Assembly (NCBI GenBank): GCA_030693515.1
Contig: JAUYAK010000010.1
Coordinates: forward strand, 1 to 64,000
DNA length: 64,000 bases
Origin: Opitutaceae bacterium
Lineage (GTDB): Bacteria; Verrucomicrobiota; Verrucomicrobiia; Opitutales; Opitutaceae
Reading direction: 5' to 3'
Of the stretch, positions 1 through 64,000 are shown one piece after another. The translations under genes were made by a program, and so were the position numbers. A model generated the notes under the pieces. That model was given only the letters and a program-made list of their open reading frames with translations. It did no database searches and was not told the origin of the DNA. How positions within the stretch are numbered: the stretch's first letter is position 1; each line of letters starts with the position of its first letter.

Positions 1-339
1 GGGCGCCGGGCGCGCGGCCGGCGCGGGGGCCGGAGCCGGGGTGGCCGCGGCGGTGGCTTGCGCGGTGAGCTGCTGGGAACGCGCCGTGGCGGCGGCCTCG
101 ATCTCGGCGCGGAGGCGCTGGGCGGCGGGGTCGTTGGGCGCGATGGTCGCGAGCTGGGCAAGCGCCTTCTGCGCTCCGGCGAGGTCGCCGGCATCCCGCG
201 CGCGCAGGGCCTCGGACATGAGGCGGATCTTGGCGTCAGTCTGATTTTGCGCGAACGCCGGCTGCGCCGCGAGACCCACGCCCAACAGGGCGGCGGCGAG
301 CACGGCGGACAGAGGCGTGAAGGAGGGGCGAGTTTTCAT
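1..339 (-). CDS. N-terminus of a secretin (Amuc_1098/PilQ-like), cut by the window edge
   Basis: Only the first 113 codons lie in the window; the gene continues past base 1. The protein starts MKTRPSFT and has a clear Sec signal peptide (hydrophobic AVLAAALLGVGLAA, then AFAQ), followed by a charged helical stretch that reads like one TPR unit (about residues 38-75) and an Ala/Pro-rich linker. The family call rests on position. It is the last visible gene of a five-gene minus-strand operon whose order matches Akkermansia Amuc_1102-1101-1100-1099-1098, where Amuc_1098 is a type II/III secretion-type secretin with an N-terminal repeat region. The secretin core itself is outside the window, so this part is inference. 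The upstream gene ends 44 bases before. Confidence 0.6.
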   Translation of the reverse strand, partial: MKTRPSFTPLSAVLAAALLGVGLAAQPAFAQNQTDAKIRLMSEALRARDAGDLAGAQKALAQLATIAPNDPAAQRLRAEIEAAATARSQQLTAQATAAATPAPAPAPAARPAP

Positions 340-383
340 TGCAGAAAGGGAAACAAGGAACGGGACAGGGGAAAAAGGCGGGA

Positions 384-1244
384 CTACGGGCCGGGTTCGC
401 GCTCCGCGTCGGCGTCGGACTCGCGTGGCGTGAGCGTGCGGCGATCAGGTTGGGTGAGCGTGGGGGCCTCCTTGGCGATCTCGATGGAGGGCGGCGAGGT
501 CTCGACTTTCTCGACGCGGAAGGTGGCGTCGCCCACCAGGAAAGAGTCGCCTGCGCGCACTTCGCGGGTGGCTGTGCTGCCAGGCAGCGCGACGAAGGCG
601 AACACCGTGCCGGTGAACACGCGCTCGCGGTTGGTGATGGTAGTCTCGCGGCGCGTCTTCTCGTCGAGAATCACGGCGGTCGCGACCGTCTGGCGGACCG
701 GCATGCTCTCACCGATGCGGACGGCCTGCGCCGCGACCTCGAGGGACTTGATCACGAGGCCGAGCTTGGCGACGCGGTGGCCGGAGCCGGCGACGATCAC
801 CTCGCCGGTGGGGACGTTGACAAACGTGCCGCGCCACGTGCCTTCGCCGCCGGAGTAGCCGATGAGCTGAAGCCGGAAGGGCTCGGGTTTCACGCTCACG
901 AGTTCCACGCCGAAGACCTCGAGTTGATCGTCGTCCACGAGACTCGAGGGCGGCTTCACGGTGAACTGCCGGGAGCGGGTGTTGTAGAAAATCTCCGGCG
1001 GCGTGAAGGTGTCGTAGATCCACTCGCGACCGCGCGACTGCGCGACAGGCGCGGCCCACGTCTCGGCCTTGATGGGCGGGGTCGAGGGGGCCTTGGCATC
1101 GTAGGGGCTTTCGACCAGCTGCACCGGAGGAATCTCCGCGGGCCCCGCGTGGCGCAGGGTGAACCAGCCGAACACGCCGGCGGAAGCGAGCGCGAGGGTG
1201 AGCGCGCCGCCGAGCAGAACTTTGTCCTGTTGCGTGAGGGCCAT
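384..1244 (-). CDS. Amuc_1099-like inner-membrane-anchored protein of the pilus-like operon
   Basis: 286 aa. One N-terminal membrane segment (about residues 9-28), then a Pro-rich linker and a periplasmic domain rich in short beta strands (for example FRLQLIGYSG and GTFVNVPTGEVIVAG). A charged Asp/Glu/Arg tail ends the protein. It starts two bases after the Amuc_1100-like gene stops, so the two are surely co-transcribed. The topology and the place just before the secretin match PilP of type IV pilus systems, a periplasmic link between inner-membrane complex and secretin; that role is inferred from order and topology, not from recognisable PilP motifs. No catalytic motif is visible. Confidence 0.6.
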   Translation of the reverse strand: MALTQQDKVLLGGALTLALASAGVFGWFTLRHAGPAEIPPVQLVESPYDAKAPSTPPIKAETWAAPVAQSRGREWIYDTFTPPEIFYNTRSRQFTVKPPSSLVDDDQLEVFGVELVSVKPEPFRLQLIGYSGGEGTWRGTFVNVPTGEVIVAGSGHRVAKLGLVIKSLEVAAQAVRIGESMPVRQTVATAVILDEKTRRETTITNRERVFTGTVFAFVALPGSTATREVRAGDSFLVGDATFRVEKVETSPPSIEIAKEAPTLTQPDRRTLTPRESDADAEREPGP

Positions 1245-1246
1245 GA

Positions 1247-2344
1247 TCAGGAGGGCGGCGCGGGCGCGGGCGCGGAGCCATCGGCCGGCGCGGCCGGGGC
1301 GACGAGTTCGACGAATTCCACCGTGACGGTGTATTTGGAGAGCGGCTTGGAAACGATGGGCGTGATGGCCGGGGTGCGGGCGGCGGCCTTCGGCGCGGCC
1401 TTGGCCGCGGCTTTCGGCGCCGGGGGCAAGGCCGTGAGGACGACGGACGGAGCGACCGAGGTCTCGGCCGTCGGCTCGGCGGCGGCGACCTCCTCGGCGG
1501 CGGTGTCCTCGGCGCTGGCGGTCTCCACTTCGACCTCACGGACGAGCACCGGCAGCTCGAACGAGGCGAGCTTGTTCAGGAACAAGCGCAGTGCCGCGGT
1601 CTGGCCGGTGAAAGTCAGCTTGAAGGGCACGGTGTCGATGAAGCCGGGCACCCGGGCCGTCACGCGCGGATCGATCGTGAAGTAGTCCGGGCCTTCCGCG
1701 GTGGTCGTCGTGCCATCGGCGCCGGGAGCGGGCTCGGCCGGGGTGCCCGCAGCGGCGGCGGCGTGGGCGGCGGCGCGCTTCTCGCGCTCCTCCTTGCCGA
1801 GCGTGGCTTCGCGGCGCACCGCGAGGATCGCCTGCGGCCTGGCCTCGATGAGAGCCTCGATGAGATACTGCGCGATCTGGCGCTGCCGAAAGACCGGTTC
1901 GATGTGCTCGGCCTCGGGGCCTTGGTTGGCGAAGGCGGCAAAACCGAACCGCGAGGCATCGCCGCGGACGGTGATGTCGTTCTTCTTCGCGAGTTCGCGG
2001 GTTTTTTCGACGAAGGTGGCGAGGTCGAAGTAGGCGTCGGTCCGGTTGGGCGGGAGCTTGGCGGCGCCGAGGCGTTCGGCGGCGGGGCCGCGGCCCTTGA
2101 GTTCGCCCTGCATCGCGGCGAGCGCGGCCTGCGCCTTGGTGAGATCGGTGGCGATGGCGGCGGCGACCTCGCGCTTGGGCGGAGGATTGAGCGTCCCCAT
2201 CGCCAGCAACTCGCCCTGGCGCTGCGCGAGGACCTTCTCGGCTTCGCGCGAGGCCATGAAGCGCTCGTAGATCAGATAGCCTTCGCCGAGGGCCACGACG
2301 CCGCAGACGGCCAGCGCCGTGATGAAGAGCGGATTCTTTCTCAC
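1247..2344 (-). CDS. Amuc_1100-like pilus-associated membrane protein (PilO position)
   Basis: 365 aa. A short cytoplasmic N-terminus, one membrane helix (about residues 5-26), a coiled-coil-prone stretch (about 30-90), then an alpha/beta region with NRTDAYFDLATFVE, RFGFAAFANQGPE and VFRQRQIAQYLIEAL, which I recognise as the pattern of the Amuc_1100 family of Akkermansia muciniphila (317 aa there). An Ala/Pro/Glu-rich insert (about 275-335) makes this copy longer. The GTG start overlaps the upstream stop as GTGA, indicating translational coupling. Amuc_1100 has a PilO-like fold and is known for its action on gut host cells; here the native role is presumably in the envelope complex. Confidence 0.75.
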   Translation of the reverse strand: MRKNPLFITALAVCGVVALGEGYLIYERFMASREAEKVLAQRQGELLAMGTLNPPPKREVAAAIATDLTKAQAALAAMQGELKGRGPAAERLGAAKLPPNRTDAYFDLATFVEKTRELAKKNDITVRGDASRFGFAAFANQGPEAEHIEPVFRQRQIAQYLIEALIEARPQAILAVRREATLGKEEREKRAAAHAAAAAGTPAEPAPGADGTTTTAEGPDYFTIDPRVTARVPGFIDTVPFKLTFTGQTAALRLFLNKLASFELPVLVREVEVETASAEDTAAEEVAAAEPTAETSVAPSVVLTALPPAPKAAAKAAPKAAARTPAITPIVSKPLSKYTVTVEFVELVAPAAPADGSAPAPAPPS

Positions 2345-4086
2345 AGCGTCTTCCTCGGGTTGATGACGAGGGTGAAGTCGAACTTCAGCAGCCCGTTCTG
2401 GTTGGTATCAAAGCGCTCGTTCTCGACGGCGGTCACGAATTGGGAGCCGGTGAAGCTGGCGAGCAGTTGTTTCACGCGCTGGAGGGATTCGGGGCTGACC
2501 TTCGACTGCGGATTGGAAACATCGAGCAGGCGGCCGCTCAACGTCAGGCGAATCGGCGGCGGGAGCGGCGCAGCCGGCGCGGCATTCGGATCAACGGGCG
2601 CGGCGCCGGCGGGCGGCGGCTCGGGCGGTGGCGGCGCATCGAGCGCGACGGTGCCGGGCTCGGGGAGCGCCGGGCGATCGACGTGGATCTTGTCGAGCCA
2701 GACGTCCTCGATTTTCACGAGGCGCTCCTGGAGGTCGGCGAGAAAATTGATCCAGTTGGCCTTGGTCTCGTAGGCGCCGCGGAGCGCGGTGATCTGCTTC
2801 GAGGCCTCCTCGATTTGAGCGAGGTTCTCGGAGTTGCGGAAACTGACCGCGCTGAGCGGCCGGAGCTGATCGTTGACCTGGGCGATGCGCTCGTTGGTCG
2901 CGCTCGTGACGCGGTGAAAATAGAGCGCGGGCGGCGCCAGCGACACGACCGCCAGCGCGGCGGCGGCGATGAGCCAGGGCTGGCGCTTGCGAAATTCCAG
3001 CGCAGCCGTGAGCGCCGGGGGCAACAGGCTGGCGCCCGCCTCCTCTTTTCCGATGAGACCCGTCGCTAGGCCGACCAGATCGGCGAGCACCGGTGCGGCG
3101 CTCTCGGCACCGGCGGCACGCGCATCGGCGGAGACATCGACATTCTTCAGCGCATCGTAGCGCTCGACGGGGAGCTTCAGCTTGTCCGCCAGCTGGCCGG
3201 GCAGCTCCTCGATCAGCGAGCCGCCGCCGGCAAGGTAAAGGGCGACAGGCGCATTGGCCCCCGCCTGCCGGCGATGGTTCACGGCGGAACGCGTGACCTC
3301 CATCTGAAGGCGCGCGGCAAACGCGGCGGCGGCCTTATGCACCGCGGCGCGCGACGGCGAATTGGCCGGCAGATCGCTTTTGCCCGAGAGGACCTGAATC
3401 TTGAGGGCCTCGGCCGAGGCGAAATCGATGCGGAGCTCCTCGACCAGGGCCTGCGTCACGGCGTTGCCCGCAAACGCCAGCGTGCGCACATAGAAGCGCT
3501 CGCCTTCGAGGAAGAGCATGCTCGTCGTGCGCGCCCCCACATTCACCACGATCACGCTGTCGGTGATCTTGGGGTAGTTATAACGGAAGCCGCGGCAGAG
3601 CGCCAAACTGGCCGGCGTGGCATGCTCGACCGGAAAGCCCGCCGCATCCGAGGCGGCGCAGAGCGACTGCATCGCCTCGAACTTCACCGCCGTCAGCATC
3701 ACATCGAGGTCGAAGCCATCGTCGGCCACCACATAGCTGTCCCAGACGACCTCCTCCAAGGGATAGGGAATGTTTTCCGCCGCCTCGAAGCTGATGATCT
3801 TCCCGCGCTTCTCCTTGGCGACCGACGGGGTCTTGATGAATTTCGTCAGCGCCAGATGGCCGGGCACGGCGATGGAAGCGGGGCCGGCCAGCTTGCGCCG
3901 CGCGCCCACCGCGCCGAGCGATTGCGTGATCTCCACGGCCCAGCGGGCTTCGTGCGAGGGGTCCGAGCTGTGCGGCTCCAACGCAAAATGCTGGAGGACA
4001 AGCCGACCCGACGCCCCGACCGCGAACGATCCGCACGCGACATGGCCGGCTCCAATGTCAACGGCTAGAACGCGGGGGCTTCGCAT
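2341..4086 (-). CDS. PilM-PilN fusion protein (Amuc_1101-like)
   Basis: 581 aa from the ATG at 4086; a TTG 15 bases upstream is possible. Residues about 1-340 are an actin/FtsA-fold ATPase of the PilM type (VLAVDIGAGHVACG near the start, VIVVNVGARTTSMLFLEGE around 180, LYLAGGGSLIEELPGQLAD around 280). Near residue 365 a membrane helix (WLIAAAALAVVSLAPPALYF) follows, then a coiled coil and a C-terminal domain laid out like PilN. PilM (cytoplasmic) and PilN (membrane) are separate proteins in proteobacterial pili; here one chain holds both. It is the second gene of the operon, 82 bases after the Amuc_1102-like gene, and overlaps the next gene by four bases. Confidence 0.8.
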   Translation of the reverse strand: MRSPRVLAVDIGAGHVACGSFAVGASGRLVLQHFALEPHSSDPSHEARWAVEITQSLGAVGARRKLAGPASIAVPGHLALTKFIKTPSVAKEKRGKIISFEAAENIPYPLEEVVWDSYVVADDGFDLDVMLTAVKFEAMQSLCAASDAAGFPVEHATPASLALCRGFRYNYPKITDSVIVVNVGARTTSMLFLEGERFYVRTLAFAGNAVTQALVEELRIDFASAEALKIQVLSGKSDLPANSPSRAAVHKAAAAFAARLQMEVTRSAVNHRRQAGANAPVALYLAGGGSLIEELPGQLADKLKLPVERYDALKNVDVSADARAAGAESAAPVLADLVGLATGLIGKEEAGASLLPPALTAALEFRKRQPWLIAAAALAVVSLAPPALYFHRVTSATNERIAQVNDQLRPLSAVSFRNSENLAQIEEASKQITALRGAYETKANWINFLADLQERLVKIEDVWLDKIHVDRPALPEPGTVALDAPPPPEPPPAGAAPVDPNAAPAAPLPPPIRLTLSGRLLDVSNPQSKVSPESLQRVKQLLASFTGSQFVTAVENERFDTNQNGLLKFDFTLVINPRKTL

Positions 4087-4168
4087 AGAGGGATAAGGCA
4101 AATGGCGATTTCAGATGCGGCGAGACGCGGCAAGCGGATTGTGAGTTACGGGATTCCCGGTCCGCTCC

Positions 4169-4777
4169 TCACCGCGCGTCGCGGCGCACAAAAGACGGCG
4201 TCGCCCGCGGATGCTCCAGCGCGAACGGAGTCAGGAACTGCGGCACCAGCACGCCATCGTTGGCCGCGGCCGCCGTGCTGGTCTTGGCCTGAAAGTTTTT
4301 CCGCTGCTCGGCGTTCGCGAGCGTCGGGCTGTAGGCCGACCGCTCCGCCGGCTGGGGCCGGCCCGCCGCCGTCAGCTCGACTCCCCAGTATTTCGGATCG
4401 CCGTGGAGCTGATCGCGTTTCACCAGCTCCGGTGGCAGATAAAACCGCACGTGGGCGCGCCCCGTCTCCAGGGCGACACATTCGGCCTCGGCGCGGTAGG
4501 ACTCCAGCCGCCGCTCCCCACCCGCCGGTCCCGGCAACTCGAACGCCAGTAGCAGCGCCACGCGCACGCGCGGCACCATCTGGCCCACGGCGCCGGACGG
4601 CGGTTTGACTTGCAGGGCAATTTCCGCCTCGAGCCATGAGCCCACGGCACCGTTCGGCGCGCGGACATTGGAAAACCGCACGGTTGCGACCTCCACCTCG
4701 GCCGCCCCTAGTTGGGGGCCAACGAGTCCGAGGAACAGAAGCCAGACGCCAAGGGCAAGAGGGGAAAGCGCGCGCAC
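4169..4777 (-). CDS. Amuc_1102-like secreted protein, first gene of the pilus-like operon
   Basis: 202 aa with a GTG start at 4777, chosen because it places a classical signal peptide (LGVWLLFLGLVG...LGAAE) at the N-terminus; the frame stays open to 4921 but that extension looks non-coding. After cleavage the protein is a compact beta-rich domain (VEVATVRFSNVRAPNG, SWLEAEIALQVKPP, RVRVALLLAFELPG, HVRFYLPPELVKRD). The Akkermansia protein at this operon position, Amuc_1102, has as I recall an immunoglobulin-like fold related to archaeal pilus proteins; this beta pattern and length fit. Divergent from the Nudix gene, whose start is 180 bases away, so the operon promoter should lie between 4778 and 4956. 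Confidence 0.6.
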   Translation of the reverse strand: MRALSPLALGVWLLFLGLVGPQLGAAEVEVATVRFSNVRAPNGAVGSWLEAEIALQVKPPSGAVGQMVPRVRVALLLAFELPGPAGGERRLESYRAEAECVALETGRAHVRFYLPPELVKRDQLHGDPKYWGVELTAAGRPQPAERSAYSPTLANAEQRKNFQAKTSTAAAANDGVLVPQFLTPFALEHPRATPSFVRRDAR

Positions 4778-4956
4778 GCCCGCAACGTGAGCCGCGAGAC
4801 GGCGCTGGTCACGAAAATTTTCCTCTGCCGTGCGACGGACAGACCGAGGGGTGCGGCCTTTTCCTTGCACGCCCGGCCACACTCCCCGTCTCTCTTGCCC
4901 TGCGTCCGCCATTTTCCTCACCCACCACCCTGCCCGCCTCTTCCCTCCGCCCGCCG

Positions 4957-5457
4957 ATGTCTCTCGCCTACAAGATCGCCGTCCTCGTCTTTCTGGAAAA
5001 TGACGCCGGCGAACAGCTCCTCCTCCTCCGCGCCAAGCCGCCGAATCTCGGCGTCTGGAGCCCCATCGGCGGCAAGCTTGAGACCGCGATTGGCGAGTCG
5101 CCCTTTGAATGCGCCGTGCGCGAGACGTTCGAGGAGACCGGCCACCGCGTGACGACGGCGGACCTGCACCTCTTTGCCATGATCGCCGAGAAGGCCTACG
5201 AGGGGCAGACCCACTGGCTGATGTTTCTCTTCCGCTGCAAAGTCCCGCTCACTGCCCTGCCCCCGACGATTGACGAGGGTCGCTTCGGCTTTTTCTCCCG
5301 CACCGCCATCGACGCCCTGCCGATCCCCGAGACCGATCGCAGCGCACTTTGGCCGATCTACGACCGCTACCGGGAAAAATTCGTGGCCTTGAAGGCCGAC
5401 TGCCTCCCCGGCAAACCCGTGGCCGTCGAGATCGAGGAAATCACCCCCGCCCCATGA
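4957..5457 (+). CDS. Nudix hydrolase
   Basis: 166 aa. Contains a Nudix-box-like stretch around residues 40-65, with the signature end REtfEETGh preceded at the right distance by E of GESPFECAV; the spacing before it (GGKLETAIGE) is two residues longer than the consensus. Such enzymes cleave nucleoside diphosphates linked to another moiety; the substrate cannot be read from sequence. The start (MSLAYKIAVLVFLEN) is the first methionine that gives a normal Nudix N-terminal strand. The stop overlaps the next gene's start as ATGA, so the two are probably translationally coupled. Confidence 0.85.
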   Translation: MSLAYKIAVLVFLENDAGEQLLLLRAKPPNLGVWSPIGGKLETAIGESPFECAVRETFEETGHRVTTADLHLFAMIAEKAYEGQTHWLMFLFRCKVPLTALPPTIDEGRFGFFSRTAIDALPIPETDRSALWPIYDRYREKFVALKADCLPGKPVAVEIEEITPAP

Positions 5458-6821
5458 AGACCAAACTCGCGGCGCTGTTCGTGATGTTCTGGCCGGCGTT
5501 GCTGCCCGCAGCCCCTGCGCCGGAATGGAAAGCCGGCGTCGCCGTCGTCCCGATCACCCCGATGCAGCCACTCTGGATGGCCGGCTACGCCTCGCGCACC
5601 AAGCCCGCCGATGGCAAGGAAACCGAACTCTTCGCCAAGGCCCTCGCGCTGGAGGATTCGCGCGGCGCGCGCCTCGTCATCGTCACCCTCGATCTGATCG
5701 GCGTGCCGCAGACGCTGCGGTTGAACCTGGAGCAACGCGTCGCCACCGCCCACCGCCTCCCGCCCGAGGGCCTGTTGCTCAATGCCTCGCACACGCACAG
5801 CGGGCCGGAATTTCGCATCGGCCGCTCGCCCGGCGAGGATCGTGATCCGCGCATCGCCGAGGCCAGCCGCGCCTATGGCCGCGAGTTGGAGGATAAAATC
5901 CTCACGCTCATCGGCGACGCCCTCGCGCAGCTCGCCCCGGCCCGCCTGGGCTACACGCACGCACGCGCGGGCTTCGCGATGAACCGCCGCCTGCCCACCG
6001 CCACCGGCTACGCCAACAGCCCCCACCCCGCCGGCCCCGTCGATCACGACGTGCCGGTGCTGCGCGTGACTGATGGCGCAGGCAAACTCCGCGCCGTGCT
6101 CTTCGGCTACGCCTGCCACAAAACCACGCTCGCGCTCCAGCAGTGGAACGCCGACTACGCCGGCTACGCGCAGACCATCATCGAAGCCGCGCATCCCGGC
6201 GCCGTCGCGATGTTCGTCACCGGCGCCGCGGGCGATCAAAACCCCTACCCGCGCGGCAAGGTCGAGCTTGCGCAGCAGCACGGCCGCGCGCTCGCCAACG
6301 CCGTCGAGACCGCCCTCAGCGTCGCCCCGCGCGAGGTGCGCGGCCCGCTGCGTGCCGCCTACGCCACTGTCGCGCTCGACTACGCGCCGCTGCCCACGCG
6401 CGCGGAGTGGCAGGCGCGGCTGGCCTCCAAGGATCGCACCGAGGCGGATCACGCGCGGCGTTTTCTGGCCAAACTCGACGCGGGCGAGACCCTGCCGACG
6501 AGCTACCCCTGCCCCGTGCAAGTCGTGCGCTTCGGCGCCGATCTCGTGCTCGCCGCGATTGGCGGCGAAGTGTGCGTGGACTATTCGCTGCGCCTGAAAC
6601 GCGAGCTCGCCGGCTCCGCCGCCGTCTGGGTCGCCGGCTACTCCAACGACGTGATGGGCTACATCCCCAGCAAACGCGTGCGCGAGGAAGGCGGCTACGA
6701 AGGCGAGACGGCGATGCGCTACAGCTACACCCATCCCGGCCCTTGGGCCGCCACATTGGAGGAGCGGATCGTCGCGCAGGTCCATGCGCTTGATCGCGAG
6801 CTGCGCGCCGAAGTGAAATAA
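5454..6821 (+). CDS. Secreted neutral/alkaline ceramidase-like hydrolase
   Basis: 455 aa with a signal peptide (LAALFVMFWPALLPAAPAP). Residues about 25-200 match the N-terminal domain of the neutral/alkaline non-lysosomal ceramidase family: KAGVAVVPITP, MAGYASRTKP, LLLNASHTHSGPEF (the HTHSGP zinc-site motif), a later GYACHKTT, and VTGAAGDQNPYPRGK. True ceramidases are longer and carry a C-terminal Ig-like domain, which is missing, so this belongs to the short bacterial branch often found in Verrucomicrobia and Planctomycetes. Substrate unknown. Coupled to the Nudix gene by a four-base overlap. Confidence 0.8.
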   Translation: MKTKLAALFVMFWPALLPAAPAPEWKAGVAVVPITPMQPLWMAGYASRTKPADGKETELFAKALALEDSRGARLVIVTLDLIGVPQTLRLNLEQRVATAHRLPPEGLLLNASHTHSGPEFRIGRSPGEDRDPRIAEASRAYGRELEDKILTLIGDALAQLAPARLGYTHARAGFAMNRRLPTATGYANSPHPAGPVDHDVPVLRVTDGAGKLRAVLFGYACHKTTLALQQWNADYAGYAQTIIEAAHPGAVAMFVTGAAGDQNPYPRGKVELAQQHGRALANAVETALSVAPREVRGPLRAAYATVALDYAPLPTRAEWQARLASKDRTEADHARRFLAKLDAGETLPTSYPCPVQVVRFGADLVLAAIGGEVCVDYSLRLKRELAGSAAVWVAGYSNDVMGYIPSKRVREEGGYEGETAMRYSYTHPGPWAATLEERIVAQVHALDRELRAEVK

Positions 6822-6835
6822 CCTACCAAACTGAT

Positions 6836-6946
6836 TCAGCCCATGTAGCCAGGATTTTTGGTTTTTGAGAAAAGGCTGATCTTGGAGAGGACGACGGAGA
6901 GGTTCACAGCGCTGACGCCGAACCACGTGGCGAGGGTGGAGTCGCA
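6836..6946 (-). pseudogene. Relic: C-terminal tail of a second DUF1501 gene
   Basis: Translating the minus strand up to the TGA at 6838-6836 gives STLATWFGVSAVNLSVVLSK and then ISLFSKTKNPGYMG. The intact DUF1501 protein encoded at 7625-9028 ends TLATWFGVSASNLSTVLPNI then GRFAKPNLGFMG. Ten residues in a row (TLATWFGVSA) are identical and the stop falls at the same point. No other part of a DUF1501 gene is visible upstream, where the toxin-antitoxin-like pair sits instead. This is a diverged remnant of a paralogue, not a copy of the intact tail. Confidence 0.75.
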
Positions 6947-6969
6947 TGTGTCAAAATTCGGCATCGCCG

Positions 6970-7299
6970 TTACCGAATTTCCACGATGCGACTTCCGGAC
7001 TCCAGCGCCTCAACCATCGCCGCGAGCTGCGTTCGGATTTTCTCCAGCAACACCTGCTTTCGGCAGTTGCCAATTTTCACCCAGACAAAGCGACCCGTGC
7101 TGCCCGGCGCCAGCGCCAGAAAATGGAAGTCCTCGTCCTTGCTCACGATTATCATCTCGTGGGCGACGGCGTAACGCCAGATTGCCCCGTCATCCGCGTC
7201 CTTCATCCCGATTTCCCTGACATGCTGCGCCGTGTGCCCGGCGCTTTCCAGAAACCGGGCCAGCGCCGGTGGCAGATGCTGGTCCACGACGAATCTCAC
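6970..7299 (-). CDS. DUF5615 PIN-like protein, putative toxin
   Basis: 109 aa. MRFVVDQHLPPALARFLESAGH is split by the family's typical early Asp (D6), and there is a second acidic cluster DADDGAIWRYA and SKDEDF around residue 55; these are the usual acidic positions of the DUF5615 branch of PIN-like nucleases. The start is GTG, overlapping the stop of the DUF433 gene as GTGA. DUF433-DUF5615 pairs are a widespread putative type II toxin-antitoxin arrangement, with the PIN-like protein as a presumed RNase toxin; activity here is inferred. Downstream lies the DUF1501 relic. Confidence 0.8.
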   Translation of the reverse strand: MRFVVDQHLPPALARFLESAGHTAQHVREIGMKDADDGAIWRYAVAHEMIIVSKDEDFHFLALAPGSTGRFVWVKIGNCRKQVLLEKIRTQLAAMVEALESGSRIVEIR

Positions 7300-7526
7300 G
7301 CTGACAGCAGCACGACATGGTCGGTTTGGTGCGCGGCGTAGGCGATGGCCGCGAGAATGTCGTCGCGCTCAAGATCGGGATAGTCTTCCAGAATCTCTTC
7401 GTAGGAAGCGTCGGCGCTGAGGAGCTGCAGGATGTCTGTGACCCGCATTCTCATCCCGCGGATGCATGGCCGTCCACCGCACTTGCCGGGCTCGACGGTG
7501 ATGCGCTTGAGCAGCTCCGAATTCAT
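7296..7526 (-). CDS. DUF433 protein, putative antitoxin
   Basis: 76 aa. Typical DUF433 sequence: ITVEPGKCGGRPCIRGMRM near residue 10, then VTDILQLLSADASYEEIL and DYPDLERDDILAAIAYAAH. The family folds as a small winged-helix-like DNA-binding unit and usually precedes a DUF5615 gene, as here. The start ATG at 7526 is chosen because all family similarity begins there. The four-base overlap with the toxin-like gene implies coupled translation, and autoregulation is likely but no operator could be recognised in the 98 bases separating it from the DUF1501 stop. Confidence 0.82.
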   Translation of the reverse strand: MNSELLKRITVEPGKCGGRPCIRGMRMRVTDILQLLSADASYEEILEDYPDLERDDILAAIAYAAHQTDHVVLLSA

Positions 7527-7624
7527 GCCATCACCTTGGTCGGAATGAAAAGCCAGACAAGCCCTGTTTTCGGGCGGTCTTGCGCCGATACGAGCCGAGC
7601 TACTGAGCCGGCCAAGACTCAACT

Positions 7625-9028
7625 TTATCCCATGAAACCCAGATTCGGTTTCGCGAAGCGACCGATGTTGGGGAGGACAGTCGAAAGGTTGCTGGCGCTC
7701 ACACCGAACCACGTCGCGAGGGTGGCGTTGTATTCATCGACGCTCGTGCTCGGAATCCATCGTCCGCGGCCGGTGTCGTCGTCGGCGTTGATTGTGAGAC
7801 TCGGCATGCGGCCGTAGATGTCGCCGCCCTTCACGGCGCCGCCCATAATGAATTGATGGTTGCCCCAGCCGTGGTCGGTGCCGTCGGCGTTCGGGTTGTA
7901 TGTGCGGCCGAAATCCGAGGCGGTGAACGTAGTGACCTGGTTTTCCACACCAAGTGCGATGGTGGCGTTGTGGAACGCGCCGAGCGCGCCGCTGATCTCC
8001 GCAAGCAACGGAGCGTGGCCGGTCGCCTGTGCGGCGTGCAGATCCCAACCGTGCAGCTGCACGAAGAACACTTGCCGCTTCAGACCCAACATCGGGGCGG
8101 CCGCGATCAACCGCGCCACCATCGCGAGGCGTTGCGCGGTCGGCGTGGCCGGAAAGGCCGTGGCTGGCGGCGGTGTGGCCCGCAGAGCAGTGAAGAGCAG
8201 CTCGCTGTCTGCGATGGCTCGGCGCGTGGTCGAGGCAAACGCGTCGTTGAGCAGGTTGGCCTGCGGGTCGCCCGCGAGCGCCTTGATTGCGTCGTAACGG
8301 AAATCGTTGGTTCCACCCGTGGTGTTGAGTCCGGAGAGCGTGACGGCCCCGGCAGTGCCAACCGAATACTGCGCGACAGAACGGCCGATCTGGAAACGGT
8401 TCGTGCCGCTGAGCGTGAGCGACATCGATATCTGGTTGTTGCTGTTCAGCGCATCCACCGCGTCGGCCAGCCGGCCGCCCCAGCCTGTCTCAAAAGGCCG
8501 GTCGGGCACACTGCTCTGCCACTGAAGGAGTTGATCGCTGTGGGAGTAGAGCTGTGGCGGCAGCGCCGTGCCGGCGCGATACTGCGCGAGCGTAGTTGGG
8601 CGGAGCAGCGTGCCGACGTTGGCAAGCACCGCGAGCTTGCCTTGGCCAAACAGCGCGTGCAGCTCACCCAACGCGGGATGCAGTCCGAAGGACCGCGCGT
8701 CAGCCAGCGTCCTCGGCGTGATCGGCAGCAAGCGGCTGCGCTCCACAGCAAGGAGCCCGCGGGCCACCGCGTAGGTGGCGTGGCCCGCCGCGTCTGCGGG
8801 CACGATCATGCTGTTGCCGTCGTTGCCGCCGTTGAGGAAGAGGCAGACGAGGGCCTTGTAGTCCGCGGCCGGGGCCGCCACGCGGCGCACGTCCGTCGCA
8901 TCGGCCGCCACAGCACCGATGAGCCGCAATTGGGAAATGGCCGACGCCATGCCGACGGCGCCGACCGCCGAGCAGCAGGCCTGGCGAAAAAAAAGCCGCC
9001 GACTGAGATCCGCTGGTTGAGTAGTCAT
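7625..9028 (-). CDS. DUF1501 secreted protein (Tat substrate)
   Basis: 467 aa. The N-terminus has a twin-arginine signal (SRRLFFRQ followed by a weakly hydrophobic stretch), so export of a folded protein by Tat is expected. The body is a DUF1501 protein: KALVCLFLNGGNDGNSMIVP near residue 55, VFFVQLHGWDLH around 325, and SDFGRTYNPNADGTDHGWGN around 380. DUF1501 is a sulfatase/alkaline-phosphatase-superfamily relative with unknown substrate. It lies 12 bases after the DUF1800 gene; the two families are habitual neighbours in Planctomycetes, Verrucomicrobia and some proteobacteria and are likely one secreted module. Confidence 0.88.
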   Translation of the reverse strand: MTTQPADLSRRLFFRQACCSAVGAVGMASAISQLRLIGAVAADATDVRRVAAPAADYKALVCLFLNGGNDGNSMIVPADAAGHATYAVARGLLAVERSRLLPITPRTLADARSFGLHPALGELHALFGQGKLAVLANVGTLLRPTTLAQYRAGTALPPQLYSHSDQLLQWQSSVPDRPFETGWGGRLADAVDALNSNNQISMSLTLSGTNRFQIGRSVAQYSVGTAGAVTLSGLNTTGGTNDFRYDAIKALAGDPQANLLNDAFASTTRRAIADSELLFTALRATPPPATAFPATPTAQRLAMVARLIAAAPMLGLKRQVFFVQLHGWDLHAAQATGHAPLLAEISGALGAFHNATIALGVENQVTTFTASDFGRTYNPNADGTDHGWGNHQFIMGGAVKGGDIYGRMPSLTINADDDTGRGRWIPSTSVDEYNATLATWFGVSASNLSTVLPNIGRFAKPNLGFMG

Positions 9029-9040
9029 ACGAGTGAAGAG

Positions 9041-12000
9041 TCAGCGTTGAACGGCTGCGTCGGGCGAGAGGATGACGAGATGCACCGCAGCCATCGCTCG
9101 CTCCAGGTCTGTCACCGCGGGGCTGGGGTTCGTCGCGATCTGGCGGTGCGCGGTGGCGAGTCGGCTCCGTGTGGCCGTGCTCATCGAGCCGCCGCAAAAC
9201 AGGAGGTTCAATTGGTCGAGGATCGCTTCCGTGTTGCGGGCATTGGGCAGCAGCGCCGCGTAGTCGGGAAAGAGGAACGGCGAGGGAGTCGGCACGCCGG
9301 CGGTGAGCGGGGCCGCCTGGCGATAAACCCAGTTCAGCAGGAAATTCGGAACCGTGACGGCGGTAATCGCATCGGTGATCTGCATCTCGGGCGCAACCAA
9401 GCCCGCCGCTGCTAGCGCCCCCGGGGGCGAGTAGTCGGGAGAGTAAAAGTTGAAGACCGATTGCGCCGCCAGTGTTGCCTGCCCGAGCGTGCCCTGCGGG
9501 TGGTGCAGTGCGTAGCCGGCCGGGCCCCAGCCGTTCGCATTGCGCGGATCGCTCCACCAACTGTCGAGATAGCGGCCGTTGGCCGCCTTAATCTCCAGCG
9601 CGCGGAACAGGCCGGTAGTCCGGATAACAGGCTCCTTGAGCTTGCCGTAACCCACATTGCCGATCACCGCGGGCGAACGCGCCTCGTAGTCGGTTAGGAT
9701 CGCGCGCACGACGGCGCCCAAGTTGCCACGCACGCCGCTGCCGTCGTTGGCGAAGACCTGCGCGACCCGATACACATAGGCGGGGCTGGGATTGCTGGTG
9801 ACGAGGCGCTGAATCAACTGCCGGCCGATGAACGGCCCGGTGTTCGGATGGCCAGCAAGCGTGTCGAGCAGCACCTTCAAGTCCTGCGGCCCGGTCTGGT
9901 TCGCAGGGATCACGGTGCGGCTCGCCTGTGCGAGCGGCACCTGCTGCGAACTCACGACACGCTTCTCCGTCTTGTCATGCTGCGCATCCGAGTAACGCAT
10001 GGGGACGAGCCAGCCATTGGCGGGATCGAACGTGGGCAAATTGGACGTGGTCGCCGGATTTGCGCCAAATGCGCCATTGCCCGCGATGTTGAACGTCCAA
10101 CCGGTGAAAACCTTGGCCGTCTCCGTAATGATCGCCTGGTCATAGGTGGGGATCGGCTCGCCCGCGGCATCGAGCATCAGCGTGCCGTCGGGATGGAGCT
10201 GCACGAGGCCGATGGTGAAGAGCTGCTGGATCTCGCGCGCGTAGTTCTCGTCGGGGCTGCTGCCGGTCACGAGATTGGCCTTCACATTCGAGATGTGGCT
10301 GAGGAACCAGCCCATCGCCGGGCTCAGGCTTACTTGCTCGAGCAAACCGCGGAAGCTGCCAAAGGCTCCGTTCGTGAGGATGTCGTGGAATGCGGCCAGG
10401 GACTCGGCGTTGTCGCTCAGTCGATCATTGGTTTCGGAGACCACGAAAATCTGGCTAAGTGCAAAGGCGACGCGCTGCCGCAACTGGTCGGGCGCAGTCA
10501 TCATGATTTTCCACTCGGCCGTGTGGCGGTTGAAGACATGGGTGCGCTTGAAGATGATTGTCGGAGGCGGCGGCGGGTTGGGGAACTCCGCCACATCGGC
10601 CAAAAGTCCGGCGAGGTGCGACGTCGCGGGCAGCCCCATCTGCTCGTCGATCCAGCGCATGAGGCCGAGCGCAAGCACGCGTTCGATCTCGGCAAAGGTA
10701 GGCCCAAACGTGGCCTGCGTCAGGAAACGTGCGGCGTCGGTGGCGCTCGGCGCCGCCAACGCCCCGTTGGGAAGCGCTGGCGGCGACACGGGCACCGCGA
10801 AAGCCTGCGAGCCCGTTGCAACGACGAAATTCCCGCGCAGCTCGCCCGCGGGATTCCGCGCGGAGCCCAGCACGACGAAAATGTTGCCGGAATTGAGCGC
10901 ATTGATGAGGTCGTTGGTCGTGTGCGCACCGCTGGGGGAAAAAGTCCACGTGATGCCGTTTACCTGATCCCGCGGCAAATTCAGCACGTAGTCGCCGGCC
11001 CCGCCGAGCGCGAGCTGCGCAGCGGTCTGCGCGGAGCTGAGGTTCGAGAAGCGCACGGTCACGCTCGCGGTGCCATCGGCGTTGATCAGGACAGTGGCGT
11101 AGCCCGAGGCGGTGGAGCCGGTGGCCGTGGGATCGGGCCGGAGTTGGGCGACATAGAGCGAGGCGTTGGGGCGCGCGCCGGTCTGATTGACGGGCGTGAG
11201 GTCGTAAACCTCGACGAGAGCGGCACCGGTGGTCGCACCGACACCGCTGACCTGAAGACTGTAGCTGCCGGCGGAAAGATTGAGGAGAAGCGCGGCGTCC
11301 TTGCTGCCGTCCGCGAGGGGGAAGGCGCCGTTGGCGGTGAAGGCGGCGGCGAGCGTCGCGGCATCGGCCGCGGTCGCGGCGGTGGGCGTGCCCCAGTTGT
11401 CGTTCTCCGCGATCTTCGTGCTGCCCGAGTAGAGTTCCAATTTCGGATCGGCGAGCGTGCCGGGCACGCCGAAGGCGCCGAGCGTCGGACCGACGGCGCG
11501 CAGCAGGAGCCGGCGCGTGCCTGCGCCGGGGGCGATCGTGATGCCGGGAATGAGGAGGTTCGCGCCGGTGCCGACTTGAGCGCGCGTCGAGAGATTGATG
11601 AGGCGCGTGGCGCCGCCGGTGACTTCGTAAACCTCCACGAGGGCCACGCCGCTCGTGCCGCTGAGGCCGGTGACCTGCGCACTGTAACTGCCCGGCGCGA
11701 GCGTCGCGACGAGCGCGGCGTCCTTCGCGCCGGCACCGAGCGGAAACGCGCCGACCGCCGCAAAAGCCGGTGCGTCGCTCGCGTTGAAGTTGTCGTTCTC
11801 CGCGATCTTCGTGCTGCCGGAGTAGAGTTCGAGTTTCGGATCGCCGAGCGTGCCGGGGACGCCGAACACCCCGAGCGTGGGCCCGACCGCGCGAACCAAG
11901 ACCGTCTTGTCGGGTCCAGGCCCGATGGTGAAGCCGGTGATGAGGATGTCCGCCCCACCGGCGGAGGTGCGCACCGAGAGGTTGGAGAGCCGGGTGTCTT

Positions 12001-12067
12001 GGGCGAGCAGCGGCGTGAAACTCAGGCAGGTGCCTGCCAGGGCAAGGGCGACTCGAAACAATTTCAT
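9041..12067 (-). CDS. DUF1800 secreted protein with N-terminal repeats and CHRD domain
   Basis: 1008 aa from the ATG at 12067, which gives a signal peptide (MKLFRVALALAGTCL...LLAQ); an upstream extension to 12130 is unlikely. Order: two tandem beta-rich repeats of about 130 residues each, both containing RAVGPTLG.FGVPGTL.DPKLEL-type strings (about 30-310); a CHRD domain (about 325-450, ending NPAGELRGNF); then DUF1800 (about 460-1008) with FLTQATFGPTFAEI, LRQRVAFALSQIFVVS and NYAREIQQLFTIG. DUF1800 function is unknown. Co-oriented and nearly contiguous with DUF1501. The two N-terminal repeats are similar enough at DNA level to be a recent internal duplication. Confidence 0.85.
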   Translation of the reverse strand: MKLFRVALALAGTCLSFTPLLAQDTRLSNLSVRTSAGGADILITGFTIGPGPDKTVLVRAVGPTLGVFGVPGTLGDPKLELYSGSTKIAENDNFNASDAPAFAAVGAFPLGAGAKDAALVATLAPGSYSAQVTGLSGTSGVALVEVYEVTGGATRLINLSTRAQVGTGANLLIPGITIAPGAGTRRLLLRAVGPTLGAFGVPGTLADPKLELYSGSTKIAENDNWGTPTAATAADAATLAAAFTANGAFPLADGSKDAALLLNLSAGSYSLQVSGVGATTGAALVEVYDLTPVNQTGARPNASLYVAQLRPDPTATGSTASGYATVLINADGTASVTVRFSNLSSAQTAAQLALGGAGDYVLNLPRDQVNGITWTFSPSGAHTTNDLINALNSGNIFVVLGSARNPAGELRGNFVVATGSQAFAVPVSPPALPNGALAAPSATDAARFLTQATFGPTFAEIERVLALGLMRWIDEQMGLPATSHLAGLLADVAEFPNPPPPPTIIFKRTHVFNRHTAEWKIMMTAPDQLRQRVAFALSQIFVVSETNDRLSDNAESLAAFHDILTNGAFGSFRGLLEQVSLSPAMGWFLSHISNVKANLVTGSSPDENYAREIQQLFTIGLVQLHPDGTLMLDAAGEPIPTYDQAIITETAKVFTGWTFNIAGNGAFGANPATTSNLPTFDPANGWLVPMRYSDAQHDKTEKRVVSSQQVPLAQASRTVIPANQTGPQDLKVLLDTLAGHPNTGPFIGRQLIQRLVTSNPSPAYVYRVAQVFANDGSGVRGNLGAVVRAILTDYEARSPAVIGNVGYGKLKEPVIRTTGLFRALEIKAANGRYLDSWWSDPRNANGWGPAGYALHHPQGTLGQATLAAQSVFNFYSPDYSPPGALAAAGLVAPEMQITDAITAVTVPNFLLNWVYRQAAPLTAGVPTPSPFLFPDYAALLPNARNTEAILDQLNLLFCGGSMSTATRSRLATAHRQIATNPSPAVTDLERAMAAVHLVILSPDAAVQR

Positions 12068-12230
12068 GGAAATCGAGAAGAAGGGAACCGCGGGAAGCAG
12101 AATGAATGGCACAGGCTCATCGCTCGGCAAGAAATTATGCGCCGACCGCCATCAAGCCCACCCCACTCCACGCTTGATTTCCCCGCGCGCCGACAAACAC
12201 TTTACCGTTTCCAAAATCCATCGACCTTCC

Positions 12231-13343
12231 GTGAGCAAGAAAACGACTGCTACTGCCGAGAAAAAAGCCGTGTCACCCGCCCCGAGCAAAGCCAAGGGGG
12301 CCAATCCGCACGCCCAGGCGCCGATCAATGCCAAGCTCACGCGCGACGCGAAGATCGAGCTGCACCGGAAGATGGTGCGCATCCGCCGCTTTGAGGAGCG
12401 CAGCCTCCGCGCCTATCAGGCGAAGAAGATCGGCGGGTTTCTCCACCTCTACATCGGCCAGGAGGCCGTCGCCGTTGGCTGCTGCTCACTGATGGGCAAG
12501 CACGACCACGTCATCACCGCCTACCGCGATCACGGCCACGCCATCGCCGTCGGCATGGACACGAAGCCGCTCATGGCCGAGCTCTACGGCAAGGCCACCG
12601 GCTGCTCCAAGGGCAAGGGCGGCTCGATGCACTATTTTGATCCGACGCGGAATTTCTGGGGCGGCCACGGCATCGTCGGCGGCCAGATTCCGCTCGGCGT
12701 CGGCCTCGCCTACGGCGTGAAGTATCAGGGCCACAAAGGCGCCGCGATGGCCTTCATGGGCGACGGGGCGGTGAACCAAGGCGCCGTGCACGAGGCCTAC
12801 AACCTCGCCGCCCTGTGGAGCCTCCCGTGCGTGTTCGTCATCGAGAACAACGGCTACTCGATGGGCACGAGCCAGGCCCGCTCCTCCGCCGGCGAACTCG
12901 CGAAACGTGCCGAGGGCTATCACATGGCCTGGGGCCAGTGCAGCGGTCACGATCTCTACGAGGTCCGCGCCACGATGGACAAATTCCTCACCGAGGCCCG
13001 CGAGAAGCACAAACCGGCCGTCGTCGAGATCGTCACCTACCGCTATCGCGGCCACTCCGTCGCCGATCCCGACAACACCTATCGCAGCAAGCAGGAGATC
13101 GAGGAATACCGGAAAACGAAGGACCCGATCCAAGTTTTCCAAAACCAGCTCCTGTCCGAGGGTGTGCTCGACGAGGCGCTCATCGAGAAGATCGACACCG
13201 AAGCCCGCGCCGAGGCCGACACCGCCGCCGATTTCTCCGAGGCCAGCCCCTTCCCCACGCCCGACGACATCCAGAAGGATGTTTACTGGGAGACGGACAA
13301 TCCCTCCGAACGCAAATCGCAGGGCCGCCTCTTCTTCGACTAG
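12231..13343 (+). CDS. pdhA: Pyruvate dehydrogenase E1 component, alpha subunit
   Basis: 370 aa with a GTG start that begins a Lys/Ala-rich leader (VSKKTTATAEKKA) before the conserved fold at MVRIRRFEERSLRAY. Thiamine-diphosphate motif GDGAVNQGAVHEAYNLAALW followed by ENNGYSMGTS (GDG...NN) is present, as are YRDHGHAIAVGMD and the phospho-loop-like YRYRGHSVADPD. E1 alpha and beta decarboxylate pyruvate and pass acetyl to lipoyl-E2. First of three adjacent genes E1 alpha, E1 beta, E2; the E3 gene is not in the window. The branched-chain E1 alpha family is a less likely alternative. Confidence 0.93.
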   Translation: MSKKTTATAEKKAVSPAPSKAKGANPHAQAPINAKLTRDAKIELHRKMVRIRRFEERSLRAYQAKKIGGFLHLYIGQEAVAVGCCSLMGKHDHVITAYRDHGHAIAVGMDTKPLMAELYGKATGCSKGKGGSMHYFDPTRNFWGGHGIVGGQIPLGVGLAYGVKYQGHKGAAMAFMGDGAVNQGAVHEAYNLAALWSLPCVFVIENNGYSMGTSQARSSAGELAKRAEGYHMAWGQCSGHDLYEVRATMDKFLTEAREKHKPAVVEIVTYRYRGHSVADPDNTYRSKQEIEEYRKTKDPIQVFQNQLLSEGVLDEALIEKIDTEARAEADTAADFSEASPFPTPDDIQKDVYWETDNPSERKSQGRLFFD

Positions 13344-13421
13344 AAAAGGTCATTGGTCATGGGTGATTGGTCATAGGCCAAACCCATCACCCATCACCCA
13401 TAACCCATCACCTATTTCTTC
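13344..13421. repeat. Inverted repeat of GGGTGATNGG words between pdhA and pdhB
   Basis: The spacer is almost entirely one imperfect inverted repeat. The left half reads ggtcattggtcatgggtgat and continues with tggtcatagg; the right half is a run of cccatcacccatcaccca followed by taacccatcacc. The two halves pair as RNA over roughly 30 bases. It could act as a stem-loop that tunes E1 alpha to E1 beta message stability, or be a mobile hairpin element; nothing here tells which. Confidence 0.7.
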
Positions 13422-14399
13422 ATGCCACAGTTCACCTACCGCGAAGCCATCCGCCACGCCCTCGCCGAAGAACTCACCCGCGACAAGAACGTCGTCGTCA
13501 TGGGCGAGGAAGTCGCGCAGTTCAACGGCGCCTACAAGGTCACCGAGGGCCTGCTCGCGAAGTTCGGCCCCAACCGCATCGTCGACACCCCGATCTCCGA
13601 GGCCGGCTTCATCGGCATGGGCATCGGCGCCTCGATGCTCGGCGTCCGCCCCGTGATGGAGCTGATGTTCTGGTCGTTCTACTCCGTCGCCTTCGATCAG
13701 ATCCTGAACAACGCCGCCAACGTCCGCTACATGAGCGGCGGCCAGATCAACTGCCCGATCGTCATCCGTGGCCCCGCCAACGGCGGCACCAACGTCGGCG
13801 CCACGCACTCGCACACGCCGGAAAACGTCCTTGCCAACCATCCCGGCGTGAAGGTCGTCGTGCCCGCCACCGCCGCCGACGCCAAGGGCCTCCTCAAGTC
13901 CGCCATCCGCGACAACGATCCCGTCTTCTTCCTCGAAAACACGCTGCTCTACGGCGAAAAAGGGGAGGTCCCCGAGGGCGAGCACATCGTCCCGCTCGGC
14001 CTCGCCGACGTGAAGCGCGAAGGCACCGATCTCACCATCGTGACCTACGGCCGCTGCGTGCTGCATTCGCTCGCCGCCGCATCCATCCTGGAGAAAGAGC
14101 ACGACATCTCCGTCGAGGTCGTCGACCTTCGCACGATCCGCCCCCTCGACATCGACACCGTCCTCAAATCCGTCGCCAAGACACACCGTGTCCTGATCGT
14201 CGAAGAGCAGAAGCCCTTCGCCAGCGTCGGCTCGCAGCTCGCCTACATGATCCAGCGCGAGGCGTTCGACGAACTCGACGGCCCGATCCACCGCCTCGCC
14301 ACCATCGACGCGCCCGCGATCTACTCGCCGCCGGTCGAAACTGAGCAGCTCCCCAACCCGCAGCGCGTCCTCAAAGCCGCCCTCGCCGCCGTCGCCTGA
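13422..14399 (+). CDS. pdhB: Pyruvate dehydrogenase E1 component, beta subunit
   Basis: 325 aa, the usual length for this family. Conserved strings include MPQFTYREAIRHALAEEL, the EEVAQFNGAYKVTEGL segment carrying the ThDP-activating Glu region, DTPISEAGFIGMGIGASMLG, and VEVVDLRTIRPLDIDTVLKS. It pairs with the E1 alpha gene just upstream to form the heterotetrameric E1 and is followed by E2. Separated from pdhA by the 78-base inverted repeat and from the E2 gene by another hairpin-rich spacer. Confidence 0.94.
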   Translation: MPQFTYREAIRHALAEELTRDKNVVVMGEEVAQFNGAYKVTEGLLAKFGPNRIVDTPISEAGFIGMGIGASMLGVRPVMELMFWSFYSVAFDQILNNAANVRYMSGGQINCPIVIRGPANGGTNVGATHSHTPENVLANHPGVKVVVPATAADAKGLLKSAIRDNDPVFFLENTLLYGEKGEVPEGEHIVPLGLADVKREGTDLTIVTYGRCVLHSLAAASILEKEHDISVEVVDLRTIRPLDIDTVLKSVAKTHRVLIVEEQKPFASVGSQLAYMIQREAFDELDGPIHRLATIDAPAIYSPPVETEQLPNPQRVLKAALAAVA

Positions 14400-14516
14400 A
14401 AATTGGAAATGCGCGAAAGCGGAATATCGAAAACCGCCTGACCTCGCTTCCTCCCTTCACCACGCCCGCGCTGCTTCCCACTTTCCCAATTTTCCACGTT
14501 TTTCGCTTTTCCCACC
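14400..14516. repeat. Hairpin-rich spacer with GAAAATTGG / CCAATTTTCC arms
   Basis: Between pdhB and the E2 gene. The left side (from 14398) reads gaaaattggaaatgcgcgaa; the right side contains tttcccaattttccacgttt and tcgcttttccc, so purine-rich and pyrimidine-rich arms are complementary with interruptions. The same words occur in the spacer at 36077-36182, indicating a dispersed family of intergenic hairpins in this genome. Confidence 0.6.
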
Positions 14517-15827
14517 ATGGCCAACATCATCGAAATGCCGAAACTCAGCGACACCATGACGGTGGGCACGCTGGTCAAGTGGCTGAAGAAGGAAGGCGAC
14601 GCCGTGAAATCCGGCGACATGCTCGCCGAGGTCGAGACCGACAAGGCCACGATGGAGCTCGAAAGCTTCTTCGATGGCACCCTGCTGAAAATCTTCGCCC
14701 CCGGCGGCTCGCAGGTCGCCCTCGGCGCCCCGCTTTGCGCGATCGGCAAGCCCGGTGAAAAGGTGGACACCCCCGCGTCGAAGACTCCCGAGCCGGCCAC
14801 CGCGCCCGCGCCTGAAGCCGCTGAAAAAACGCAGCCTGAGTCCGACGGCAAACAATCCAAACCGAAGGCAGAGCCCGCGCCCGCTGCGCCCGCCCCGGCG
14901 GCCACGCCCGCGCCAACCGCCGCCCCGAGTTCTGCTCCCGCCTCGGATCGCCTGAAGATTTCCCCACTCGCGCGGAAACTCGCCGCCGAAAAGAAAATCG
15001 ATCCCGCCAATGTGACCGGCTCCGGCCCCGGCGGCCGCATCGTCCGCGCCGATATCCTCGCGGCGGAAAAGAATCCTCCGGCCGCGAAATCCGGCGCTGC
15101 CTTCGCCGGCGGGGCGATTGCCAGCAAGGGCCCGATTCAGGAAGAACGCCTCGTCCCTGTCTCGACCATGCGCGGCGTCATCGCCAAGCGGATGCTCGAA
15201 TCCACGACGCAGATTCCCTACGTTTACCTCGACATCGAGATGGACGCCGCCCCGCTCCTCGCGCTCCGCGAGCAGCTCAACACCGGGCTCGAGAAGGCCG
15301 GCGTGAAACTCTCCGTCAACGACTTCATCCTCAAGGCCAGCGCCGAGGCGCTCCGCCGCGTGCCCGCGGTCAACTGCTCGTGGGAAGGGGCGAACATCCG
15401 CCACCACGGCGCGGCGCACGTCGCTTTTGCCGTGGCGCTCGAAGACGGACTGATCACCCCGGTCGTGCGCGACGCGCACCTCAAGAGTGTCTTCCAAATC
15501 AGCACTGAAGTGAAAGCGCTCGGCAAAAAGGCCAAGGAGAAGAAACTCGTCCCCGCCGAGTTCACCGGCGGCACGTTCTGCGTCTCGAACCTCGGCATGA
15601 TGGGCATCCCGAAGTTCACCGCGATCATCAACCCGCCCAACGCCGCGATCCTCGCCGTGGGCACGACGGTCACCAAGCCTGTCGTAAAAAACGGCCAGAT
15701 CGTCGTCGGCCAGACCCTCACGGTCACACTCTCGTGCGACCACCGGGTCTTCGACGGCGCCGTCGGCGCGCAATTCCTCAACGCATTGAAGCAGCTGTTC
15801 GAATCGCCGGCTTTGCTGCTGGTGTGA
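14517..15827 (+). CDS. pdhC: Pyruvate dehydrogenase E2, dihydrolipoamide acetyltransferase
   Basis: 436 aa. One lipoyl domain (residues 1-80, with ETDKATMELES carrying the lipoylated Lys), a long Ala/Pro/Glu linker (about 82-140), an E1/E3-binding domain (about 143-180: ISPLARKLAAEKKIDP and GSGPGGRIVRADIL), a second short linker, and the catalytic domain ending with SCDHRVFDGAVGAQFL, the HxxxDG active-site motif. It forms the core of the complex whose E1 subunits are encoded just upstream. A single lipoyl domain is typical of alphaproteobacterial and many other pyruvate E2 proteins. Confidence 0.94.
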   Translation: MANIIEMPKLSDTMTVGTLVKWLKKEGDAVKSGDMLAEVETDKATMELESFFDGTLLKIFAPGGSQVALGAPLCAIGKPGEKVDTPASKTPEPATAPAPEAAEKTQPESDGKQSKPKAEPAPAAPAPAATPAPTAAPSSAPASDRLKISPLARKLAAEKKIDPANVTGSGPGGRIVRADILAAEKNPPAAKSGAAFAGGAIASKGPIQEERLVPVSTMRGVIAKRMLESTTQIPYVYLDIEMDAAPLLALREQLNTGLEKAGVKLSVNDFILKASAEALRRVPAVNCSWEGANIRHHGAAHVAFAVALEDGLITPVVRDAHLKSVFQISTEVKALGKKAKEKKLVPAEFTGGTFCVSNLGMMGIPKFTAIINPPNAAILAVGTTVTKPVVKNGQIVVGQTLTVTLSCDHRVFDGAVGAQFLNALKQLFESPALLLV

Positions 15828-15862
15828 GGTGCGCGGTGGCGTGCAGTGCGCGATTTTTCGCC

Positions 15863-16327
15863 ATGAACGCCACCCGCCCGCTAAAGGTTATTTTCAGCCT
15901 ACTCGCGCTGGCTCTCGCCGGCTGCGAGTTCGAGGCGCCGATCACGGAGAAGCCGACCCAGCCGACCAAGGACAAGCTGGTCGGCACCTGGAAATCCGTC
16001 AAAGGAGGCGAAGTCATGAAAGTGCGCCAGCTTGATGCCGCGACCTACGTCGTGAGCTACGATGGCGACCTCTATGCCGCGCACCATAGCGACCTCGGCG
16101 GCGTGCCGTTTGTCAGCGTGCTGCACCTCGCGCCCGAAAACCGAAAGCATGCCTTCGTCACGTGGCGACTCTCCGACGCCGATGATCGACTCACCCTGCG
16201 CGTCGTGAGCAGCAAGGTGATTCCAAAAGAGACCAGAGGCTCGACGGAGCTGCGGGAATTGTTGGGCCAGCAGGCCCAGAATACCGAACTGCTCGGGCCG
16301 GAGTTTCACTACGTGCGAGAGCGGTGA
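15863..16327 (+). CDS. Small lipoprotein, function unknown
   Basis: 154 aa. The N-terminus MNATRPLKVIFSLLALALAGC is a lipoprotein signal with lipobox LALAGC, so the mature protein should be lipid-anchored at Cys21. The rest is a small beta-rich domain (KLVGTWKSVKGGEVMKVRQ, ATYVVSYDGDLYAAHHSD, FVTWRLSDADDRLTLRVV). This lipocalin-like pattern is suggestive only. It follows the E2 gene by 35 bases and is followed by a REP-like hairpin; whether it belongs to the pdh transcript is not clear. Confidence 0.75.
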   Translation: MNATRPLKVIFSLLALALAGCEFEAPITEKPTQPTKDKLVGTWKSVKGGEVMKVRQLDAATYVVSYDGDLYAAHHSDLGGVPFVSVLHLAPENRKHAFVTWRLSDADDRLTLRVVSSKVIPKETRGSTELRELLGQQAQNTELLGPEFHYVRER

Positions 16328-16335
16328 TTGTCCCC

Positions 16336-16397
16336 CTGTGGGAGCGAGCTTGCGCGCGACCAACGCGTCCGAGTCGCGAGCAAGCTCGCTCCCACAG
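16336..16397. repeat. REP-like hairpin, family A copy 1
   Basis: Left arm CTGTGGGAGCGAGCTTGC at 16336-16353 is perfectly complementary to the right arm at 16380-16397, and a further seven bases inside each arm pair with one mismatch. It lies between two convergent genes (lipoprotein and DNA polymerase), where it could also act as a bidirectional terminator. The GTGGGAGCG core recurs at 18996, 50384 and 53805. Confidence 0.85.
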
Positions 16398-16419
16398 AAA
16401 AGGGCGGCGCCCGCGTCGC

Positions 16420-18597
16420 TCAAAACCCCAGCTCGCCCTGCTCGCTCGAAGGCGGCAGCGGGGTGATGCCTAGGAACGTCGCGTAGCGCTCGAGCCAGTC
16501 GTCGAGCTTCGCGGTGTAGTAGTCTGCATCGTAGGGCGCCGCGACGGGATCGTGGAGCGCGAGGGCACGGGCGCGCTGCCAGTCGCTCGTTTTGCCCTTG
16601 GCCTTCGCAGTGATGTAGTAGCTCACACGTTCGCCCATGCGGGGGCGCGGCGTGACTTGGAGCGCCACCTCGGCCGAGGCGCGCCGCGGCTTGCCGCCCC
16701 CGGCGATGAGACGCTCGTAGGCCTCGGGCGACTGGTTGAGGATCTCGCTCTTCGCCAGCTCCGCCACGGGCAGCGTCCGGGCGGCGATCTGCTTCCGGAA
16801 ATCCTCCAGCGCCACGAGCGGCGATTCCGGCGACGCGCCGAGAAGGAAACGAATCAACTGGCTCGAAAGCTTTTTCAGGAAGGGCTCGATGCCGCGCGAG
16901 CGCAGCGCACTGCCGCGCAGCGTGATTTTTTTTCCGTCGTAGAGCGCGTAGTTCTTCGCCTTGTAGCAGAACATCGCCGCATAGCGGCCGTCGAACTCAA
17001 GCTCGATGCCGTCGGGCAGAATCGGCGCGACGAGCGCGAGCAGCGCCTCGGGCTGGTCGTGATACTTTTCGGAAGAGAGGTAGATGCCGTCGGTGTCCGC
17101 CTCGAGGATGATCGCGCCGTGCTTGGAAAATTCGTCGATGAGCGCCTGCAGCAGCTCGCGCCCGCGGCGCGTGACCTCGGCGGCGAGCTCGCCGTCGCCG
17201 AAGCGCGCGCCGGAGAAGCCGAGGTAGCCGTAGAACGAGTTGATAAGGATCTTGAAGCTGGTCTGTCGCGCCTGCGCCTCCGCGCGCTCCTCGACGGTCG
17301 CGCCGGTTTTGGCGAGTTGCTTGTATTTAAGGCGATACTCCCGGAGGCGGCGCAGCAGCGGGATGAAGACGCCGAGCGTGTCGTTCTTCGGGTTGCGCGC
17401 GATGTGGAGCAGCAGGCTCGGGTAGAGCGACGCGACGTCAAAGTGCAGCACATGGCGGAAAACGCCTTCCTGGAAACTGCGCGTGTAGCCGCCCTCAAAC
17501 GGCTTCACCTCCGGCGGCGACGGCACGGCCTGCCGCGCATGGTAGTATTCCTCGAGGAAGAGCAAATCGATCTTCGAGGTGGCGCCGCGGAGCGTGGCTT
17601 CCTGCAGCAGCATGGGAAACGAGCGCGCCTGTTCGAAATAAGTCGGCAGCAGTTGATCGGCGAGGCCCTGTGTCTCGCGCAGGTCGTCCTCCAGGTAGGC
17701 ACAGAACCGCGCGCGGTCCTCGGCAAACACGCGCTGGATCTGCGCGCCCTCGATATAGGTGCGTTCGCTGTCCTCGTCGGTGATGCCAAAATAGATCGCG
17801 GCCTCCTTCAAACCGTAGGAGGTCATCTCCCGCGTCGTGATGTCGTGCAGTTGCACGAGCAGATAGGTGTCCACGACCGCGCGACCCGGCAGGTCGCAGC
17901 GCGTGAAATCGATCCAGCGCTCGGCGACCTTGAGCTTGCTGCTGCGAAACGCGGCGTTCTGCCCGTAGCGGCCCCATGCGCAGGGCACTTTGTGGCGCTT
18001 CGCGCGGTGGCGCAGGTAATCGAGGTCGAACTTGAAGAGGTTGTGCCCCTCGATCACATCGGGATCGATCGCGGCGAGCGCGGCGTTGAGGGCTTGGAGG
18101 AGTTGCTTCTCCGCGGCCTCCGTCGGAGCTTCAAGCAGCAGGAGGCGGTTCACGCCCCCGCAACGCAGCCCGATCGCCAGCACGCGATCCTCCGGGCGCA
18201 CGGCGTCGGGAAAGCTCCCGTCCGGCGAGGCCACCTCGATGTCGAGCTGGCAGCGCCGGAGCTGGCCGAACATCATCTCCCGATAGAGCCGCTCGCGATT
18301 TTGCAGGAGAAACTGGTTCTCGATGGGGCGCAGCGCATCGACGCCACGCTCGCGCGCGGAGCGGACAAACGCATCGAAAATCTCTGTGCTCTCCGCATGC
18401 GCCAGATGGCGGAACGGTCCCTCGCCGTGCAGCGCCTCCACCGCCACGCCCGTGGTGGCCGCCGCCGGCTCCGCACCGAGCCACGCAAACGGCCGCAGCG
18501 CCACGACCCGGGTCTCACGCCCGCCTTCCGCGGTGTCGATGGTGGTGTGGACGCGCCCGGCGTCGTCCACCCACACGCCGCAGAGCGAACCGGCCAT
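16420..18597 (-). CDS. polB: Family-B DNA polymerase (Pol II-like)
   Basis: 725 aa, slightly shorter than E. coli Pol II (783 aa). N-terminal 3'-5' exonuclease with DIEV near residue 118 (ExoI) and IEGHNLFKFDLDYL near 180 (ExoII). Polymerase motif A HFDVASLYPSLLLHIARNP near 388, motif B QTSFKILINSFYGYLGFSG near 452, and motif C EADTDGIYLS near 502 are all intact, so both activities should work. Bacterial family-B polymerases act in replication restart and translesion bypass and are often SOS-induced; no LexA-type box was recognised upstream. The gene starts 16 bases after the stop of the small membrane protein and may be co-transcribed with it. Confidence 0.9.
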   Translation of the reverse strand: MAGSLCGVWVDDAGRVHTTIDTAEGGRETRVVALRPFAWLGAEPAAATTGVAVEALHGEGPFRHLAHAESTEIFDAFVRSARERGVDALRPIENQFLLQNRERLYREMMFGQLRRCQLDIEVASPDGSFPDAVRPEDRVLAIGLRCGGVNRLLLLEAPTEAAEKQLLQALNAALAAIDPDVIEGHNLFKFDLDYLRHRAKRHKVPCAWGRYGQNAAFRSSKLKVAERWIDFTRCDLPGRAVVDTYLLVQLHDITTREMTSYGLKEAAIYFGITDEDSERTYIEGAQIQRVFAEDRARFCAYLEDDLRETQGLADQLLPTYFEQARSFPMLLQEATLRGATSKIDLLFLEEYYHARQAVPSPPEVKPFEGGYTRSFQEGVFRHVLHFDVASLYPSLLLHIARNPKNDTLGVFIPLLRRLREYRLKYKQLAKTGATVEERAEAQARQTSFKILINSFYGYLGFSGARFGDGELAAEVTRRGRELLQALIDEFSKHGAIILEADTDGIYLSSEKYHDQPEALLALVAPILPDGIELEFDGRYAAMFCYKAKNYALYDGKKITLRGSALRSRGIEPFLKKLSSQLIRFLLGASPESPLVALEDFRKQIAARTLPVAELAKSEILNQSPEAYERLIAGGGKPRRASAEVALQVTPRPRMGERVSYYITAKAKGKTSDWQRARALALHDPVAAPYDADYYTAKLDDWLERYATFLGITPLPPSSEQGELGF

Positions 18598-18613
18598 GAA
18601 TGTCGCAGCCGTT

Positions 18614-18952
18614 TTAGAACGGCTTCAGGTAGACCATCATCACGGCGACGACGATCGCCAGGGTCGCAATGCCGCACAGCGCGCCCGCCGACTCGCGCTT
18701 GCGATAGCCGAGGCCCGCCAGAGCGGACAACGCGAGCCAGCACACGATCTTCACGAAGACCCAGCCGGGCCAGCCGAACTTCAGCTTGGCGAGCAGACCG
18801 AAACCGCCGACGAGCACGAGCAGGCTCGCGATACCAGTGATGATCATCACGCGCTTGCGCGTCTCGGCGGGCGCGGCAAACGCGTAGAACGTAAAACCCG
18901 TCAGCACGAGGACCGAGATGACGTGGAGGATTTGATAGAAAAGCGGGCTCAT
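18614..18952 (-). CDS. Small four-helix membrane protein, function unknown
   Basis: 112 aa (ATG at 18952; an ATG three codons upstream is equally possible). Four hydrophobic segments: FYQILHVISVLVLTGFTFYA, VMIITGIASLLVLVGGFGLL, VFVKIVCWLALSALAGLG and GALCGIATLAIVVAVMMVYL. Short charged turns (PAETRKR, YRKRES) separate them. No family motif is recognised. Upstream of and probably co-transcribed with the DNA polymerase gene; this is likely chance neighbourhood rather than function. Confidence 0.75.
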   Translation of the reverse strand: MSPLFYQILHVISVLVLTGFTFYAFAAPAETRKRVMIITGIASLLVLVGGFGLLAKLKFGWPGWVFVKIVCWLALSALAGLGYRKRESAGALCGIATLAIVVAVMMVYLKPF

Positions 18953-18995
18953 GGGGCGCATAGCCCAACGGCGCGTCCGTCAGGGGTCGATTCTT

Positions 18996-19061
18996 TTGTG
19001 GGAGCGTGCGTGCTCGCGACCTCATTCTCGCCTGTGAAACGGAAGCTCGCTCCCGCACCAC
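18996..19061. repeat. REP-like hairpin, family A copy 2 (degenerate)
   Basis: Left arm TTGTGGGAGCGTGCGTGCTC and right arm GGAAGCTCGCTCCCGCACCA pair imperfectly. The GTGGGAGCG core matches copies at 16336, 50384 and 53805, but the arms are less perfect, so this is an older or decayed copy. It lies upstream of the small membrane-protein gene and downstream of the 6S RNA candidate. Confidence 0.65.
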
Positions 19062-19084
19062 GAAAATCCACTGCCTGAAAAAAT

Positions 19085-19271
19085 AGTGACACCCCGCTTG
19101 TGCCGTATGCCCAAAGGCTCAGGACCTTTTTAGGTTAAGGTGGGCGCCTCCTCCGCAGCGTCTGCTTTCCGATGGACGGCCTAGCATCTTCCGCGACGGT
19201 TTCAGCTCCCGTAATAATTCTAAGGCAAAGAGCAGTTATTGAAAGCACCTCGAACACTGCAGGGTGTCAGC
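19085..19271 (-). ncRNA. ssrS: Probable 6S RNA
   Basis: Read on the minus strand, this unannotated stretch of about 185 bases starts GACACCCTGCAGTGTTCGAG and ends GGCACAAGCGGGGTGTC. The ends pair over ten bases (GACACCCTGC with GCGGGGTGTC, one G-U), giving the closing stem. The 5' words CCCTGCAGTGTTCG resemble the 6S consensus (CCCTGCGGTGTTCG), and the 3' side has CCCACCTTAACCTAAAAAGG followed by CGGCA, like the conserved CACCTTGAACC...CGGCA side. Directly after comes CACTATTTTTTCAG, a T-run fit for termination. Length (about 185), closing stem and consensus words together favour 6S RNA, the regulator that binds the housekeeping sigma-RNA polymerase. No covariance model was run. Confidence 0.68.
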
Positions 19272-19355
19272 TCCAACGTAGGCCGCGCACCGGCTCCGTC
19301 AAACGCGAATCCTACTCCGCCGAAAAAATGCCGCGCATTGCGGCGCCGACCGGCC

Positions 19356-19817
19356 TCACGCGCCCAGCATGCTCTCCTGCAGGTGCTGGATAATCAGCTC
19401 CTGCAGGGTCGCGAGAAACAGGTAGCACATGAAGACCCGGCGCAGCGATTCAGGCAGGCTGGTCAGCTCCACCTCGCCACCTTCGAGCGTGTCGTCGGGC
19501 AGCGATTTCAAATACCGCTCGCGGAGTTGCAGGCGGACCGCCGCACACGCGCGCACGATTACTTCGGCATTCTCATCGTCGAAGGCGATGACGCCTTCGG
19601 AGAAAAAATCCTCGTCGAACAAGGCCAGCAGCCGCTGGACGTCGGACGTCTGATGGCCGATCAATTCGTCCACCCACGAGGCTTGGAAATCTGGATCGAG
19701 TTCCTTCATCGCGAAGGGCACGGCGAGCGTGGTGCGCAAGCCGTCGGACATCTCCTTGATGACATCAAGCAGCGGCGCGACGACCGGGAGCGCGAGCTTG
19801 ACCTCAATGCGCTTCAT
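19356..19817 (-). CDS. DUF2017-like protein encoded next to clpS
   Basis: 153 aa from the ATG at 19817 (MKRIEVKLALPVVAPLLDVI). Largely helical with an acidic middle (LFDEDFFSEGVIAFDDENAE) and a C-terminal hydrophobic helix (FMCYLFLATLQELIIQHLQE). The start overlaps the end of clpS by 14 bases, so the two are translationally coupled. In Actinobacteria clpS is commonly followed by a DUF2017 gene; size, helix content and position here match that arrangement, but sequence similarity to DUF2017 is only suggested. A role in the N-degron / ClpAP pathway is a reasonable inference. Confidence 0.6.
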   Translation of the reverse strand: MKRIEVKLALPVVAPLLDVIKEMSDGLRTTLAVPFAMKELDPDFQASWVDELIGHQTSDVQRLLALFDEDFFSEGVIAFDDENAEVIVRACAAVRLQLRERYLKSLPDDTLEGGEVELTSLPESLRRVFMCYLFLATLQELIIQHLQESMLGA

Positions 19818-20094
19818 CGGGTTCGAGCACGGTGTTGAGGTGCCATTGCTGCAGGGTGAACGCATAGGCCTCGGCCTTCTCGCGCAGGCCCGTCCACACG
19901 ATGGAGCGGCCCTGCTCATGGACTTCGAGCATGCGTTGGCGTGCGACCGGCTCCGCGAGCCCGATCACCTTGCGAAACACCAGCACCACGTAGGACATGA
20001 GGTTGACCGGATCATTGAGCACGACCACACGCCACGGCCCGGCGAATTCGAGCGCAGTCTCGTCCCTGGGGAGCGTCTTCGAACTGGGAACCAT
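19804..20094 (-). CDS. clpS: ClpS, adaptor of the ClpA/ClpC protease
   Basis: 96 aa. Core PWRVVVLNDPVNLMSYVVLV matches ClpS (VVLxNDdxtpmdfVv) with the Asn-Asp of the N-degron pocket, then FRKVIGL, VHEQGRSIVWTGLREKAEAY and the terminal AYAFTLQQWHLNTVLEP. The start ATG at 20094 leaves a short flexible N-terminal extension, normal for ClpS. ClpS delivers substrates bearing destabilising N-terminal residues to Clp ATPases. Overlaps the DUF2017-like gene downstream. Confidence 0.9.
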   Translation of the reverse strand: MVPSSKTLPRDETALEFAGPWRVVVLNDPVNLMSYVVLVFRKVIGLAEPVARQRMLEVHEQGRSIVWTGLREKAEAYAFTLQQWHLNTVLEPDEAH

Positions 20095-20346
20095 GATGCA
20101 GAGGATTGAATGGATCGAAGCGCGCGGTGCAAATGAGATTAATCGCATTTTTTCAGGCTCGCGCCGCCTTATGCATGAAGTTTGCGCTTTGCCTGCAAAT
20201 GATTCGCCTAACGACCGTTTTAGCCCGCCATCCGGCGCAGATTTGTGTCTGCTCTGTTCAGCGTCACAGCTCGGGTTCTGGGGCGTGGGCGAATGCGGCG
20301 TCTGCTGCCGCGTCCGACCCGCTGAACTCGCGCTTCGTCTCGAGGC
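20095..20346. other. Intergenic stretch between clpS and the membrane transporter gene
   Basis: About 250 bases with lower GC near clpS (aatgagattaatcgcatttt around 20132). It should hold the clpS promoter on the minus strand, but no convincing -35/-10 pair could be chosen. A plus-strand frame across it runs into the oppositely oriented transporter gene and shows no family features. Confidence 0.4.
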
Positions 20347-21069
20347 TCAATGCCCGTGATCCAGCAGCAGGATGATCAATCCCAGCACGGCAAAAAGCGC
20401 GCCCAGCAGCGCGGCTTCGTGCCGCTCAAACGCCTGCAGCCGGAACCGCTCAAACCCCACCAGCGCCAGCCAGGTGAAGATCGTCATGCCCGCGAGTGTC
20501 GCCACCGCGAGGATGCCGCTGAGCACGAAAAAACCTGTCCAGCCAAACTGCACGCCCGAGAGATACACCGGGAGGAATCCTTCGCAGGGTGACAGCGTGA
20601 GCATCACGAACAGCCCGCTCACCGCCGCCCACTCGCCGGACTGCACCGACACGATCGGCGTGCCCTTCAGCTCTTCCTGCCAGTGGCTCTGTTCCTTTTC
20701 CTCGCCGCAGTGCTCGTCGGCATGGTGATGGCTGCCCGGCGCATGGTGGTGGCAAATCCCCCCGCCGCGCCATTGCCGCCAAAAATAGAAGGCCGCAATC
20801 CCGAGCAGCAGCCCGCCCGCCAGCCGCGGAAACCACTCGACCATCTCCTCCAGCCGAAATCCCAGCCAGGCGATCAGCAGCCCGATCGCACTGGTGAGAG
20901 CCACGTGCCCCAGGCCGGCCACCGCCGTGACCGCGAGCGTCTTGTCCCGGCCCCACCCGCGCGCCCGCGCCACGAGCACAAACGGCAGCCAGTGCGTGGG
21001 AATCGCCGCATGGAGAAACGCCACCGTAAATCCGATCGCGGCAATGGTCGTAAGCTCGGGAGATTGCAT
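20347..21069 (-). CDS. Polytopic membrane transporter with His-rich loop (NicO/DsbD-like)
   Basis: 240 aa with six hydrophobic segments. The first contains FTVAFLHAAIPTHWLPFVLV, reminiscent of NicO/RcnA-type metal permeases, and a later one LSPCEGFLPVYLSG, the SPC-type motif seen in the LysE/NicO/DsbD group. Between helices 3 and 4 there is a histidine/cysteine-rich loop (CHHHAPGSHHHADEHC), a typical metal-binding insert. The likely role is export or import of a divalent cation such as Ni or Co; the DsbD-type thiol transporter group is the alternative. The start ATG at 21069 is the first that precedes a membrane segment. Confidence 0.55.
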   Translation of the reverse strand: MQSPELTTIAAIGFTVAFLHAAIPTHWLPFVLVARARGWGRDKTLAVTAVAGLGHVALTSAIGLLIAWLGFRLEEMVEWFPRLAGGLLLGIAAFYFWRQWRGGGICHHHAPGSHHHADEHCGEEKEQSHWQEELKGTPIVSVQSGEWAAVSGLFVMLTLSPCEGFLPVYLSGVQFGWTGFFVLSGILAVATLAGMTIFTWLALVGFERFRLQAFERHEAALLGALFAVLGLIILLLDHGH

Positions 21070-21082
21070 CAAGGAGGGATGA

Positions 21083-22228
<1,146 letters not shown>

Positions 22229-22312
22229 CCACTCATGAACACTCATTGCCGGGAAGATCGGGAATAAAATTCCTCCAATTCCCATTCATTAGTGTGCATT
22301 AGTGGTTCCTTC
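22229..22312. repeat. Imperfect inverted repeat between hemF and hemE
   Basis: The left arm aaccactcatgaacactcat and the right arm attagtgtgcattagtggtt are complementary with a few mismatches, separated by about 40 bases. A stem-loop here sits just before the hemE start and could influence hemE translation or hemF message stability. Confidence 0.6.
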
Positions 22313-23347
22313 ATGAATTCCCGCGAACGCTTCCTCGCCGCCTGCGCCTGCACTCCGCTCGACCGACCGCCCCTCTGGGTCATGCGTCAGGCCGGCCGTT
22401 ACCTGCCGGAGTATCGCGCGCTCAAGGCCAAGTCCTCCTTCCTCGAGATGGTGCGCACGCCCGCCGTCGCCGCCGAGGTCACCCTCCAACCCCTGCGCCG
22501 CTACGCCGGCCTCGACGCCGCGATCCTGTTCTCCGACATCCTCGTGATCCCCGAGGCCCTCGGCCAAGGCTACAAATTCCGCGACGAGGGCGGCATCGCG
22601 ATGGAATACCGACTCGAGACCCGCGCTCAGATCGACACGCTCGCCCCGGCCGACGCCGTGCCCGCGCAGCTCAGCTACGTCACCGACACACTCGCTCTCT
22701 TGAAAAAGGAACTCGCCGGCTCACGCGCCCTGCTCGGCTTCGGCGGATCGCCGTGGACCCTCGCCACCTACATGGTCGAGGGCGGCAGCTCCGACGAATT
22801 CGAGCGCATCAAGCTCCTCTTCTACACCGAGCGCGCGACCTTTGACGCGTTGCTGGAAAAACTCACCGCCGCGCTCATCGCCTACTTTCGCGCGCAGATC
22901 GCCGCCGGCGCGGACGCGATCCAGATCTTCGATTCGTGGGGTGGCATCATCGCCGGCCCCGACTACGAGGCCGCCTCGCTCCGCTGGATTCGCCAGATCA
23001 TCGCCGCGCTGCCGCACGATTTTCCGGTGATTCTCTACGCCAAGGGCACCGCGCCGCACCTCACCGATCAGGCGTTCACCGGCGCGCGCGTGCTGAGCCT
23101 CGACTGGACCTGCGACCTCGCCATCGTGCGCCGCACACTGCCCGCCAACGTCGCCGTGCAGGGCAACCTCGATCCCGTGCTCCTCAACACCACGCCGGAA
23201 ATCGTCACGCACGAGGCCTCGCGCCTGCTCGAATCGATGCGCGGTGCGCGCGGCCACATCTTCAACCTCGGCCACGGCATCACCCCGCGCGCAAAGCTTG
23301 AGTGCATGGCTGCGCTCGTTGAGACGGTCACCAGTTGGAAAAACTAG
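22313..23347 (+). CDS. hemE: Uroporphyrinogen decarboxylase
   Basis: 344 aa. Family signatures PPLWVMRQAGRYLPEYRALK (residues about 17-36, with the two Arg of the active site), DAAILFSDILVIPEALGQG, FGGSPWTLATYMVEGG, and QIFDSWGGIIAGPDYE. The ATG at 22313 gives the standard N-terminus MNSRERFLAAC. It decarboxylates uroporphyrinogen III to coproporphyrinogen III, feeding HemF. The hemY gene starts five bases after its stop, so the genes are co-transcribed. Confidence 0.95.
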   Translation: MNSRERFLAACACTPLDRPPLWVMRQAGRYLPEYRALKAKSSFLEMVRTPAVAAEVTLQPLRRYAGLDAAILFSDILVIPEALGQGYKFRDEGGIAMEYRLETRAQIDTLAPADAVPAQLSYVTDTLALLKKELAGSRALLGFGGSPWTLATYMVEGGSSDEFERIKLLFYTERATFDALLEKLTAALIAYFRAQIAAGADAIQIFDSWGGIIAGPDYEAASLRWIRQIIAALPHDFPVILYAKGTAPHLTDQAFTGARVLSLDWTCDLAIVRRTLPANVAVQGNLDPVLLNTTPEIVTHEASRLLESMRGARGHIFNLGHGITPRAKLECMAALVETVTSWKN

Positions 23348-23352
23348 ATCGC

Positions 23353-24726
23353 GTGAACGCGCCCGCTCCCAGGTCGATCGCGGTTTTGGGCGCCGGCATC
23401 ACCGGCCTCACCGCCGCCTATCGCCTCACGCAGCGCGGCCATCGGGTGCGCGTTTTCGAAGCCAGCGATCGCGTCGGCGGCGCGATTCGCACGGAATGCA
23501 CCGACGACGGCTGGCTCATCGAATCCGGCCCCAATACCCTCCTCGCCGGCGATCCGGCGCTCGCTGCCTTGATCGACGAACTCGGCCTCGCCGCAGAGCG
23601 ACTCACCGCTGCGCCCGCCGCCAGGCACCGCTACATCGCGCGTCGCGGCCGCCCGCTCGCGCTGCCACTCTCCCCGCTCGCGCTGCTCCCTTCTCGGCTC
23701 CTTTCCGTCGGCGCCAAGGCCCGCGTCTTTCGTGAAATGCGCTTTCGTCCGCGCACGCGCGAGACCGACGTGAGCCTCGCCACGCTCATCCGCGAACACT
23801 TCGGCGACGAGATCGTAGATTACGTGCTGAATCCCTTCGTCACCGGCATCTACGCCGGCGATCCGGAAAAACTCTCCGCGCGCCACGCGTTCCCCCGGCT
23901 CTGGGCCGCCGAGCAAGCTCACGGCTCGCTGCTGCGCGCGCAGATCTCAGCGGCCAAGTCCCGGGCCGCAGACGCCGGCATCATTTCCTTTCGCCGCGGC
24001 CTGCAAACGCTCCCCGACGCCCTCGCCGCCCGCTTGCCTGCCGACACACTCACGCTCCATCGCGAGGTCGTCTCACTTGCACACGACACGGCGTGGACCG
24101 TCTCCTGCCGTGATGGCTCGCTCGAACGCTTCGACACCATCCTCGCCGCGCTGCCCGCCCCCGCGCTCGCCGCCTTGCAGATTGATTCCGCCTCTCCGCT
24201 CGCCTCGCTCGACAGCATTCCGCATCCACCCGTCGCCGCCCTTTTCCTCGGCTACCGGCGCGATCAAGTCGCGCACGCGCTCGATGGCTTCGGCCTGCTC
24301 GTGCCCGCGGTCGAGCAGCGCTCGCTCCTTGGCGTGCTTTTTTCCTCCACGCTGTTTCCCGGCCGCGCTCCCGCGGACCATGTCGCGCTCACGGTGCTCG
24401 TCGGTGGCACGCGCCAGCCCGAGCTCGCACGACTCGGAGCCGATGCGATCCTCGCGCGCATCGCGCCCGACCTCGCGCAACTGCTCGGCGTGCGCGGCGG
24501 ACCCGTCTTTCAACGCCATGCCTTCTGGCCGCGCGCGATTCCGCAATACGACCTCGGCCACGAGCGCTACCTCGCATTGATCGCGGAGACGGAGCGCGCG
24601 CACCCGAGATTTTTCGTCGGCGGGCAGGTCTGCGACGGCATCGCGCTGCCCGCGTGCATCGCCGCCGGCGAGCGCCTCGCCGCGCGCGCGATCGGCGCGG
24701 GAAATGGGACCGGACGCAGCCCTTGA
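23353..24726 (+). CDS. hemY: Protoporphyrinogen oxidase, FAD-dependent, oxygen-dependent type
   Basis: 457 aa with a GTG start five bases after hemE; an overlapping TTG at 23335 is less likely. N-terminal FAD fold IAVLGAGITGLTAAYRLTQ (GxGxxG) then VRVFEASDRVGGAIRTE. Downstream are NPFVTGIYAGDPEKLSARHA, typical of the HemY group, and a C-terminal GGQVCDGIALPACIAAGE that closes the FAD site. It oxidises protoporphyrinogen IX to protoporphyrin IX, completing the hemF-hemE-hemY cluster. Its stop codon lies inside the -35-like sequence proposed for ileS. Confidence 0.93.
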   Translation: MNAPAPRSIAVLGAGITGLTAAYRLTQRGHRVRVFEASDRVGGAIRTECTDDGWLIESGPNTLLAGDPALAALIDELGLAAERLTAAPAARHRYIARRGRPLALPLSPLALLPSRLLSVGAKARVFREMRFRPRTRETDVSLATLIREHFGDEIVDYVLNPFVTGIYAGDPEKLSARHAFPRLWAAEQAHGSLLRAQISAAKSRAADAGIISFRRGLQTLPDALAARLPADTLTLHREVVSLAHDTAWTVSCRDGSLERFDTILAALPAPALAALQIDSASPLASLDSIPHPPVAALFLGYRRDQVAHALDGFGLLVPAVEQRSLLGVLFSSTLFPGRAPADHVALTVLVGGTRQPELARLGADAILARIAPDLAQLLGVRGGPVFQRHAFWPRAIPQYDLGHERYLALIAETERAHPRFFVGGQVCDGIALPACIAAGERLAARAIGAGNGTGRSP

Positions 24727-24750
24727 CTCTCCCCCCTGCGGACCTAGCCT
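24723..24750 (+). promoter_or_regulatory. Possible sigma-70-type promoter of ileS
   Basis: TTGACT at 24723-24728 and TAGCCT at 24745-24750, separated by 16 bases, lie 19 bases before the ileS ATG. The -35 element is near-consensus; the -10 element is weak in a GC-rich genome. It overlaps the hemY stop codon, giving ileS its own promoter at the end of the haem cluster. Prediction by eye only. Confidence 0.45.
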
Positions 24751-24768
24751 CCCGCGCCTTTTCCCGGC

Positions 24769-27645
24769 ATGGCCCACGATCTGAAAGACACTCTGCAGCT
24801 TCCCAAGACGGACTTCCCGATGCGCGCCGGACTCGCGCAACGTGAACCCGGCCGGGTGGCGCATTGGGAAAATATTGGCCTCTACGATGCCATCCAAAAG
24901 AAACGCGCCGGCCGCCCCGCCTTCGTGCTGCACGACGGGCCGCCATTCACCAACGGCGATGTCCACATCGGCACCGCGCTGAACAAGTCGCTCAAGGATT
25001 TCGTGAACCGCTACAAGTCCCTGCGCGGCTTTCGCACGCCCTTCGTGCCCGGTTGGGACTGCCACGGCCTGCCCATCGAGCAAAAAGTCTCCCGCGAAAT
25101 CCGGGATGAAAAACTCACGCTCACCACCGCCGAGACCCGCGCGCGCTGCGATGCGTTTTCCGAGAGTTGGATCACGAAGCAGACCGCGCAGTTCAAGCGC
25201 CTCGGCGTGCTCGCCGACTGGAAGAACGAATACAAGACCAAGGCCCCCGCCTTCGAGGCCGACATCGTCCGCACCTTTGCCGCGTTCGTCGAGAAAGGCC
25301 TCGTCTATCGCAGCAAGAAACCCGTTTACTGGAGCATCCCGTTCGAGACCGCCCTCGCCGAAGCCGAAATCGAATACAAGGACCACACCTCGATCGCGAT
25401 CTGGGTGAAGTTCAAGGTGCCGGAGGAGGAGGCGAAAAAATTTGGTCTGCCCACCGACAAGCCCCTGTCCGTCGTCATCTGGACGACCACGCCGTGGACG
25501 ATCCCGGCCAACCTCGCGATCGTGCTGCACGCACTTGTTGTCTACTGCCTAATCAACACTGGCACGGAGAGACTGCTTGTCGCTGAAGAGCGTGTTGAAG
25601 AAGTCGCTGCGGCTGCTAAACTCACCTCCTACACAATCGAACTGAAGGACAACTTAGGTTGGGCCGGAGGCGAATTTGAGGGCCTTCAAACGCGCCATCC
25701 CTTCATCGACCGCGCGTCGCCCGTCGTCCTCGCCGACTACGTGACGACCGACAGCGGCACCGGCGCCGTTCACACCGCGCCCGGCCATGGCGCGGACGAC
25801 TATCTCACCGGCCTCAAGAACAAGCTCCCGATCTACTGTCCCGTCGGGCACGATGGCCGCTACGCCGACGACATCGATTACCCGGCCCTGGCTCTCCCCG
25901 CCGACCTGCTCGGCATCTCCGCGCTAGAGACGGTCGAAGACCTCGCCGCAAAGAAACCCGCACCCGCCAATCTTGCCGTCCTGAAAAAACTCGCCGAATC
26001 CGGCGCGCTGCTCGCCAAGGCGAAATATAATCACAGCTACCCGCACTGCTGGCGCTCGAAGACCCCGATTATTTTCCGCGCGGTGGACCAGTGGTTCGTC
26101 TCACTCGACAAGGCCAATCGCCGCGACCTCGCGCTTGAGGAAATCAAAAAGATCTCCGCCGCCCAGGGCTGGATTCCTGCTTGGGGCGAAGCGCGCATCC
26201 GCGGCGCTGTCGAGTCGCGGCCCGATTGGTGCATCAGCCGCCAGCGCTCCTGGGGCGTTCCGATCCCGGCCTTCTACGACGAGAACAAAGCCGCCTACCT
26301 CGATGCCGGCGTGGCGCGCGCTGTCGCCGACAAGTTCGCGCAGCACGGCACCAACCTCTGGTATGACGCCACGCCCGCCGAAATCCTAGCCGGCGTCACC
26401 CTTCCCGCCGGCTGGCCCGCGCCCAGCGCGCTGACGTGCGGCCGCGACACGCTCGACGTGTGGCTCGATTCCGGTTCGTCGCACGCCGCTACGCTCAAGC
26501 GCGGCCAGGGCGGCACGTCGTGGCCGGCCGATCTCTACCTCGAAGGCAGCGACCAGCACCGCGGCTGGTTCCAGTCCTCGCTCTGGACGAGCGTGATCGC
26601 GTTCGACGCGGCGCCTTACAAGGCGGTGCTCACGCACGGCTTCATCGTGGACAAGGCACGGCAGAAAATTTCCAAGAGTTCCACCTACCAGAAACCGCAG
26701 ACGAGCGACGCCTACGTGGCGCAGCACGGCGCCGATGTCATCCGCCTCTGGATCGCCTCACAGGATTTCCGCGACGACATCCCAGTGGACGAGGAGATTC
26801 TCAAAAATGTCGGCGAGTCCTACCGGCTTTTCCGCAATACCTTTCGCTACCAGCTCTCGAACCTCTTCGATTTCGACGCGGCCCAGGATGCCGTGCCCGT
26901 CGCGCAGATGGACACGCTCGACCGCTGGGCACTGCACCAGACCGCCGCGCTGATCCGCGAGTGCACGGCGGCCTACGATGCCTACGAGTTCCACCGGGTT
27001 TACCAGCTCTGCAACCAGTTCTGCGCGGTCACGCTCTCGGCGGTCTATCACGACATCCTGAAGGACCGCCTCTACACCCACGGCACGCGGTCGGCGCTGC
27101 GCCGCAGTTCGCAGACGGCAATCCACCACATCTTCCATGCGCTCGTGCGCGTGCTGGCGCCGGTGCTCACGTTCACCTGTGACGAGGCCTTCAGCTACGC
27201 CGCCGCGAATGCCGAATACACGGACGATTCCATCCACCTGCAGGACTGGCCCGTCGCGCCCGCCGCCTGGACCGATGCCGCCATCGAGGCCGATATCGCC
27301 GCGCTCCTCAAAGTCCGCGCGCAGGTGAATGAGGCCATCGAGCCGCACCGCGCCGCGGGCAAACTCGGCAAATCCCTCGACGCCGCGATCACGCTGACCG
27401 CCGCCCAGGGCGATCCGACCGCCGCGCTGCTGGAGAAGCACCGTGATTTTCTGCCGGAGCTGCTGATTGTCTCGCACGTCGCGCTCGCCCCGGGCAGCAT
27501 CGGCGATGCGGTGCAGGTCGCCGTGCGGCCGTGCAGCGAACTCGGCCATGTCCGCTGCCCGCGCTGCTGGCGCTGGGTGCCCGGCCTCTCCGCGACCGCA
27601 GCCGGCGACGTATGCCCGCGTTGCGCCGACGCCCTCGCGCCTTGA
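24769..27645 (+). CDS. ileS: Isoleucyl-tRNA synthetase
   Basis: 958 aa, close to E. coli IleS (938). HIGH-type motif DVHIGTALNKS near residue 66, KMSKS-type motif KISKS near 633, editing (CP1) domain between them with the VIWTTTPWTIPANLAI start and GTGAVHTAPGHGADDY, and a C-terminal zinc motif CPRCWRW...CPRCADAL near 930. It charges tRNA-Ile and edits mischarged Val. A segment of about 160 bases in the editing domain (roughly 25525-25680) has visibly lower GC and different codon choice (gttgtctactgcctaatcaa, gttgaagaagtcgctgcggc) than the rest of the gene. Confidence 0.96.
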   Translation: MAHDLKDTLQLPKTDFPMRAGLAQREPGRVAHWENIGLYDAIQKKRAGRPAFVLHDGPPFTNGDVHIGTALNKSLKDFVNRYKSLRGFRTPFVPGWDCHGLPIEQKVSREIRDEKLTLTTAETRARCDAFSESWITKQTAQFKRLGVLADWKNEYKTKAPAFEADIVRTFAAFVEKGLVYRSKKPVYWSIPFETALAEAEIEYKDHTSIAIWVKFKVPEEEAKKFGLPTDKPLSVVIWTTTPWTIPANLAIVLHALVVYCLINTGTERLLVAEERVEEVAAAAKLTSYTIELKDNLGWAGGEFEGLQTRHPFIDRASPVVLADYVTTDSGTGAVHTAPGHGADDYLTGLKNKLPIYCPVGHDGRYADDIDYPALALPADLLGISALETVEDLAAKKPAPANLAVLKKLAESGALLAKAKYNHSYPHCWRSKTPIIFRAVDQWFVSLDKANRRDLALEEIKKISAAQGWIPAWGEARIRGAVESRPDWCISRQRSWGVPIPAFYDENKAAYLDAGVARAVADKFAQHGTNLWYDATPAEILAGVTLPAGWPAPSALTCGRDTLDVWLDSGSSHAATLKRGQGGTSWPADLYLEGSDQHRGWFQSSLWTSVIAFDAAPYKAVLTHGFIVDKARQKISKSSTYQKPQTSDAYVAQHGADVIRLWIASQDFRDDIPVDEEILKNVGESYRLFRNTFRYQLSNLFDFDAAQDAVPVAQMDTLDRWALHQTAALIRECTAAYDAYEFHRVYQLCNQFCAVTLSAVYHDILKDRLYTHGTRSALRRSSQTAIHHIFHALVRVLAPVLTFTCDEAFSYAAANAEYTDDSIHLQDWPVAPAAWTDAAIEADIAALLKVRAQVNEAIEPHRAAGKLGKSLDAAITLTAAQGDPTAALLEKHRDFLPELLIVSHVALAPGSIGDAVQVAVRPCSELGHVRCPRCWRWVPGLSATAAGDVCPRCADALAP

Positions 27646-27669
27646 TCATTTCCCCATCCCAAACTCCCC

Positions 27670-28614
27670 ATGGCCTCGAAATCCAAAAAGCCCGCCCCAA
27701 AAAAACCCGCGTCCAAGCCAGTCGCCAAAAAGGCCGCGAAGCCGCCTGTGAAGCCGGCTAAAACGGCTAAACCCACCAAACTGGTCAAACCGGCGCCTGC
27801 CAAAGTCTCGAAGGCAATCAAGCCCACCAAGCCCCCGGCTCCTGTGAAGCCCGTGAAAGCATCTCCCACCATGGAAAAACCGTCCAAAAAAACCGCCCTG
27901 CGCGACAGCATCCTGAAGCGCAAGACGGCCACCAAGCCCATCGCCTTCAGCCTTGATGAAGTTCGCGCCATCGCGAAGACCGTCACGAGCAAGACCGCCG
28001 CGCCGTTCCCGGCCGCCGGCGCCAAGGCGGCCGCCGCGAAATCCGCCCTCGCCGTCGAGAAAGTGAAGCCGCAGCACGTGAAGGCCGCCTCGCTCGCCGA
28101 CATCCTCGGCTTCAACCCGAAACGCGGCAAACCCGCCTCCTCCTCGAGCGACGAGAACGTGCCCGAGAAATTCAAGCGCTACTTCAAGCTCCTGATCGAT
28201 CTGCGCACGCACCTCACAGAGGGCATCGAGCGCCACTCCGAGGAGACGCTCAAACGCTCCGCCAAGGAAGACAGCGGCGATCTCTCCTCCTATGGCCAGC
28301 ACATGGCCGACGCGGGCACCGACACCTTCGATCGCGACTTCGCGCTCAGCATGGTCGCCAACGAACAGGAGGCCCTCTCCGAGATCGAGGCCGCCATCAA
28401 GCGCATCCACGCCGGCAGCTACGGCGTCTGCGAGGCCACCCAGAAACCCATCGCCAAGGATCGCCTGCTCGCCGTGCCCTTCACCCGCTACACCGCCGAG
28501 GCCCAGAAGGACCTCGAGCGCAACCGCCACCGTTCCCGCACCCAGGCTGGTCTCTTCGGCGAGATGGGCGAAGATGGCGGCAAGATGATGGACGACGGCG
28601 GTGGCGACGAGTGA
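27670..28614 (+). CDS. Lys/Ala/Pro-rich protein with TraR/DksA-like C-terminus
   Basis: 314 aa. Residues 1-75 are a low-complexity Lys/Ala/Pro tail like eukaryotic H1 histones (KKPAPKKPASKP style repeats), expected to bind nucleic acid. Residues about 165-300 match TraR/DksA proteins: a helical coiled coil with RDFALSMVANEQEALSEIEA, then the finger region GSYGVCEATQKPIAKDRLLA and FTRYTAEAQKDLE. The zinc site is degenerate, since only one Cys remains (GVCE) and the usual second pair is replaced (TAEAQ). The charged coiled-coil tip includes DFDRDF-like FDRDFA. Probably a transcription factor acting through the RNA polymerase secondary channel. Lies 24 bases after ileS and 44 before lspA. Confidence 0.8.
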   Translation: MASKSKKPAPKKPASKPVAKKAAKPPVKPAKTAKPTKLVKPAPAKVSKAIKPTKPPAPVKPVKASPTMEKPSKKTALRDSILKRKTATKPIAFSLDEVRAIAKTVTSKTAAPFPAAGAKAAAAKSALAVEKVKPQHVKAASLADILGFNPKRGKPASSSSDENVPEKFKRYFKLLIDLRTHLTEGIERHSEETLKRSAKEDSGDLSSYGQHMADAGTDTFDRDFALSMVANEQEALSEIEAAIKRIHAGSYGVCEATQKPIAKDRLLAVPFTRYTAEAQKDLERNRHRSRTQAGLFGEMGEDGGKMMDDGGGDE

Positions 28615-28658
28615 CCGATCGCCTGCATTGCGATTCCTGATTTTCGATTGCCACCACC

Positions 28659-29228
28659 ATGCCGACGGAACCGGACGAACTCCGCCCATCGGACGTGCCT
28701 GCGGCTAATCCGCCGATCATCGAGAACCAGAAATCGCGGAGGGCCCGCATAGCGGCCTACCGCCGCCTGCTGGCCATCGCCATGGTGGTGTTCGCCCTCG
28801 ATCAGGCGACCAAGCTTTGGATTCTCGCGCGCGTGCCGTTCGATCCGATGCACTCGCATGGCGTCGGGCAGGACATCGAGGTCATCCGCGGATTTTTCTA
28901 CATCATCCACGTCGGCAACACCGGCGCCGCCTGGAGCATGTTTTCCGGCCAGAGCGTGCTGCTCGCGCTGCTCGCGATCGGCACCTTGGGCGGGATCTTT
29001 TTCTGGCGCCACTCGCTCGGGCTCCGCGATCCCCTGGCTCAAGTAAGCTTCGGCCTCCTCTGCGGCGGCATCGTCGGCAACCTCGTCGACCGCCTCGCGC
29101 ACGGCCACGTGATCGACTTTCTCGATTTTCATTTCGGCAGCTACATCTACCCGACGTTCAATGTGGCCGACTCCGGCATCTGCGTCGGCGTGCTCTCCTA
29201 CCTCTGGTTGTCCCTGCGCGCGAAGTAG
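28659..29228 (+). CDS. lspA: Lipoprotein signal peptidase (signal peptidase II)
   Basis: 189 aa. Four membrane helices and all family motifs: FALDQATKLW (first helix), NTGAAWSMF, GGIVGNLVDRLAHGHVIDFL with the first catalytic Asp region, and YPTFNVADSGICVG with the second. It cleaves the signal of lipid-modified prolipoproteins. The ileS-lspA linkage is old and widespread in bacteria, here with a DksA-like gene between, which is also a known arrangement. The N-terminal extension (about 28 residues before the first helix) is longer than in E. coli. Confidence 0.95.
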   Translation: MPTEPDELRPSDVPAANPPIIENQKSRRARIAAYRRLLAIAMVVFALDQATKLWILARVPFDPMHSHGVGQDIEVIRGFFYIIHVGNTGAAWSMFSGQSVLLALLAIGTLGGIFFWRHSLGLRDPLAQVSFGLLCGGIVGNLVDRLAHGHVIDFLDFHFGSYIYPTFNVADSGICVGVLSYLWLSLRAK

Positions 29229-29308
29229 CGCGCAGATTCTCCCCCGCCCGGCGCGATTTTGCGCCTAGCTTGACCCGGCGCCTCGTGCCACCCCGGCCGC
29301 GGCTCCGA

Positions 29309-29349
29309 TTCCAACCGTGACACCCGCAGCCGTGCCCTTACGGTTGGAA
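29309..29349. repeat. Inverted repeat just upstream of the sulfatase gene
   Basis: TTCCAACCGT at 29309-29318 and its exact complement ACGGTTGGAA at 29340-29349 flank 21 bases, 14 bases before the sulfatase ATG. It could be an operator for a dimeric regulator or a translation-blocking hairpin. No known regulator consensus was recognised. Confidence 0.55.
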
Positions 29350-29363
29350 ATCCCCCTCGCCCC

Positions 29364-30914
29364 ATGAGTCTTTTTTCCCGGCTGCTCCGCGCGTTCGCGT
29401 TTCGCTCCTCTCTGCTCGTCGGGCTGCTCGGCGTCGGCCATGCAATCCTCCACGCCGCGCCTGCGCGCCCCAACGTCCTCATCATCACGATGGACGACAT
29501 GAGCTGCGACTCCGTTGGCGTTTACGGCTGCAAGCTCAAGGACACCACGCCGCACATGGATCGCCTCGCGACGCAGGCGCTGCGCTTCACCCACGCCTTC
29601 GTGCAGGTCGGCAACTGCATGCCTTCGCGCAACGTGATGTTCTCGGGCCGCTACCCGCACAACAACCGCGTCGAGGGTTTCTACATGGTCAAAGACCCGG
29701 GCTATCCCGTGATGGCCGACCTCATGAAGGGCGCGGGCTACTTCACCGGCATCCGCGGCAAGGTCGCGCACTCCACGCCCTATTCGCCCTACCCCGCCTG
29801 GGACGCGATCCTCGACACGCTGCCCGACGGCTCGACCGCGCACATCAAGAACGTCGCGTCCTACCACGCCTCCACCCGGCACGGGATCGCGCTGGCGAAA
29901 AAAGCCGGAAAGCCATTCTGCCTGAACATCAACATCTCCGATCCCCACAAGCCGTTTTGGAACGAGGACGGCCGGCCCGAGGTGAACAAACCGAGCCGCG
30001 TCTTCACCGCCGCCGAGGTGCCGGTGCCCGGCTTCCTGCCCGACGATCCCCAGGTGCGCGAGGAACTCGCGCTCTACTACTCGTCCGTGCGCCGCGGCGA
30101 CGACTGCCTCGGCGAGGTGCTGCGCGCCCTGCGCGAATCCGGCGAGGACGAGCGCACGGTGATTTTCTTTTTATCCGACCACGGCATGCCCCTGCCGTTT
30201 GCGAAGACACAGCTCTATTTTCACAGCACGCGCACGCCCTGGATGATTCGCTGGCCCGGCGTGACGAAGCCCGGCACCGTCGACGACACGCACTTGATCT
30301 CTGGCGTCGATCTGTTGCCCACGCTCCTGGATGTCACCGGCGTCGCACACCCGCCGGGCATGGACGGCCGGAGTTTTGCGGCCGTGCTGCGCGGCGAGAC
30401 GCAGGCCGGCCGCGACTACGTCGTTTCCGAATACAATGAAAACTCCGGCGGCTTCCGCCACCCGATGCGCGCGCTCATGACGCGCGACTACGTCTATCTT
30501 TTCAATCCGTGGTCCAACGGCACGCGCGCGATGGCCACCGCGACCAAGGGCACCGTCTCCTACCGCCGCATGCAGGCGCTCGCCAAAACCGATCCTACCG
30601 TGGCGGCACGGCTCAAGCTCTTCGACCATCGCGTGCCCGAGGAACTCTACCGCAACACCGACGACATCGACGCCCTCCACAACCTGATCGCCAGTCCCTC
30701 GCACCGCGCCGCACGCGATCGGCTCACTGCAATGCTCGACGCGTGGATGGTCAGGACCGGCGACGGGATGCTCGACGTCTTCCGCCATCGTAACGATCCC
30801 AAGGCCCGCGAAGCCTACATGAAGCAAGCCGAGGCCGAGGCCGCCGAGCGCAACGGCGCCAAGACCAAAAAAGGCGGCAAGAAAAAGGCCGCCCCAGCCG
30901 TGCCGGACCTGTGA
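29364..30914 (+). CDS. Secreted sulfatase (formylglycine type)
   Basis: 516 aa with a long signal peptide (SSLLVGLLGVGHAILHAAPA). NVLIITMDDMSCDSVGVYG gives the metal-binding Asp pair; NCMPSRNVMFSGRYP carries the C-x-P-S-R motif whose Cys becomes formylglycine. FFLSDHGMPLP supplies the C-side metal site. Ends in a Lys-rich tail. Substrate unknown; this type is common in Planctomycetes and Verrucomicrobia that degrade sulfated glycans. Its stop overlaps the GTG of the next gene by four bases, so the cytochrome protein is made from the same message. Confidence 0.88.
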   Translation: MSLFSRLLRAFAFRSSLLVGLLGVGHAILHAAPARPNVLIITMDDMSCDSVGVYGCKLKDTTPHMDRLATQALRFTHAFVQVGNCMPSRNVMFSGRYPHNNRVEGFYMVKDPGYPVMADLMKGAGYFTGIRGKVAHSTPYSPYPAWDAILDTLPDGSTAHIKNVASYHASTRHGIALAKKAGKPFCLNINISDPHKPFWNEDGRPEVNKPSRVFTAAEVPVPGFLPDDPQVREELALYYSSVRRGDDCLGEVLRALRESGEDERTVIFFLSDHGMPLPFAKTQLYFHSTRTPWMIRWPGVTKPGTVDDTHLISGVDLLPTLLDVTGVAHPPGMDGRSFAAVLRGETQAGRDYVVSEYNENSGGFRHPMRALMTRDYVYLFNPWSNGTRAMATATKGTVSYRRMQALAKTDPTVAARLKLFDHRVPEELYRNTDDIDALHNLIASPSHRAARDRLTAMLDAWMVRTGDGMLDVFRHRNDPKAREAYMKQAEAEAAERNGAKTKKGGKKKAAPAVPDL

Positions 30915-33850
30915 AGACCGTCGCCTCAGTCGGGCTGCTGCTCAGCGGCCTGCTCGCGGCTCGCGCGGCCGAGTTTAAGTTCCCCGGCCAGACCTTGCGC
31001 GTGCCCGATGGCTTCACCGTCGAGCTCGTCGCGGGCCCGCCCACCGTGAACCGCCCCATCTCGATCGCGTTCGATCCGCAGGGCCGGCTCTACGTCGCCG
31101 ACTCCTCCGGCCTGAGTGATCGCGCGCCGGCGCAGTTTGCCCAGAAACCGCACCGTATCGTGCGCTTGGAGGACCGCGACGGCGACGGCCGCTACGAGAC
31201 CTCAGTCGTGTTCGCCGAAAACATGATGCTCCCGCAGGGCGCACTCTTTCACGCCGGCTCCCTCTTCGTCGCCGCGCCGCCGCACATCTGGAAACTCACC
31301 GATACGAACGGGGACGGAATCGCGGATGAGCGCACCATCTGGTGGGATGGCGGTTCGCTCACCGGCTGCGCCAACGATGTGCACGGTCCCTACCTCGGGC
31401 CCGACGGCTGGTTCTACTGGACCAAGGGCGCGTTTGCCGAGCAGAAGCACACGCTCGGTGACGGCACGCCGTTCGTCTCGCGCGCCGCCCACATTTACCG
31501 CGCGCGTCCAGACGGCTCGCGCCTCGAGCCCGTGATGACCGGCGGCATGGACAACCCCGTCGGCCTCACCTTTGCCGCCAACGGCGAGCGCTTCCTCAGC
31601 GGCACCTTCTTCATCACGCCCTCCGCCGGCCAGCGCGACGGCCTCATCCACGCGATCTACGGCGGGGTCTATGGCAAGGAGAACGCGGCCTCCGCCGGCC
31701 ACCCGCGCACCGGTGACCTCATGCCGATCATGACCCACATGGGCGCCGCCGCGCCCTGCGGCTCGACGACCTATCGCTCGGCCGGCTTCGGCCGCGACTA
31801 CACCGACAATCACTTCGTCTGCTACTTCAACCTGCGCAAAGTCTCGCGCCACGTGCTCGTGCCCGACGGCGCGACCTTCAAGACCCTCGACACCGACTTC
31901 ATCACCTCCGACAGCCCCGACTTCCGCCCGACGGACGTCCTTGAGGACACCGACGGCAGCCTGCTGATCGTAGACACAGGGGCGTGGTATAAAATCTGTT
32001 GCCCCAGCTCCCAGCTCGCGAAGCCGGACGTGCTCGGCGGCATCTACCGCGTGCGAAAGATCGGAGCTGCACATCATCGCCCGCTGAAAGGATTCATCAC
32101 ACTTCACGACGAGCTATGGGCTCTCGCCGGCTCTGATACCAGTGCGGCGGGCCGCGCTTTCGTGCGTGCACGCATCCTAGACGAGGATCCTCAGACCGCG
32201 CAAATCGCACTCCACCTCGCGAGCCTCTGGCGAGATACCGACGCCGTTGATCAAGTGCTACAGCGACTTGATGCCAACAACCTCGCAATCGTGCGCCTCG
32301 CCGCCGAGACACTCGGCCGCCTCCGGGATTCGCGCGCGATTGCGCCCCTGCTGCAAGTCGCCGGCCGCTTCGATAAAATCGCGCGCACGACGTCGGGCAC
32401 CCCCGCGAACAACTCCGATCGCACGCTTGAGCACTCGCTCATCTACGCCCTCATCGAGATCGGCCGCGGCGAGGATGTGCGCCGCGGCTTGCAGGCGGCC
32501 CCCGCCATCGCGCGTGTCGCGCTCGTCGCGCTCGATCAGATGCCGGGCGGGAATCTCCAGCCGGCCGACGTGGTGCCGTCGCTCAACTCCTCAGACTCGA
32601 TCCTGCGCAGCACCGCAGGTTGGATCGTGAGCCGACGGCCCGAGTGGGGCGACGCTCTGGCGCAGAGTTTTCGTGACCGGCTGACCAAGCCCGCAGCGGA
32701 CGACCTTGCGGCTCAGCTTGCACAGCTCGCGTCGGCCCCAGCCATCCAGCTGCTCATTGCAGATACGCTCGGCATCGCCAACCGCTCCGTCGCACTGGCG
32801 GCCATGCGCGGCGCAGGGCTGAAGGAGGCGCCGGCCGCCTGGCTCGCCGCGCTCGTGCCATTGCTCGATGGGCCTTCGCATCGCGCGGCCGTCGCCACGG
32901 TGCGCACCCTGGCATTGCCGAAAGTCCCGCCCGCCGAGTTCCTCGCGGCCCTCGCCGACCTCGGCCGCAACTCGGTCGTCGATCCCGCCACCCGACTCGA
33001 CGCCCTCGCCCTCGCCGTGGCGTCACTCCCGTCGATCGACCCGGAACTATTCGCTTTCCTGCGCAGCCAGCTCGACGCGAGCCAGCCCGCGCTCCAGCGC
33101 TCCGCCGCGGCGGCGGTTTTGGCCAAGGCCCCGCTCTCCACCGAGCAGCAGTTGAAACTCGCGGGGGTGATGTCATCCGTCGGCGCGCTTGAGGCACCGA
33201 AGCTCCTGCCCGCCTTCGAGCGCAAGCCCACGGAGGAACTCGGTCTTATCCTCGTGTCTTCGTTGCGTGAAGCGCGCGGGCTCGCCGGTCTCCGCCACGC
33301 CCAGCTCAAGCCGCTCTTCGCCAAATATCCCACCCGCGTGCAAGAGGCCGCCGCACCGCTACTCGAATCCCTCAACGCCGACATCAATCGGCAGAACGCC
33401 CGCATCGACGCACTCCTGCCCACGCTCACCAGCGGCGACATCAACCGCGGTCACCTCGTCTTCAACAGCGAGAAGACCGCCTGCACCCTCTGCCACAAGA
33501 TCGGCTACCGCGGCGGCCTGATCGGGCCCGACCTCACCGCGATCGGGAAAATTCGCAGCGAACGCGACCTGCTCGAGGCGATCGTGTTTCCGAGCGCCAC
33601 GCTGGTGCGTGGCTACGAGCCGGTCACCGTCGTCACGAGGGGCGGCGAATCGCACACCGGCATCGTGCGCACGGACGATTCCGAGGCCGTCATCCTCGTC
33701 ACCGGCCCGGAGTCCACACAGCACATCGCACGGGCCGACATCGCCGACATGCAGCCATCGGGCATCTCGTCGATGCCACCCGGCATGGATGCCGTGCTGA
33801 CGCCCCAGGAACTCGCCGATCTCGTCGCCTTCCTCAAATCGCGGCAGTGA
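30911..33850 (+). CDS. PVC-type membrane-bound dehydrogenase with C-terminal haem c
   Basis: 979 aa with signal peptide (VASVGLLLSGLLAARAAE). Residues about 25-380 are a beta-propeller of the PVC-type dehydrogenase group (VPDGFTVELVAGPPTVNRPI, FDPQGRLYVADSSG, LTGCANDVHGPYLGPDGWFY). About 400-850 are HEAT-like helical repeats. About 860-979 hold one haem c site, CTLCH, followed by GLIGPDLTAIGK (Met-ligand region may be PPGM later) and LADLVAFLKSRQ. Presumably a periplasmic redox enzyme passing electrons from an unknown sugar-like substrate to a cytochrome. GTG start within the sulfatase stop (GTGA). Confidence 0.85.
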   Translation: MKTVASVGLLLSGLLAARAAEFKFPGQTLRVPDGFTVELVAGPPTVNRPISIAFDPQGRLYVADSSGLSDRAPAQFAQKPHRIVRLEDRDGDGRYETSVVFAENMMLPQGALFHAGSLFVAAPPHIWKLTDTNGDGIADERTIWWDGGSLTGCANDVHGPYLGPDGWFYWTKGAFAEQKHTLGDGTPFVSRAAHIYRARPDGSRLEPVMTGGMDNPVGLTFAANGERFLSGTFFITPSAGQRDGLIHAIYGGVYGKENAASAGHPRTGDLMPIMTHMGAAAPCGSTTYRSAGFGRDYTDNHFVCYFNLRKVSRHVLVPDGATFKTLDTDFITSDSPDFRPTDVLEDTDGSLLIVDTGAWYKICCPSSQLAKPDVLGGIYRVRKIGAAHHRPLKGFITLHDELWALAGSDTSAAGRAFVRARILDEDPQTAQIALHLASLWRDTDAVDQVLQRLDANNLAIVRLAAETLGRLRDSRAIAPLLQVAGRFDKIARTTSGTPANNSDRTLEHSLIYALIEIGRGEDVRRGLQAAPAIARVALVALDQMPGGNLQPADVVPSLNSSDSILRSTAGWIVSRRPEWGDALAQSFRDRLTKPAADDLAAQLAQLASAPAIQLLIADTLGIANRSVALAAMRGAGLKEAPAAWLAALVPLLDGPSHRAAVATVRTLALPKVPPAEFLAALADLGRNSVVDPATRLDALALAVASLPSIDPELFAFLRSQLDASQPALQRSAAAAVLAKAPLSTEQQLKLAGVMSSVGALEAPKLLPAFERKPTEELGLILVSSLREARGLAGLRHAQLKPLFAKYPTRVQEAAAPLLESLNADINRQNARIDALLPTLTSGDINRGHLVFNSEKTACTLCHKIGYRGGLIGPDLTAIGKIRSERDLLEAIVFPSATLVRGYEPVTVVTRGGESHTGIVRTDDSEAVILVTGPESTQHIARADIADMQPSGISSMPPGMDAVLTPQELADLVAFLKSRQ

Positions 33851-33856
33851 CGTGTC

Positions 33857-33931
33857 GTAGCGGGGGGCGTCCCGACTCGCCCTTTCAGGGCCCTCGGCCA
33901 AACCTCGGCGGGCAGGGACGCCCGCCGCTAC
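33857..33931. repeat. Inverted repeat GTAGCGG..GGCGTCCC between convergent genes
   Basis: The left arm GTAGCGGGGGGCGTCCC (33857-33873) and right arm GGGACGCCCGCCGCTAC (33915-33931) pair over 17 bases with one mismatch; the loop contains a further small hairpin (GCCCTTTCAGGGC). It lies between the convergent cytochrome and amidohydrolase genes and may serve as terminator for both. Confidence 0.75.
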
Positions 33932-33958
33932 CCAAGCCCATCGCCTGCCAGCAGGCTC

Positions 33959-34840
33959 CTACTCGCCAAGCAGCCTCGCTATATTCCCGCCCAAGACATC
34001 GTCGCCCGCACTCGCCCCGCGCGCCTCGGTGATCAAGCGCGCCATGCGCGGCTGTGCGTCGAGCTGGGGATAAAGATTCAGCGGAAAATCCGATCCGAAG
34101 AGCACGCGGTCGTGCGGCACCGCAGACAGAAAACGCGTCCACACGTCCGCTCCGTAGAGCAGCGGTGAGGCGGCGGTGTCGTAGGAAACATTTCCCAACG
34201 CTCTCGCACTCGCATCGACCAGCGGCAGCAGCCCGCCCCAGTGCGCGAGCACGAACGTCGTCCGCGGCCAGGCGCGCGCGAGCCGCACGAAATCGTTCAA
34301 TGGCGTCTCGACCCGGCCGGGATAGGGGCGGCTCACGGGATCGGTTACGTGGAGATTCACGGGCATGGCCAATTCGCCCGCCAGTGCCAGCACCGCACCA
34401 AAGGTCCCGTCGTCGATCGAGTAGCCTTGGGAGTGCGGCGAGAGTTCGCCGATGCCCACCAGCCCTTCGTCGTGGGCGCGCCGCAGCTCGGCCAGCACGG
34501 TCTCACGCCCGGCGGCAGGATACAGCGTTGCAAACCCCGACAACCGATCCGGGTGCGCCTGCACACAGCCGGCATAGAATCGATTCTGCCAGGCGCAGGT
34601 CTCGGCCTTTTCCCAATACCAGCCGAGCAACACCGCGCGCGCCACGCCCGCGGCATCCATCTCGCGCAAGAGTTCATCGACCGACGGAAAGCTCTGCACC
34701 GCGCGCCCGTCGCGCCGGGTGCGCGTGCACAGCGCAGCCCAATGTGATTCACCGGCGTCCCTCGCCCAGCCCGCCGGATCGCGCGCGACCTCGGGCGGGT
34801 AGAGATGCACATGCGCGTCGATGATCACGGCAGGTGCCAC
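33959..34840 (-). CDS. Amidohydrolase_2 family metal-dependent hydrolase
   Basis: 293 aa, GTG start. IIDAHVHLYPPEVAR (HxH metal site, residues 9-11), GIGELSPHSQGYSI near 130, PVNLHVTDPVSRPYPG near 165, FVLAHWGGLLPL near 200, and LFGSDFPLNLYPQ near 255 (the SD motif of the last metal-binding Asp). This is a TIM-barrel hydrolase/decarboxylase family of mixed substrates. Its start is six bases downstream of the LolC/E permease stop, so it is the last gene of that minus-strand operon. Confidence 0.85.
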   Translation of the reverse strand: MAPAVIIDAHVHLYPPEVARDPAGWARDAGESHWAALCTRTRRDGRAVQSFPSVDELLREMDAAGVARAVLLGWYWEKAETCAWQNRFYAGCVQAHPDRLSGFATLYPAAGRETVLAELRRAHDEGLVGIGELSPHSQGYSIDDGTFGAVLALAGELAMPVNLHVTDPVSRPYPGRVETPLNDFVRLARAWPRTTFVLAHWGGLLPLVDASARALGNVSYDTAASPLLYGADVWTRFLSAVPHDRVLFGSDFPLNLYPQLDAQPRMARLITEARGASAGDDVLGGNIARLLGE

Positions 34841-34846
34841 GCAGAC

Positions 34847-36076
34847 CTATTCGCTCCGCAACGCCTCCACCGGCCGCAACCGCGCGGCGCGCCAGGCGGG
34901 CAGCAGGCCAGCGAGCGTCGAGAACACGATCGCCGCCACCACGGTGAAGATGAGGTCGCTCGGCAAGGTGTGCGCCGGCAAATCGGTGAACTGGTAGAAT
35001 TGCCGGAGTGTGTCCTGCCGGCCGAGAAGCCGGGCGATGCCCTGCACCAGTTCGTTGCGCACTGCGAGCACGCCGAAGCCGAGGCCGACACCCACCACTG
35101 TGCCCGCCGTGCCAATCACGAAGGCCTGGGCGCAAAAGCACAGCGCCACGTGCCGCGGCTGCGCGCCGAGTGCACCAAGCAGGCCGATCTCGCGGGTCTT
35201 GCGGACGACGGAGATGAGCAGCGAGCTCATCACGGAAAACGCCGCGATGATCACGATGAAGAGCAGCAGGAAGAAGTTGATCGTCTTCTCCAGGTTCAGC
35301 ACCCAGAGGAAACTTTCCCAGCTCTCCATCCAGGAAAAGGCCTGCGTGCCGGGCATCAGGACTTGGTTAATCCGCGCCACCGCGGCGGTCTCGTCCAGTC
35401 CGGGTTGCAGGCGCACGTTGATGCCGTGCACGCTCTGGCCGAGGCCATAGAGTTCCTGCGCTGCACGCAGCGATCCGTAGATCGTCGAGCTGTCGAGATG
35501 CTGGTGCCCGATCTCGAAAAGGCCGACGACGCGGAAGCGCCGCGGCAGGAAGATTTCGTCCGCCTTGAGTTTCTCAATGAGCAGCGGCGAGTAGATTTCG
35601 AGGGCGTCGCCCATCCTCACGTTGAGCTGCTGCGCCAACGCGATGCTCACAATCACCGACTCGTCGTCGAGTTCGCTGAAGAGGCCCATACGCACGAAGC
35701 GCTGGAGATTCGCGACTTTATCGACCGACTCCAAATCCACGCCGCGAAAAGCCGGAAACGCCGGCTGCCCGCTCGCCATCACCATCACCGGGCCCGCGAC
35801 ATAGGGTGTCGCCGCGGCCACGCCGGGCACCAGCCGCACTTTCGCCAGCAAACTCCCGCTATCGCTGATGGGAGCGCGCGATTTGATCTGCACCTCGCCC
35901 TCGGTCTGGACGATCATCTTGCGCAGTTCGTGGCCGAAGCCGCCCATCACGCTCGTCACGATCACGAGCACCATCACGCCCAGCGCCACACCCATCATCG
36001 AGATGATCGTGAAAAACGGAAAGCGCCGCCCGCTCGGAAAGAGCTGTTTCAGGGCGAGGTAGAAATACCAGGGCAT
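34847..36076 (-). CDS. LolC/LolE-type ABC transporter permease
   Basis: 409 aa. One N-terminal membrane helix (FFTIISMMGVALGVMVLVIV), a large periplasmic domain (about 45-265), and three C-terminal helices (INFFLLLFIVIIAAFSVMSS, FVIGTAGTVVGVGLGFGVLA, and DLIFTVVAAIVFSTLAGLLP), ending AARLRPVEALRSE. Topology and terminal motif match LolC/LolE, which releases lipoproteins from the inner membrane toward the outer membrane with the LolD ATPase. No ATPase gene is adjacent. It lies 106 bases after lysS, with a hairpin-rich spacer between. Confidence 0.88.
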   Translation of the reverse strand: MPWYFYLALKQLFPSGRRFPFFTIISMMGVALGVMVLVIVTSVMGGFGHELRKMIVQTEGEVQIKSRAPISDSGSLLAKVRLVPGVAAATPYVAGPVMVMASGQPAFPAFRGVDLESVDKVANLQRFVRMGLFSELDDESVIVSIALAQQLNVRMGDALEIYSPLLIEKLKADEIFLPRRFRVVGLFEIGHQHLDSSTIYGSLRAAQELYGLGQSVHGINVRLQPGLDETAAVARINQVLMPGTQAFSWMESWESFLWVLNLEKTINFFLLLFIVIIAAFSVMSSLLISVVRKTREIGLLGALGAQPRHVALCFCAQAFVIGTAGTVVGVGLGFGVLAVRNELVQGIARLLGRQDTLRQFYQFTDLPAHTLPSDLIFTVVAAIVFSTLAGLLPAWRAARLRPVEALRSE

Positions 36077-36182
36077 GGGCGGGAGAAAATTGGAAAGGTG
36101 GAAGGCGGGAAAGTGGGAAACTCAGAAAGTGCTGTCTGCGCCGTTTTCCAATTTCCCCAGTTTTCTACTTTCCAGTTTTCCT
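36077..36182. repeat. Hairpin-rich spacer between lysS and the LolC/E gene
   Basis: Left side gagaaaattggaaaggtgga then gggaaagtgggaaactcaga; right side gttttccaatttccccagtt and ctactttccagttttccttc. The two sides are largely complementary (GAAAATTGGAAA with TTTTCCAATTT; GGAAAGT.. with ACTTTCC). It shares its words with the spacer at 14400-14516, so both are copies of one intergenic hairpin family. Confidence 0.65.
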
Positions 36183-37667
36183 TCACGCTCCCGGCCTGAG
36201 CTGCGGGAAGAGGATCACGTCGCGGATGCTCTCGGCGCCGGTGAGGAGGATGCAAAGGCGATCGATGCCCACGCCCATGCCGCCGGCGGGCGGCATGCCG
36301 TGCTCGAGGGCGAGGAGGAAGTCGTGGTCGATGTTCTGTTTCTCCTCGCCGGCCTGCGCCTCGAACATCTGACGCTGCACGTCGGGATCGTTCTGCTCGG
36401 AGTAAGCGGGCGCGACTTCCATGCCGCCGATGGTCAGCTCGAAGACATCGATGGTCGTCGGGTCGTCCGCCGTGATCTTGGCGAGCGGACACAACTCTTT
36501 GGGGAGGTGCGTGACAAAGGTCGGCTGGATCAGCGTGGGCTCGATCTGCTTGGAGAAAATCTCGTTGGTGATCTCAAACTCCTCCCAGGCTGGGTTGATG
36601 CTGAGGCCCATTGCCTCGGCTTTGGCGATCTTGTCGGCCTTGCTGCGGGCGAACCAGTCGGCGTCGCCCGTGGCTTCGCGGATGAGATCCTTGTATTTCA
36701 CCTCGCGCCATTCGCCGCCGAAGTCGATCTCCTGGCCACTCGCGGCGTGCATGATCTTGAGCGAGCCATCAGCAGGCTTGATCACGTCACGCACGAGCGT
36801 CGTCAGCATATCGCGGATGAGGGTCATCATGCCGCGGTAGTCGCTGTAGGCTTGGTAAACCTCGAGCATGGTAAACTCGGGATTGTGCCGGCGGGAGACG
36901 CCCTCGTTGCGGAAGATGCGGCCGATCTCGAAGACGCGGTCGAAGCCGCCCACGAGCATGCGCTTCAGCCGCAGCTCGGTCGCGATGCGCAGGACGAAGT
37001 CGGCGTTGAGTGCATTGTGGTGGGTCTTGAAGGGCCGCGCCGCCGCGCCGCCGGCCGTCGCCTCCAGCACCGGCGTCTCGACTTCAATGAAGCTCTGCGC
37101 TTCGAGAAACCGGCGGATGTGCGAGACGATGCGCGAACGCGTCATCAACCGCGCGCGCGATTCGGCGTTCATGATCACGTCGAGGTAGCGCTGGCGGTAG
37201 ATAATCTCGGGGTCGCTGAGGCCGTGGAATTTTTCAGGGAGCGGCCGCAGCGCCTTGCACACGAGCGTGAAGGCATCGACGCGCACGGTGATCTCGCCGG
37301 TCTTGGTTTTGAAGAGCGCGCCGGTGACGCCGATGATGTCGCCGAGGTCGAGCGACTTCTTGAAGACGCCGTAGCGCTCCTCGCCGAGCACATCCCGGCG
37401 GAAGTAGAGCTGAATCGGCCCCTGCTGATCCTGAATCTTCACGAACGAGCTGCCGCCTTGCACGCGGAACGTCACGAGCCGGCCGGCGACCGTCACGACC
37501 TGGGCGTAGTCCTGGCCCTCCACGTAGAGCGCCTTGGCGTCGGCCGAGAAATGCGTGGGCGTGACGTTGGCGCGAAAGGGATCGAAGCCCGCGGCCCGCA
37601 GTTCGGCGAGCTTCTGCCGCCGGACTGCGTGTTGATCGTGGGAGATGTCGGAGTGGAGGTCGCTCAT
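36183..37667 (-). CDS. lysS: Lysyl-tRNA synthetase, class II
   Basis: 494 aa. N-terminal OB fold (about 55-150), then the class II core: motif 2 FRNEGVSRRHNPEFTMLEVY near residue 255 and motif 3 GMGVGIDRLCILLTG near 465. The ATP/Lys loop before motif 3 reads GGMEVAPAYSEQNDPDVQRQ, a variant of the usual GGREIxNAYTELNDP. It charges tRNA-Lys. Upstream is the sialate esterase gene with a 97-base gap, so a promoter for lysS probably lies there. Confidence 0.95.
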   Translation of the reverse strand: MSDLHSDISHDQHAVRRQKLAELRAAGFDPFRANVTPTHFSADAKALYVEGQDYAQVVTVAGRLVTFRVQGGSSFVKIQDQQGPIQLYFRRDVLGEERYGVFKKSLDLGDIIGVTGALFKTKTGEITVRVDAFTLVCKALRPLPEKFHGLSDPEIIYRQRYLDVIMNAESRARLMTRSRIVSHIRRFLEAQSFIEVETPVLEATAGGAAARPFKTHHNALNADFVLRIATELRLKRMLVGGFDRVFEIGRIFRNEGVSRRHNPEFTMLEVYQAYSDYRGMMTLIRDMLTTLVRDVIKPADGSLKIMHAASGQEIDFGGEWREVKYKDLIREATGDADWFARSKADKIAKAEAMGLSINPAWEEFEITNEIFSKQIEPTLIQPTFVTHLPKELCPLAKITADDPTTIDVFELTIGGMEVAPAYSEQNDPDVQRQMFEAQAGEEKQNIDHDFLLALEHGMPPAGGMGVGIDRLCILLTGAESIRDVILFPQLRPGA

Positions 37668-37764
37668 GGGACGTGATCGGGCACCGTGGCGCGGGAGCGC
37701 ACACGGGGCAAACGGAAACTCGGGCCGCGGCGACCGCGTCGCTCGCCGCCCAGGAGCAGGTGAC

Positions 37765-39324
37765 TTACTTCTTGGCGACGGCCGGCTTCGGCTTGGTCGT
37801 CATGTCGAAGTCGTCCGTGCGGAAGGGCGTCACGGGGAGGCCGTCGGCGGAGAAGAGATTGCAGACCGGATTATCGGCCCACGCGTAGCGCACGGCGATC
37901 GGCGCGGCGACGTGATCGCTGGTGACCTCGACCTTGTCCGGGCCGACGATCTTGCCGGTGGCCCAGTGCCATTTACGGTCCTCTCCACAAACGGCGAAGC
38001 CGCGCGCCTCGGTGACGTCAAACGCGCGCAGTGTGCTGCCGAAGCAATCGAGCGTGACGGTCGCTTTGTTGCCGTCGAACTGGACGGACTCGCGCTTATA
38101 CTCGGGGCTACGGTAGGGGAACTTCAGTCCGTAGTCCTTCACGAGCGCCCAGCGCACGAGACGGGAGGCGACGTCGTATTTGTTGCGCGGGTGGATGTCG
38201 CGGCCCTCGCCGATGTCGATGATGACCGCCTGGCCGGTGTTGGGGAGGCGGAGGGTCTTGGTCTGCGTCTCGCGCAATTCGGCCCAGGCGCTCTCACCGG
38301 GCGCTGATTTCTCGGCCATGTAGTCGGCCAGCTGCACCCAGTAGAACGAAAAATCCCCCTGCCCCTGCTCCCTGCGCCATTGCTCGATCAGGAAGGGAAA
38401 GAGATCGGCATGCTCGTAAGCGCGGCCAGCGTTGGACTCGCCCTGATACCAGATGACACCCTTGATGCCGTAGCCGAGCGTGGGATGGACGACGCCGGCG
38501 AAGATGTTTCCGGGGCGCGCATTGCCCGTGAGCCAAGCGGCGGGATTGACGGGCGCCTTGGTCTTGGCGGCCTTGGCTTTCGCGACGGCTTCCTGCCAGC
38601 GCGCCTCGTTTTCTGCTTTGCTTTGCGGTGAGAGCAAGTCGGCTTCGCGTTTGCGGGTGGTCTCCATCAACGCAGCGAAGCGCGGCTCGCGCTCGATGGT
38701 CTCCCGGCGCACCCACGCCTCGGCGGCCGAACCGCCCCAGGCGTTGTCGATCAGGCCGACGGGCACATCGAGGATGTCGTGCAGGTAGCGGCCGTAGATA
38801 TAACCTATGGCGGAGAAATCCTTCGCGTTGGCCGGATTGGCGACCTCCCACTGGCCGCGAAAATCGCTCTTCAATTCCTGCGTGCCCACCTGTGGCACGG
38901 AGATGATGCGGAGGTGCGGTCGGCGCGCGCCCGCGCCCTCGATGTCGCCCGTGTAGGTCTGGCCGAGCGACCACTGCATGTTGGACTGGCCGGAGCACAT
39001 CCAGACTTCGCCGATGAGCACATCCTTGATTTCGCGCGTCGCGGTGCCGGCCGAAATGGTGAGGGTCTGCGCAGCTTTGTTGGCAGGGAGCGCGGCGAGC
39101 TTCACCAGCCACTTGCCATCGCTGCCCGCCGTGGCGCTCTGCGACTGGCCGGCAAACGTGACGGTGACCTTGGTGCCGGGCGTGTCCCAGCCCCAGATGG
39201 GGTTGGCCTGCTTCTGTTGCAGCACCATGTGATCGCCGATGACGGCAGGGAGCTTGAGCTCGGCGTGCAGCGCAGGCGTGAGCGTAAGACTGAGGACCAG
39301 AAGGGACCGGGATATGAGTTTCAT
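37765..39324 (-). CDS. Sialate O-acetylesterase (SGNH-type)
   Basis: 519 aa from the ATG at 39324, which starts a clear signal peptide (MKLISRSLLVLSLTLTPALHA). ELKLPAVIGDHMVLQQ and NPIWGWDTPGTKVTVTFAGQ are typical openings of the family, and EVWMCSGQSNMQWSLGQT holds the nucleophile Ser (GQSNM). GVIWYQGESNAGR is the second conserved block. It removes O-acetyl groups from sialic acid or, more broadly, from plant glycans. Secreted enzyme consistent with carbohydrate degradation elsewhere in the window. Confidence 0.9.
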   Translation of the reverse strand: MKLISRSLLVLSLTLTPALHAELKLPAVIGDHMVLQQKQANPIWGWDTPGTKVTVTFAGQSQSATAGSDGKWLVKLAALPANKAAQTLTISAGTATREIKDVLIGEVWMCSGQSNMQWSLGQTYTGDIEGAGARRPHLRIISVPQVGTQELKSDFRGQWEVANPANAKDFSAIGYIYGRYLHDILDVPVGLIDNAWGGSAAEAWVRRETIEREPRFAALMETTRKREADLLSPQSKAENEARWQEAVAKAKAAKTKAPVNPAAWLTGNARPGNIFAGVVHPTLGYGIKGVIWYQGESNAGRAYEHADLFPFLIEQWRREQGQGDFSFYWVQLADYMAEKSAPGESAWAELRETQTKTLRLPNTGQAVIIDIGEGRDIHPRNKYDVASRLVRWALVKDYGLKFPYRSPEYKRESVQFDGNKATVTLDCFGSTLRAFDVTEARGFAVCGEDRKWHWATGKIVGPDKVEVTSDHVAAPIAVRYAWADNPVCNLFSADGLPVTPFRTDDFDMTTKPKPAVAKK

Positions 39325-39452
39325 GGGGAAATGAAGACGCGGAGTTGTTGGCCGGCTGCCGCGGCAAACGCAACCGCCTCGTTGCAACCTCCGAACGAAA
39401 GACGCTCGCTGCTTGCGGCGGCCCCGCCTGCTCGCCAGCTTCACCCCCAATC

Positions 39453-40310
39453 ATGAGCGGTTACGGTTATTCCGAAGATCACGAGCCTGTCACCCATTGG
39501 CGCGGCCACCCGGTGTATGCCTCCTATCTGGTGGTGATCGTTTTTAGCGTGCTCATGGTCGTAACCGCGGTCCTGGGCAACACCGCCAACCGCCTCGTCA
39601 CCTGGCTCGCGTTCGACAGCACTCAGGTTCTCTCCGGTGAAGTCTGGCGGCTCGCGACCTACGGTCTCTTCAACTGGCCGAGCCTCTGGTTCGCGATCGA
39701 CATGCTGATGCTGTGGTGGTTCGGCCGTGAGTTGGAGCGCAGCTTTGGGCGCCGGCTCTACGGCTGGCTCTACGGTGGCATCTACCTTTTGCCCGCCTTC
39801 GCGCTCACACTCATTGGCCTGCTCCAGCCCCAAGTGCGCTTCGGCCAACCGGGGGCGCTCGCGCTCTTCATTGCCTTTGCGACCCAATATCCGAGCGCGC
39901 CGGTGTTCTTCATGCTCATGGCCAAGTGGGCCGCGCTCATCCTCGTCGGTCTCTATTCGGTGATGGCCCTCGCCGCGCGCGACTGGACGTCGCTCACGAT
40001 CCTCTGGACGACGTGCGGCTACGCACATCTGTTCGTGCGGCATCAGCAAGGCACCTTCACCCTGCCGTCATTCACACTTTTCAAGCGCCAGCCCAAGCTC
40101 CGCGCGCTCCCTGATCTGCCGAGAAAAAAATCGTCCGCCAGCCCGCCCCCCTCCGCGCCCGCTGCGCCGGAAGATTCCTCCATGGCCGAGGTCGACGCGC
40201 TGCTCGACAAGATCGCCACCTCCGGCATCGGGAGTCTGACCCCGAAAGAACGCGCCAAACTCGAGGCCGCCCGCGCCGACTTGCTGCGGAAGCAGGCCGA
40301 GCGGCGCTGA
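39453..40310 (+). CDS. Rhomboid-like membrane protein, probably inactive
   Basis: 285 aa from the ATG at 39453 (MSGYGYSEDHEPV). Six or so hydrophobic segments, with a rhomboid-like layout: EVWRLATYGLFNWPS and GRELERSFGRRLYGWLY match the region before the active site. The catalytic GxSG position reads GQPGALALFI, so the nucleophile Ser is missing; the His helix reads CGYAHLFVRH. A conserved C-terminal tail (VDALLDKIATSGIGSLTPKE) resembles the DUF6576-type segment found in many rhomboids. Best described as a rhomboid pseudoprotease; this is a judgement from visible motifs. Confidence 0.65.
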   Translation: MSGYGYSEDHEPVTHWRGHPVYASYLVVIVFSVLMVVTAVLGNTANRLVTWLAFDSTQVLSGEVWRLATYGLFNWPSLWFAIDMLMLWWFGRELERSFGRRLYGWLYGGIYLLPAFALTLIGLLQPQVRFGQPGALALFIAFATQYPSAPVFFMLMAKWAALILVGLYSVMALAARDWTSLTILWTTCGYAHLFVRHQQGTFTLPSFTLFKRQPKLRALPDLPRKKSSASPPPSAPAAPEDSSMAEVDALLDKIATSGIGSLTPKERAKLEAARADLLRKQAERR

Positions 40311-40323
40311 CTCGCTTTCCCCC

Positions 40324-41313
40324 ATGCCCCACTCCACCACCCTCTCGCGCCGCGACTTCATTGCCGGCACCGCCGCCGCCGCCCTCACCGCGCCTCTGCT
40401 GCGCGCCGCGCCCGCACCCGAGCCGATCATCGACATCCACCAGCACACGAACTACGGCGGTCCCCGCGACGCCAAGCAGGGCTGGAAGCAAATCGGACCC
40501 GCCCGATCCGACGCCGAGCTCGTCGCGCACCAGCGCGCCCTCGGCATCACGACCACGATTCTGCTGCCGGCGGGCCGGCCGATGTTCACGCCCTCCACGC
40601 TCAACGGCCAGGCCAACGGCCTCGACACCACCTGCCATGGCAACGAATCCTGCCTCGCGATCGCCAAGCAATACCCCGGCGAGTTCGTGTTCGCCGCCAA
40701 CGATGTCCCCGATGCCGACGGCGCGGCCGATGTGATCGAGAAATACCTGAAGCTGGGGGCCGTGATGATCGCCGAGCAGAAATTCGGCGTGCAGTGCGAC
40801 TCGCCCGAGATGCAGCGGCTCTTCGAGCTCGCCGCCGCCTACCGCGTGCCGATCCTCATGCACTGGCAGGCGGGCAGCTACAATCTTGGCTACGATCGTT
40901 TCCACCGGATGCTCGCAAAATACCCGAGGACAAATTTCATCGGCCACGCGCAGACCTTCTGGGCCAATATCGACAAGGCCAACGTGGACAATCCCAAGGC
41001 GCTCTATCCCGAGGGCAAGGTCACGCCCGGGGGCCTCACCGATCGCTACTTGGCGGACTACCCGAACTTCTACGGCGATCTTTCCGCCGGTTCAGGCGAG
41101 CGGGCCTTCAAGCGCGACCCCGAGCAGGCGCGCGGCTTCCTGGCCCGGCATCAGGACAAGCTCCTCTACGGCAGCGACTGCAGCGACAAGCTTGGCGTGC
41201 CCGCCGTCTGCTCCGGCATCCGCCAGATTGCGCAGATCCGCCAGTGGGCTCCGAACAAGGCCGCCGAGCGAAAGATGCTCTACGAAAACTCGCGGAAATT
41301 GTTCCGGCTCTGA
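40324..41313 (+). CDS. Tat-exported amidohydrolase
   Basis: 329 aa. Twin-arginine signal LSRRDFIAGTAAAALTAPLL, so export of a folded, metal-loaded enzyme is likely. PIIDIHQHTNYGG gives the HxH metal site; YRVPILMHWQAGSY, NFIGHAQTFWANI and LLYGSDCSDKLG are the later His and Asp sites of the Amidohydrolase_2 family. Substrate unknown. Lies 13 bases after the rhomboid-like gene and ends in a convergent hairpin region with yicC. Confidence 0.82.
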   Translation: MPHSTTLSRRDFIAGTAAAALTAPLLRAAPAPEPIIDIHQHTNYGGPRDAKQGWKQIGPARSDAELVAHQRALGITTTILLPAGRPMFTPSTLNGQANGLDTTCHGNESCLAIAKQYPGEFVFAANDVPDADGAADVIEKYLKLGAVMIAEQKFGVQCDSPEMQRLFELAAAYRVPILMHWQAGSYNLGYDRFHRMLAKYPRTNFIGHAQTFWANIDKANVDNPKALYPEGKVTPGGLTDRYLADYPNFYGDLSAGSGERAFKRDPEQARGFLARHQDKLLYGSDCSDKLGVPAVCSGIRQIAQIRQWAPNKAAERKMLYENSRKLFRL

Positions 41314-41324
41314 CTCCGCGGTAG

Positions 41325-41380
41325 GGCCTCAGCTTGCTGAGGCCTTCCAAGCTCACGATCGGCCTGACCAAGGTCAGGCC
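41325..41380. repeat. Twin hairpins between convergent genes
   Basis: GGCCTCAGCTTGCTGAGGCC (41325-41344) and GGCCTGACCAAGGTCAGGCC (41361-41380) are two perfect palindromes with 8-base stems and 4-base loops, separated by 16 bases. They sit between the amidohydrolase and yicC stops. No T-run follows, so termination would be Rho-assisted, or this is a REP-like pair. Confidence 0.75.
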
Positions 41381-41392
41381 CTGCGAGAAATT

Positions 41393-42265
41393 TCACTCCA
41401 CGTTGGCGATCTGCTCGCGCACGCGTTCGAGTTCGTTCTTCAGCTCGATGACCGCGCGCGCGATGATCACATCGTTGGCCTTGCTGCCGATGGTATTCAC
41501 CTCGCGGCCGATTTCTTGAAGAATGAACTCCGCCTTGCGCCCGATCTCGCCGTCGGATTTCAGCAGCGCGCCGAACTGCCCGAGGTGGCTGCGCAGCCGC
41601 GTCAGTTCCTCCGTCACGTCGCAGCGATCCGCAAAAAGCGCGATTTCGCGCAGCACGCGTTCGTCGTCGAGGTTGAGTTCGAGGCCGGCCTCGCGAAGCC
41701 GCTTCGTCAGCATCTCACGGTAGTTCCGCGGCACCTCAGGCGCGCGCGCGGCCACCGCCTCGACGTGGCGCGCCAAGGTCTCGGCCCGCGTCGTGAAATC
41801 GACGAGCAGGGTCTCGCCCTCCTTGGCGCGCATCGCCGCAAACGCGCGCAGCGCAGCCTCCAGCGTGGTGAGCACGACGGTCTCGACGGCCTCGGCGGAC
41901 GGAAACGCGCTGCTGCGCTTCTGGGCGCTGGCCACTTGCCAGAGCAATTCCGCGGTCGGCTTCCATTCGATGCCTTGCCGCGTCGCCAAGTCCTTCAACC
42001 GGACAAACGCCTCAGTCGCGGCCACTTCATCCCACGTCACAGTCTGGCCTGATTTATCCCCGGTCACCTCGATATCGACGTGCACCTTGCCCCGGGCGGC
42101 ATGGCGGCGCACGCGCTCGCCAATGGCGGGCTCAAGGCTCTCCCACTCCTCGGGCAGGCCGATGGTCAGATCGAGGGTCTTCCGGTTGACCGAACTGACG
42201 ACCACCGTGAGCGAGAAATGCTCAATCGCCGCTGTCGCGCGGCCGTAGCCGGTCATGCTCCTCAT
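41393..42265 (-). CDS. yicC: YicC/YloC family endoribonuclease
   Basis: 290 aa. [10 protein letters not shown] at the start, [18 protein letters not shown] near residue 25, and a conserved C-terminal block ([40 protein letters not shown]) are the family's signature; the two ends are the conserved YicC_N and DUF1732 parts. Members are RNases that act on small RNAs or tRNA-like targets. The ATG overlaps the trpB stop as ATGA, so it is translated together with trpB. An alternative start three codons later (MTGYGRA) is possible. Confidence 0.92.
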
Positions 42266-43488
42266 AGCTTCACTCCCAGAATCTTCGCCACCTGGTTCAC
42301 ATCCTTGTCGCCGCGCCCACTGAGGTTGATCACGAGCACCTCATCCTTGCGCATCGCCTTGGCGCGCTTGAAACCGTGCACAAGGGCGTGCGTGCTTTCG
42401 AGGGCGGGGATGATGCCCTCGAGCCGCGAGCAGAGTTGGAAGGCCTCCATCACCTCGTCGTCGCATGCGTAGGCGAAACTGATGCGGTTGCGATCGCGAT
42501 AAAACGCGTGTTCCGGCCCGATGGCCGCGTAGTCGAGTCCGGCGCTCACAGAATGCGTCAGCTCGATCTGCCCGTCCTCGTCCTGAAGAATGTAGGTCTT
42601 GCAGCCCTGCAGCACGCCGAGCTTGCCGCCCTCAAACCGCGCCGCGTGATCGCCGCGCTTGATGCCGCGGCCGCCAGCTTCGACGCCGATGAGGCGCACG
42701 CCGGGCTCCTCCAGAAATTCGAAGAAAAAACCGATCGCATTGGAGCCGCCGCCCACGCAGGCAATCATCTCGTCGGGCAGGCGGCCCTCGCGCGCAAGGA
42801 TCTGCTCGCGCACCTCGCGCCCGATCACGCGGTGAAAATCGCGCACCATCATCGGATAGGGGTGCGAGCCGAGCGCGGAGCCGAGGATGTAGTGCGTGCC
42901 GCGGACGTTGGTCACCCAGTCGCGCATGGCCTCGTTGATCGCCTCCTTGAGCGTCTTCTGGCCGGCTTCGACGCCGATGACTTTGGCGCCCATGAGCCGC
43001 ATGCGAAACACGTTCAGCGCCTGCCGCTCCATGTCCACGGCCCCCATGTAAACGGTGCAATCGAGGCCGAACTTCGCGCACACCGCCGCGGTCGCCACGC
43101 CGTGCTGCCCCGCACCCGTCTCCGCGATGACGCGCTTTTTGCCCATGCGGCGGGCGAGCAACGCCTGGCCGAGGGCGTTGTTGATCTTGTGCGCGCCGGT
43201 GTGGAGGAGGTCCTCGCGCTTCAGGTAAATCTTCGCGCCGCCGCAGTGCTGCGTGAGGCGTTCGGCGAAATACAGCTCGGTGGGACGGCCCGCGAATTCC
43301 TTCAGGTGGTGGCGCAGCTCCGCTTGGAATTTTGGGTCGTCGCGCGCCACTTCGTAGGCGGCGGCGAGTTCCGAGAGCGCGGTCATCAGCGTCTCCGGCA
43401 CAAACACGCCGCCATAACGGCCAAAATGCCCGCCCGAGTCGGGCAGAGACAGACGGTCAGGAGAAGAGGTAGTCGCGACGCTAGACAT
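42262..43488 (-). CDS. trpB: Tryptophan synthase, beta chain
   Basis: 408 aa. [19 protein letters not shown] at the start, [20 protein letters not shown] with the PLP-binding Lys (HKINN), [20 protein letters not shown], and [20 protein letters not shown] for the phosphate loop. Makes tryptophan from indole and serine. No other trp gene is adjacent, so it is a solo copy paired with yicC. A strong intrinsic terminator 60 bases upstream insulates it from the gene fragment beyond. Confidence 0.95.
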
Positions 43489-43547
43489 TCGAACGACACT
43501 GAGTGGGTTCGAAGCACCGAATCAAACCGTATCCGATTGGACGCTCG

Positions 43548-43578
43548 AAAAAAAAGGGCACGGACTTGGTCCGTGCCC
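43548..43578 (-). terminator. Strong intrinsic terminator upstream of trpB
   Basis: On the minus strand GGGCACGGAC TTG/CAA GTCCGTGCCC is a perfect 10-bp GC stem with a 3-base loop, followed immediately by eight T. It ends transcription coming from the VPDSG-tail fragment (43626-43859) and forces trpB to have its own promoter in the 60 bases between. Confidence 0.9.
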
Positions 43579-43625
43579 CCAGAGGAGAGAAGTGAAGCTA
43601 TGTGCGTCTCGTAACGCTCGGCGCA

Positions 43626-43859
43626 TCAAGCAAGCAGGCGACGGCGGAGGCCGGCCAGCGCACCTCGCACACCAGCAAAGAGCAGCAGCATCGAACCGGC
43701 GTCCGGCACGCCCGTGGGGCGAACCCCCTCGGCACCACCAAAGGTCAGGTTATCGATGCCGAAACCTGCGGGCTCCGGTCCCGTTATGTAGCACGAAATG
43801 CCCTTGCTGACAGCCACGCCGGTCGCCTGCGCGCCAGTAAGTCTAAAACTTCGTCGCAC
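43626..43859 (-). pseudogene. 3' fragment of a VPDSG-CTERM surface protein gene
   Basis: The open frame encodes about 77 aa ending in FGIDNLTFGGAEG, then VPDAGSMLLLFAGVRGALAG and LRRRLLA. This is a PEP-CTERM-type sorting tail of the VPDSG subtype: motif, hydrophobic helix, Arg-rich end. Such tails anchor secreted proteins before processing by an exosortase. No signal peptide or N-terminal part exists upstream (frame starts at a GTG with no family features), so the gene looks truncated. The FxIDNLTFG words before the tail are typical of full-length PEP-CTERM proteins. A terminator follows downstream. Confidence 0.65.
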
Positions 43860-44229
43860 AACGCCAAGCGGTCAGAACCGTGTGACAAATATGGCCGAGC
43901 GATTCGCGCTGTGATTCTTCGGATGGAAAGGGACGTGAAACTGGATGCGGCCTTGGGACAAAATGGAAACGTTTTGAACTGGCACCGTTCATTTGCGCAT
44001 AAAAATATTGGGCACAGAAGCCGACGCCTCTCAGTTCGCCCGGCCTCGAACAGTCTCGCGGTTTTTTTCCCTGTCCGTGTTCAATTCCGACCGTTCCGCC
44101 TGACTTGCCCGATCGCCGAACCCCGGCGACCTTCCGCTGTCCGCCCCGCTATGCCCCCGCCCATACCCCAAAAAACTCTCACCCGGCGAGTAGCGGGTTT
44201 GGCGGGCTCGATTGTCGTGGGGGTTAGTC
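43860..44229. other. 370-base gap without a recognisable gene
   Basis: Part of it (43880-44010) is lower in GC than its surroundings, with AT-rich runs such as aaaaatattgggcac. On the minus strand the body of the truncated VPDSG-tail gene is missing here. On the plus strand it precedes the sigma factor and should hold its promoter, which I could not pick out. Nothing else is supported. Confidence 0.4.
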
Positions 44230-44856
44230 GTGAAATCCGCCCTCTCTTCTTCACCCGCTTCGTTCGACCCACCGGCGGACGAACCGCCGCCCCGCGTCAT
44301 GCCTGAGGAACCGCCACCTCCGCCGCCGCGCCGCGACTTCGCCTCGCTCTACCGCGAGACGCTCGCGCCGCTGCGCCGCTATCTCGCGCGCCTCCTCGGC
44401 AACCCCACCGAGGCGCAGGATGTGGCGCACGATGCCTACCTGCGCGTCTATCCCACGAGCCACGACGCCCGCATCCTCCAGCCCGAGGCCGTGCTCTACA
44501 CCACCGCCCGCCACCTCGCGATCAACCGGCTGAAGCGCCGGAGTATCTCGCCCATCACCCGCTCGCCCGCCGGCTCCGATTCCGCCCCGGCCGGCACTCC
44601 GGACGTCGCGCAGCAGGTGATGGCCCGCCAGGAGCTGCGCCTGCTCGAGGCCGCCCTCGCCGCCTTGCCCGAGGGCTGCCGCACCGTGCTGCTGCTCCGG
44701 AAAGTCGAACTCCTCTCCCACCGCGAGATCGCCGCGCGCCTCGGCATCGCGATCTCGACGGTCGAAAAACAACACGCCCGCGCCCTGCGCCTCCTGCGCG
44801 CCGCGCTCCCCGCCGAAACCGTGCCCGCCGCCGGCGCCAGAAAGGCTCTCTCATGA
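44230..44856 (+). CDS. ECF sigma factor, FecI-like
   Basis: 208 aa from a GTG at 44230; a TTG upstream or the ATG at 44299 are alternatives, and the first ~35 residues are Pro-rich. Region 2: FASLYRETLAPLRRYLARLL and GNPTEAQDVAHDAYLRVYP. Region 4: ALAALPEGCRTVLLLRKVEL then LSHREIAARLGIAISTVEKQ, a helix-turn-helix for -35 recognition. Directs RNA polymerase to a small regulon. Overlaps the FecR gene as ATGA and is followed by a TonB receptor with an N-terminal signalling domain, a FecIRA-type surface signalling cassette. Confidence 0.9.
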   Translation: MKSALSSSPASFDPPADEPPPRVMPEEPPPPPPRRDFASLYRETLAPLRRYLARLLGNPTEAQDVAHDAYLRVYPTSHDARILQPEAVLYTTARHLAINRLKRRSISPITRSPAGSDSAPAGTPDVAQQVMARQELRLLEAALAALPEGCRTVLLLRKVELLSHREIAARLGIAISTVEKQHARALRLLRAALPAETVPAAGARKALS

Positions 44857-45866
44857 AACTCTCCACCCCTGATCACAACTCCCCCTCCGCGGAGACCGCC
44901 GCCCTCTGGGCCGCCCGCCTCGATGGCGATCCGCTTGACGGCGCCCGCCGCGCCGAACTCGACGCGTGGCTCGCCCGCGATCCGCGCCACCGGGAACTGC
45001 TCTCCCGCTACTGCCAGTTTTCCGCCGACCTCGAGGCGCAGCTGCCCGCGCTCGTCGTGGCCGGTGCCGTGAAAATGCCCTCCCTCCCGCGCGCGACCGC
45101 CGCCCGCCGCTGGGGCTTCCCACAGTTTGCCGCCCTCGGTCTCGTCGCGGCCGCTCTCGTTGCCGTCGGTGTTTGGATCGCGCGGCCCGCGGCCACGGTG
45201 CAGAGCCTCGCCACCGCCGTCGCGCAACGCAGCGCCCACACGCTGGCCGATGGCACGCGTGTCGAACTCAACGCCCGCACAACCCTCCGCTTTGAGAACA
45301 CCGCCACCGAGCGCCGCGTGCGCCTCGCGGATGGCGAAGCGTGGTTCGCCGTCGCCAAGGACCCAACACGGCCCTTCATCGTCGATACGCCCGCCGGAAT
45401 TGTGCGCGTCACCGGCACGACGTTCACCGTGCGCAACGACACCGCGGACGCGATTCCGCTCGAGGTGCTCGTGGTCGAGGGCTCCGTGCTCGTCCACCCC
45501 AGCGACCCGGCGAACCGGCACAAGGACGAGCCGTTCTCTTTGACGGCCGGCCACCGGCTCACCGCCAGCGCACAGGGCGTCGTGGTCACCGTCCTGTCCG
45601 AGTCGGCCATGGAGAACGCGCTGGCATGGCGGCGCGGCCACGCGATCTTCGACGATGTGGCGCTGAGCAAGGTCGTCGCCGTGTTCGCCCGCTACCACGG
45701 GCGCCGCATCGAGGTGGACCCGGCGATTGCGGCGCTGCGCATCGGCGGTTTCTACGGCTTGGAGGATCTCCGGGCGTTCATGGCGGCACTGGAAACGGCG
45801 TTTCCGGTGCGCGTCAGCGAGGATTCCTCCGGCGCGATTGCCGTCAGGCCGCGCCCGGCGCGTTAA
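44853..45866 (+). CDS. FecR-like anti-sigma/sigma regulator
   Basis: 337 aa. N-terminal DUF4880-type cytoplasmic domain (AALWAARLDGDPLDGARRAE, LARDPRHRELLSRY), one membrane helix at about 90-107 (FAALGLVAAALVAVGVWIA), then the periplasmic FecR domain with LADGTRVELNARTTLRF, LADGEAWFAVAKDPTRPFIV and VRVTGTTFTVRN. It receives the signal from the receptor and controls the sigma factor. Its start overlaps the sigma gene's stop, and it ends 17 bases before the receptor gene. Confidence 0.92.
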   Translation: MKLSTPDHNSPSAETAALWAARLDGDPLDGARRAELDAWLARDPRHRELLSRYCQFSADLEAQLPALVVAGAVKMPSLPRATAARRWGFPQFAALGLVAAALVAVGVWIARPAATVQSLATAVAQRSAHTLADGTRVELNARTTLRFENTATERRVRLADGEAWFAVAKDPTRPFIVDTPAGIVRVTGTTFTVRNDTADAIPLEVLVVEGSVLVHPSDPANRHKDEPFSLTAGHRLTASAQGVVVTVLSESAMENALAWRRGHAIFDDVALSKVVAVFARYHGRRIEVDPAIAALRIGGFYGLEDLRAFMAALETAFPVRVSEDSSGAIAVRPRPAR

Positions 45867-45883
45867 CCTCCTCAGGCTCCACC

Positions 45884-48800
45884 GTGCGGCTCGCGCCCGT
45901 CCTGCTCCGTCTGCTGCTCGCCCTCGCGGGCGTTGGCGTGGGGCCGCAGGCCGCGGCGGCGGAGCGCACGGTGGATTTCGATCTGCCGGCGCAATCCGCG
46001 GCGCAGGCGCTCCTCGCCTTCTCGCGGCTCACGCAGATCGAAGTGCTCTTCTCGTTCGACGCGCTGCGCGCCGTGCAATCCGCGCCGGTCACCGGCAAGC
46101 TCGCGCCGGCCGAGGCCCTCGCGCGCCTGCTGCGCGGCACCGGCTTCGTCGCGCGGCCCAACGGCCGGGATCGCTTTGTGATCGGCCCCGCCGCGGCGCC
46201 GACCGGCGCCCTCCGCGGCCGACTGCTCACGTCCGACGGCACCGCGATTGCGGGGGCCCGGCTCGTCCTGCCGCCCACGCACCACACCGCGACGACCGAT
46301 GCGCGCGGCGATTTTGAATTTCGCGCCGTCACCCCGGGCACGCATCGCCTCGTGGCCAGCGCGGACGGCTTCCGTTCGCTCGAGATCGCCGGCGTGGTCG
46401 TCGAGGCGGACCACACCCGGCGGCTCGATCCACAGCGTCTCCAGCCGTCGAGTGATCCGGCGTCGCTCGCGCCCTTCCTCGTGCGCGACCACACCACGCG
46501 GGAGAATCCCTTCGACCGCAGCGAGACCCGCGCCGGCCCCCGCGGCCCCGGCGATCACCTCGATCTCGCGCGCACGGAGAACGACGCCATCCCCTACACC
46601 ATCCATAACCGCGACCAGATCGCGCGCAGCGGCGTCGTGAACCTCAACGAGTTTCTCCAGCGCGAGGTGCTCGACAGCGACGCCGCCACGCGGCCGCCCG
46701 AGCAGGACGGCGGCGTCCCGGCCTTTCTCGCCGGCAGCACCAATGTGAACCTCCGCGGCTTCGGCTCCGATCAGACCATCGTGCTCGTCAACGGCCGCCG
46801 CCTGCCCGAGGCGCTCGTCAGCGGCTCGCCCAGCCAGACGCCCGACGTGAACTTCATCCCGCTCAGCCTCGTGCAGCAAATCGAGGTGCTGCCCCTCTCC
46901 GCCGCCGCGCTCTACAGCGGCAACGCCGTCGGCGGCATCGTCAACATCGTGCTCCGCCCCGCCGTGGATTCCGATGCCACGGAGGTTTCCCTCACCTACA
47001 CCAACGCCCTCGCGCGCTACGACGCCCCGCAATCCTCCGCCGCGATCATGCACAGCCGCGCCCTGTTTGGCGGCGCGCTGCGCGTGCGCTTCAACGCCAG
47101 CCTCACGCAAACCGTGCCGCCCACCGAGACGGAGCTCGGCTACCGCCAACGCCGCCGGCGGCCCGATCTCTCGCCCACCACCTCGCTCTACCGCGCCACG
47201 CCCAACATCCGCAGCTACGTCGCGCTGCCCGAGAATCCCATGCCCGGCGATCCGCCGCCGGTGCCGCCGCCCCTCTCCGGCCTGGGCTCCGCCACTTTCA
47301 CCTCCGTTGCCCCCGGCGCCGATGGACGCGGGGGCCTCGCCGCGTTTGCGGGTCGCGCCGGCGTGCGCAACTGGGATTTGCTCCGCGCGCCCGGCGGCCT
47401 CGCCTCGTCCACCGACAGCCTAAACTATCCCTACGGCCGCGAGCAGGAGCGCTCGGCTTATTTCGCCTCCGTCGTTTACGATGTCGCCCCGTGGCTGCAG
47501 CTCGGCCTCGACAGCATGTATACGCGCACGGTCATCCATCGCGGCTACGATGTGATCGCAGCCGACCTGCGGATGCGCGCCACGGCGCCCGGCAACCCCT
47601 TTGGGCAGGACATCGCCATCTCGCTGCTCGAGTTCGCCCCGCGCCTCGGCGAACACTACAGCCGCGCGCGCCTTGAGTTTGGCTCCGGCGTGCTGAGCGC
47701 GCTCTTCAAGCTCCCCCGCGGCTGGACGCTCCTCGCCGACGGCCAATACGGCCGCAACCTCTCCCGCTATCGCGGCCTCGCCGGCGCGGACTCCACCCGC
47801 TGGGAAAAACTGATCGACGAGGGCCGCTACAACCCGCTGCGCGACCCGCAGGTCTTGGCCCCGCCGCAGGAGTTCTACGATCAGGTGCTGATTTACCGCG
47901 GCGGGCAGGGGCGCTTCATCACAGTCGGCGACTACACCACCATCGATGCCTCCGTGCGGCTCGGCCACCGCGCGCTCGCGCTGCCGACCGGCACCGCCGC
48001 CGTGAACCTCGGCGCCGACTACCGGCACAACGCCCTCGCGCGCCACCTCGACGAACGGCGCTTTGCCGACGGCACGCTCGCCGCCGATCCCGTGCTCTAC
48101 CTCGGCCGCGCGATCGAGCGCTACAGCATCTTCGGCGAGGTGCAGGCCCCGCTCCTCCCGGACCGCTGGCGGCCCGTGTGGCTGCACGGCCTCGAGGGCG
48201 ATTTCGCCGTGCGCTACATCGCCTCGCGCAACACCACCGAGGCCAACGTCGCCCCCACGCTCGCGCTCAAGGCCCGTCTGCCCGGCGGCCTGGCCTTCCG
48301 CGGCAGCGTGAGCACCTCCAGCCGCTACCCCACCCCGCAGCTCAGCCGCGTGACCCTCGCGCCGCCCAACAGCCGCCCCACGACGGCCGGCATCGATTTC
48401 CGCCAAGCCTACGACCCGACGCAAAAACTGACCATCACGGTCTCGGAGGAGGATTTCGTGAACCCGTTTCTCCTGCCGGAGGACGCGCTCACCCAGACCG
48501 CCGGCCTGATCTGGCGACGCGGGACCGAGCATCGCTTCCGCGCCGCGCTCGACTTTGTCGAGACCCGCAAGGTCAACGAACTCGTCACGCTCGATGTGCA
48601 GACGGTCCTCAACCTTGAGCACCTCTTTCCCGATCGCGTGATCCGCCGCACCGAGGCGGATGCGGGCGGCGCCGCCGGCACGGTGCGCAGCGTCATCACC
48701 GGCGCCATCAACTCCGCGTCGCGCCGCTCGCACAATTGGAACCTGTCGCTCGACTACGCCTGGACCAAGGCGCCCGGCGGCACGCTCGAGGCCTACGGCC

Positions 48801-49237
48801 GCCTGCTCTACTTCACGCGCTACGATCACCTGCTGCTCCCCGGCGCGCGTGTGGTCGACGAGCTCGCCCATCCCGAGGGCGGCGGCGCCAATGTCCTCCG
48901 CTACCGCGCCAAGTTCGGCGCCGCGTGGTCGGCCCGGTCGTGGGGCCTCGGGGTGGACGGCCACTATTTCCACTCGCGCGTGCTCCCCCGGCTGATGTGG
49001 GACCTGCAAGGCCGCGACCGCGTGCGGCCCTACTGGCAGTGCGACGCATTTGTGCAGGGCTCCCTTTCCCATCTCGCGCGCTGGCTGCCCCGCGGCCTGC
49101 GCGCGCAGCTGCGCGTGAACAACGTCTTCGGCGAGGACTTCCCGGCCTTCGTCGGCGATCCTTCCGGGGCCGGCGTGCAGACCTACGGCGACTGGCGGAA
49201 ACGCACCTACTCGCTGTCACTCACGACAGCGTTTTGA
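45884..49237 (+). CDS. TonB-dependent transducer/receptor with STN signalling domain
   Basis: 1117 aa, GTG start at 45884 giving the signal peptide LLRLLLALAGVGVGPQAAAA. Residues about 28-100 are the STN domain (VDFDLPAQSAAQALLAFSRL...TGFVARPNG), about 105-185 a carboxypeptidase-regulatory-like beta domain, then the plug (RSGVVNLNEFLQREVLDSDA, NVNLRGFGSDQTIVLVNGRR) and a large beta barrel ending with aromatic YSLSLTTAF. The STN domain is what talks to FecR, so ligand binding outside should activate the sigma factor. Ligand unknown: iron chelate or, in this phylum, a glycan. Confidence 0.92.
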   Translation: MRLAPVLLRLLLALAGVGVGPQAAAAERTVDFDLPAQSAAQALLAFSRLTQIEVLFSFDALRAVQSAPVTGKLAPAEALARLLRGTGFVARPNGRDRFVIGPAAAPTGALRGRLLTSDGTAIAGARLVLPPTHHTATTDARGDFEFRAVTPGTHRLVASADGFRSLEIAGVVVEADHTRRLDPQRLQPSSDPASLAPFLVRDHTTRENPFDRSETRAGPRGPGDHLDLARTENDAIPYTIHNRDQIARSGVVNLNEFLQREVLDSDAATRPPEQDGGVPAFLAGSTNVNLRGFGSDQTIVLVNGRRLPEALVSGSPSQTPDVNFIPLSLVQQIEVLPLSAAALYSGNAVGGIVNIVLRPAVDSDATEVSLTYTNALARYDAPQSSAAIMHSRALFGGALRVRFNASLTQTVPPTETELGYRQRRRRPDLSPTTSLYRATPNIRSYVALPENPMPGDPPPVPPPLSGLGSATFTSVAPGADGRGGLAAFAGRAGVRNWDLLRAPGGLASSTDSLNYPYGREQERSAYFASVVYDVAPWLQLGLDSMYTRTVIHRGYDVIAADLRMRATAPGNPFGQDIAISLLEFAPRLGEHYSRARLEFGSGVLSALFKLPRGWTLLADGQYGRNLSRYRGLAGADSTRWEKLIDEGRYNPLRDPQVLAPPQEFYDQVLIYRGGQGRFITVGDYTTIDASVRLGHRALALPTGTAAVNLGADYRHNALARHLDERRFADGTLAADPVLYLGRAIERYSIFGEVQAPLLPDRWRPVWLHGLEGDFAVRYIASRNTTEANVAPTLALKARLPGGLAFRGSVSTSSRYPTPQLSRVTLAPPNSRPTTAGIDFRQAYDPTQKLTITVSEEDFVNPFLLPEDALTQTAGLIWRRGTEHRFRAALDFVETRKVNELVTLDVQTVLNLEHLFPDRVIRRTEADAGGAAGTVRSVITGAINSASRRSHNWNLSLDYAWTKAPGGTLEAYGRLLYFTRYDHLLLPGARVVDELAHPEGGGANVLRYRAKFGAAWSARSWGLGVDGHYFHSRVLPRLMWDLQGRDRVRPYWQCDAFVQGSLSHLARWLPRGLRAQLRVNNVFGEDFPAFVGDPSGAGVQTYGDWRKRTYSLSLTTAF

Positions 49238-49249
49238 GGCGGCACTAAG

Positions 49250-49308
49250 TGTAGGCGGGGTGCCCTCACCCCGCGTTCCACATGCGGGGTGAGGGCACCC
49301 CGCCTACA
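49250..49308. repeat. Perfect 25-bp inverted repeat after the TonB receptor gene
   Basis: The left arm starts TGTAGGCGGGGTGCCCTCAC and runs 49250-49274; the right arm, 49284-49308, ends GGCACCCCGCCTACA. All 25 positions pair, with a 9-base loop (gttccacat). No T-run follows. It may terminate the receptor message or be a mobile hairpin of the same type as the others in this window. Confidence 0.9.
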
Positions 49309-49396
49309 GCAAAAACCAACGCACCCGCGGAAATTTTTCCTCGCGCCCGCTAGCGGGTTTCAAGGTGGCGCTTGTCATGCTGGGAAAATCCCACCC

Positions 49397-49888
49397 GTGA
49401 ACACCGCATCCCACTCCGCGCCCCACGACGATCCTGTGCTCCGCGAGGCGCTCAAGCGCTGCTCGCCCTCCACCTATTACGCCGCGTGCAAGTTCCGCCA
49501 GACCCGCGCCCCCGATGATCTCCGCACGCTCGTCACCGGCGTGATCGAGCGGTTCGTCGAGCGAGATCGCCGCGCTGCGCTCGCCGCCGGCCCCGCCACC
49601 CTCCGCCTGCGGGAGGACCTCGGCCTCGACTCCCTCACCATGATGGAAATCGTCATGCTCGCCGAGGAGGTCCTTCCGCTCACGGTCGCCAACGACGAGC
49701 TGACGCAGCTCCGCACGCTCGGCGACGTCCACGATTTCATCGCCCGCAAGGTCGCCGTCGCCCCCGGCACGAGCCACCCGGCCGCTCCCGTCGCCACCGA
49801 AAGCTGGGACATCGCCGCCGTCGGCGAGAGCATCCGCCAGCTTGAGGCCAACGCCGCCACCAGCGCCCTCCAGCGCGGCGCCCATTGA
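49397..49888 (+). CDS. Acyl-carrier-protein-like protein with N-terminal extension
   Basis: 163 aa from a GTG (VNTASHSAPHDDPVLREALK). The middle (about residues 55-118) is an ACP fold with LREDLGLDSLTMMEIVMLAE, whose DSL Ser would carry 4'-phosphopantetheine, then RTLGDVHDFI. About 45 residues precede it (REALKRCSPSTYYAACKFRQ) and an Ala-rich tail follows, so it is twice the length of a primary ACP. No synthase, acyltransferase or phosphopantetheinyl transferase gene is near. It might serve a special fatty-acid or polyketide-like product; unknown. Confidence 0.72.
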   Translation: MNTASHSAPHDDPVLREALKRCSPSTYYAACKFRQTRAPDDLRTLVTGVIERFVERDRRAALAAGPATLRLREDLGLDSLTMMEIVMLAEEVLPLTVANDELTQLRTLGDVHDFIARKVAVAPGTSHPAAPVATESWDIAAVGESIRQLEANAATSALQRGAH

Positions 49889-49980
49889 TAAAAAATGGGG
49901 ATTAGACCGCACCTCGCGCGCCGGATTTGGGGAATGGTGCGCACCCGCCTATCGCGGGATCACGTGGTCGTCGCCGGCGG

Positions 49981-50004
49981 TTTCCCCTCGGCTCAGAGGG
50001 GAAA
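49981..50004. repeat. Perfect 9-bp inverted repeat upstream of the sigma-54-like promoter
   Basis: TTTCCCCTC ggctca GAGGGGAAA. It lies 18 bases before the -24 element of the putative sigma-54 promoter. It could be the terminator of the ACP-like gene or a binding site close to the promoter; enhancer sites for sigma-54 activators are usually further upstream. Confidence 0.6.
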
Positions 50005-50021
50005 ACGGCCCGTCTGCGCAC

Positions 50022-50037
50022 TTGGCACACGGTCTGC
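50022..50037 (+). promoter_or_regulatory. Putative sigma-54 (RpoN) promoter
   Basis: TTGGCACACGGTCTGC has the -24 GG (50024-50025) and -12 GC (50036-50037) dinucleotides exactly ten bases apart and agrees with the consensus YTGGCACgnnnnTTGC at all but two positions. It is 22 bases upstream of the ATG of the 70-codon gene. An activator-dependent, condition-specific transcript is implied; no activator gene lies in the window. Confidence 0.55.
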
Positions 50038-50059
50038 GAAACACGCGTGACCTCCTACC

Positions 50060-50272
50060 ATGCAAACCCCCTACGCCCAAAACCTCAGCGCCGCCAACCT
50101 CTTCAGCCGGGAACGCCGGCGGCAGCGCATGCTCAAATTTCTCGAGACCTTCGAACTCCGCTCCTGGCCCGTGATCGGCGAAACCGGTTTCCTCGTCCCG
50201 GTGACCCGGGCCGACGTGCGCGAACCGGCCGCGGATCGCGCGCCTACCCGGCGCTGTCCAGTGCAGCTCTGA
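50060..50272 (+). CDS. Small protein of unknown function behind a sigma-54-like promoter
   Basis: 70 aa, MQTPYAQNLSAANLFSRERR then RQRMLKFLETFELRSWPVIG. The middle is basic and helical (RERRRQRMLKFLETFE); the C-terminal third is polar. No family is recognised. Support for a real gene comes from context: the promoter-like site directly upstream and a strong intrinsic terminator 33 bases downstream of the stop, enclosing exactly this frame. It could alternatively be a regulatory RNA of about 280 bases. Confidence 0.55.
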   Translation: MQTPYAQNLSAANLFSRERRRQRMLKFLETFELRSWPVIGETGFLVPVTRADVREPAADRAPTRRCPVQL

Positions 50273-50305
50273 TTCTCCGTTAGGCGTAATTCAGTCGTTC
50301 ATCAG

Positions 50306-50334
50306 AAAAGGCCCGCTCTCCGAGCGGGCCTTTT
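50306..50334. terminator. Bidirectional intrinsic terminator
   Basis: AAAAGGCCCGCTCTCCGAGCGGGCCTTTT has a 9-bp GC stem (GGCCCGCTC / GAGCGGGCC) flanked by A4 and T4, and T-rich sequence (cattttct) follows. It can stop the 70-codon gene on the plus strand and, less strongly, transcription entering from the SDR gene on the minus strand. Confidence 0.9.
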
Positions 50335-50383
50335 CATTTTCTAGGATCCGCCTCGCAAGATGGCTCCTCGCTTCGGTTCGACG

Positions 50384-50430
50384 GTGGGAGCGGGCTTGCA
50401 CGCGACAGTCGCGACCAAGGTCGCTCCCAC
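50384..50430. repeat. REP-like hairpin, family A copy 3
   Basis: The left arm begins GTGGGAGCGGGCTTGCACGC and the right arm (50408-50430) ends CAAGGTCGCTCCCAC. The right arm, 23 bases, is identical to that of copy 4 at 53829-53851. It lies downstream of the SDR gene, between convergent genes, next to the terminator. Confidence 0.85.
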
Positions 50431-50448
50431 AAATTGCAGGCCCCGTCC

Positions 50449-51135
50449 TCAGTCCTCAAACCCGCCCACGCTCACCGACTGGCCGTTGTGCTTCGGGCCG
50501 AGCTGCAGGATAAACGGCGCCGCGACCTTGGCCCACTGCTCCGCCTTCGGAAACCCCGCCGCCCCGTCCGCCCAGCACGAGCGCAGCATCTCCGTGTCGA
50601 TCACCCCCGGGTTCAGCGGCACCGCGGCCATCCCCGCCGGCAGCTCGCTGGCGAGCGCCTTGGTCAGCCCCTCAATCGCCCATTTCGACATGCAGTAGGA
50701 CCCGACCTCCGGCGCCACGCTGCGGCCCCAGCCGGAGCTGAAGTTCACGATCACGCCGCGCTTCTTCGCCACCATCGCGGGCACAAAATGCCGCAGCACG
50801 TTCTGCGTGCCGCGGATGTTGGCATCGACGAGCCGCGTGAACTCGCGGTCGTCCTGCTCCCACACCGGCGCGAGCCGGTTCATGATCGCGGCGTTGTTGA
50901 TCAAAAAATCCGGCGGGCTGTCGTTCTCCAGCACCTTCGCCGCCCAGATCGCGACCTTGGTGTCGAGCCCGACATCGAGGACGGTAAAATCGTGCGGCGC
51001 GAGATGCGTCATCCGCAGGTCGAAAATCGCGTCGCCGCTCCGCCCGCAGCCGATGACCGTGTGCCCGCCGCGCACAAACTCCTCAACCAACGCCCGCCCC
51101 AGCCCGCGCGTGACTCCGGTGATGACGATTTTCAT
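50449..51135 (-). CDS. Short-chain dehydrogenase/reductase
   Basis: 228 aa from the ATG at 51135. MKIVITGVTRGLGRALVEEF carries the NAD(P) motif TGxxxGxG, INNAAIM is the NNAG-type strand, VNFSSGWGRSVAPEVGSYC provides the catalytic Ser, and YCMSK the YxxxK pair. PGVIDTEML closes the cofactor site. Substrate unknown. It is a lone gene with no operon partner, convergent with the 70-codon gene. Confidence 0.88.
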   Translation of the reverse strand: MKIVITGVTRGLGRALVEEFVRGGHTVIGCGRSGDAIFDLRMTHLAPHDFTVLDVGLDTKVAIWAAKVLENDSPPDFLINNAAIMNRLAPVWEQDDREFTRLVDANIRGTQNVLRHFVPAMVAKKRGVIVNFSSGWGRSVAPEVGSYCMSKWAIEGLTKALASELPAGMAAVPLNPGVIDTEMLRSCWADGAAGFPKAEQWAKVAAPFILQLGPKHNGQSVSVGGFED

Positions 51136-51315
51136 GGGAGAAAGCGGACTGGCGACGTGAATAGCCGTCAAGCACCGCTCGAGTCGCAAACCCACTCTGT
51201 CCTCGGAAACAGTGAGCGATTTTCCATTGCCGTTCCCAATTCCCGAGCCACTTTGCGTGGTGAAAGTTCCATCGCGAAGTTGGTTGATTTCGAATCAGGC
51301 ACCTAACGCTCCTTC
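51136..51315. other. Gap at the left border of the low-GC defence gene
   Basis: About 180 bases. From about 51200 the base composition drops and stays low through the next gene, marking the left edge of what looks like an imported segment. The promoter of the AbiJ-like gene should be here; no clear element was seen, and no flanking direct repeat was found by eye. Confidence 0.4.
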
Positions 51316-52158
51316 ATGCCAAAATTCTCCGACCGATACGGCTACACAACAGTTGAGCGCGCCTTTCAACGGGAGCGAATCGATGACAGCCTCCGAACGG
51401 CACTCTGGAACGTGCTTTCAATGGCCATGTGGGAGCGTTGGGACCATTACGCTCACGGATACACCGAAGACAGCGAGCAGATCAACGCTCTCACCAAGAG
51501 GCTCTGGTTCCATTACTTTCGGAAAGACATGGATTACCTTCCCGAGTTTCGAACGCGTAATAGCGGAAAAAGGGGAGCCTACGATGTGTTCAAGGAACAC
51601 TTCTTCTCGGCCAAGTGGTTTGAGGTATATAATTTTCTAGAATTCCTCCTTCAGGAGGCCCCGATGTTCCTAAATGAGCGCGCGATCAGTATCCTCAATC
51701 AGGTCTTCGAGACCGAGAACGCCGCATATCGCATCGTTGGCGAAGAAGTAGTCGAGATCACGGACAAGAACGAGATTCGAGCCATTGAGGAAGCAATTGA
51801 GCATCCAGATGCGCCTGTCCGCGCGCACATCCAATCAGCTCTCGCCATGCTTAGTGATCGAGAGAACCCAGACTACAGAAACTCTATCAAGGAATCGATC
51901 TCGGCAGTTGAGGCGACTTGCCGAATAGTCACAGGTTTGAAGTCTGCCACGCTTGGAGATGCGCTGAAGAAAATGTCTAATCTTCACCCAGCGTTGCAGA
52001 AATCCTTCTTGGCGCTCTACGGATACACGAGCGATGCTTCGGGAATACGGCATTCCTTACTGGAAGAATCTAATCTCACTTACGCAGACGCAAAATTCAT
52101 GCTCGCTGCGTGTTCCACTTTCGTCTCCTACCTGCGCTCAAGTGCGACCAGCTCATAG
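51316..52158 (+). CDS. AbiJ-NTD4/HEPN-like putative abortive-infection protein
   Basis: 280 aa. The N-terminal half opens FSDRYGYTTVERAFQRERID then DSLRTALWNVL, the recognisable pattern of the AbiJ_NTD4 domain. The C-terminal half has YRNSIKESISAVEATCRIV and HPALQKSFLALYGYTSDASG then IRHSLLEES and DAKFMLAACSTFVSYL, as in the HEPN-like C-terminal half of such proteins. They are single-gene phage defence candidates, likely RNase toxins triggered on infection. The gene has clearly lower GC and different codon use (atataattttctagaattcc) than all neighbours, signalling horizontal transfer. No partner gene is present. Confidence 0.75.
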   Translation: MPKFSDRYGYTTVERAFQRERIDDSLRTALWNVLSMAMWERWDHYAHGYTEDSEQINALTKRLWFHYFRKDMDYLPEFRTRNSGKRGAYDVFKEHFFSAKWFEVYNFLEFLLQEAPMFLNERAISILNQVFETENAAYRIVGEEVVEITDKNEIRAIEEAIEHPDAPVRAHIQSALAMLSDRENPDYRNSIKESISAVEATCRIVTGLKSATLGDALKKMSNLHPALQKSFLALYGYTSDASGIRHSLLEESNLTYADAKFMLAACSTFVSYLRSSATSS

Positions 52159-52202
52159 CAATGACCCGTGGCCAACAAAACTTCTCACTGTAGACCTCGC
52201 TC

Positions 52203-53675
52203 TCACGGCAACCTCGCCACCTTCCCCACCGCATCCGCCCGCACCGTGCCGTCGTGCGCGATGAGCGGCTGCGGATTCTCCACCCGGCCCGCCGGTCGGC
52301 AGCCGGGGCCGACGCCGTCGAGGCCGAGGTCGCCGCGCATCGTCTCGGCGATCGCGCGGAGGCGCTGCACCTGCTCGGCGTGGGCGGCGGCGACATCGCG
52401 TGATTCGCCGAGGTCGTCGCCGAGGTGGTAGAGTTCGCCCTTGGCCAGATGGAGTTTCCACGGGCCGGAGCGCACGGCTTCGAGCACGAGGCCGCGGAAA
52501 TAGTGGAAGGTGTCGCGCGGTGGCGTCGCGGGGTCGCCGGCGAGCACGGGCCAGACGTCCACGCCGTCGAGCTTGCAGTCGGCCGGCAGCGTGGCGCCCG
52601 CGAGGCGCGCGAAGGTCGGGAGCACGTCCATCATCGAGGTCATGGCGGCCGTCGCCGTGCCTGCGGGGATTTTTCCGGGCCACCACGCGATCGTGCAGAC
52701 GCGCATGCCGCCTTCCCACGTCGAGCCCTTGCCGCCGCGGAGTGCGCCGTTGACTGCGCCTTGGTTGAGCGGACCGCCATTGTCGGAGGTGAAGAGGACG
52801 AGCGTCTTTTCCGCTAGACCGGCGGACCGCACGGCGGCGAGCACCTGGCCCACGCTCCAGTCCACCTCCTGCACCCAGTCGCCGAGCAGGCCGTGGCCGG
52901 ATTGGCCCATAAACTCGTCGCGCGGATAGAGCGGGAAATGCACGGCGCTGTGCGCGAGGTAGAGGAAGAAGGGCCGCTCGCGCTTCTCCTGCACGAAGGT
53001 CACCGCGCGCTCCGTAAAGCGGCGCGTAAGCTGAATGTGCTCCTCGACGCGCACGCGGGCGATCACCTTGTCGTTTTCCATGAGCGGCAGCGGGGGCTGA
53101 GCGCCGCGGATGCCGCTGCCGTCATCTTCGTTGACGGCAGCCTTCTTGGCGCCGGCTTTGGGCTGCGGGAGCGGCGCACCGCGGTTGCTTTTCACGCCTT
53201 CGGCGGCGGGGCCCATGTCGTTGGAATACGGCAGGCCGAAGAAGGAGTCGAAGCCCTGCCGCGTCGGCAGGAACACCGCCTGGTCGCCGAGGTGCCATTT
53301 GCCGACGGCGGCGGTGGCGTAGCCGGCGTCCTTGAGCACCTCCGCCACGGTGCGCTCGGCCGGGTTGAGCCCGATGGCGGCGCCGGGAAACAGCACGTGC
53401 GGGACGGGCAGCGCGCGCTTGGCATGGCTGCCGGTCATGAGCGCGGCGCGCGAGGGCGTGCACACGGGCGCGGCGTAGTGGCTCGTGAGCTTGCGGCCCT
53501 CGCGCGCCATGCGGTCGAGCTCAGGCGTGCGGTTGCGCCCGCCAAAGGGCCCAATCTCGCCGTAGCCGAGGTCGTCGATGTTGATCACGATCAGGTTGGG
53601 GCGCGGGGCGTCGGATGCGGCGGCGACCGAGGCGGACAGGAGGGCGAGCAGAACGGCGAGCGAGGGGATTTTCAT
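52203..53675 (-). CDS. Secreted arylsulfatase-like sulfatase
   Basis: 490 aa from the ATG at 53675 with signal peptide IPSLAVLLALLSASVAAAS. NLIVINIDDLGYGEIGPFGG supplies the metal-binding Asp pair; APVCTPSRAALMTGSHAKRA carries the C-x-P-S-R motif for formylglycine; VGKWHLGD and FTSDNGGPLNQGA complete the active site. Arylsulfatase A-like family, substrate unknown. A second sulfatase in the window, unrelated in position to the first. A REP-like hairpin lies upstream in the divergent region with the ribulokinase gene. Confidence 0.92.
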   Translation of the reverse strand: MKIPSLAVLLALLSASVAAASDAPRPNLIVINIDDLGYGEIGPFGGRNRTPELDRMAREGRKLTSHYAAPVCTPSRAALMTGSHAKRALPVPHVLFPGAAIGLNPAERTVAEVLKDAGYATAAVGKWHLGDQAVFLPTRQGFDSFFGLPYSNDMGPAAEGVKSNRGAPLPQPKAGAKKAAVNEDDGSGIRGAQPPLPLMENDKVIARVRVEEHIQLTRRFTERAVTFVQEKRERPFFLYLAHSAVHFPLYPRDEFMGQSGHGLLGDWVQEVDWSVGQVLAAVRSAGLAEKTLVLFTSDNGGPLNQGAVNGALRGGKGSTWEGGMRVCTIAWWPGKIPAGTATAAMTSMMDVLPTFARLAGATLPADCKLDGVDVWPVLAGDPATPPRDTFHYFRGLVLEAVRSGPWKLHLAKGELYHLGDDLGESRDVAAAHAEQVQRLRAIAETMRGDLGLDGVGPGCRPAGRVENPQPLIAHDGTVRADAVGKVARLP

Positions 53676-53804
53676 GGGGCAGGCGCGAGCCTGCCGGAGG
53701 CCACGCCAAATCACCGGTCGGTTCAAGGCCGTAGAAAAACAAAGAGGCGGTCGCGCGTCCCGGTGGCTCAAACACGCCGAACTTCGCCATCGCATGGTTC
53801 GGCT

Positions 53805-53851
53805 GTGGGAGCGTGCTTGCACGCGACGGTCGCGACCAAGGTCGCTCCCAC
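53805..53851. repeat. REP-like hairpin, family A copy 4
   Basis: Left arm starts GTGGGAGCGTGCTTGCACGC (53805-), right arm 53829-53851 ends CAAGGTCGCTCCCAC and is identical to copy 3. Unlike the other copies it lies between divergent genes, upstream of both the sulfatase and the ribulokinase, so it is not simply a shared terminator. Confidence 0.85.
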
Positions 53852-53953
53852 AAGAAACCCACCGCGTGAAAACAGCCGTCCCCTATTCCGCGGCACTATT
53901 TCCTCGCCCTGCGCGGCGGCCGATTCCCAGATTCCCGCCCGCCCTTTCCCACC

Positions 53954-55606
53954 ATGTTTACCCTCGGTCTCGACTATGGCACCAATTCCGTCCGCGCGCT
54001 GATTGTCCGCTGCGCCGATGGCGCAGAGTTCGGCTCCGCGGTCTTCCACTACCCCAGCGGCCACCAGGGCGTGCTGCTCGACCCGCGCGACCACCACCTC
54101 GCGCGCCAGCACCCGGGCGACCATCTCGCCGGCCTGGAGCAGGCCGTGCGCGGCGCGCTGGCCGTCGCGCGGAAACGCCGCGGTTTCTCCGCGGACCAAA
54201 TCGTCGGCCTCGGCGTCGATACCACCGGCTCGAGCCCCATTCCGGTCGATGCGCGCAATGTGCCGCTGGCCTTGCAGAAAAAATGGCGCGGTAACCTCCA
54301 CGCCCAGTGCTGGCTCTGGAAGGATCACACCAGCGTGCGCGAGGCCGCGCAGATCACCGCGCTCGCCCGGAAGCACCGGCCGCAGTTTCTCGCCAAGTGT
54401 GGCGGCGCCTACTCCTCCGAGTGGTTCTGGGCCAAGCTCTGGCACTGCCTCAATGTCGCGCCGAAGGTCTTCGCGGCGGCGCACTCGTGGGTCGAGCTGG
54501 CCGATTGGATTCCCTCCGTGCTCGCCGGCGTCTCGGCGCCCGAGCAGGTCGTGCGCGGCGTCTGCTGCGCCGGCCACAAAGCCCTCTACGCCGACGACTG
54601 GGGCGGCCTGCCCGACAAAAAATTCCTCGCGCTCCTCGACCCGCAGCTCGCCGCGCTCCGCGACCGCCTCTACGAAAAAGCGCACGACGCCACCGTGCCC
54701 GCCGGCACGCTGTGCGCCGCATGGGCAAAAAAACTCGGCCTGCCCGCCGGCCTCCCGATCGCGATCGGCGAGATGGACGTCCACTACGGCGCGATCGGTT
54801 GCGGCGTCGCGGAGGGCGTGCTCGTCAAGGTCATCGGCACCTCGTCGTGCGATTGCGGCGTCGTCTCCGCGAAGAAGTCTGTCCGCGACATCCCTGGCAT
54901 CAGCGGCATCGTCAAGGGCGCGATTCTCCCGGGCCACTATGGCATCGAGGCCGGGCAGTCGGCCGTCGGCGATATTTTTAAGTGGTGGGTCGAGGTCGTG
55001 TGCCGCGGCGACGGCGCGATGCACGCAGCCTTTACCGCCGAGGCCGCGAAACTGAAGCCCGGCGCCACCGGCCTGCTCGCCCTCGACTGGAACAACGGCA
55101 ACCGCAACCTGCTCGGCGATCCGCTGCTCACCGGCTTGCTGCTCGGCCAGACGCTCTACACCACGCCCGCGGAAATCTACCGCGCGCTGCTGGAGGCCAC
55201 GGCCTTCGGCGCGCGCGCCATCCTTGAGCGCCTGCGCGATTATGGCGTGCGCACGGACCGCATCGTCTGCGCCGGCGGCATCGCGGAAAAGAATCCGCTG
55301 CTCATGCAAATCTACGCCGATGTCACCGGCTGCACGATGCAGGTCTCCGCCTCGTCCCAGGCCTGCGCGCTCGGCTCCGCCATCGGCGCGGCGGTGCTCG
55401 CCGGCGCGCACCGCGATTTTCCTGCGGCGCAAAAAGCCATGACCACCGTCCGCCCCAAGGCCTACCGCCCGATCCGCGCGCATCAAAAAACCTACGGCCA
55501 GCTCTACGCGCTCTACCGGCAGGTGCACGACGCCTTCGGCGGCCTCGACAAGTCCGCCGATCTCTCCGGCGTGATGAAGACGCTGCTCGCACTGAAGCGC
55601 GGCTGA
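53954..55606 (+). CDS. araB: Ribulokinase
   Basis: 550 aa, the usual size. FGGY-kinase features: TLGLDYGTNSVRALIVRCAD at the start, GLGVDTTGSSPIPVD near residue 85, WLWKDHTSVREA near 115, KVIGTSSCDCGV near 295, LPGHYGIEAGQSAVGDIF near 325, and CAGGIAEKNPLLMQIYADVT near 440. The GTSSCD and GIEAGQSAVGD words are specific to ribulokinase among FGGY kinases. Phosphorylates L-ribulose in arabinose use. No araA, araD or transporter is next to it. Confidence 0.92.
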   Translation: MFTLGLDYGTNSVRALIVRCADGAEFGSAVFHYPSGHQGVLLDPRDHHLARQHPGDHLAGLEQAVRGALAVARKRRGFSADQIVGLGVDTTGSSPIPVDARNVPLALQKKWRGNLHAQCWLWKDHTSVREAAQITALARKHRPQFLAKCGGAYSSEWFWAKLWHCLNVAPKVFAAAHSWVELADWIPSVLAGVSAPEQVVRGVCCAGHKALYADDWGGLPDKKFLALLDPQLAALRDRLYEKAHDATVPAGTLCAAWAKKLGLPAGLPIAIGEMDVHYGAIGCGVAEGVLVKVIGTSSCDCGVVSAKKSVRDIPGISGIVKGAILPGHYGIEAGQSAVGDIFKWWVEVVCRGDGAMHAAFTAEAAKLKPGATGLLALDWNNGNRNLLGDPLLTGLLLGQTLYTTPAEIYRALLEATAFGARAILERLRDYGVRTDRIVCAGGIAEKNPLLMQIYADVTGCTMQVSASSQACALGSAIGAAVLAGAHRDFPAAQKAMTTVRPKAYRPIRAHQKTYGQLYALYRQVHDAFGGLDKSADLSGVMKTLLALKRG

Positions 55607-55654
55607 GGTGGAGCGCGTTGACCCCAACGCGCTTTCGCTTTTCCTGCCGGCCGC

Positions 55655-57787
55655 ATGACGCCACCCGACGACCCCGAGCCCGCTGGCCAGGGCGATCATC
55701 GCGCCCCGACGCTGGCTTTCTGGCTGATCGGGGTGGCGGCGGCTTTTGCCTACGCGCCGTCGTTCTCCGGGCCGTTCATCTTCGACGACCTCGCGTCGAT
55801 CCCAGACAACCCGACGATCCGCTCGCTCTGGCCGCTGGGCCCGGTGCTGTCGCCCCCGCATGAGAATAGCGCAACCGTCGGCGGCCGGCCGTTTCTCAAC
55901 TTCACCTTCGCCCTCAACCACGCCCTCGGCGGCACGGAGGTCTGGGGCTATCATTTCGCCAACCTCGTCATTCATGTTACAGCGGGCCTCGCGCTCTTCG
56001 GCGTGTTGCGCCGCGCGCTGGGCCTGGTGCCCGCGCTCGCGCGGCGCGCGGACACCGTCGCGCTGTTCACCGCGCTGCTCTGGGCCCTGCATCCGCTGCA
56101 GACGGAATCGGTGAGCTACGTCGTCCAGCGCGCCGAGTCGCTCTGCGGGCTGCTGGTCCTGATCACCCTTTATGCGTTTCTGCGGGCCAGCGCTTCAACG
56201 CGTCCCCTCGGCTGGTCGATAATTTCGGTCGCGGCCTGTTTGCTGGGCGTCGCGACCAAGGAGGTCGCCGCCACGGCGCCGTTGCTCGTGCTGCTCTTCG
56301 ACCTCACGCTCGTGGCCGGTTCGTTTCGCGCGGCGCTGCGCGCCCGTGGCATCTACTACGCGGCGCTGACCGCGACGTGGATCGTGCTCGCTGCGCTCGT
56401 GGCCTCAACGGCTGGGCGCGGCGGCACCGCCGGACTGGGCGTGGACGTCACGCCCTGGGGCTACCTCGGGTCGCAACCGCTCGCGCTCACGCGCTACCTC
56501 GGGCTCGCCCTGTGGCCGTTCCCCCTCGTGATCGATCACGGCGGCGCGCTGACATATTCCGGCGTGCTCGCGACCGCGGGCTGTGCGGCCCTCGTCCTCG
56601 GCTTGGCAGGCGCGACGGGGTTTGCGCTGGTGCGCACGCCACGACTTGGGCTCGTGGGCGCGTGGTTTTTCATCGTGCTCGCGCCGAGTTCGAGCGTGGT
56701 GCCGCTGCTCGACACGATGTTCGAGCACCGGATGTATCTGGCGCTCGCCGCGCCGCTCCTGCTCATCGTGCTCGGCGTCGAGACGCTGATGGGGACGCGC
56801 GCCCGGCCCGCGCTGATCACCCTGATTCTCGCGGCCGGGCTGCTCACGGCGGCGCGAAATCATTTCTATCGCAGCGATGTCGCGCTCTGGACCGACAACA
56901 CCCGCCACACCCCCGCCAACGCCCGCGCGCATTTCCAGCTCGCCGGCGTGCTGCTCGCCCGCGGCCAGACCGCCGAAGCGATCACGCGCTACGAGCGCGC
57001 CATTGCACTCCGCCCGGAATACGTGGAGGCCCGCCACAATCTCGGCGGCGCCCTCCTGCAATCGGGCCGCGTGATGGATGCGATCATCGCGCTCGAGGGC
57101 GCGCTGCGCCTGCGCCCGCTCGCCGCGTCGTATTATTTGCTCGCAGGCGCCCACGCGCAGCTTGGCCGGGTCGATGCCGCGCTCACCGCCTACGATGCGG
57201 CCCTCGCGCTCCAGCCGGCGCACGTCGATGCGCTCAACAATCGCGGCAATCTCCGCCAGCAAAAGGCCAACTCCGCTGGCGCGCTCGCCGATTACGAAAC
57301 CGCCCTCCGCGCCGATCCCGCGCATGTGGACGCGCGCCTTAATGCCGCCGTCGCCCTGCTCTCGTTGCACCGTCCCGCCGAGGCCATCGCGCACTGCGAG
57401 GCCGCCGTGCAGCTGCGCCCCGATTACGGCGCGGCGCATTGGAAATTCGGGGACACCCTGCTCGCCCTCAACCGCCCCGCCGCCGCCGCCGAGCGCTATC
57501 GCGAAGCTGTGCGCCTCGACCCCTCGCTCTTCTACGCCTGGGCCAACCTCGGCCGCGCCCTCGCCGCCACCGGCCGGCTGCCCGAAGCGCTCGCCGCCTA
57601 TGAGCGCGCGCTGAAACTCGCGCCCGACTGGCCGCTGATCCGCCTGCACTACGCGCTCGCGCTGGAGGCCTCCGATCGACCGCACGACGCCGCCGTGCAA
57701 AACGCCCACGCCCTCCGGCTCCAGCCCGATTTCCCCGAGGCCGCCACGCAGCGCGCTCGCCTCCAGTCGCGCGGCTTTGCCCCGTAG
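55655..57787 (+). CDS. TMTC-like membrane protein with C-terminal TPR repeats
   Basis: 710 aa. About ten membrane segments in residues 1-400, opening with SGPFIFDDLASIPDNP (acidic DD of GT-C-type enzymes), RPFLNFTFALNHALGG and GYHFANLVIHVTAGLALFG. The next loop reads LLWALHPLQTESVSYVVQRA. From about 410 to 700 eight or nine TPR units follow (ARAHFQLAGVLLARGQTAEA, VEARHNLGGALLQSGRVMDA and so on). This layout is that of the TMTC family, O-mannosyltransferases in animals, with many uncharacterised bacterial relatives. A protein or lipid glycosyltransferase role is likely but unproven. Confidence 0.78.
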   Translation: MTPPDDPEPAGQGDHRAPTLAFWLIGVAAAFAYAPSFSGPFIFDDLASIPDNPTIRSLWPLGPVLSPPHENSATVGGRPFLNFTFALNHALGGTEVWGYHFANLVIHVTAGLALFGVLRRALGLVPALARRADTVALFTALLWALHPLQTESVSYVVQRAESLCGLLVLITLYAFLRASASTRPLGWSIISVAACLLGVATKEVAATAPLLVLLFDLTLVAGSFRAALRARGIYYAALTATWIVLAALVASTAGRGGTAGLGVDVTPWGYLGSQPLALTRYLGLALWPFPLVIDHGGALTYSGVLATAGCAALVLGLAGATGFALVRTPRLGLVGAWFFIVLAPSSSVVPLLDTMFEHRMYLALAAPLLLIVLGVETLMGTRARPALITLILAAGLLTAARNHFYRSDVALWTDNTRHTPANARAHFQLAGVLLARGQTAEAITRYERAIALRPEYVEARHNLGGALLQSGRVMDAIIALEGALRLRPLAASYYLLAGAHAQLGRVDAALTAYDAALALQPAHVDALNNRGNLRQQKANSAGALADYETALRADPAHVDARLNAAVALLSLHRPAEAIAHCEAAVQLRPDYGAAHWKFGDTLLALNRPAAAAERYREAVRLDPSLFYAWANLGRALAATGRLPEALAAYERALKLAPDWPLIRLHYALALEASDRPHDAAVQNAHALRLQPDFPEAATQRARLQSRGFAP

Positions 57788-57855
57788 TCGACGCGTCACG
57801 CACTGCACGCTTGCCGCACTCCCCCTCCGCGCGTTCGCTCTCCCTTTCTTTCCGC

Positions 57856-58893
57856 ATGAAGGCCCTCCTCCTCACCGCCCCGTCCAAACTTGAGTTCGTG
57901 GATTTTCCCGAGCCCGCGCCCGCGGCCGACGAGGTCGTCGTCCAGGTGCATGCCTGCGGCATCTGCGGCAGCGATATCCACGGCTGGGACGGCTCCAGCG
58001 GCCGGCGCAACCCGCCCCTCATCATGGGCCACGAGGCCAGCGGCGAGATCGTCGCCACCGGCCCGCAAGTAAAAAAATGGCGCGCCGGCGACCGCGTGAC
58101 CTTCGATTCCACCATCTATTGCGGCACGTGCGGCTACTGCCGCGCCGGCCAGGTCAACCTCTGCGAGAGCCGCCGCGTCGTCGGCGTCTCACCCGCGGAT
58201 TATAAGCAGCACGGCGCCTTTGCCGAGCGCCTCGCGATTCCGGAGCGCATCCTCTACCGCTTGCCCGACGCGCTCTCGTTTGAGCAGGCCGCGATGGTCG
58301 AGCCCGTCTCCATCGCCGTCCACGCCGTGCAACGCACCAAGATCGCGCCCGAGTCCACCGCCGTCGTCGTCGGCAGCGGCATGATCGGCCTGCTCGTGAT
58401 TCAGGTCCTCCGCTGGGCCGGGGCGAAGAACGTCATCGCCGTCGATCTCGCGGACAACCGCCTCGCCCTGGCGAAACGCCTCGGCGCCACGCACACGATC
58501 AACTCGGGCCGCGAAGACGCCGCGGCGATCGTCGCCTCGATTACCGGCGGCAAGGGTGCCGACACCGCCTTCGAGGTCGTCGGCTTCACGCCCACGCTCA
58601 ATCTCGCCCTCGCCTCCCTCCGTCGCGGCGGCACCTGCGTGATCGTCGGCAACCTCTCGCCGAAGACCCAGGATTTCCCCCTCCAGGCCGTGGTGACCAA
58701 AGAACTTACCATCACCGGCACCTGCGGCAGCGCCGGCGAATACCCGCTCTGCCTCGACCTGATCGCCAAAGGCGCCGTCGACGTCCGCCCGATGATCGAA
58801 ACGGTCGCCCCGCTCGCCGACGGCGCAGGCTGGTTCGACAAACTCAGCGCCAAGGACGGCGGCAAATACATGAAGGTGATCCTCCGTCCCTAG
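57856..58893 (+). CDS. Zinc-dependent alcohol/polyol dehydrogenase (MDR family)
   Basis: 345 aa. HACGICGSDIHGWDG (catalytic zinc Cys), PLIMGHEASGEIVATG (His-Glu pair), and the structural zinc site CGTCGYCRAGQVNLC all intact. Rossmann part: AVVVGSGMIGLLVIQVLRWA and VDLADNRLALAKRLGA with Asp selecting NAD. Closest in style to sorbitol/threonine/galactitol-phosphate dehydrogenases. Neighbours (ribulokinase, glycosyltransferase-like) do not define a pathway. Confidence 0.9.
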   Translation: MKALLLTAPSKLEFVDFPEPAPAADEVVVQVHACGICGSDIHGWDGSSGRRNPPLIMGHEASGEIVATGPQVKKWRAGDRVTFDSTIYCGTCGYCRAGQVNLCESRRVVGVSPADYKQHGAFAERLAIPERILYRLPDALSFEQAAMVEPVSIAVHAVQRTKIAPESTAVVVGSGMIGLLVIQVLRWAGAKNVIAVDLADNRLALAKRLGATHTINSGREDAAAIVASITGGKGADTAFEVVGFTPTLNLALASLRRGGTCVIVGNLSPKTQDFPLQAVVTKELTITGTCGSAGEYPLCLDLIAKGAVDVRPMIETVAPLADGAGWFDKLSAKDGGKYMKVILRP

Positions 58894-58925
58894 CAGACGG
58901 CTTCGGCGAAAGACTGCCCGTCCCC

Positions 58926-59102
58926 GTGCGCACCCTGATCTTGATCTTCCTCTGCGCGCTGTGCGCGACGATCGCGGTGCTCGAATCCCACAACCAGCGC
59001 AAGGGCCGCAACGTCGTCGCTCACGCGTTGATTGGCGCCTTCATCGGCTGGGTCATCTTCAAGCTCATCGCCCACGCCGGGCTGTTTGAGTCGTATCGGT
59101 GA
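58926..59102 (+). CDS. Small two-helix membrane protein
   Basis: 58 aa, GTG start: MRTLILIFLCALCATIAVLE, a short polar turn (SHNQRKGRNVV), then a second helix AHALIGAFIGWVIFKLIAHA and end GLFESYR. Two hydrophobic helices with a basic hairpin turn are convincing for such a short frame, and its codon use matches neighbours. Function unknown. Between the dehydrogenase and the MacA-like gene, 32 bases after the former. Confidence 0.55.
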   Translation: MRTLILIFLCALCATIAVLESHNQRKGRNVVAHALIGAFIGWVIFKLIAHAGLFESYR

Positions 59103-59190
59103 GCCGCGCGCCCAAGCGCGTGCTTTTTCTCTCACGGAATTGTCTCCCCGCGTGTTCCCAAAGTCCGCCCCGACCGTCATAGTCCCCTCG

Positions 59191-60441
59191 ATGCCTGTGT
59201 CCGCTCACCCCACCCGCGCCCCGCGGCTCGTCCTGCGTTTTATCCTCATCGCCGTCGTGCTCGGTGCCTCCATCTGGGGCGGACGCCTCGCTTGGCAGAA
59301 ACTCAGTCCCTCGCTCATGGGCACCAAACGGCAGGAGAAAATCCCGACCGCCAAGGCCCGCCCCGCCACCATCTCCGAGGAAATTGTCGCGGTGGGCCGG
59401 CTGCGCGCCGTGTTTTCAACCGAGCTGCGTTCCGAAATCAACGGCCGCATTGTGAAGATCCTCGGCGTCGACGGCCAAAAGGTGGAGCGCAATGAAGAAA
59501 TTCTCCGCCTCGATCAGCAGGACCTGCTCACGCAGATCCAGGAAATCGATCGCAACATCGAGGCCGCCCGCCTCAAGGCCCAGCGCGCCCGCCGCGACTA
59601 CGAGCGCCTCCTCAGCCTTCAGCAGAACGGCGTCGTCACCACCAAAGACCTCGAGGATGCCCGTGTCGCCTCTTCCCTCGGCGAGAACGACGCCGCCATC
59701 GCCGACGCCCGCGCCGCCAATCTCCGCGACAAGCTCGCCAAGACCGTCATCCGCGCCCCGCACAACGGCACCCTCCTCCTCCGCGATCTTACCGAGGGCC
59801 AGGTCATCACGGGCGCCGCCGCCCAGAACGGCGGCATGCTGCTCGGCGAAGTCGCCGATCTCTCCGTCCTCATGGTCCGGACCAACATCAACGAAATTGA
59901 CGTCGCCCGCCTCAAGGTCGGCGATGCCGCCCGGGTGCGCGTCGATTCCATCCGCAGCATGATCATCGCCGGCACGATTAAACGCATCTCCACCAGCGCC
60001 AGCGACAGCAGCGTGGATCGCACCCGCGTCTTTCCCGTCGATGTCGTCCTTGATGAAGCCGACGAGCGCCTGCGCCCCGGCATGTCGGCCACCGTCATTG
60101 TCACCCTCGCCCGCGCCGAGGATACGCTCGCCCTCCCGTTGTCCGGCGTATTCTCCACCGCCGAGTCATCGCGCTATGTTTTCATGCTCAGAGGCGAGCG
60201 CTTCGAGATCCGCGAGGTCGAGACCGGCATCGCCGACACGCGCCGCGTGCAAATCCTCGCCGGCCTCGAATCCGGGGACGAAGTCGCGCTCACGCGCCCG
60301 CTCGATTTCGATGGCGAGGTGCCCGCGGGGGTGGTGCCCGCCGTCACCACGAAATCGAAATCCGCCAAGCGCGACGCCGAAGCCGCCTCCCCCAACGCCC
60401 CGCCCGCGGGCGATTCCCGCGGGCGCAGCCGCAGCAACTGA
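59191..60441 (+). CDS. MacA-like periplasmic adaptor of an ABC efflux system
   Basis: 416 aa from the ATG at 59191, N-terminal membrane anchor VLRFILIAVVLGASIWGG. Membrane-fusion protein layout: barrel-sandwich halves SEINGRIVKILGVDGQKVER and VIRAPHNGTLLLRDLTEGQV flank a coiled coil (about 110-185), then a beta-barrel (RVRVDSIRSMIIAGTIKRIS) and a membrane-proximal domain. The C-terminus is a Ser/Lys/Arg-rich tail. It starts an operon with the MacB-like permease seven bases downstream. Confidence 0.88.
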   Translation: MPVSAHPTRAPRLVLRFILIAVVLGASIWGGRLAWQKLSPSLMGTKRQEKIPTAKARPATISEEIVAVGRLRAVFSTELRSEINGRIVKILGVDGQKVERNEEILRLDQQDLLTQIQEIDRNIEAARLKAQRARRDYERLLSLQQNGVVTTKDLEDARVASSLGENDAAIADARAANLRDKLAKTVIRAPHNGTLLLRDLTEGQVITGAAAQNGGMLLGEVADLSVLMVRTNINEIDVARLKVGDAARVRVDSIRSMIIAGTIKRISTSASDSSVDRTRVFPVDVVLDEADERLRPGMSATVIVTLARAEDTLALPLSGVFSTAESSRYVFMLRGERFEIREVETGIADTRRVQILAGLESGDEVALTRPLDFDGEVPAGVVPAVTTKSKSAKRDAEAASPNAPPAGDSRGRSRSN

Positions 60442-60448
60442 TCCCGCC

Positions 60449-61681
60449 ATGCGGCTTATCTGGATGGGAGTCGCCAGCGGCTGCCGCGAGGTGTGGGCGC
60501 ACAAGCTGCGCTCGTTCCTCACGCTCTTCGGCATCCTCCTCGGCGCCGCCGCCCTCGTCGGCATGATCGGCGTCGTCAACGGCCTCCTGCGCAGCTTCGA
60601 GACCGTCATCTATGAGACCGGCGGCATCGAGCGCATCACCATCAACTCCGGGCCGCCGCCCGAGAGCCAGCGCGAGAAGGCTGCGCTCTCGCCCGGCCGC
60701 ACCCTCAAGGATGTCGAGGCCATCCTCGACGCCGTGCCCCTCGTGCAACGCGTCACCGCGGAGGTCTCGATTCCCGGCGGCGCGCGGCTCTATTTCCAAG
60801 GTCGCGCGACCGGCCAGGCTGTGCGCGGCGTGCTGCCCGCGACGTTCGTCATGGATCGTTTCGAAATCGCGCAGGGCCGACTCCTCGGCGATCTCGACCT
60901 GGAGTTGCAGACGCAGGTCGTCGTGCTCGGCGCCAGCATTGCGCAGACGCTGTTCCTCCGCGGCATCGATCCGCTCGGCCGCGTCATCACGATCAACGCC
61001 CAGCCTTTCACCGTCGTCGGCGTCCTCAAGGACTACAGCCTCGCCGGCGGCGGCAGCCGGGTGAGTTCAAAGAACTACTCCGTGTTCATCCCGCTCACCA
61101 CGGCCCAGACGCTCTACCGCATCGACGAAAACGTGGACGTGATCAGCGTGCAGCTCGCCAACGTCGCCGACATGCCGCACGCCCTCGACCAGATCAGGAA
61201 CGTGCTCACCCACACGCACCGCGGCATCCAGGACATCCGGCTCGAGACGCGCGAGGACCTGCTCGCGAGTTTCGAGAAGACGCGCAACAGCTACTTCGCC
61301 TCCTTCGGCAGCGTGGCCGCCATCGCCCTGATCGTGGGCGGCATCGGCATCATGAACGTTATGCTCGCCTCGATCAGCGAACGCGTCCGCGAGATCGGCG
61401 TGCGCCGCGCGCTCGGCGCCAAGCGCACGGACATCCTCGTGCAGATCCTCGCCGAATCGATCACGCTGGCCGTGGCCGGCGGCCTTCTCGGGCTGCTGGC
61501 GAGCGTGGGGCTGATTCTGGTTTTGCAGCAGGTGGTGATGGAGTCGAACCGCCCCGAGCTTTCGCTCTGGGCGATGGCCATCGGCATCAGCTCGAGCGCT
61601 TTGATCGGCGTGCTCGCCGGCCTCTACCCCGCCATCCGCGCCTCCATGCTCAGCCCGGTGGAGGCGCTGCGCACGGATTGA
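60449..61681 (+). CDS. MacB-type ABC permease without ATPase domain
   Basis: 410 aa. N-terminal helix after WAHKLRSFLTLFGILLGAAA, periplasmic MacB_PCD domain (about 50-270), and three C-terminal helices (AAIALIVGGIGIMNVMLASI, then ERVREIGVRRALGAKRTDIL, and later VLAGLYPAIRASMLSPVEAL). E. coli MacB carries its own ATPase at the N-terminus; here it is absent and no separate ATPase gene follows, since the next gene is priA in the opposite direction. The ATPase must come from elsewhere, or the order adaptor-permease is missing its last gene. Confidence 0.88.
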   Translation: MRLIWMGVASGCREVWAHKLRSFLTLFGILLGAAALVGMIGVVNGLLRSFETVIYETGGIERITINSGPPPESQREKAALSPGRTLKDVEAILDAVPLVQRVTAEVSIPGGARLYFQGRATGQAVRGVLPATFVMDRFEIAQGRLLGDLDLELQTQVVVLGASIAQTLFLRGIDPLGRVITINAQPFTVVGVLKDYSLAGGGSRVSSKNYSVFIPLTTAQTLYRIDENVDVISVQLANVADMPHALDQIRNVLTHTHRGIQDIRLETREDLLASFEKTRNSYFASFGSVAAIALIVGGIGIMNVMLASISERVREIGVRRALGAKRTDILVQILAESITLAVAGGLLGLLASVGLILVLQQVVMESNRPELSLWAMAIGISSSALIGVLAGLYPAIRASMLSPVEALRTD

Positions 61682-61707
61682 GCGAGCACGCGCGGAAATT
61701 TAATTCG

Positions 61708-61795
61708 CGGTGGGGCCGGCTCTCCGAGCCGGCCTGAGTTGCAGGGTGATTCGCCCGCTGAAACTCAGACCGCTTGCGGAGAAGCGGCCCCACCC
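61708..61795. repeat. Complex inverted repeat between convergent permease and priA genes
   Basis: Contains the hairpin GGCCGGCTCTCCGAGCCGGCC-like palindrome at 61714-61734 and a second arm pair (GCGGTGGGGCC at 61708 with GGCCCCACC near 61787; CTGAGTT with AACTCAG inside). It is the same design as the other convergent-gene hairpins of the window, with unrelated sequence. Confidence 0.7.
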
Positions 61796-61813
61796 TCCGC
61801 GCCTGATTTTCAC

Positions 61814-64000
61814 TCACATCAGGTTCACCGGATCGACGTCGATCACCTGCGTCATGTCGTCGGGCCAGGCGAATTCGGCGCGCAGTTTCGCGAGCTGCGG
61901 CACCACCTTCGTCACCGCGCTGGTGAAATACCAGAGCTGCCAGCGATACTCGTCCTTGATTTTTTCGATGGGCGATGGCGACGGACCGCGCAGCTCCACT
62001 TGGTCGCCGAGGGTTTTCTCGACGAGCTTGGCCCACTGCTCGGCGAAGAATTTCAGTTTGTCGGGGTTCGGCCCGCGAAACAGGTGGTGGATCAGGTGCC
62101 GGTAGGGCGGATAGCGGAAATCCTTTCGCACCTTCAGCTCGCTCGCGGCGAAGCCCGCGTAGTCTGCGTGCCGCGAGAACTGGATCGCCTCCGCCTGCGG
62201 CGTGAACGTCTGCACGATCACCTCGCCCGCGCGATCGCCGCGACCGGCGCGGCCCGCCACCTGCACGAGGAGCTGGAAGGTCCGCTCGTTGGCCCGGAAA
62301 TCCGGGATGTGCATCGACATGTCGGCGTCGATCAGGCCGACGAGCGTCACGTTGGGGAAATCGAGGCCCTTGCCGATCATCTGCGTGCCGACGAGCACAT
62401 CGATCTTGCCGGCACGGAAGGCGGCGAGCACTTCGCGGAAGCGGTTCTTCTTGGACATCGTGTCGGTGTCCATGCGCTCGACACGCGCGCGCGGGACCAC
62501 GCGGCGCACGCTCTCCTCGATGCGCTGCGTGCCGAGGCCGCGCCAGCGAATGTCGGGCGCGGCGCACTTGGGGCAGCGCGCGGGCGCCGGGCGCTGGTCG
62601 CCGCAAAGGTGGCAGCGGAGCGTCTCATCCGTGCGGTGGTAGGTCAGCGCGATGCTGCAATGCGTGCATTCCTCCACGTGGCCGCAGGAGCGGCAGAGCA
62701 TCGACGACGAGTAGCCGCGACGGTTGATGAACAGGATCGTCTGCTCGCGCCGCTCCAGGCGGTCCTGCATCGCGCGCACGAGCTTGCCCGAGAGCGCGGG
62801 CAGGCCGCGCTGTTTCGCCGCCTCGATGCGCAGATCGACGATGTCGATGTAGGGCAGCTTGCGCGCATCGACCCGCTGCGTGAGCTGGAGCAGGCGGTAT
62901 TTCCCGGCCTCGACGTTGGTGAAGCTTTCGAGCGACGGCGTGGCGGAGCCGAGCAGCGCATGCGCGGCCGCGAGCTTGGCGCGCATCACCGCCACGTCGC
63001 GCCCGTGGTAGCGCGGGGTCTCATCCTGCTTGTAGGCGGGCTCGTGCTCCTCATCGACCACGATGAGCTTGAGGTTCTGCACCGGCGCGAAAATCGCCGA
63101 GCGCGCGCCCACCACCACGCGCGCCTCGCCCGTTGCCAGCGCCAGCCAGCCGTCGAGCCGCTCGCCTTCGCTCAGATGGCTGTGCCACACGACGCAGCGC
63201 TGCCCCTGCGCGATGGCCTCGAGCCGCGAGCGCAGGCGCGCGACCGTCTGCGGCGTGAGCGCGACCTCGGGCACCAGAAACACCACGCCGCCGCCCGCTT
63301 TCAGCGCCGCATCGATCGCGCGCAGATAAACCTCGGTCTTGCCGGAACCCGTCACGCCGTGGAGCAGCGACACGCCGAATTTCGACTCGGCGATGCTCGC
63401 GGCGAGCGCGGCCATGGCGACCTGCTGTTCGGCGTTGGGCGTGTGCGGCTGCGCGGCCACGAGTTCGCCCGCCGCATGATCGTCGGCGTAGGCGATGCGC
63501 TCGATGCGGCGGGATTCCTCGCGGATCACGCCGCGCTTCACGAGGGCGTTGACCACCGCGGCGGTCTGGCCGAGACGCGCGAGCACCAGGGCCTTCGCCT
63601 GCGGGCGGAACTGCTGCTCAAGAAAATGGTAAAGCCGGGCCTGGGCGGGGGCGCGCTTCTCCAGCGCCGCAACCTCGTCGTCGGCGAGCTTCGTCGCGAT
63701 CGCGAGGAGTTTTTCCTGTTTGAGCCCGGCGCCGCGCCGCACGGCGGCGGGGATCATCGTCTCGATGATGCTGTCGAGGCCGCACGCGTAGTAGCCAGCC
63801 ATCCAGCGCGCGAGCCCGAGCAGATCCGGCGGGAGCGCGGGAAACGGATAGACGACCTGTGCCACCGCCTTCAGCCGCTCGATCGGGAAATCCTTCGGCG
63901 CACCGATCTCGCCGACGATGCCGAGCTTCATCGTGTTCACGATTGGCACGCGCACGAGCGTGCCGACCGCCACCGAGGCGCACAGCAGCTCCGGCACCCG
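61814..64000 (-). CDS. priA: Primosomal protein N' (replication restart helicase), 5' end beyond window
   Basis: 728 codons visible; the frame is open to the window's last base (RVPELLCAS), so the first part, roughly the start of the DNA-binding domain, is missing. HGVTGSGKTEVYLRAIDAAL (Walker A), VVDEEHEPAYKQ (DEAH-type Walker B), LGSATPSLES and INRRGYSSSMLC then the zinc-binding cysteines CRSCGHVEECTHC, CHLCGDQ and CPKC, followed by GTQMIGKGLDFPNVTLVGL and QVAGRAGRG. It reloads the replicative helicase at stalled forks. Confidence 0.95.
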   Translation of the reverse strand, partial: RVPELLCASVAVGTLVRVPIVNTMKLGIVGEIGAPKDFPIERLKAVAQVVYPFPALPPDLLGLARWMAGYYACGLDSIIETMIPAAVRRGAGLKQEKLLAIATKLADDEVAALEKRAPAQARLYHFLEQQFRPQAKALVLARLGQTAAVVNALVKRGVIREESRRIERIAYADDHAAGELVAAQPHTPNAEQQVAMAALAASIAESKFGVSLLHGVTGSGKTEVYLRAIDAALKAGGGVVFLVPEVALTPQTVARLRSRLEAIAQGQRCVVWHSHLSEGERLDGWLALATGEARVVVGARSAIFAPVQNLKLIVVDEEHEPAYKQDETPRYHGRDVAVMRAKLAAAHALLGSATPSLESFTNVEAGKYRLLQLTQRVDARKLPYIDIVDLRIEAAKQRGLPALSGKLVRAMQDRLERREQTILFINRRGYSSSMLCRSCGHVEECTHCSIALTYHRTDETLRCHLCGDQRPAPARCPKCAAPDIRWRGLGTQRIEESVRRVVPRARVERMDTDTMSKKNRFREVLAAFRAGKIDVLVGTQMIGKGLDFPNVTLVGLIDADMSMHIPDFRANERTFQLLVQVAGRAGRGDRAGEVIVQTFTPQAEAIQFSRHADYAGFAASELKVRKDFRYPPYRHLIHHLFRGPNPDKLKFFAEQWAKLVEKTLGDQVELRGPSPSPIEKIKDEYRWQLWYFTSAVTKVVPQLAKLRAEFAWPDDMTQVIDVDPVNLM

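Follow-up and report, generated by a model that had tools for sequence, protein, structure and literature searches.

Amuc_1100 of Akkermansia muciniphila has been studied as a product that acts on the host, and the purified protein activates TLR2 (PMC5332112). The locus to which it belongs, Amuc_1098-1102 or MUL2, is described in the main text of Wilkie et al. (2026; PMC13174399) in aquatic Akkermansiaceae and often in Verrucomicrobiales, more rarely in Chthoniobacterales, and is given there as absent from Methylacidiphilales. According to the same text, MUL2-like loci are proposed to serve attachment and glycan uptake and are linked to fucoidan accumulation. Independent reports in other organisms tie the locus to the accumulation of mucin and fucoidan (PMC13174399; PMC12418764). 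That main text mentions neither Opitutales, nor the assignment of a motor, nor a giant gene (PMC13174399).

In this work we analysed a window of 64 kb, the first part of contig C108 of an Opitutaceae genome of 6.65 Mb in 130 contigs. A survey of its open reading frames gave five minus-strand frames within positions 1-4921, and a sixth gene lies on another contig, C47. These features are, in the order of transcription:

4169..4921, minus strand: Amuc_1102-like secreted protein (Ig-fold relative), the operon's first gene, 250 aa counted from the first GTG
2341..4101, minus strand: Amuc_1101-like PilM-PilN fusion, 586 aa (PilM_2, E 2.4e-20; Amuc_1101_fam, E 7.8e-96)
1247..2344, minus strand: Amuc_1100-like protein at the PilO position, 365 aa (Amuc_1100_fam, E 5.4e-17)
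384..1244, minus strand: Amuc_1099-like protein at the PilP position, 286 aa, with an N-terminal membrane helix and a C-terminal PilP-fold domain
1..339, minus strand: N-terminal 113 aa (signal peptide, TPR-like) of an Amuc_1098-type secretin, cut by the end of the window and contig
C47:2481-8729, outside the window: giant Ig-repeat protein, 2082 aa, with about ten Big_7 Ig domains, starting 3 bp after the secretin stop

The real start of the 1102-like gene may lie near 4777 instead of 4921. The spacings from 1102 to 1098 are 67, -4, 2 and 44 bp, followed by 3 bp to the sixth gene, which points to a single operon. Contig C47 opens with an exact 20-bp overlap to the end of C108, and the secretin frame runs on for 824 codons (C47 bases 3-2477), giving a joined product of 931 aa; in profile searches the portion on C47 scores E 1.6e-124 against Amuc_1098_fam and E 2.8e-35 against Pfam Secretin. 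The join is further supported by the genes found beyond the secretin on C47, a 5'-3' exonuclease-like and a HisG-like gene (named by eye), since these are the genes that follow the operon in relatives. The reading of base 1 as lying within a secretin, made from the window's letters, is thus borne out, with no non-secretin gene continuing there. Elsewhere in the window, at 6970-7712 on the minus strand, two small neighbouring genes resemble, by eye and from their translations, a DUF5615/DUF433 toxin-antitoxin-type pair.

The initial annotation had recognized the order of Amuc_1098-1102 in these five genes, and alignment of each product confirms it: all five are homologous and in the same order, the relationship being strong for 1098, 1101 and 1100, visible in profile-profile comparison for 1102, and traced for 1099 only through a bridging homologue and its PilP fold. 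The reference was G113 (2,664,102 bp), which we take to be the A. muciniphila type strain, whose products match the Amuc families strongly and whose locus is:

1,310,567-1,318,007 of G113: A. muciniphila five-gene locus

Profiles built solely from Opitutaceae find this genome's 1101 (E 2e-91), 1098 (E 2.4e-97) and 1100 (E 7.5e-11), 1101 being about 24% identical to its A. muciniphila counterpart. The 1102-like product matches NCBIfam Amuc_1102_rel weakly (E 0.0064), while its profile reaches an Akkermansiaceae homologue at E 1.1e-5 and PDB 7DSZ at E 1.1e-4, and hhalign against Akkermansiaceae 1102 gives 96.9% (P 1.9e-10). The 1099 product has no direct match to Amuc_1099_fam in the NCBIfam search; its profile reaches at E 1.1e-6 a bridging homologue that itself scores E 4.4e-58 to that family, and hhalign gives 96.8% with the bridging homologue and only 41% without it. 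With 1099, 1100 and 1102 as direct phmmer queries, no A. muciniphila match was found at 1e-3, so that profiles were required. NCBIfam holds families for all five genes (NF042912, NF042425, NF038287, NF045709, NF042424), and none of the products reaches the equivalog cut-off (in bits, 322 of 650 for 1101, 62 of 180 for 1100, 16 of 55 for 1102, and 417 of 750 for the 824 of 931 aa searched for 1098), for which reason we class the operon as a variant and not as an equivalog. One match, of profile A3 to the PDB entry of Amuc_1100 (E 1.3e-58), was discarded as circular, as A3 contains Amuc_1100.

Structure prediction agrees with these assignments. The 1101 model (pLDDT 88) has a PilM fold at residues 7-352, one membrane helix at about 362-387, a long helix and a small alpha/beta domain at the PilN position; in the VIA comparison with PDB its best match is PilM (2ych_A, Z 33.6, 2.7 A over 323 residues), with FtsA second (30.8). 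For the PilN part a helix plus alpha/beta arrangement is predicted, the structure matches listed being those of PilM. The proposed PilM fusion stands, as a protein of 586 aa that joins PilM (PilM_2 E 2.4e-20, Z 33.6) to a membrane-anchored region at the PilN position. The 1099 model (pLDDT 80.5) places three PilP chains at the top of VIA (Z 8.6 for 3jc8_Pa, 8.1 for 2ivw, and 7.6 for 4av2_M, 2.0 A over 68), well above the first unrelated row (Z 4.4), and Foldseek with the same model gave no match below 0.001 (PilP, E 0.11); the C-terminal domain of the protein called at the PilP position thus does have a PilP-like fold. Its homology to Amuc_1100 suggests that the 1100 product takes the role of PilO.

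The initial annotation had stressed the presence of the gene order outside the gut lineage; this is no curiosity, as the operon is ordinary across the phylum and already published for aquatic Akkermansiaceae. By profile search and hand count, about 345 of the 388 Verrucomicrobiota genomes have an Amuc_1101 homologue with E below 1e-20 (weaker matches look FtsA-like). In the window's family, identified as Opitutaceae through its named relatives, about 107 of 122 genomes have it, and losses are scattered. Of 109 related loci, among which some genomes are represented twice, 72 keep the order 1102-1101-1100-1099-1098, which excludes chance. The named Opitutaceae relatives come chiefly from lakes and groundwater, and the operon is also present in Geminisphaera from termite gut. 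This termite-gut occurrence, together with the TLR2 activity of purified Amuc_1100 (PMC5332112), could be taken to mean that interaction with a host, as in the gut, is why the operon was retained or acquired. We regard this as extremely improbable, given that the genes are phylum-wide in mostly environmental genomes and sit in a conserved chromosomal neighbourhood (exonuclease, HisG). The same distribution upholds the suggestion that the first role is that of a conserved envelope machine and not of gut signalling.

Several loci depart from the common layout. In three Opitutaceae loci (L114:4211-5812, L115:12122-13885, L123:10897-12555) the 1100 and 1099 homologues are joined in a single open frame that may encode a PilO-PilP fusion; in genome G116 the secretin is on a different contig from the other operon genes; and in another verrucomicrobial genome (L120:9210-15068) the operon ends in tandem secretin-like genes of 878 and 1066 aa. 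The 1098-type secretin at locus L311 (G358:C33:145267-145863) is truncated, and no PilM-PilN gene was detected in its genome; it is a probable remnant of operon loss.

With no PilB, PilT or pilin in view, the initial annotation had considered a pilus-like or secretion-like complex of a class of its own. The absence is real within the window, and in the related loci examined no ATPase or pilin gene was seen between the five genes, but it does not extend to the genome, which elsewhere encodes 15 secretion ATPases of the T2SSE family and 23 prepilin-type (N-methyl) N-termini. A cluster at C46:24-30 kb has the order PilB1-PilT-PilB2-PilC, and pilins are on C20, so that PilM fold, PilP fold, secretin, PilB, PilC and pilins are all present in this genome, as in type IVa pilus systems. 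Three small relatives (G176, G149 and G305; 1.6-2.1 Mb, 97-98% complete) each have one detected secretin, inside the five-gene operon, and PilB1-PilT-PilB2 as the only secretion ATPases above cut-off, adjoining PilC at another locus; the pairing in these three rests on secretins, secretion ATPases and PilC. In A. muciniphila, PilB1-PilB2-PilC lies near 1.905-1.909 Mb, and two PilT genes are located near 0.203 Mb. In G116 and G208 PilM-PilN, PilB1, PilB2 and PilC are present and PilT was not found, which indicates that PilT is dispensable. From the relatives with a sole secretin and a sole motor, and from the motor sets of A. muciniphila, G116 and G208, a split pilus machine is the simplest reading.

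A separate machine class that needs no ATPase, working by a mechanism unrelated to type IV pili, would fit the bare five-gene run and the independent loss of motor and operon in Opitutaceae. It is nevertheless very unlikely in view of the PilP and PilM folds and the secretin, of the genomes with a sole secretin and a sole motor, and of the fact that a strong 1101 homologue always comes with a T2SSE ATPase in the genome (0 of 388 phylum genomes have the former without the latter). The idea of a class of its own accordingly finds no support: relatives with a single secretin keep PilB-PilT-PilB-PilC, and the PilP fold is that of the type IVa alignment complex. A stricter rule, co-occurrence of the operon with C46-type PilT in Opitutaceae, was also rejected (in a first count, PilT was found in 18 of 23 genomes with the operon and in 9 of 17 without it). 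Two genomes first scored as operon-negative, G388 and G471, were positive with a closer profile.

The C46-type motor is not dedicated to the Amuc-type operon, since seven Opitutaceae genomes without this operon retain it. The window's genome (G000) has, in addition, a second secretin operon:

Contig C48 (L335:2966-7516, L012:3444-7070): PilM', PilN', PilO', a PilP-position gene, a PilQ-like secretin and a Big_7 giant

Its PilM' is unfused and matches TIGR01175 weakly (E 3.9e-8), and its secretin is nearer to PilQ (E 2.9e-74). The second-type secretin is present in all seven of the genomes that keep the motor without the Amuc-type operon, and where genes could be called it lies in an unfused PilM'-PilN'-PilO'-PilP-position-PilQ-like operon; in four operon-negative genomes without C46-type PilT (G346, G419, G080, G467) it was not found. 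Both operons occur in the window's genome and either could use the motor, whose pairing with the Amuc-type operon is thus unproved in this organism.

The sixth gene is a feature of the window's clade. A large co-directional gene follows the secretin in all 12 close relatives that have sequence beyond it, at spacings of -3 to 26 bp, the sequence of the remaining close relatives stopping at a contig end; no giant lies beside the secretin in Akkermansia or in most other families of the phylum. The C47 and C48 giants share a C-terminal region of about 290 aa (42% identity, E about 1e-44), which is a tandem pair of domains of about 120 aa with the consensus LIRAVGPTLAxFGV...GAFALxxGSRDAALLVTLPPGxYTxQVSGV...VEVYE. 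This region has 122 matches genome-wide and is also seen in the window (11192-11950, minus strand); dozens of large secreted proteins carry it at their extreme C-terminus, and in 19 of 20 sampled proteins it ends at most 3 residues from the last one. It has no meaningful Pfam match and no PDB chain, and NCBIfam DVUA0089 comes only near the cut-off. Judged from sequence, the tandem domain looks like a candidate sorting or anchoring domain.

These giants raise the question of export. The operon might be mainly a type II secretion-like exporter, in which a short pseudopilus would drive the giant, and perhaps other tandem-domain proteins, through the secretin. The 3-bp distance to the secretin, the large gene in 12 of 12 relatives, the giant that also ends the C48 operon with its shared C-terminal region, and the dispensability of PilT all suit such a function, and a giant after two of seven secretins is improbable by chance (P about 0.003, assuming 5000-6000 genes). 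On the other hand, a giant by the secretin is absent from Akkermansia and from most of the phylum's families, the 122 tandem-domain matches make a general export route equally likely, the giants at the same position in loci L103 and L107 are without the tandem domain, and the usual partner is a PilB-PilT-PilB cluster. We therefore consider an exporter rather unlikely, the linked gene being suggestive only, by its position, of secretin-mediated protein export. A broader proposal, that Opitutaceae secretin machines, the Amuc type among them, export or display large surface proteins by means of a tandem C-terminal sorting signal of about 120-aa domains, outside Pfam and present in dozens of copies per genome, appears quite doubtful.

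We favour, and hold to be probable, the reading in which the operon supplies the envelope half of a type IV pilus-type machine that is split between loci, with its motor in trans, a filament for polysaccharide particles that passes through the secretin, and the giant as a partner specific to the clade. In such a machine 1098 would be the outer-membrane secretin, 1099 the PilP-fold linker, 1100 the occupant of the PilO position and 1101 the PilM-PilN fusion of an alignment complex, with 1102 as a secreted accessory. PilB1, PilB2, PilC, usually PilT, and pilins, all encoded at other loci, would work in trans and drive a filament through the secretin, with which the cell would attach to polysaccharide particles and take them up; in the window's clade the sixth gene would supply a giant Ig-repeat surface protein, probably an adhesin or an export substrate. 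We infer the physical pairing of motor and operon, the filament, its substrate and the role of the giant, the polysaccharide in particular from published work in Akkermansiaceae and not in the window's organism. The comparison shows a machine that is spread throughout the phylum, and giant surface proteins sharing a C-terminal domain are possible partners of it. For Amuc_1100, the complex likely runs on a PilB1-PilB2-PilC motor, with or without PilT, a proposal that can be tested.

Compared with known systems, the operon shares with the type IVa pilus alignment complex PilMNOPQ the PilM fold, the PilP fold and the secretin, and PilN and PilO by position, whereas here PilM and PilN are fused, 1102 is added and the motor is at a separate locus. 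The C48 operon follows the same logic, with the same kind of giant downstream, but its PilM is unfused. The MUL2-like loci that the main text of PMC13174399 describes from aquatic Akkermansiaceae and further Verrucomicrobiota are the same locus outside the gut, so that this aspect of our observations was known in kind. With Amuc_1098-1102 (MUL2) of A. muciniphila the operon has in common the five homologues, their order and strand, and the PilM fusion; it differs in its downstream neighbours, exonuclease and HisG here and CoaE in A. muciniphila, and in the sixth, giant gene that the window's clade adds. What is new is this sixth gene in the window's clade, and a testable motor for the Amuc_1100 complex.
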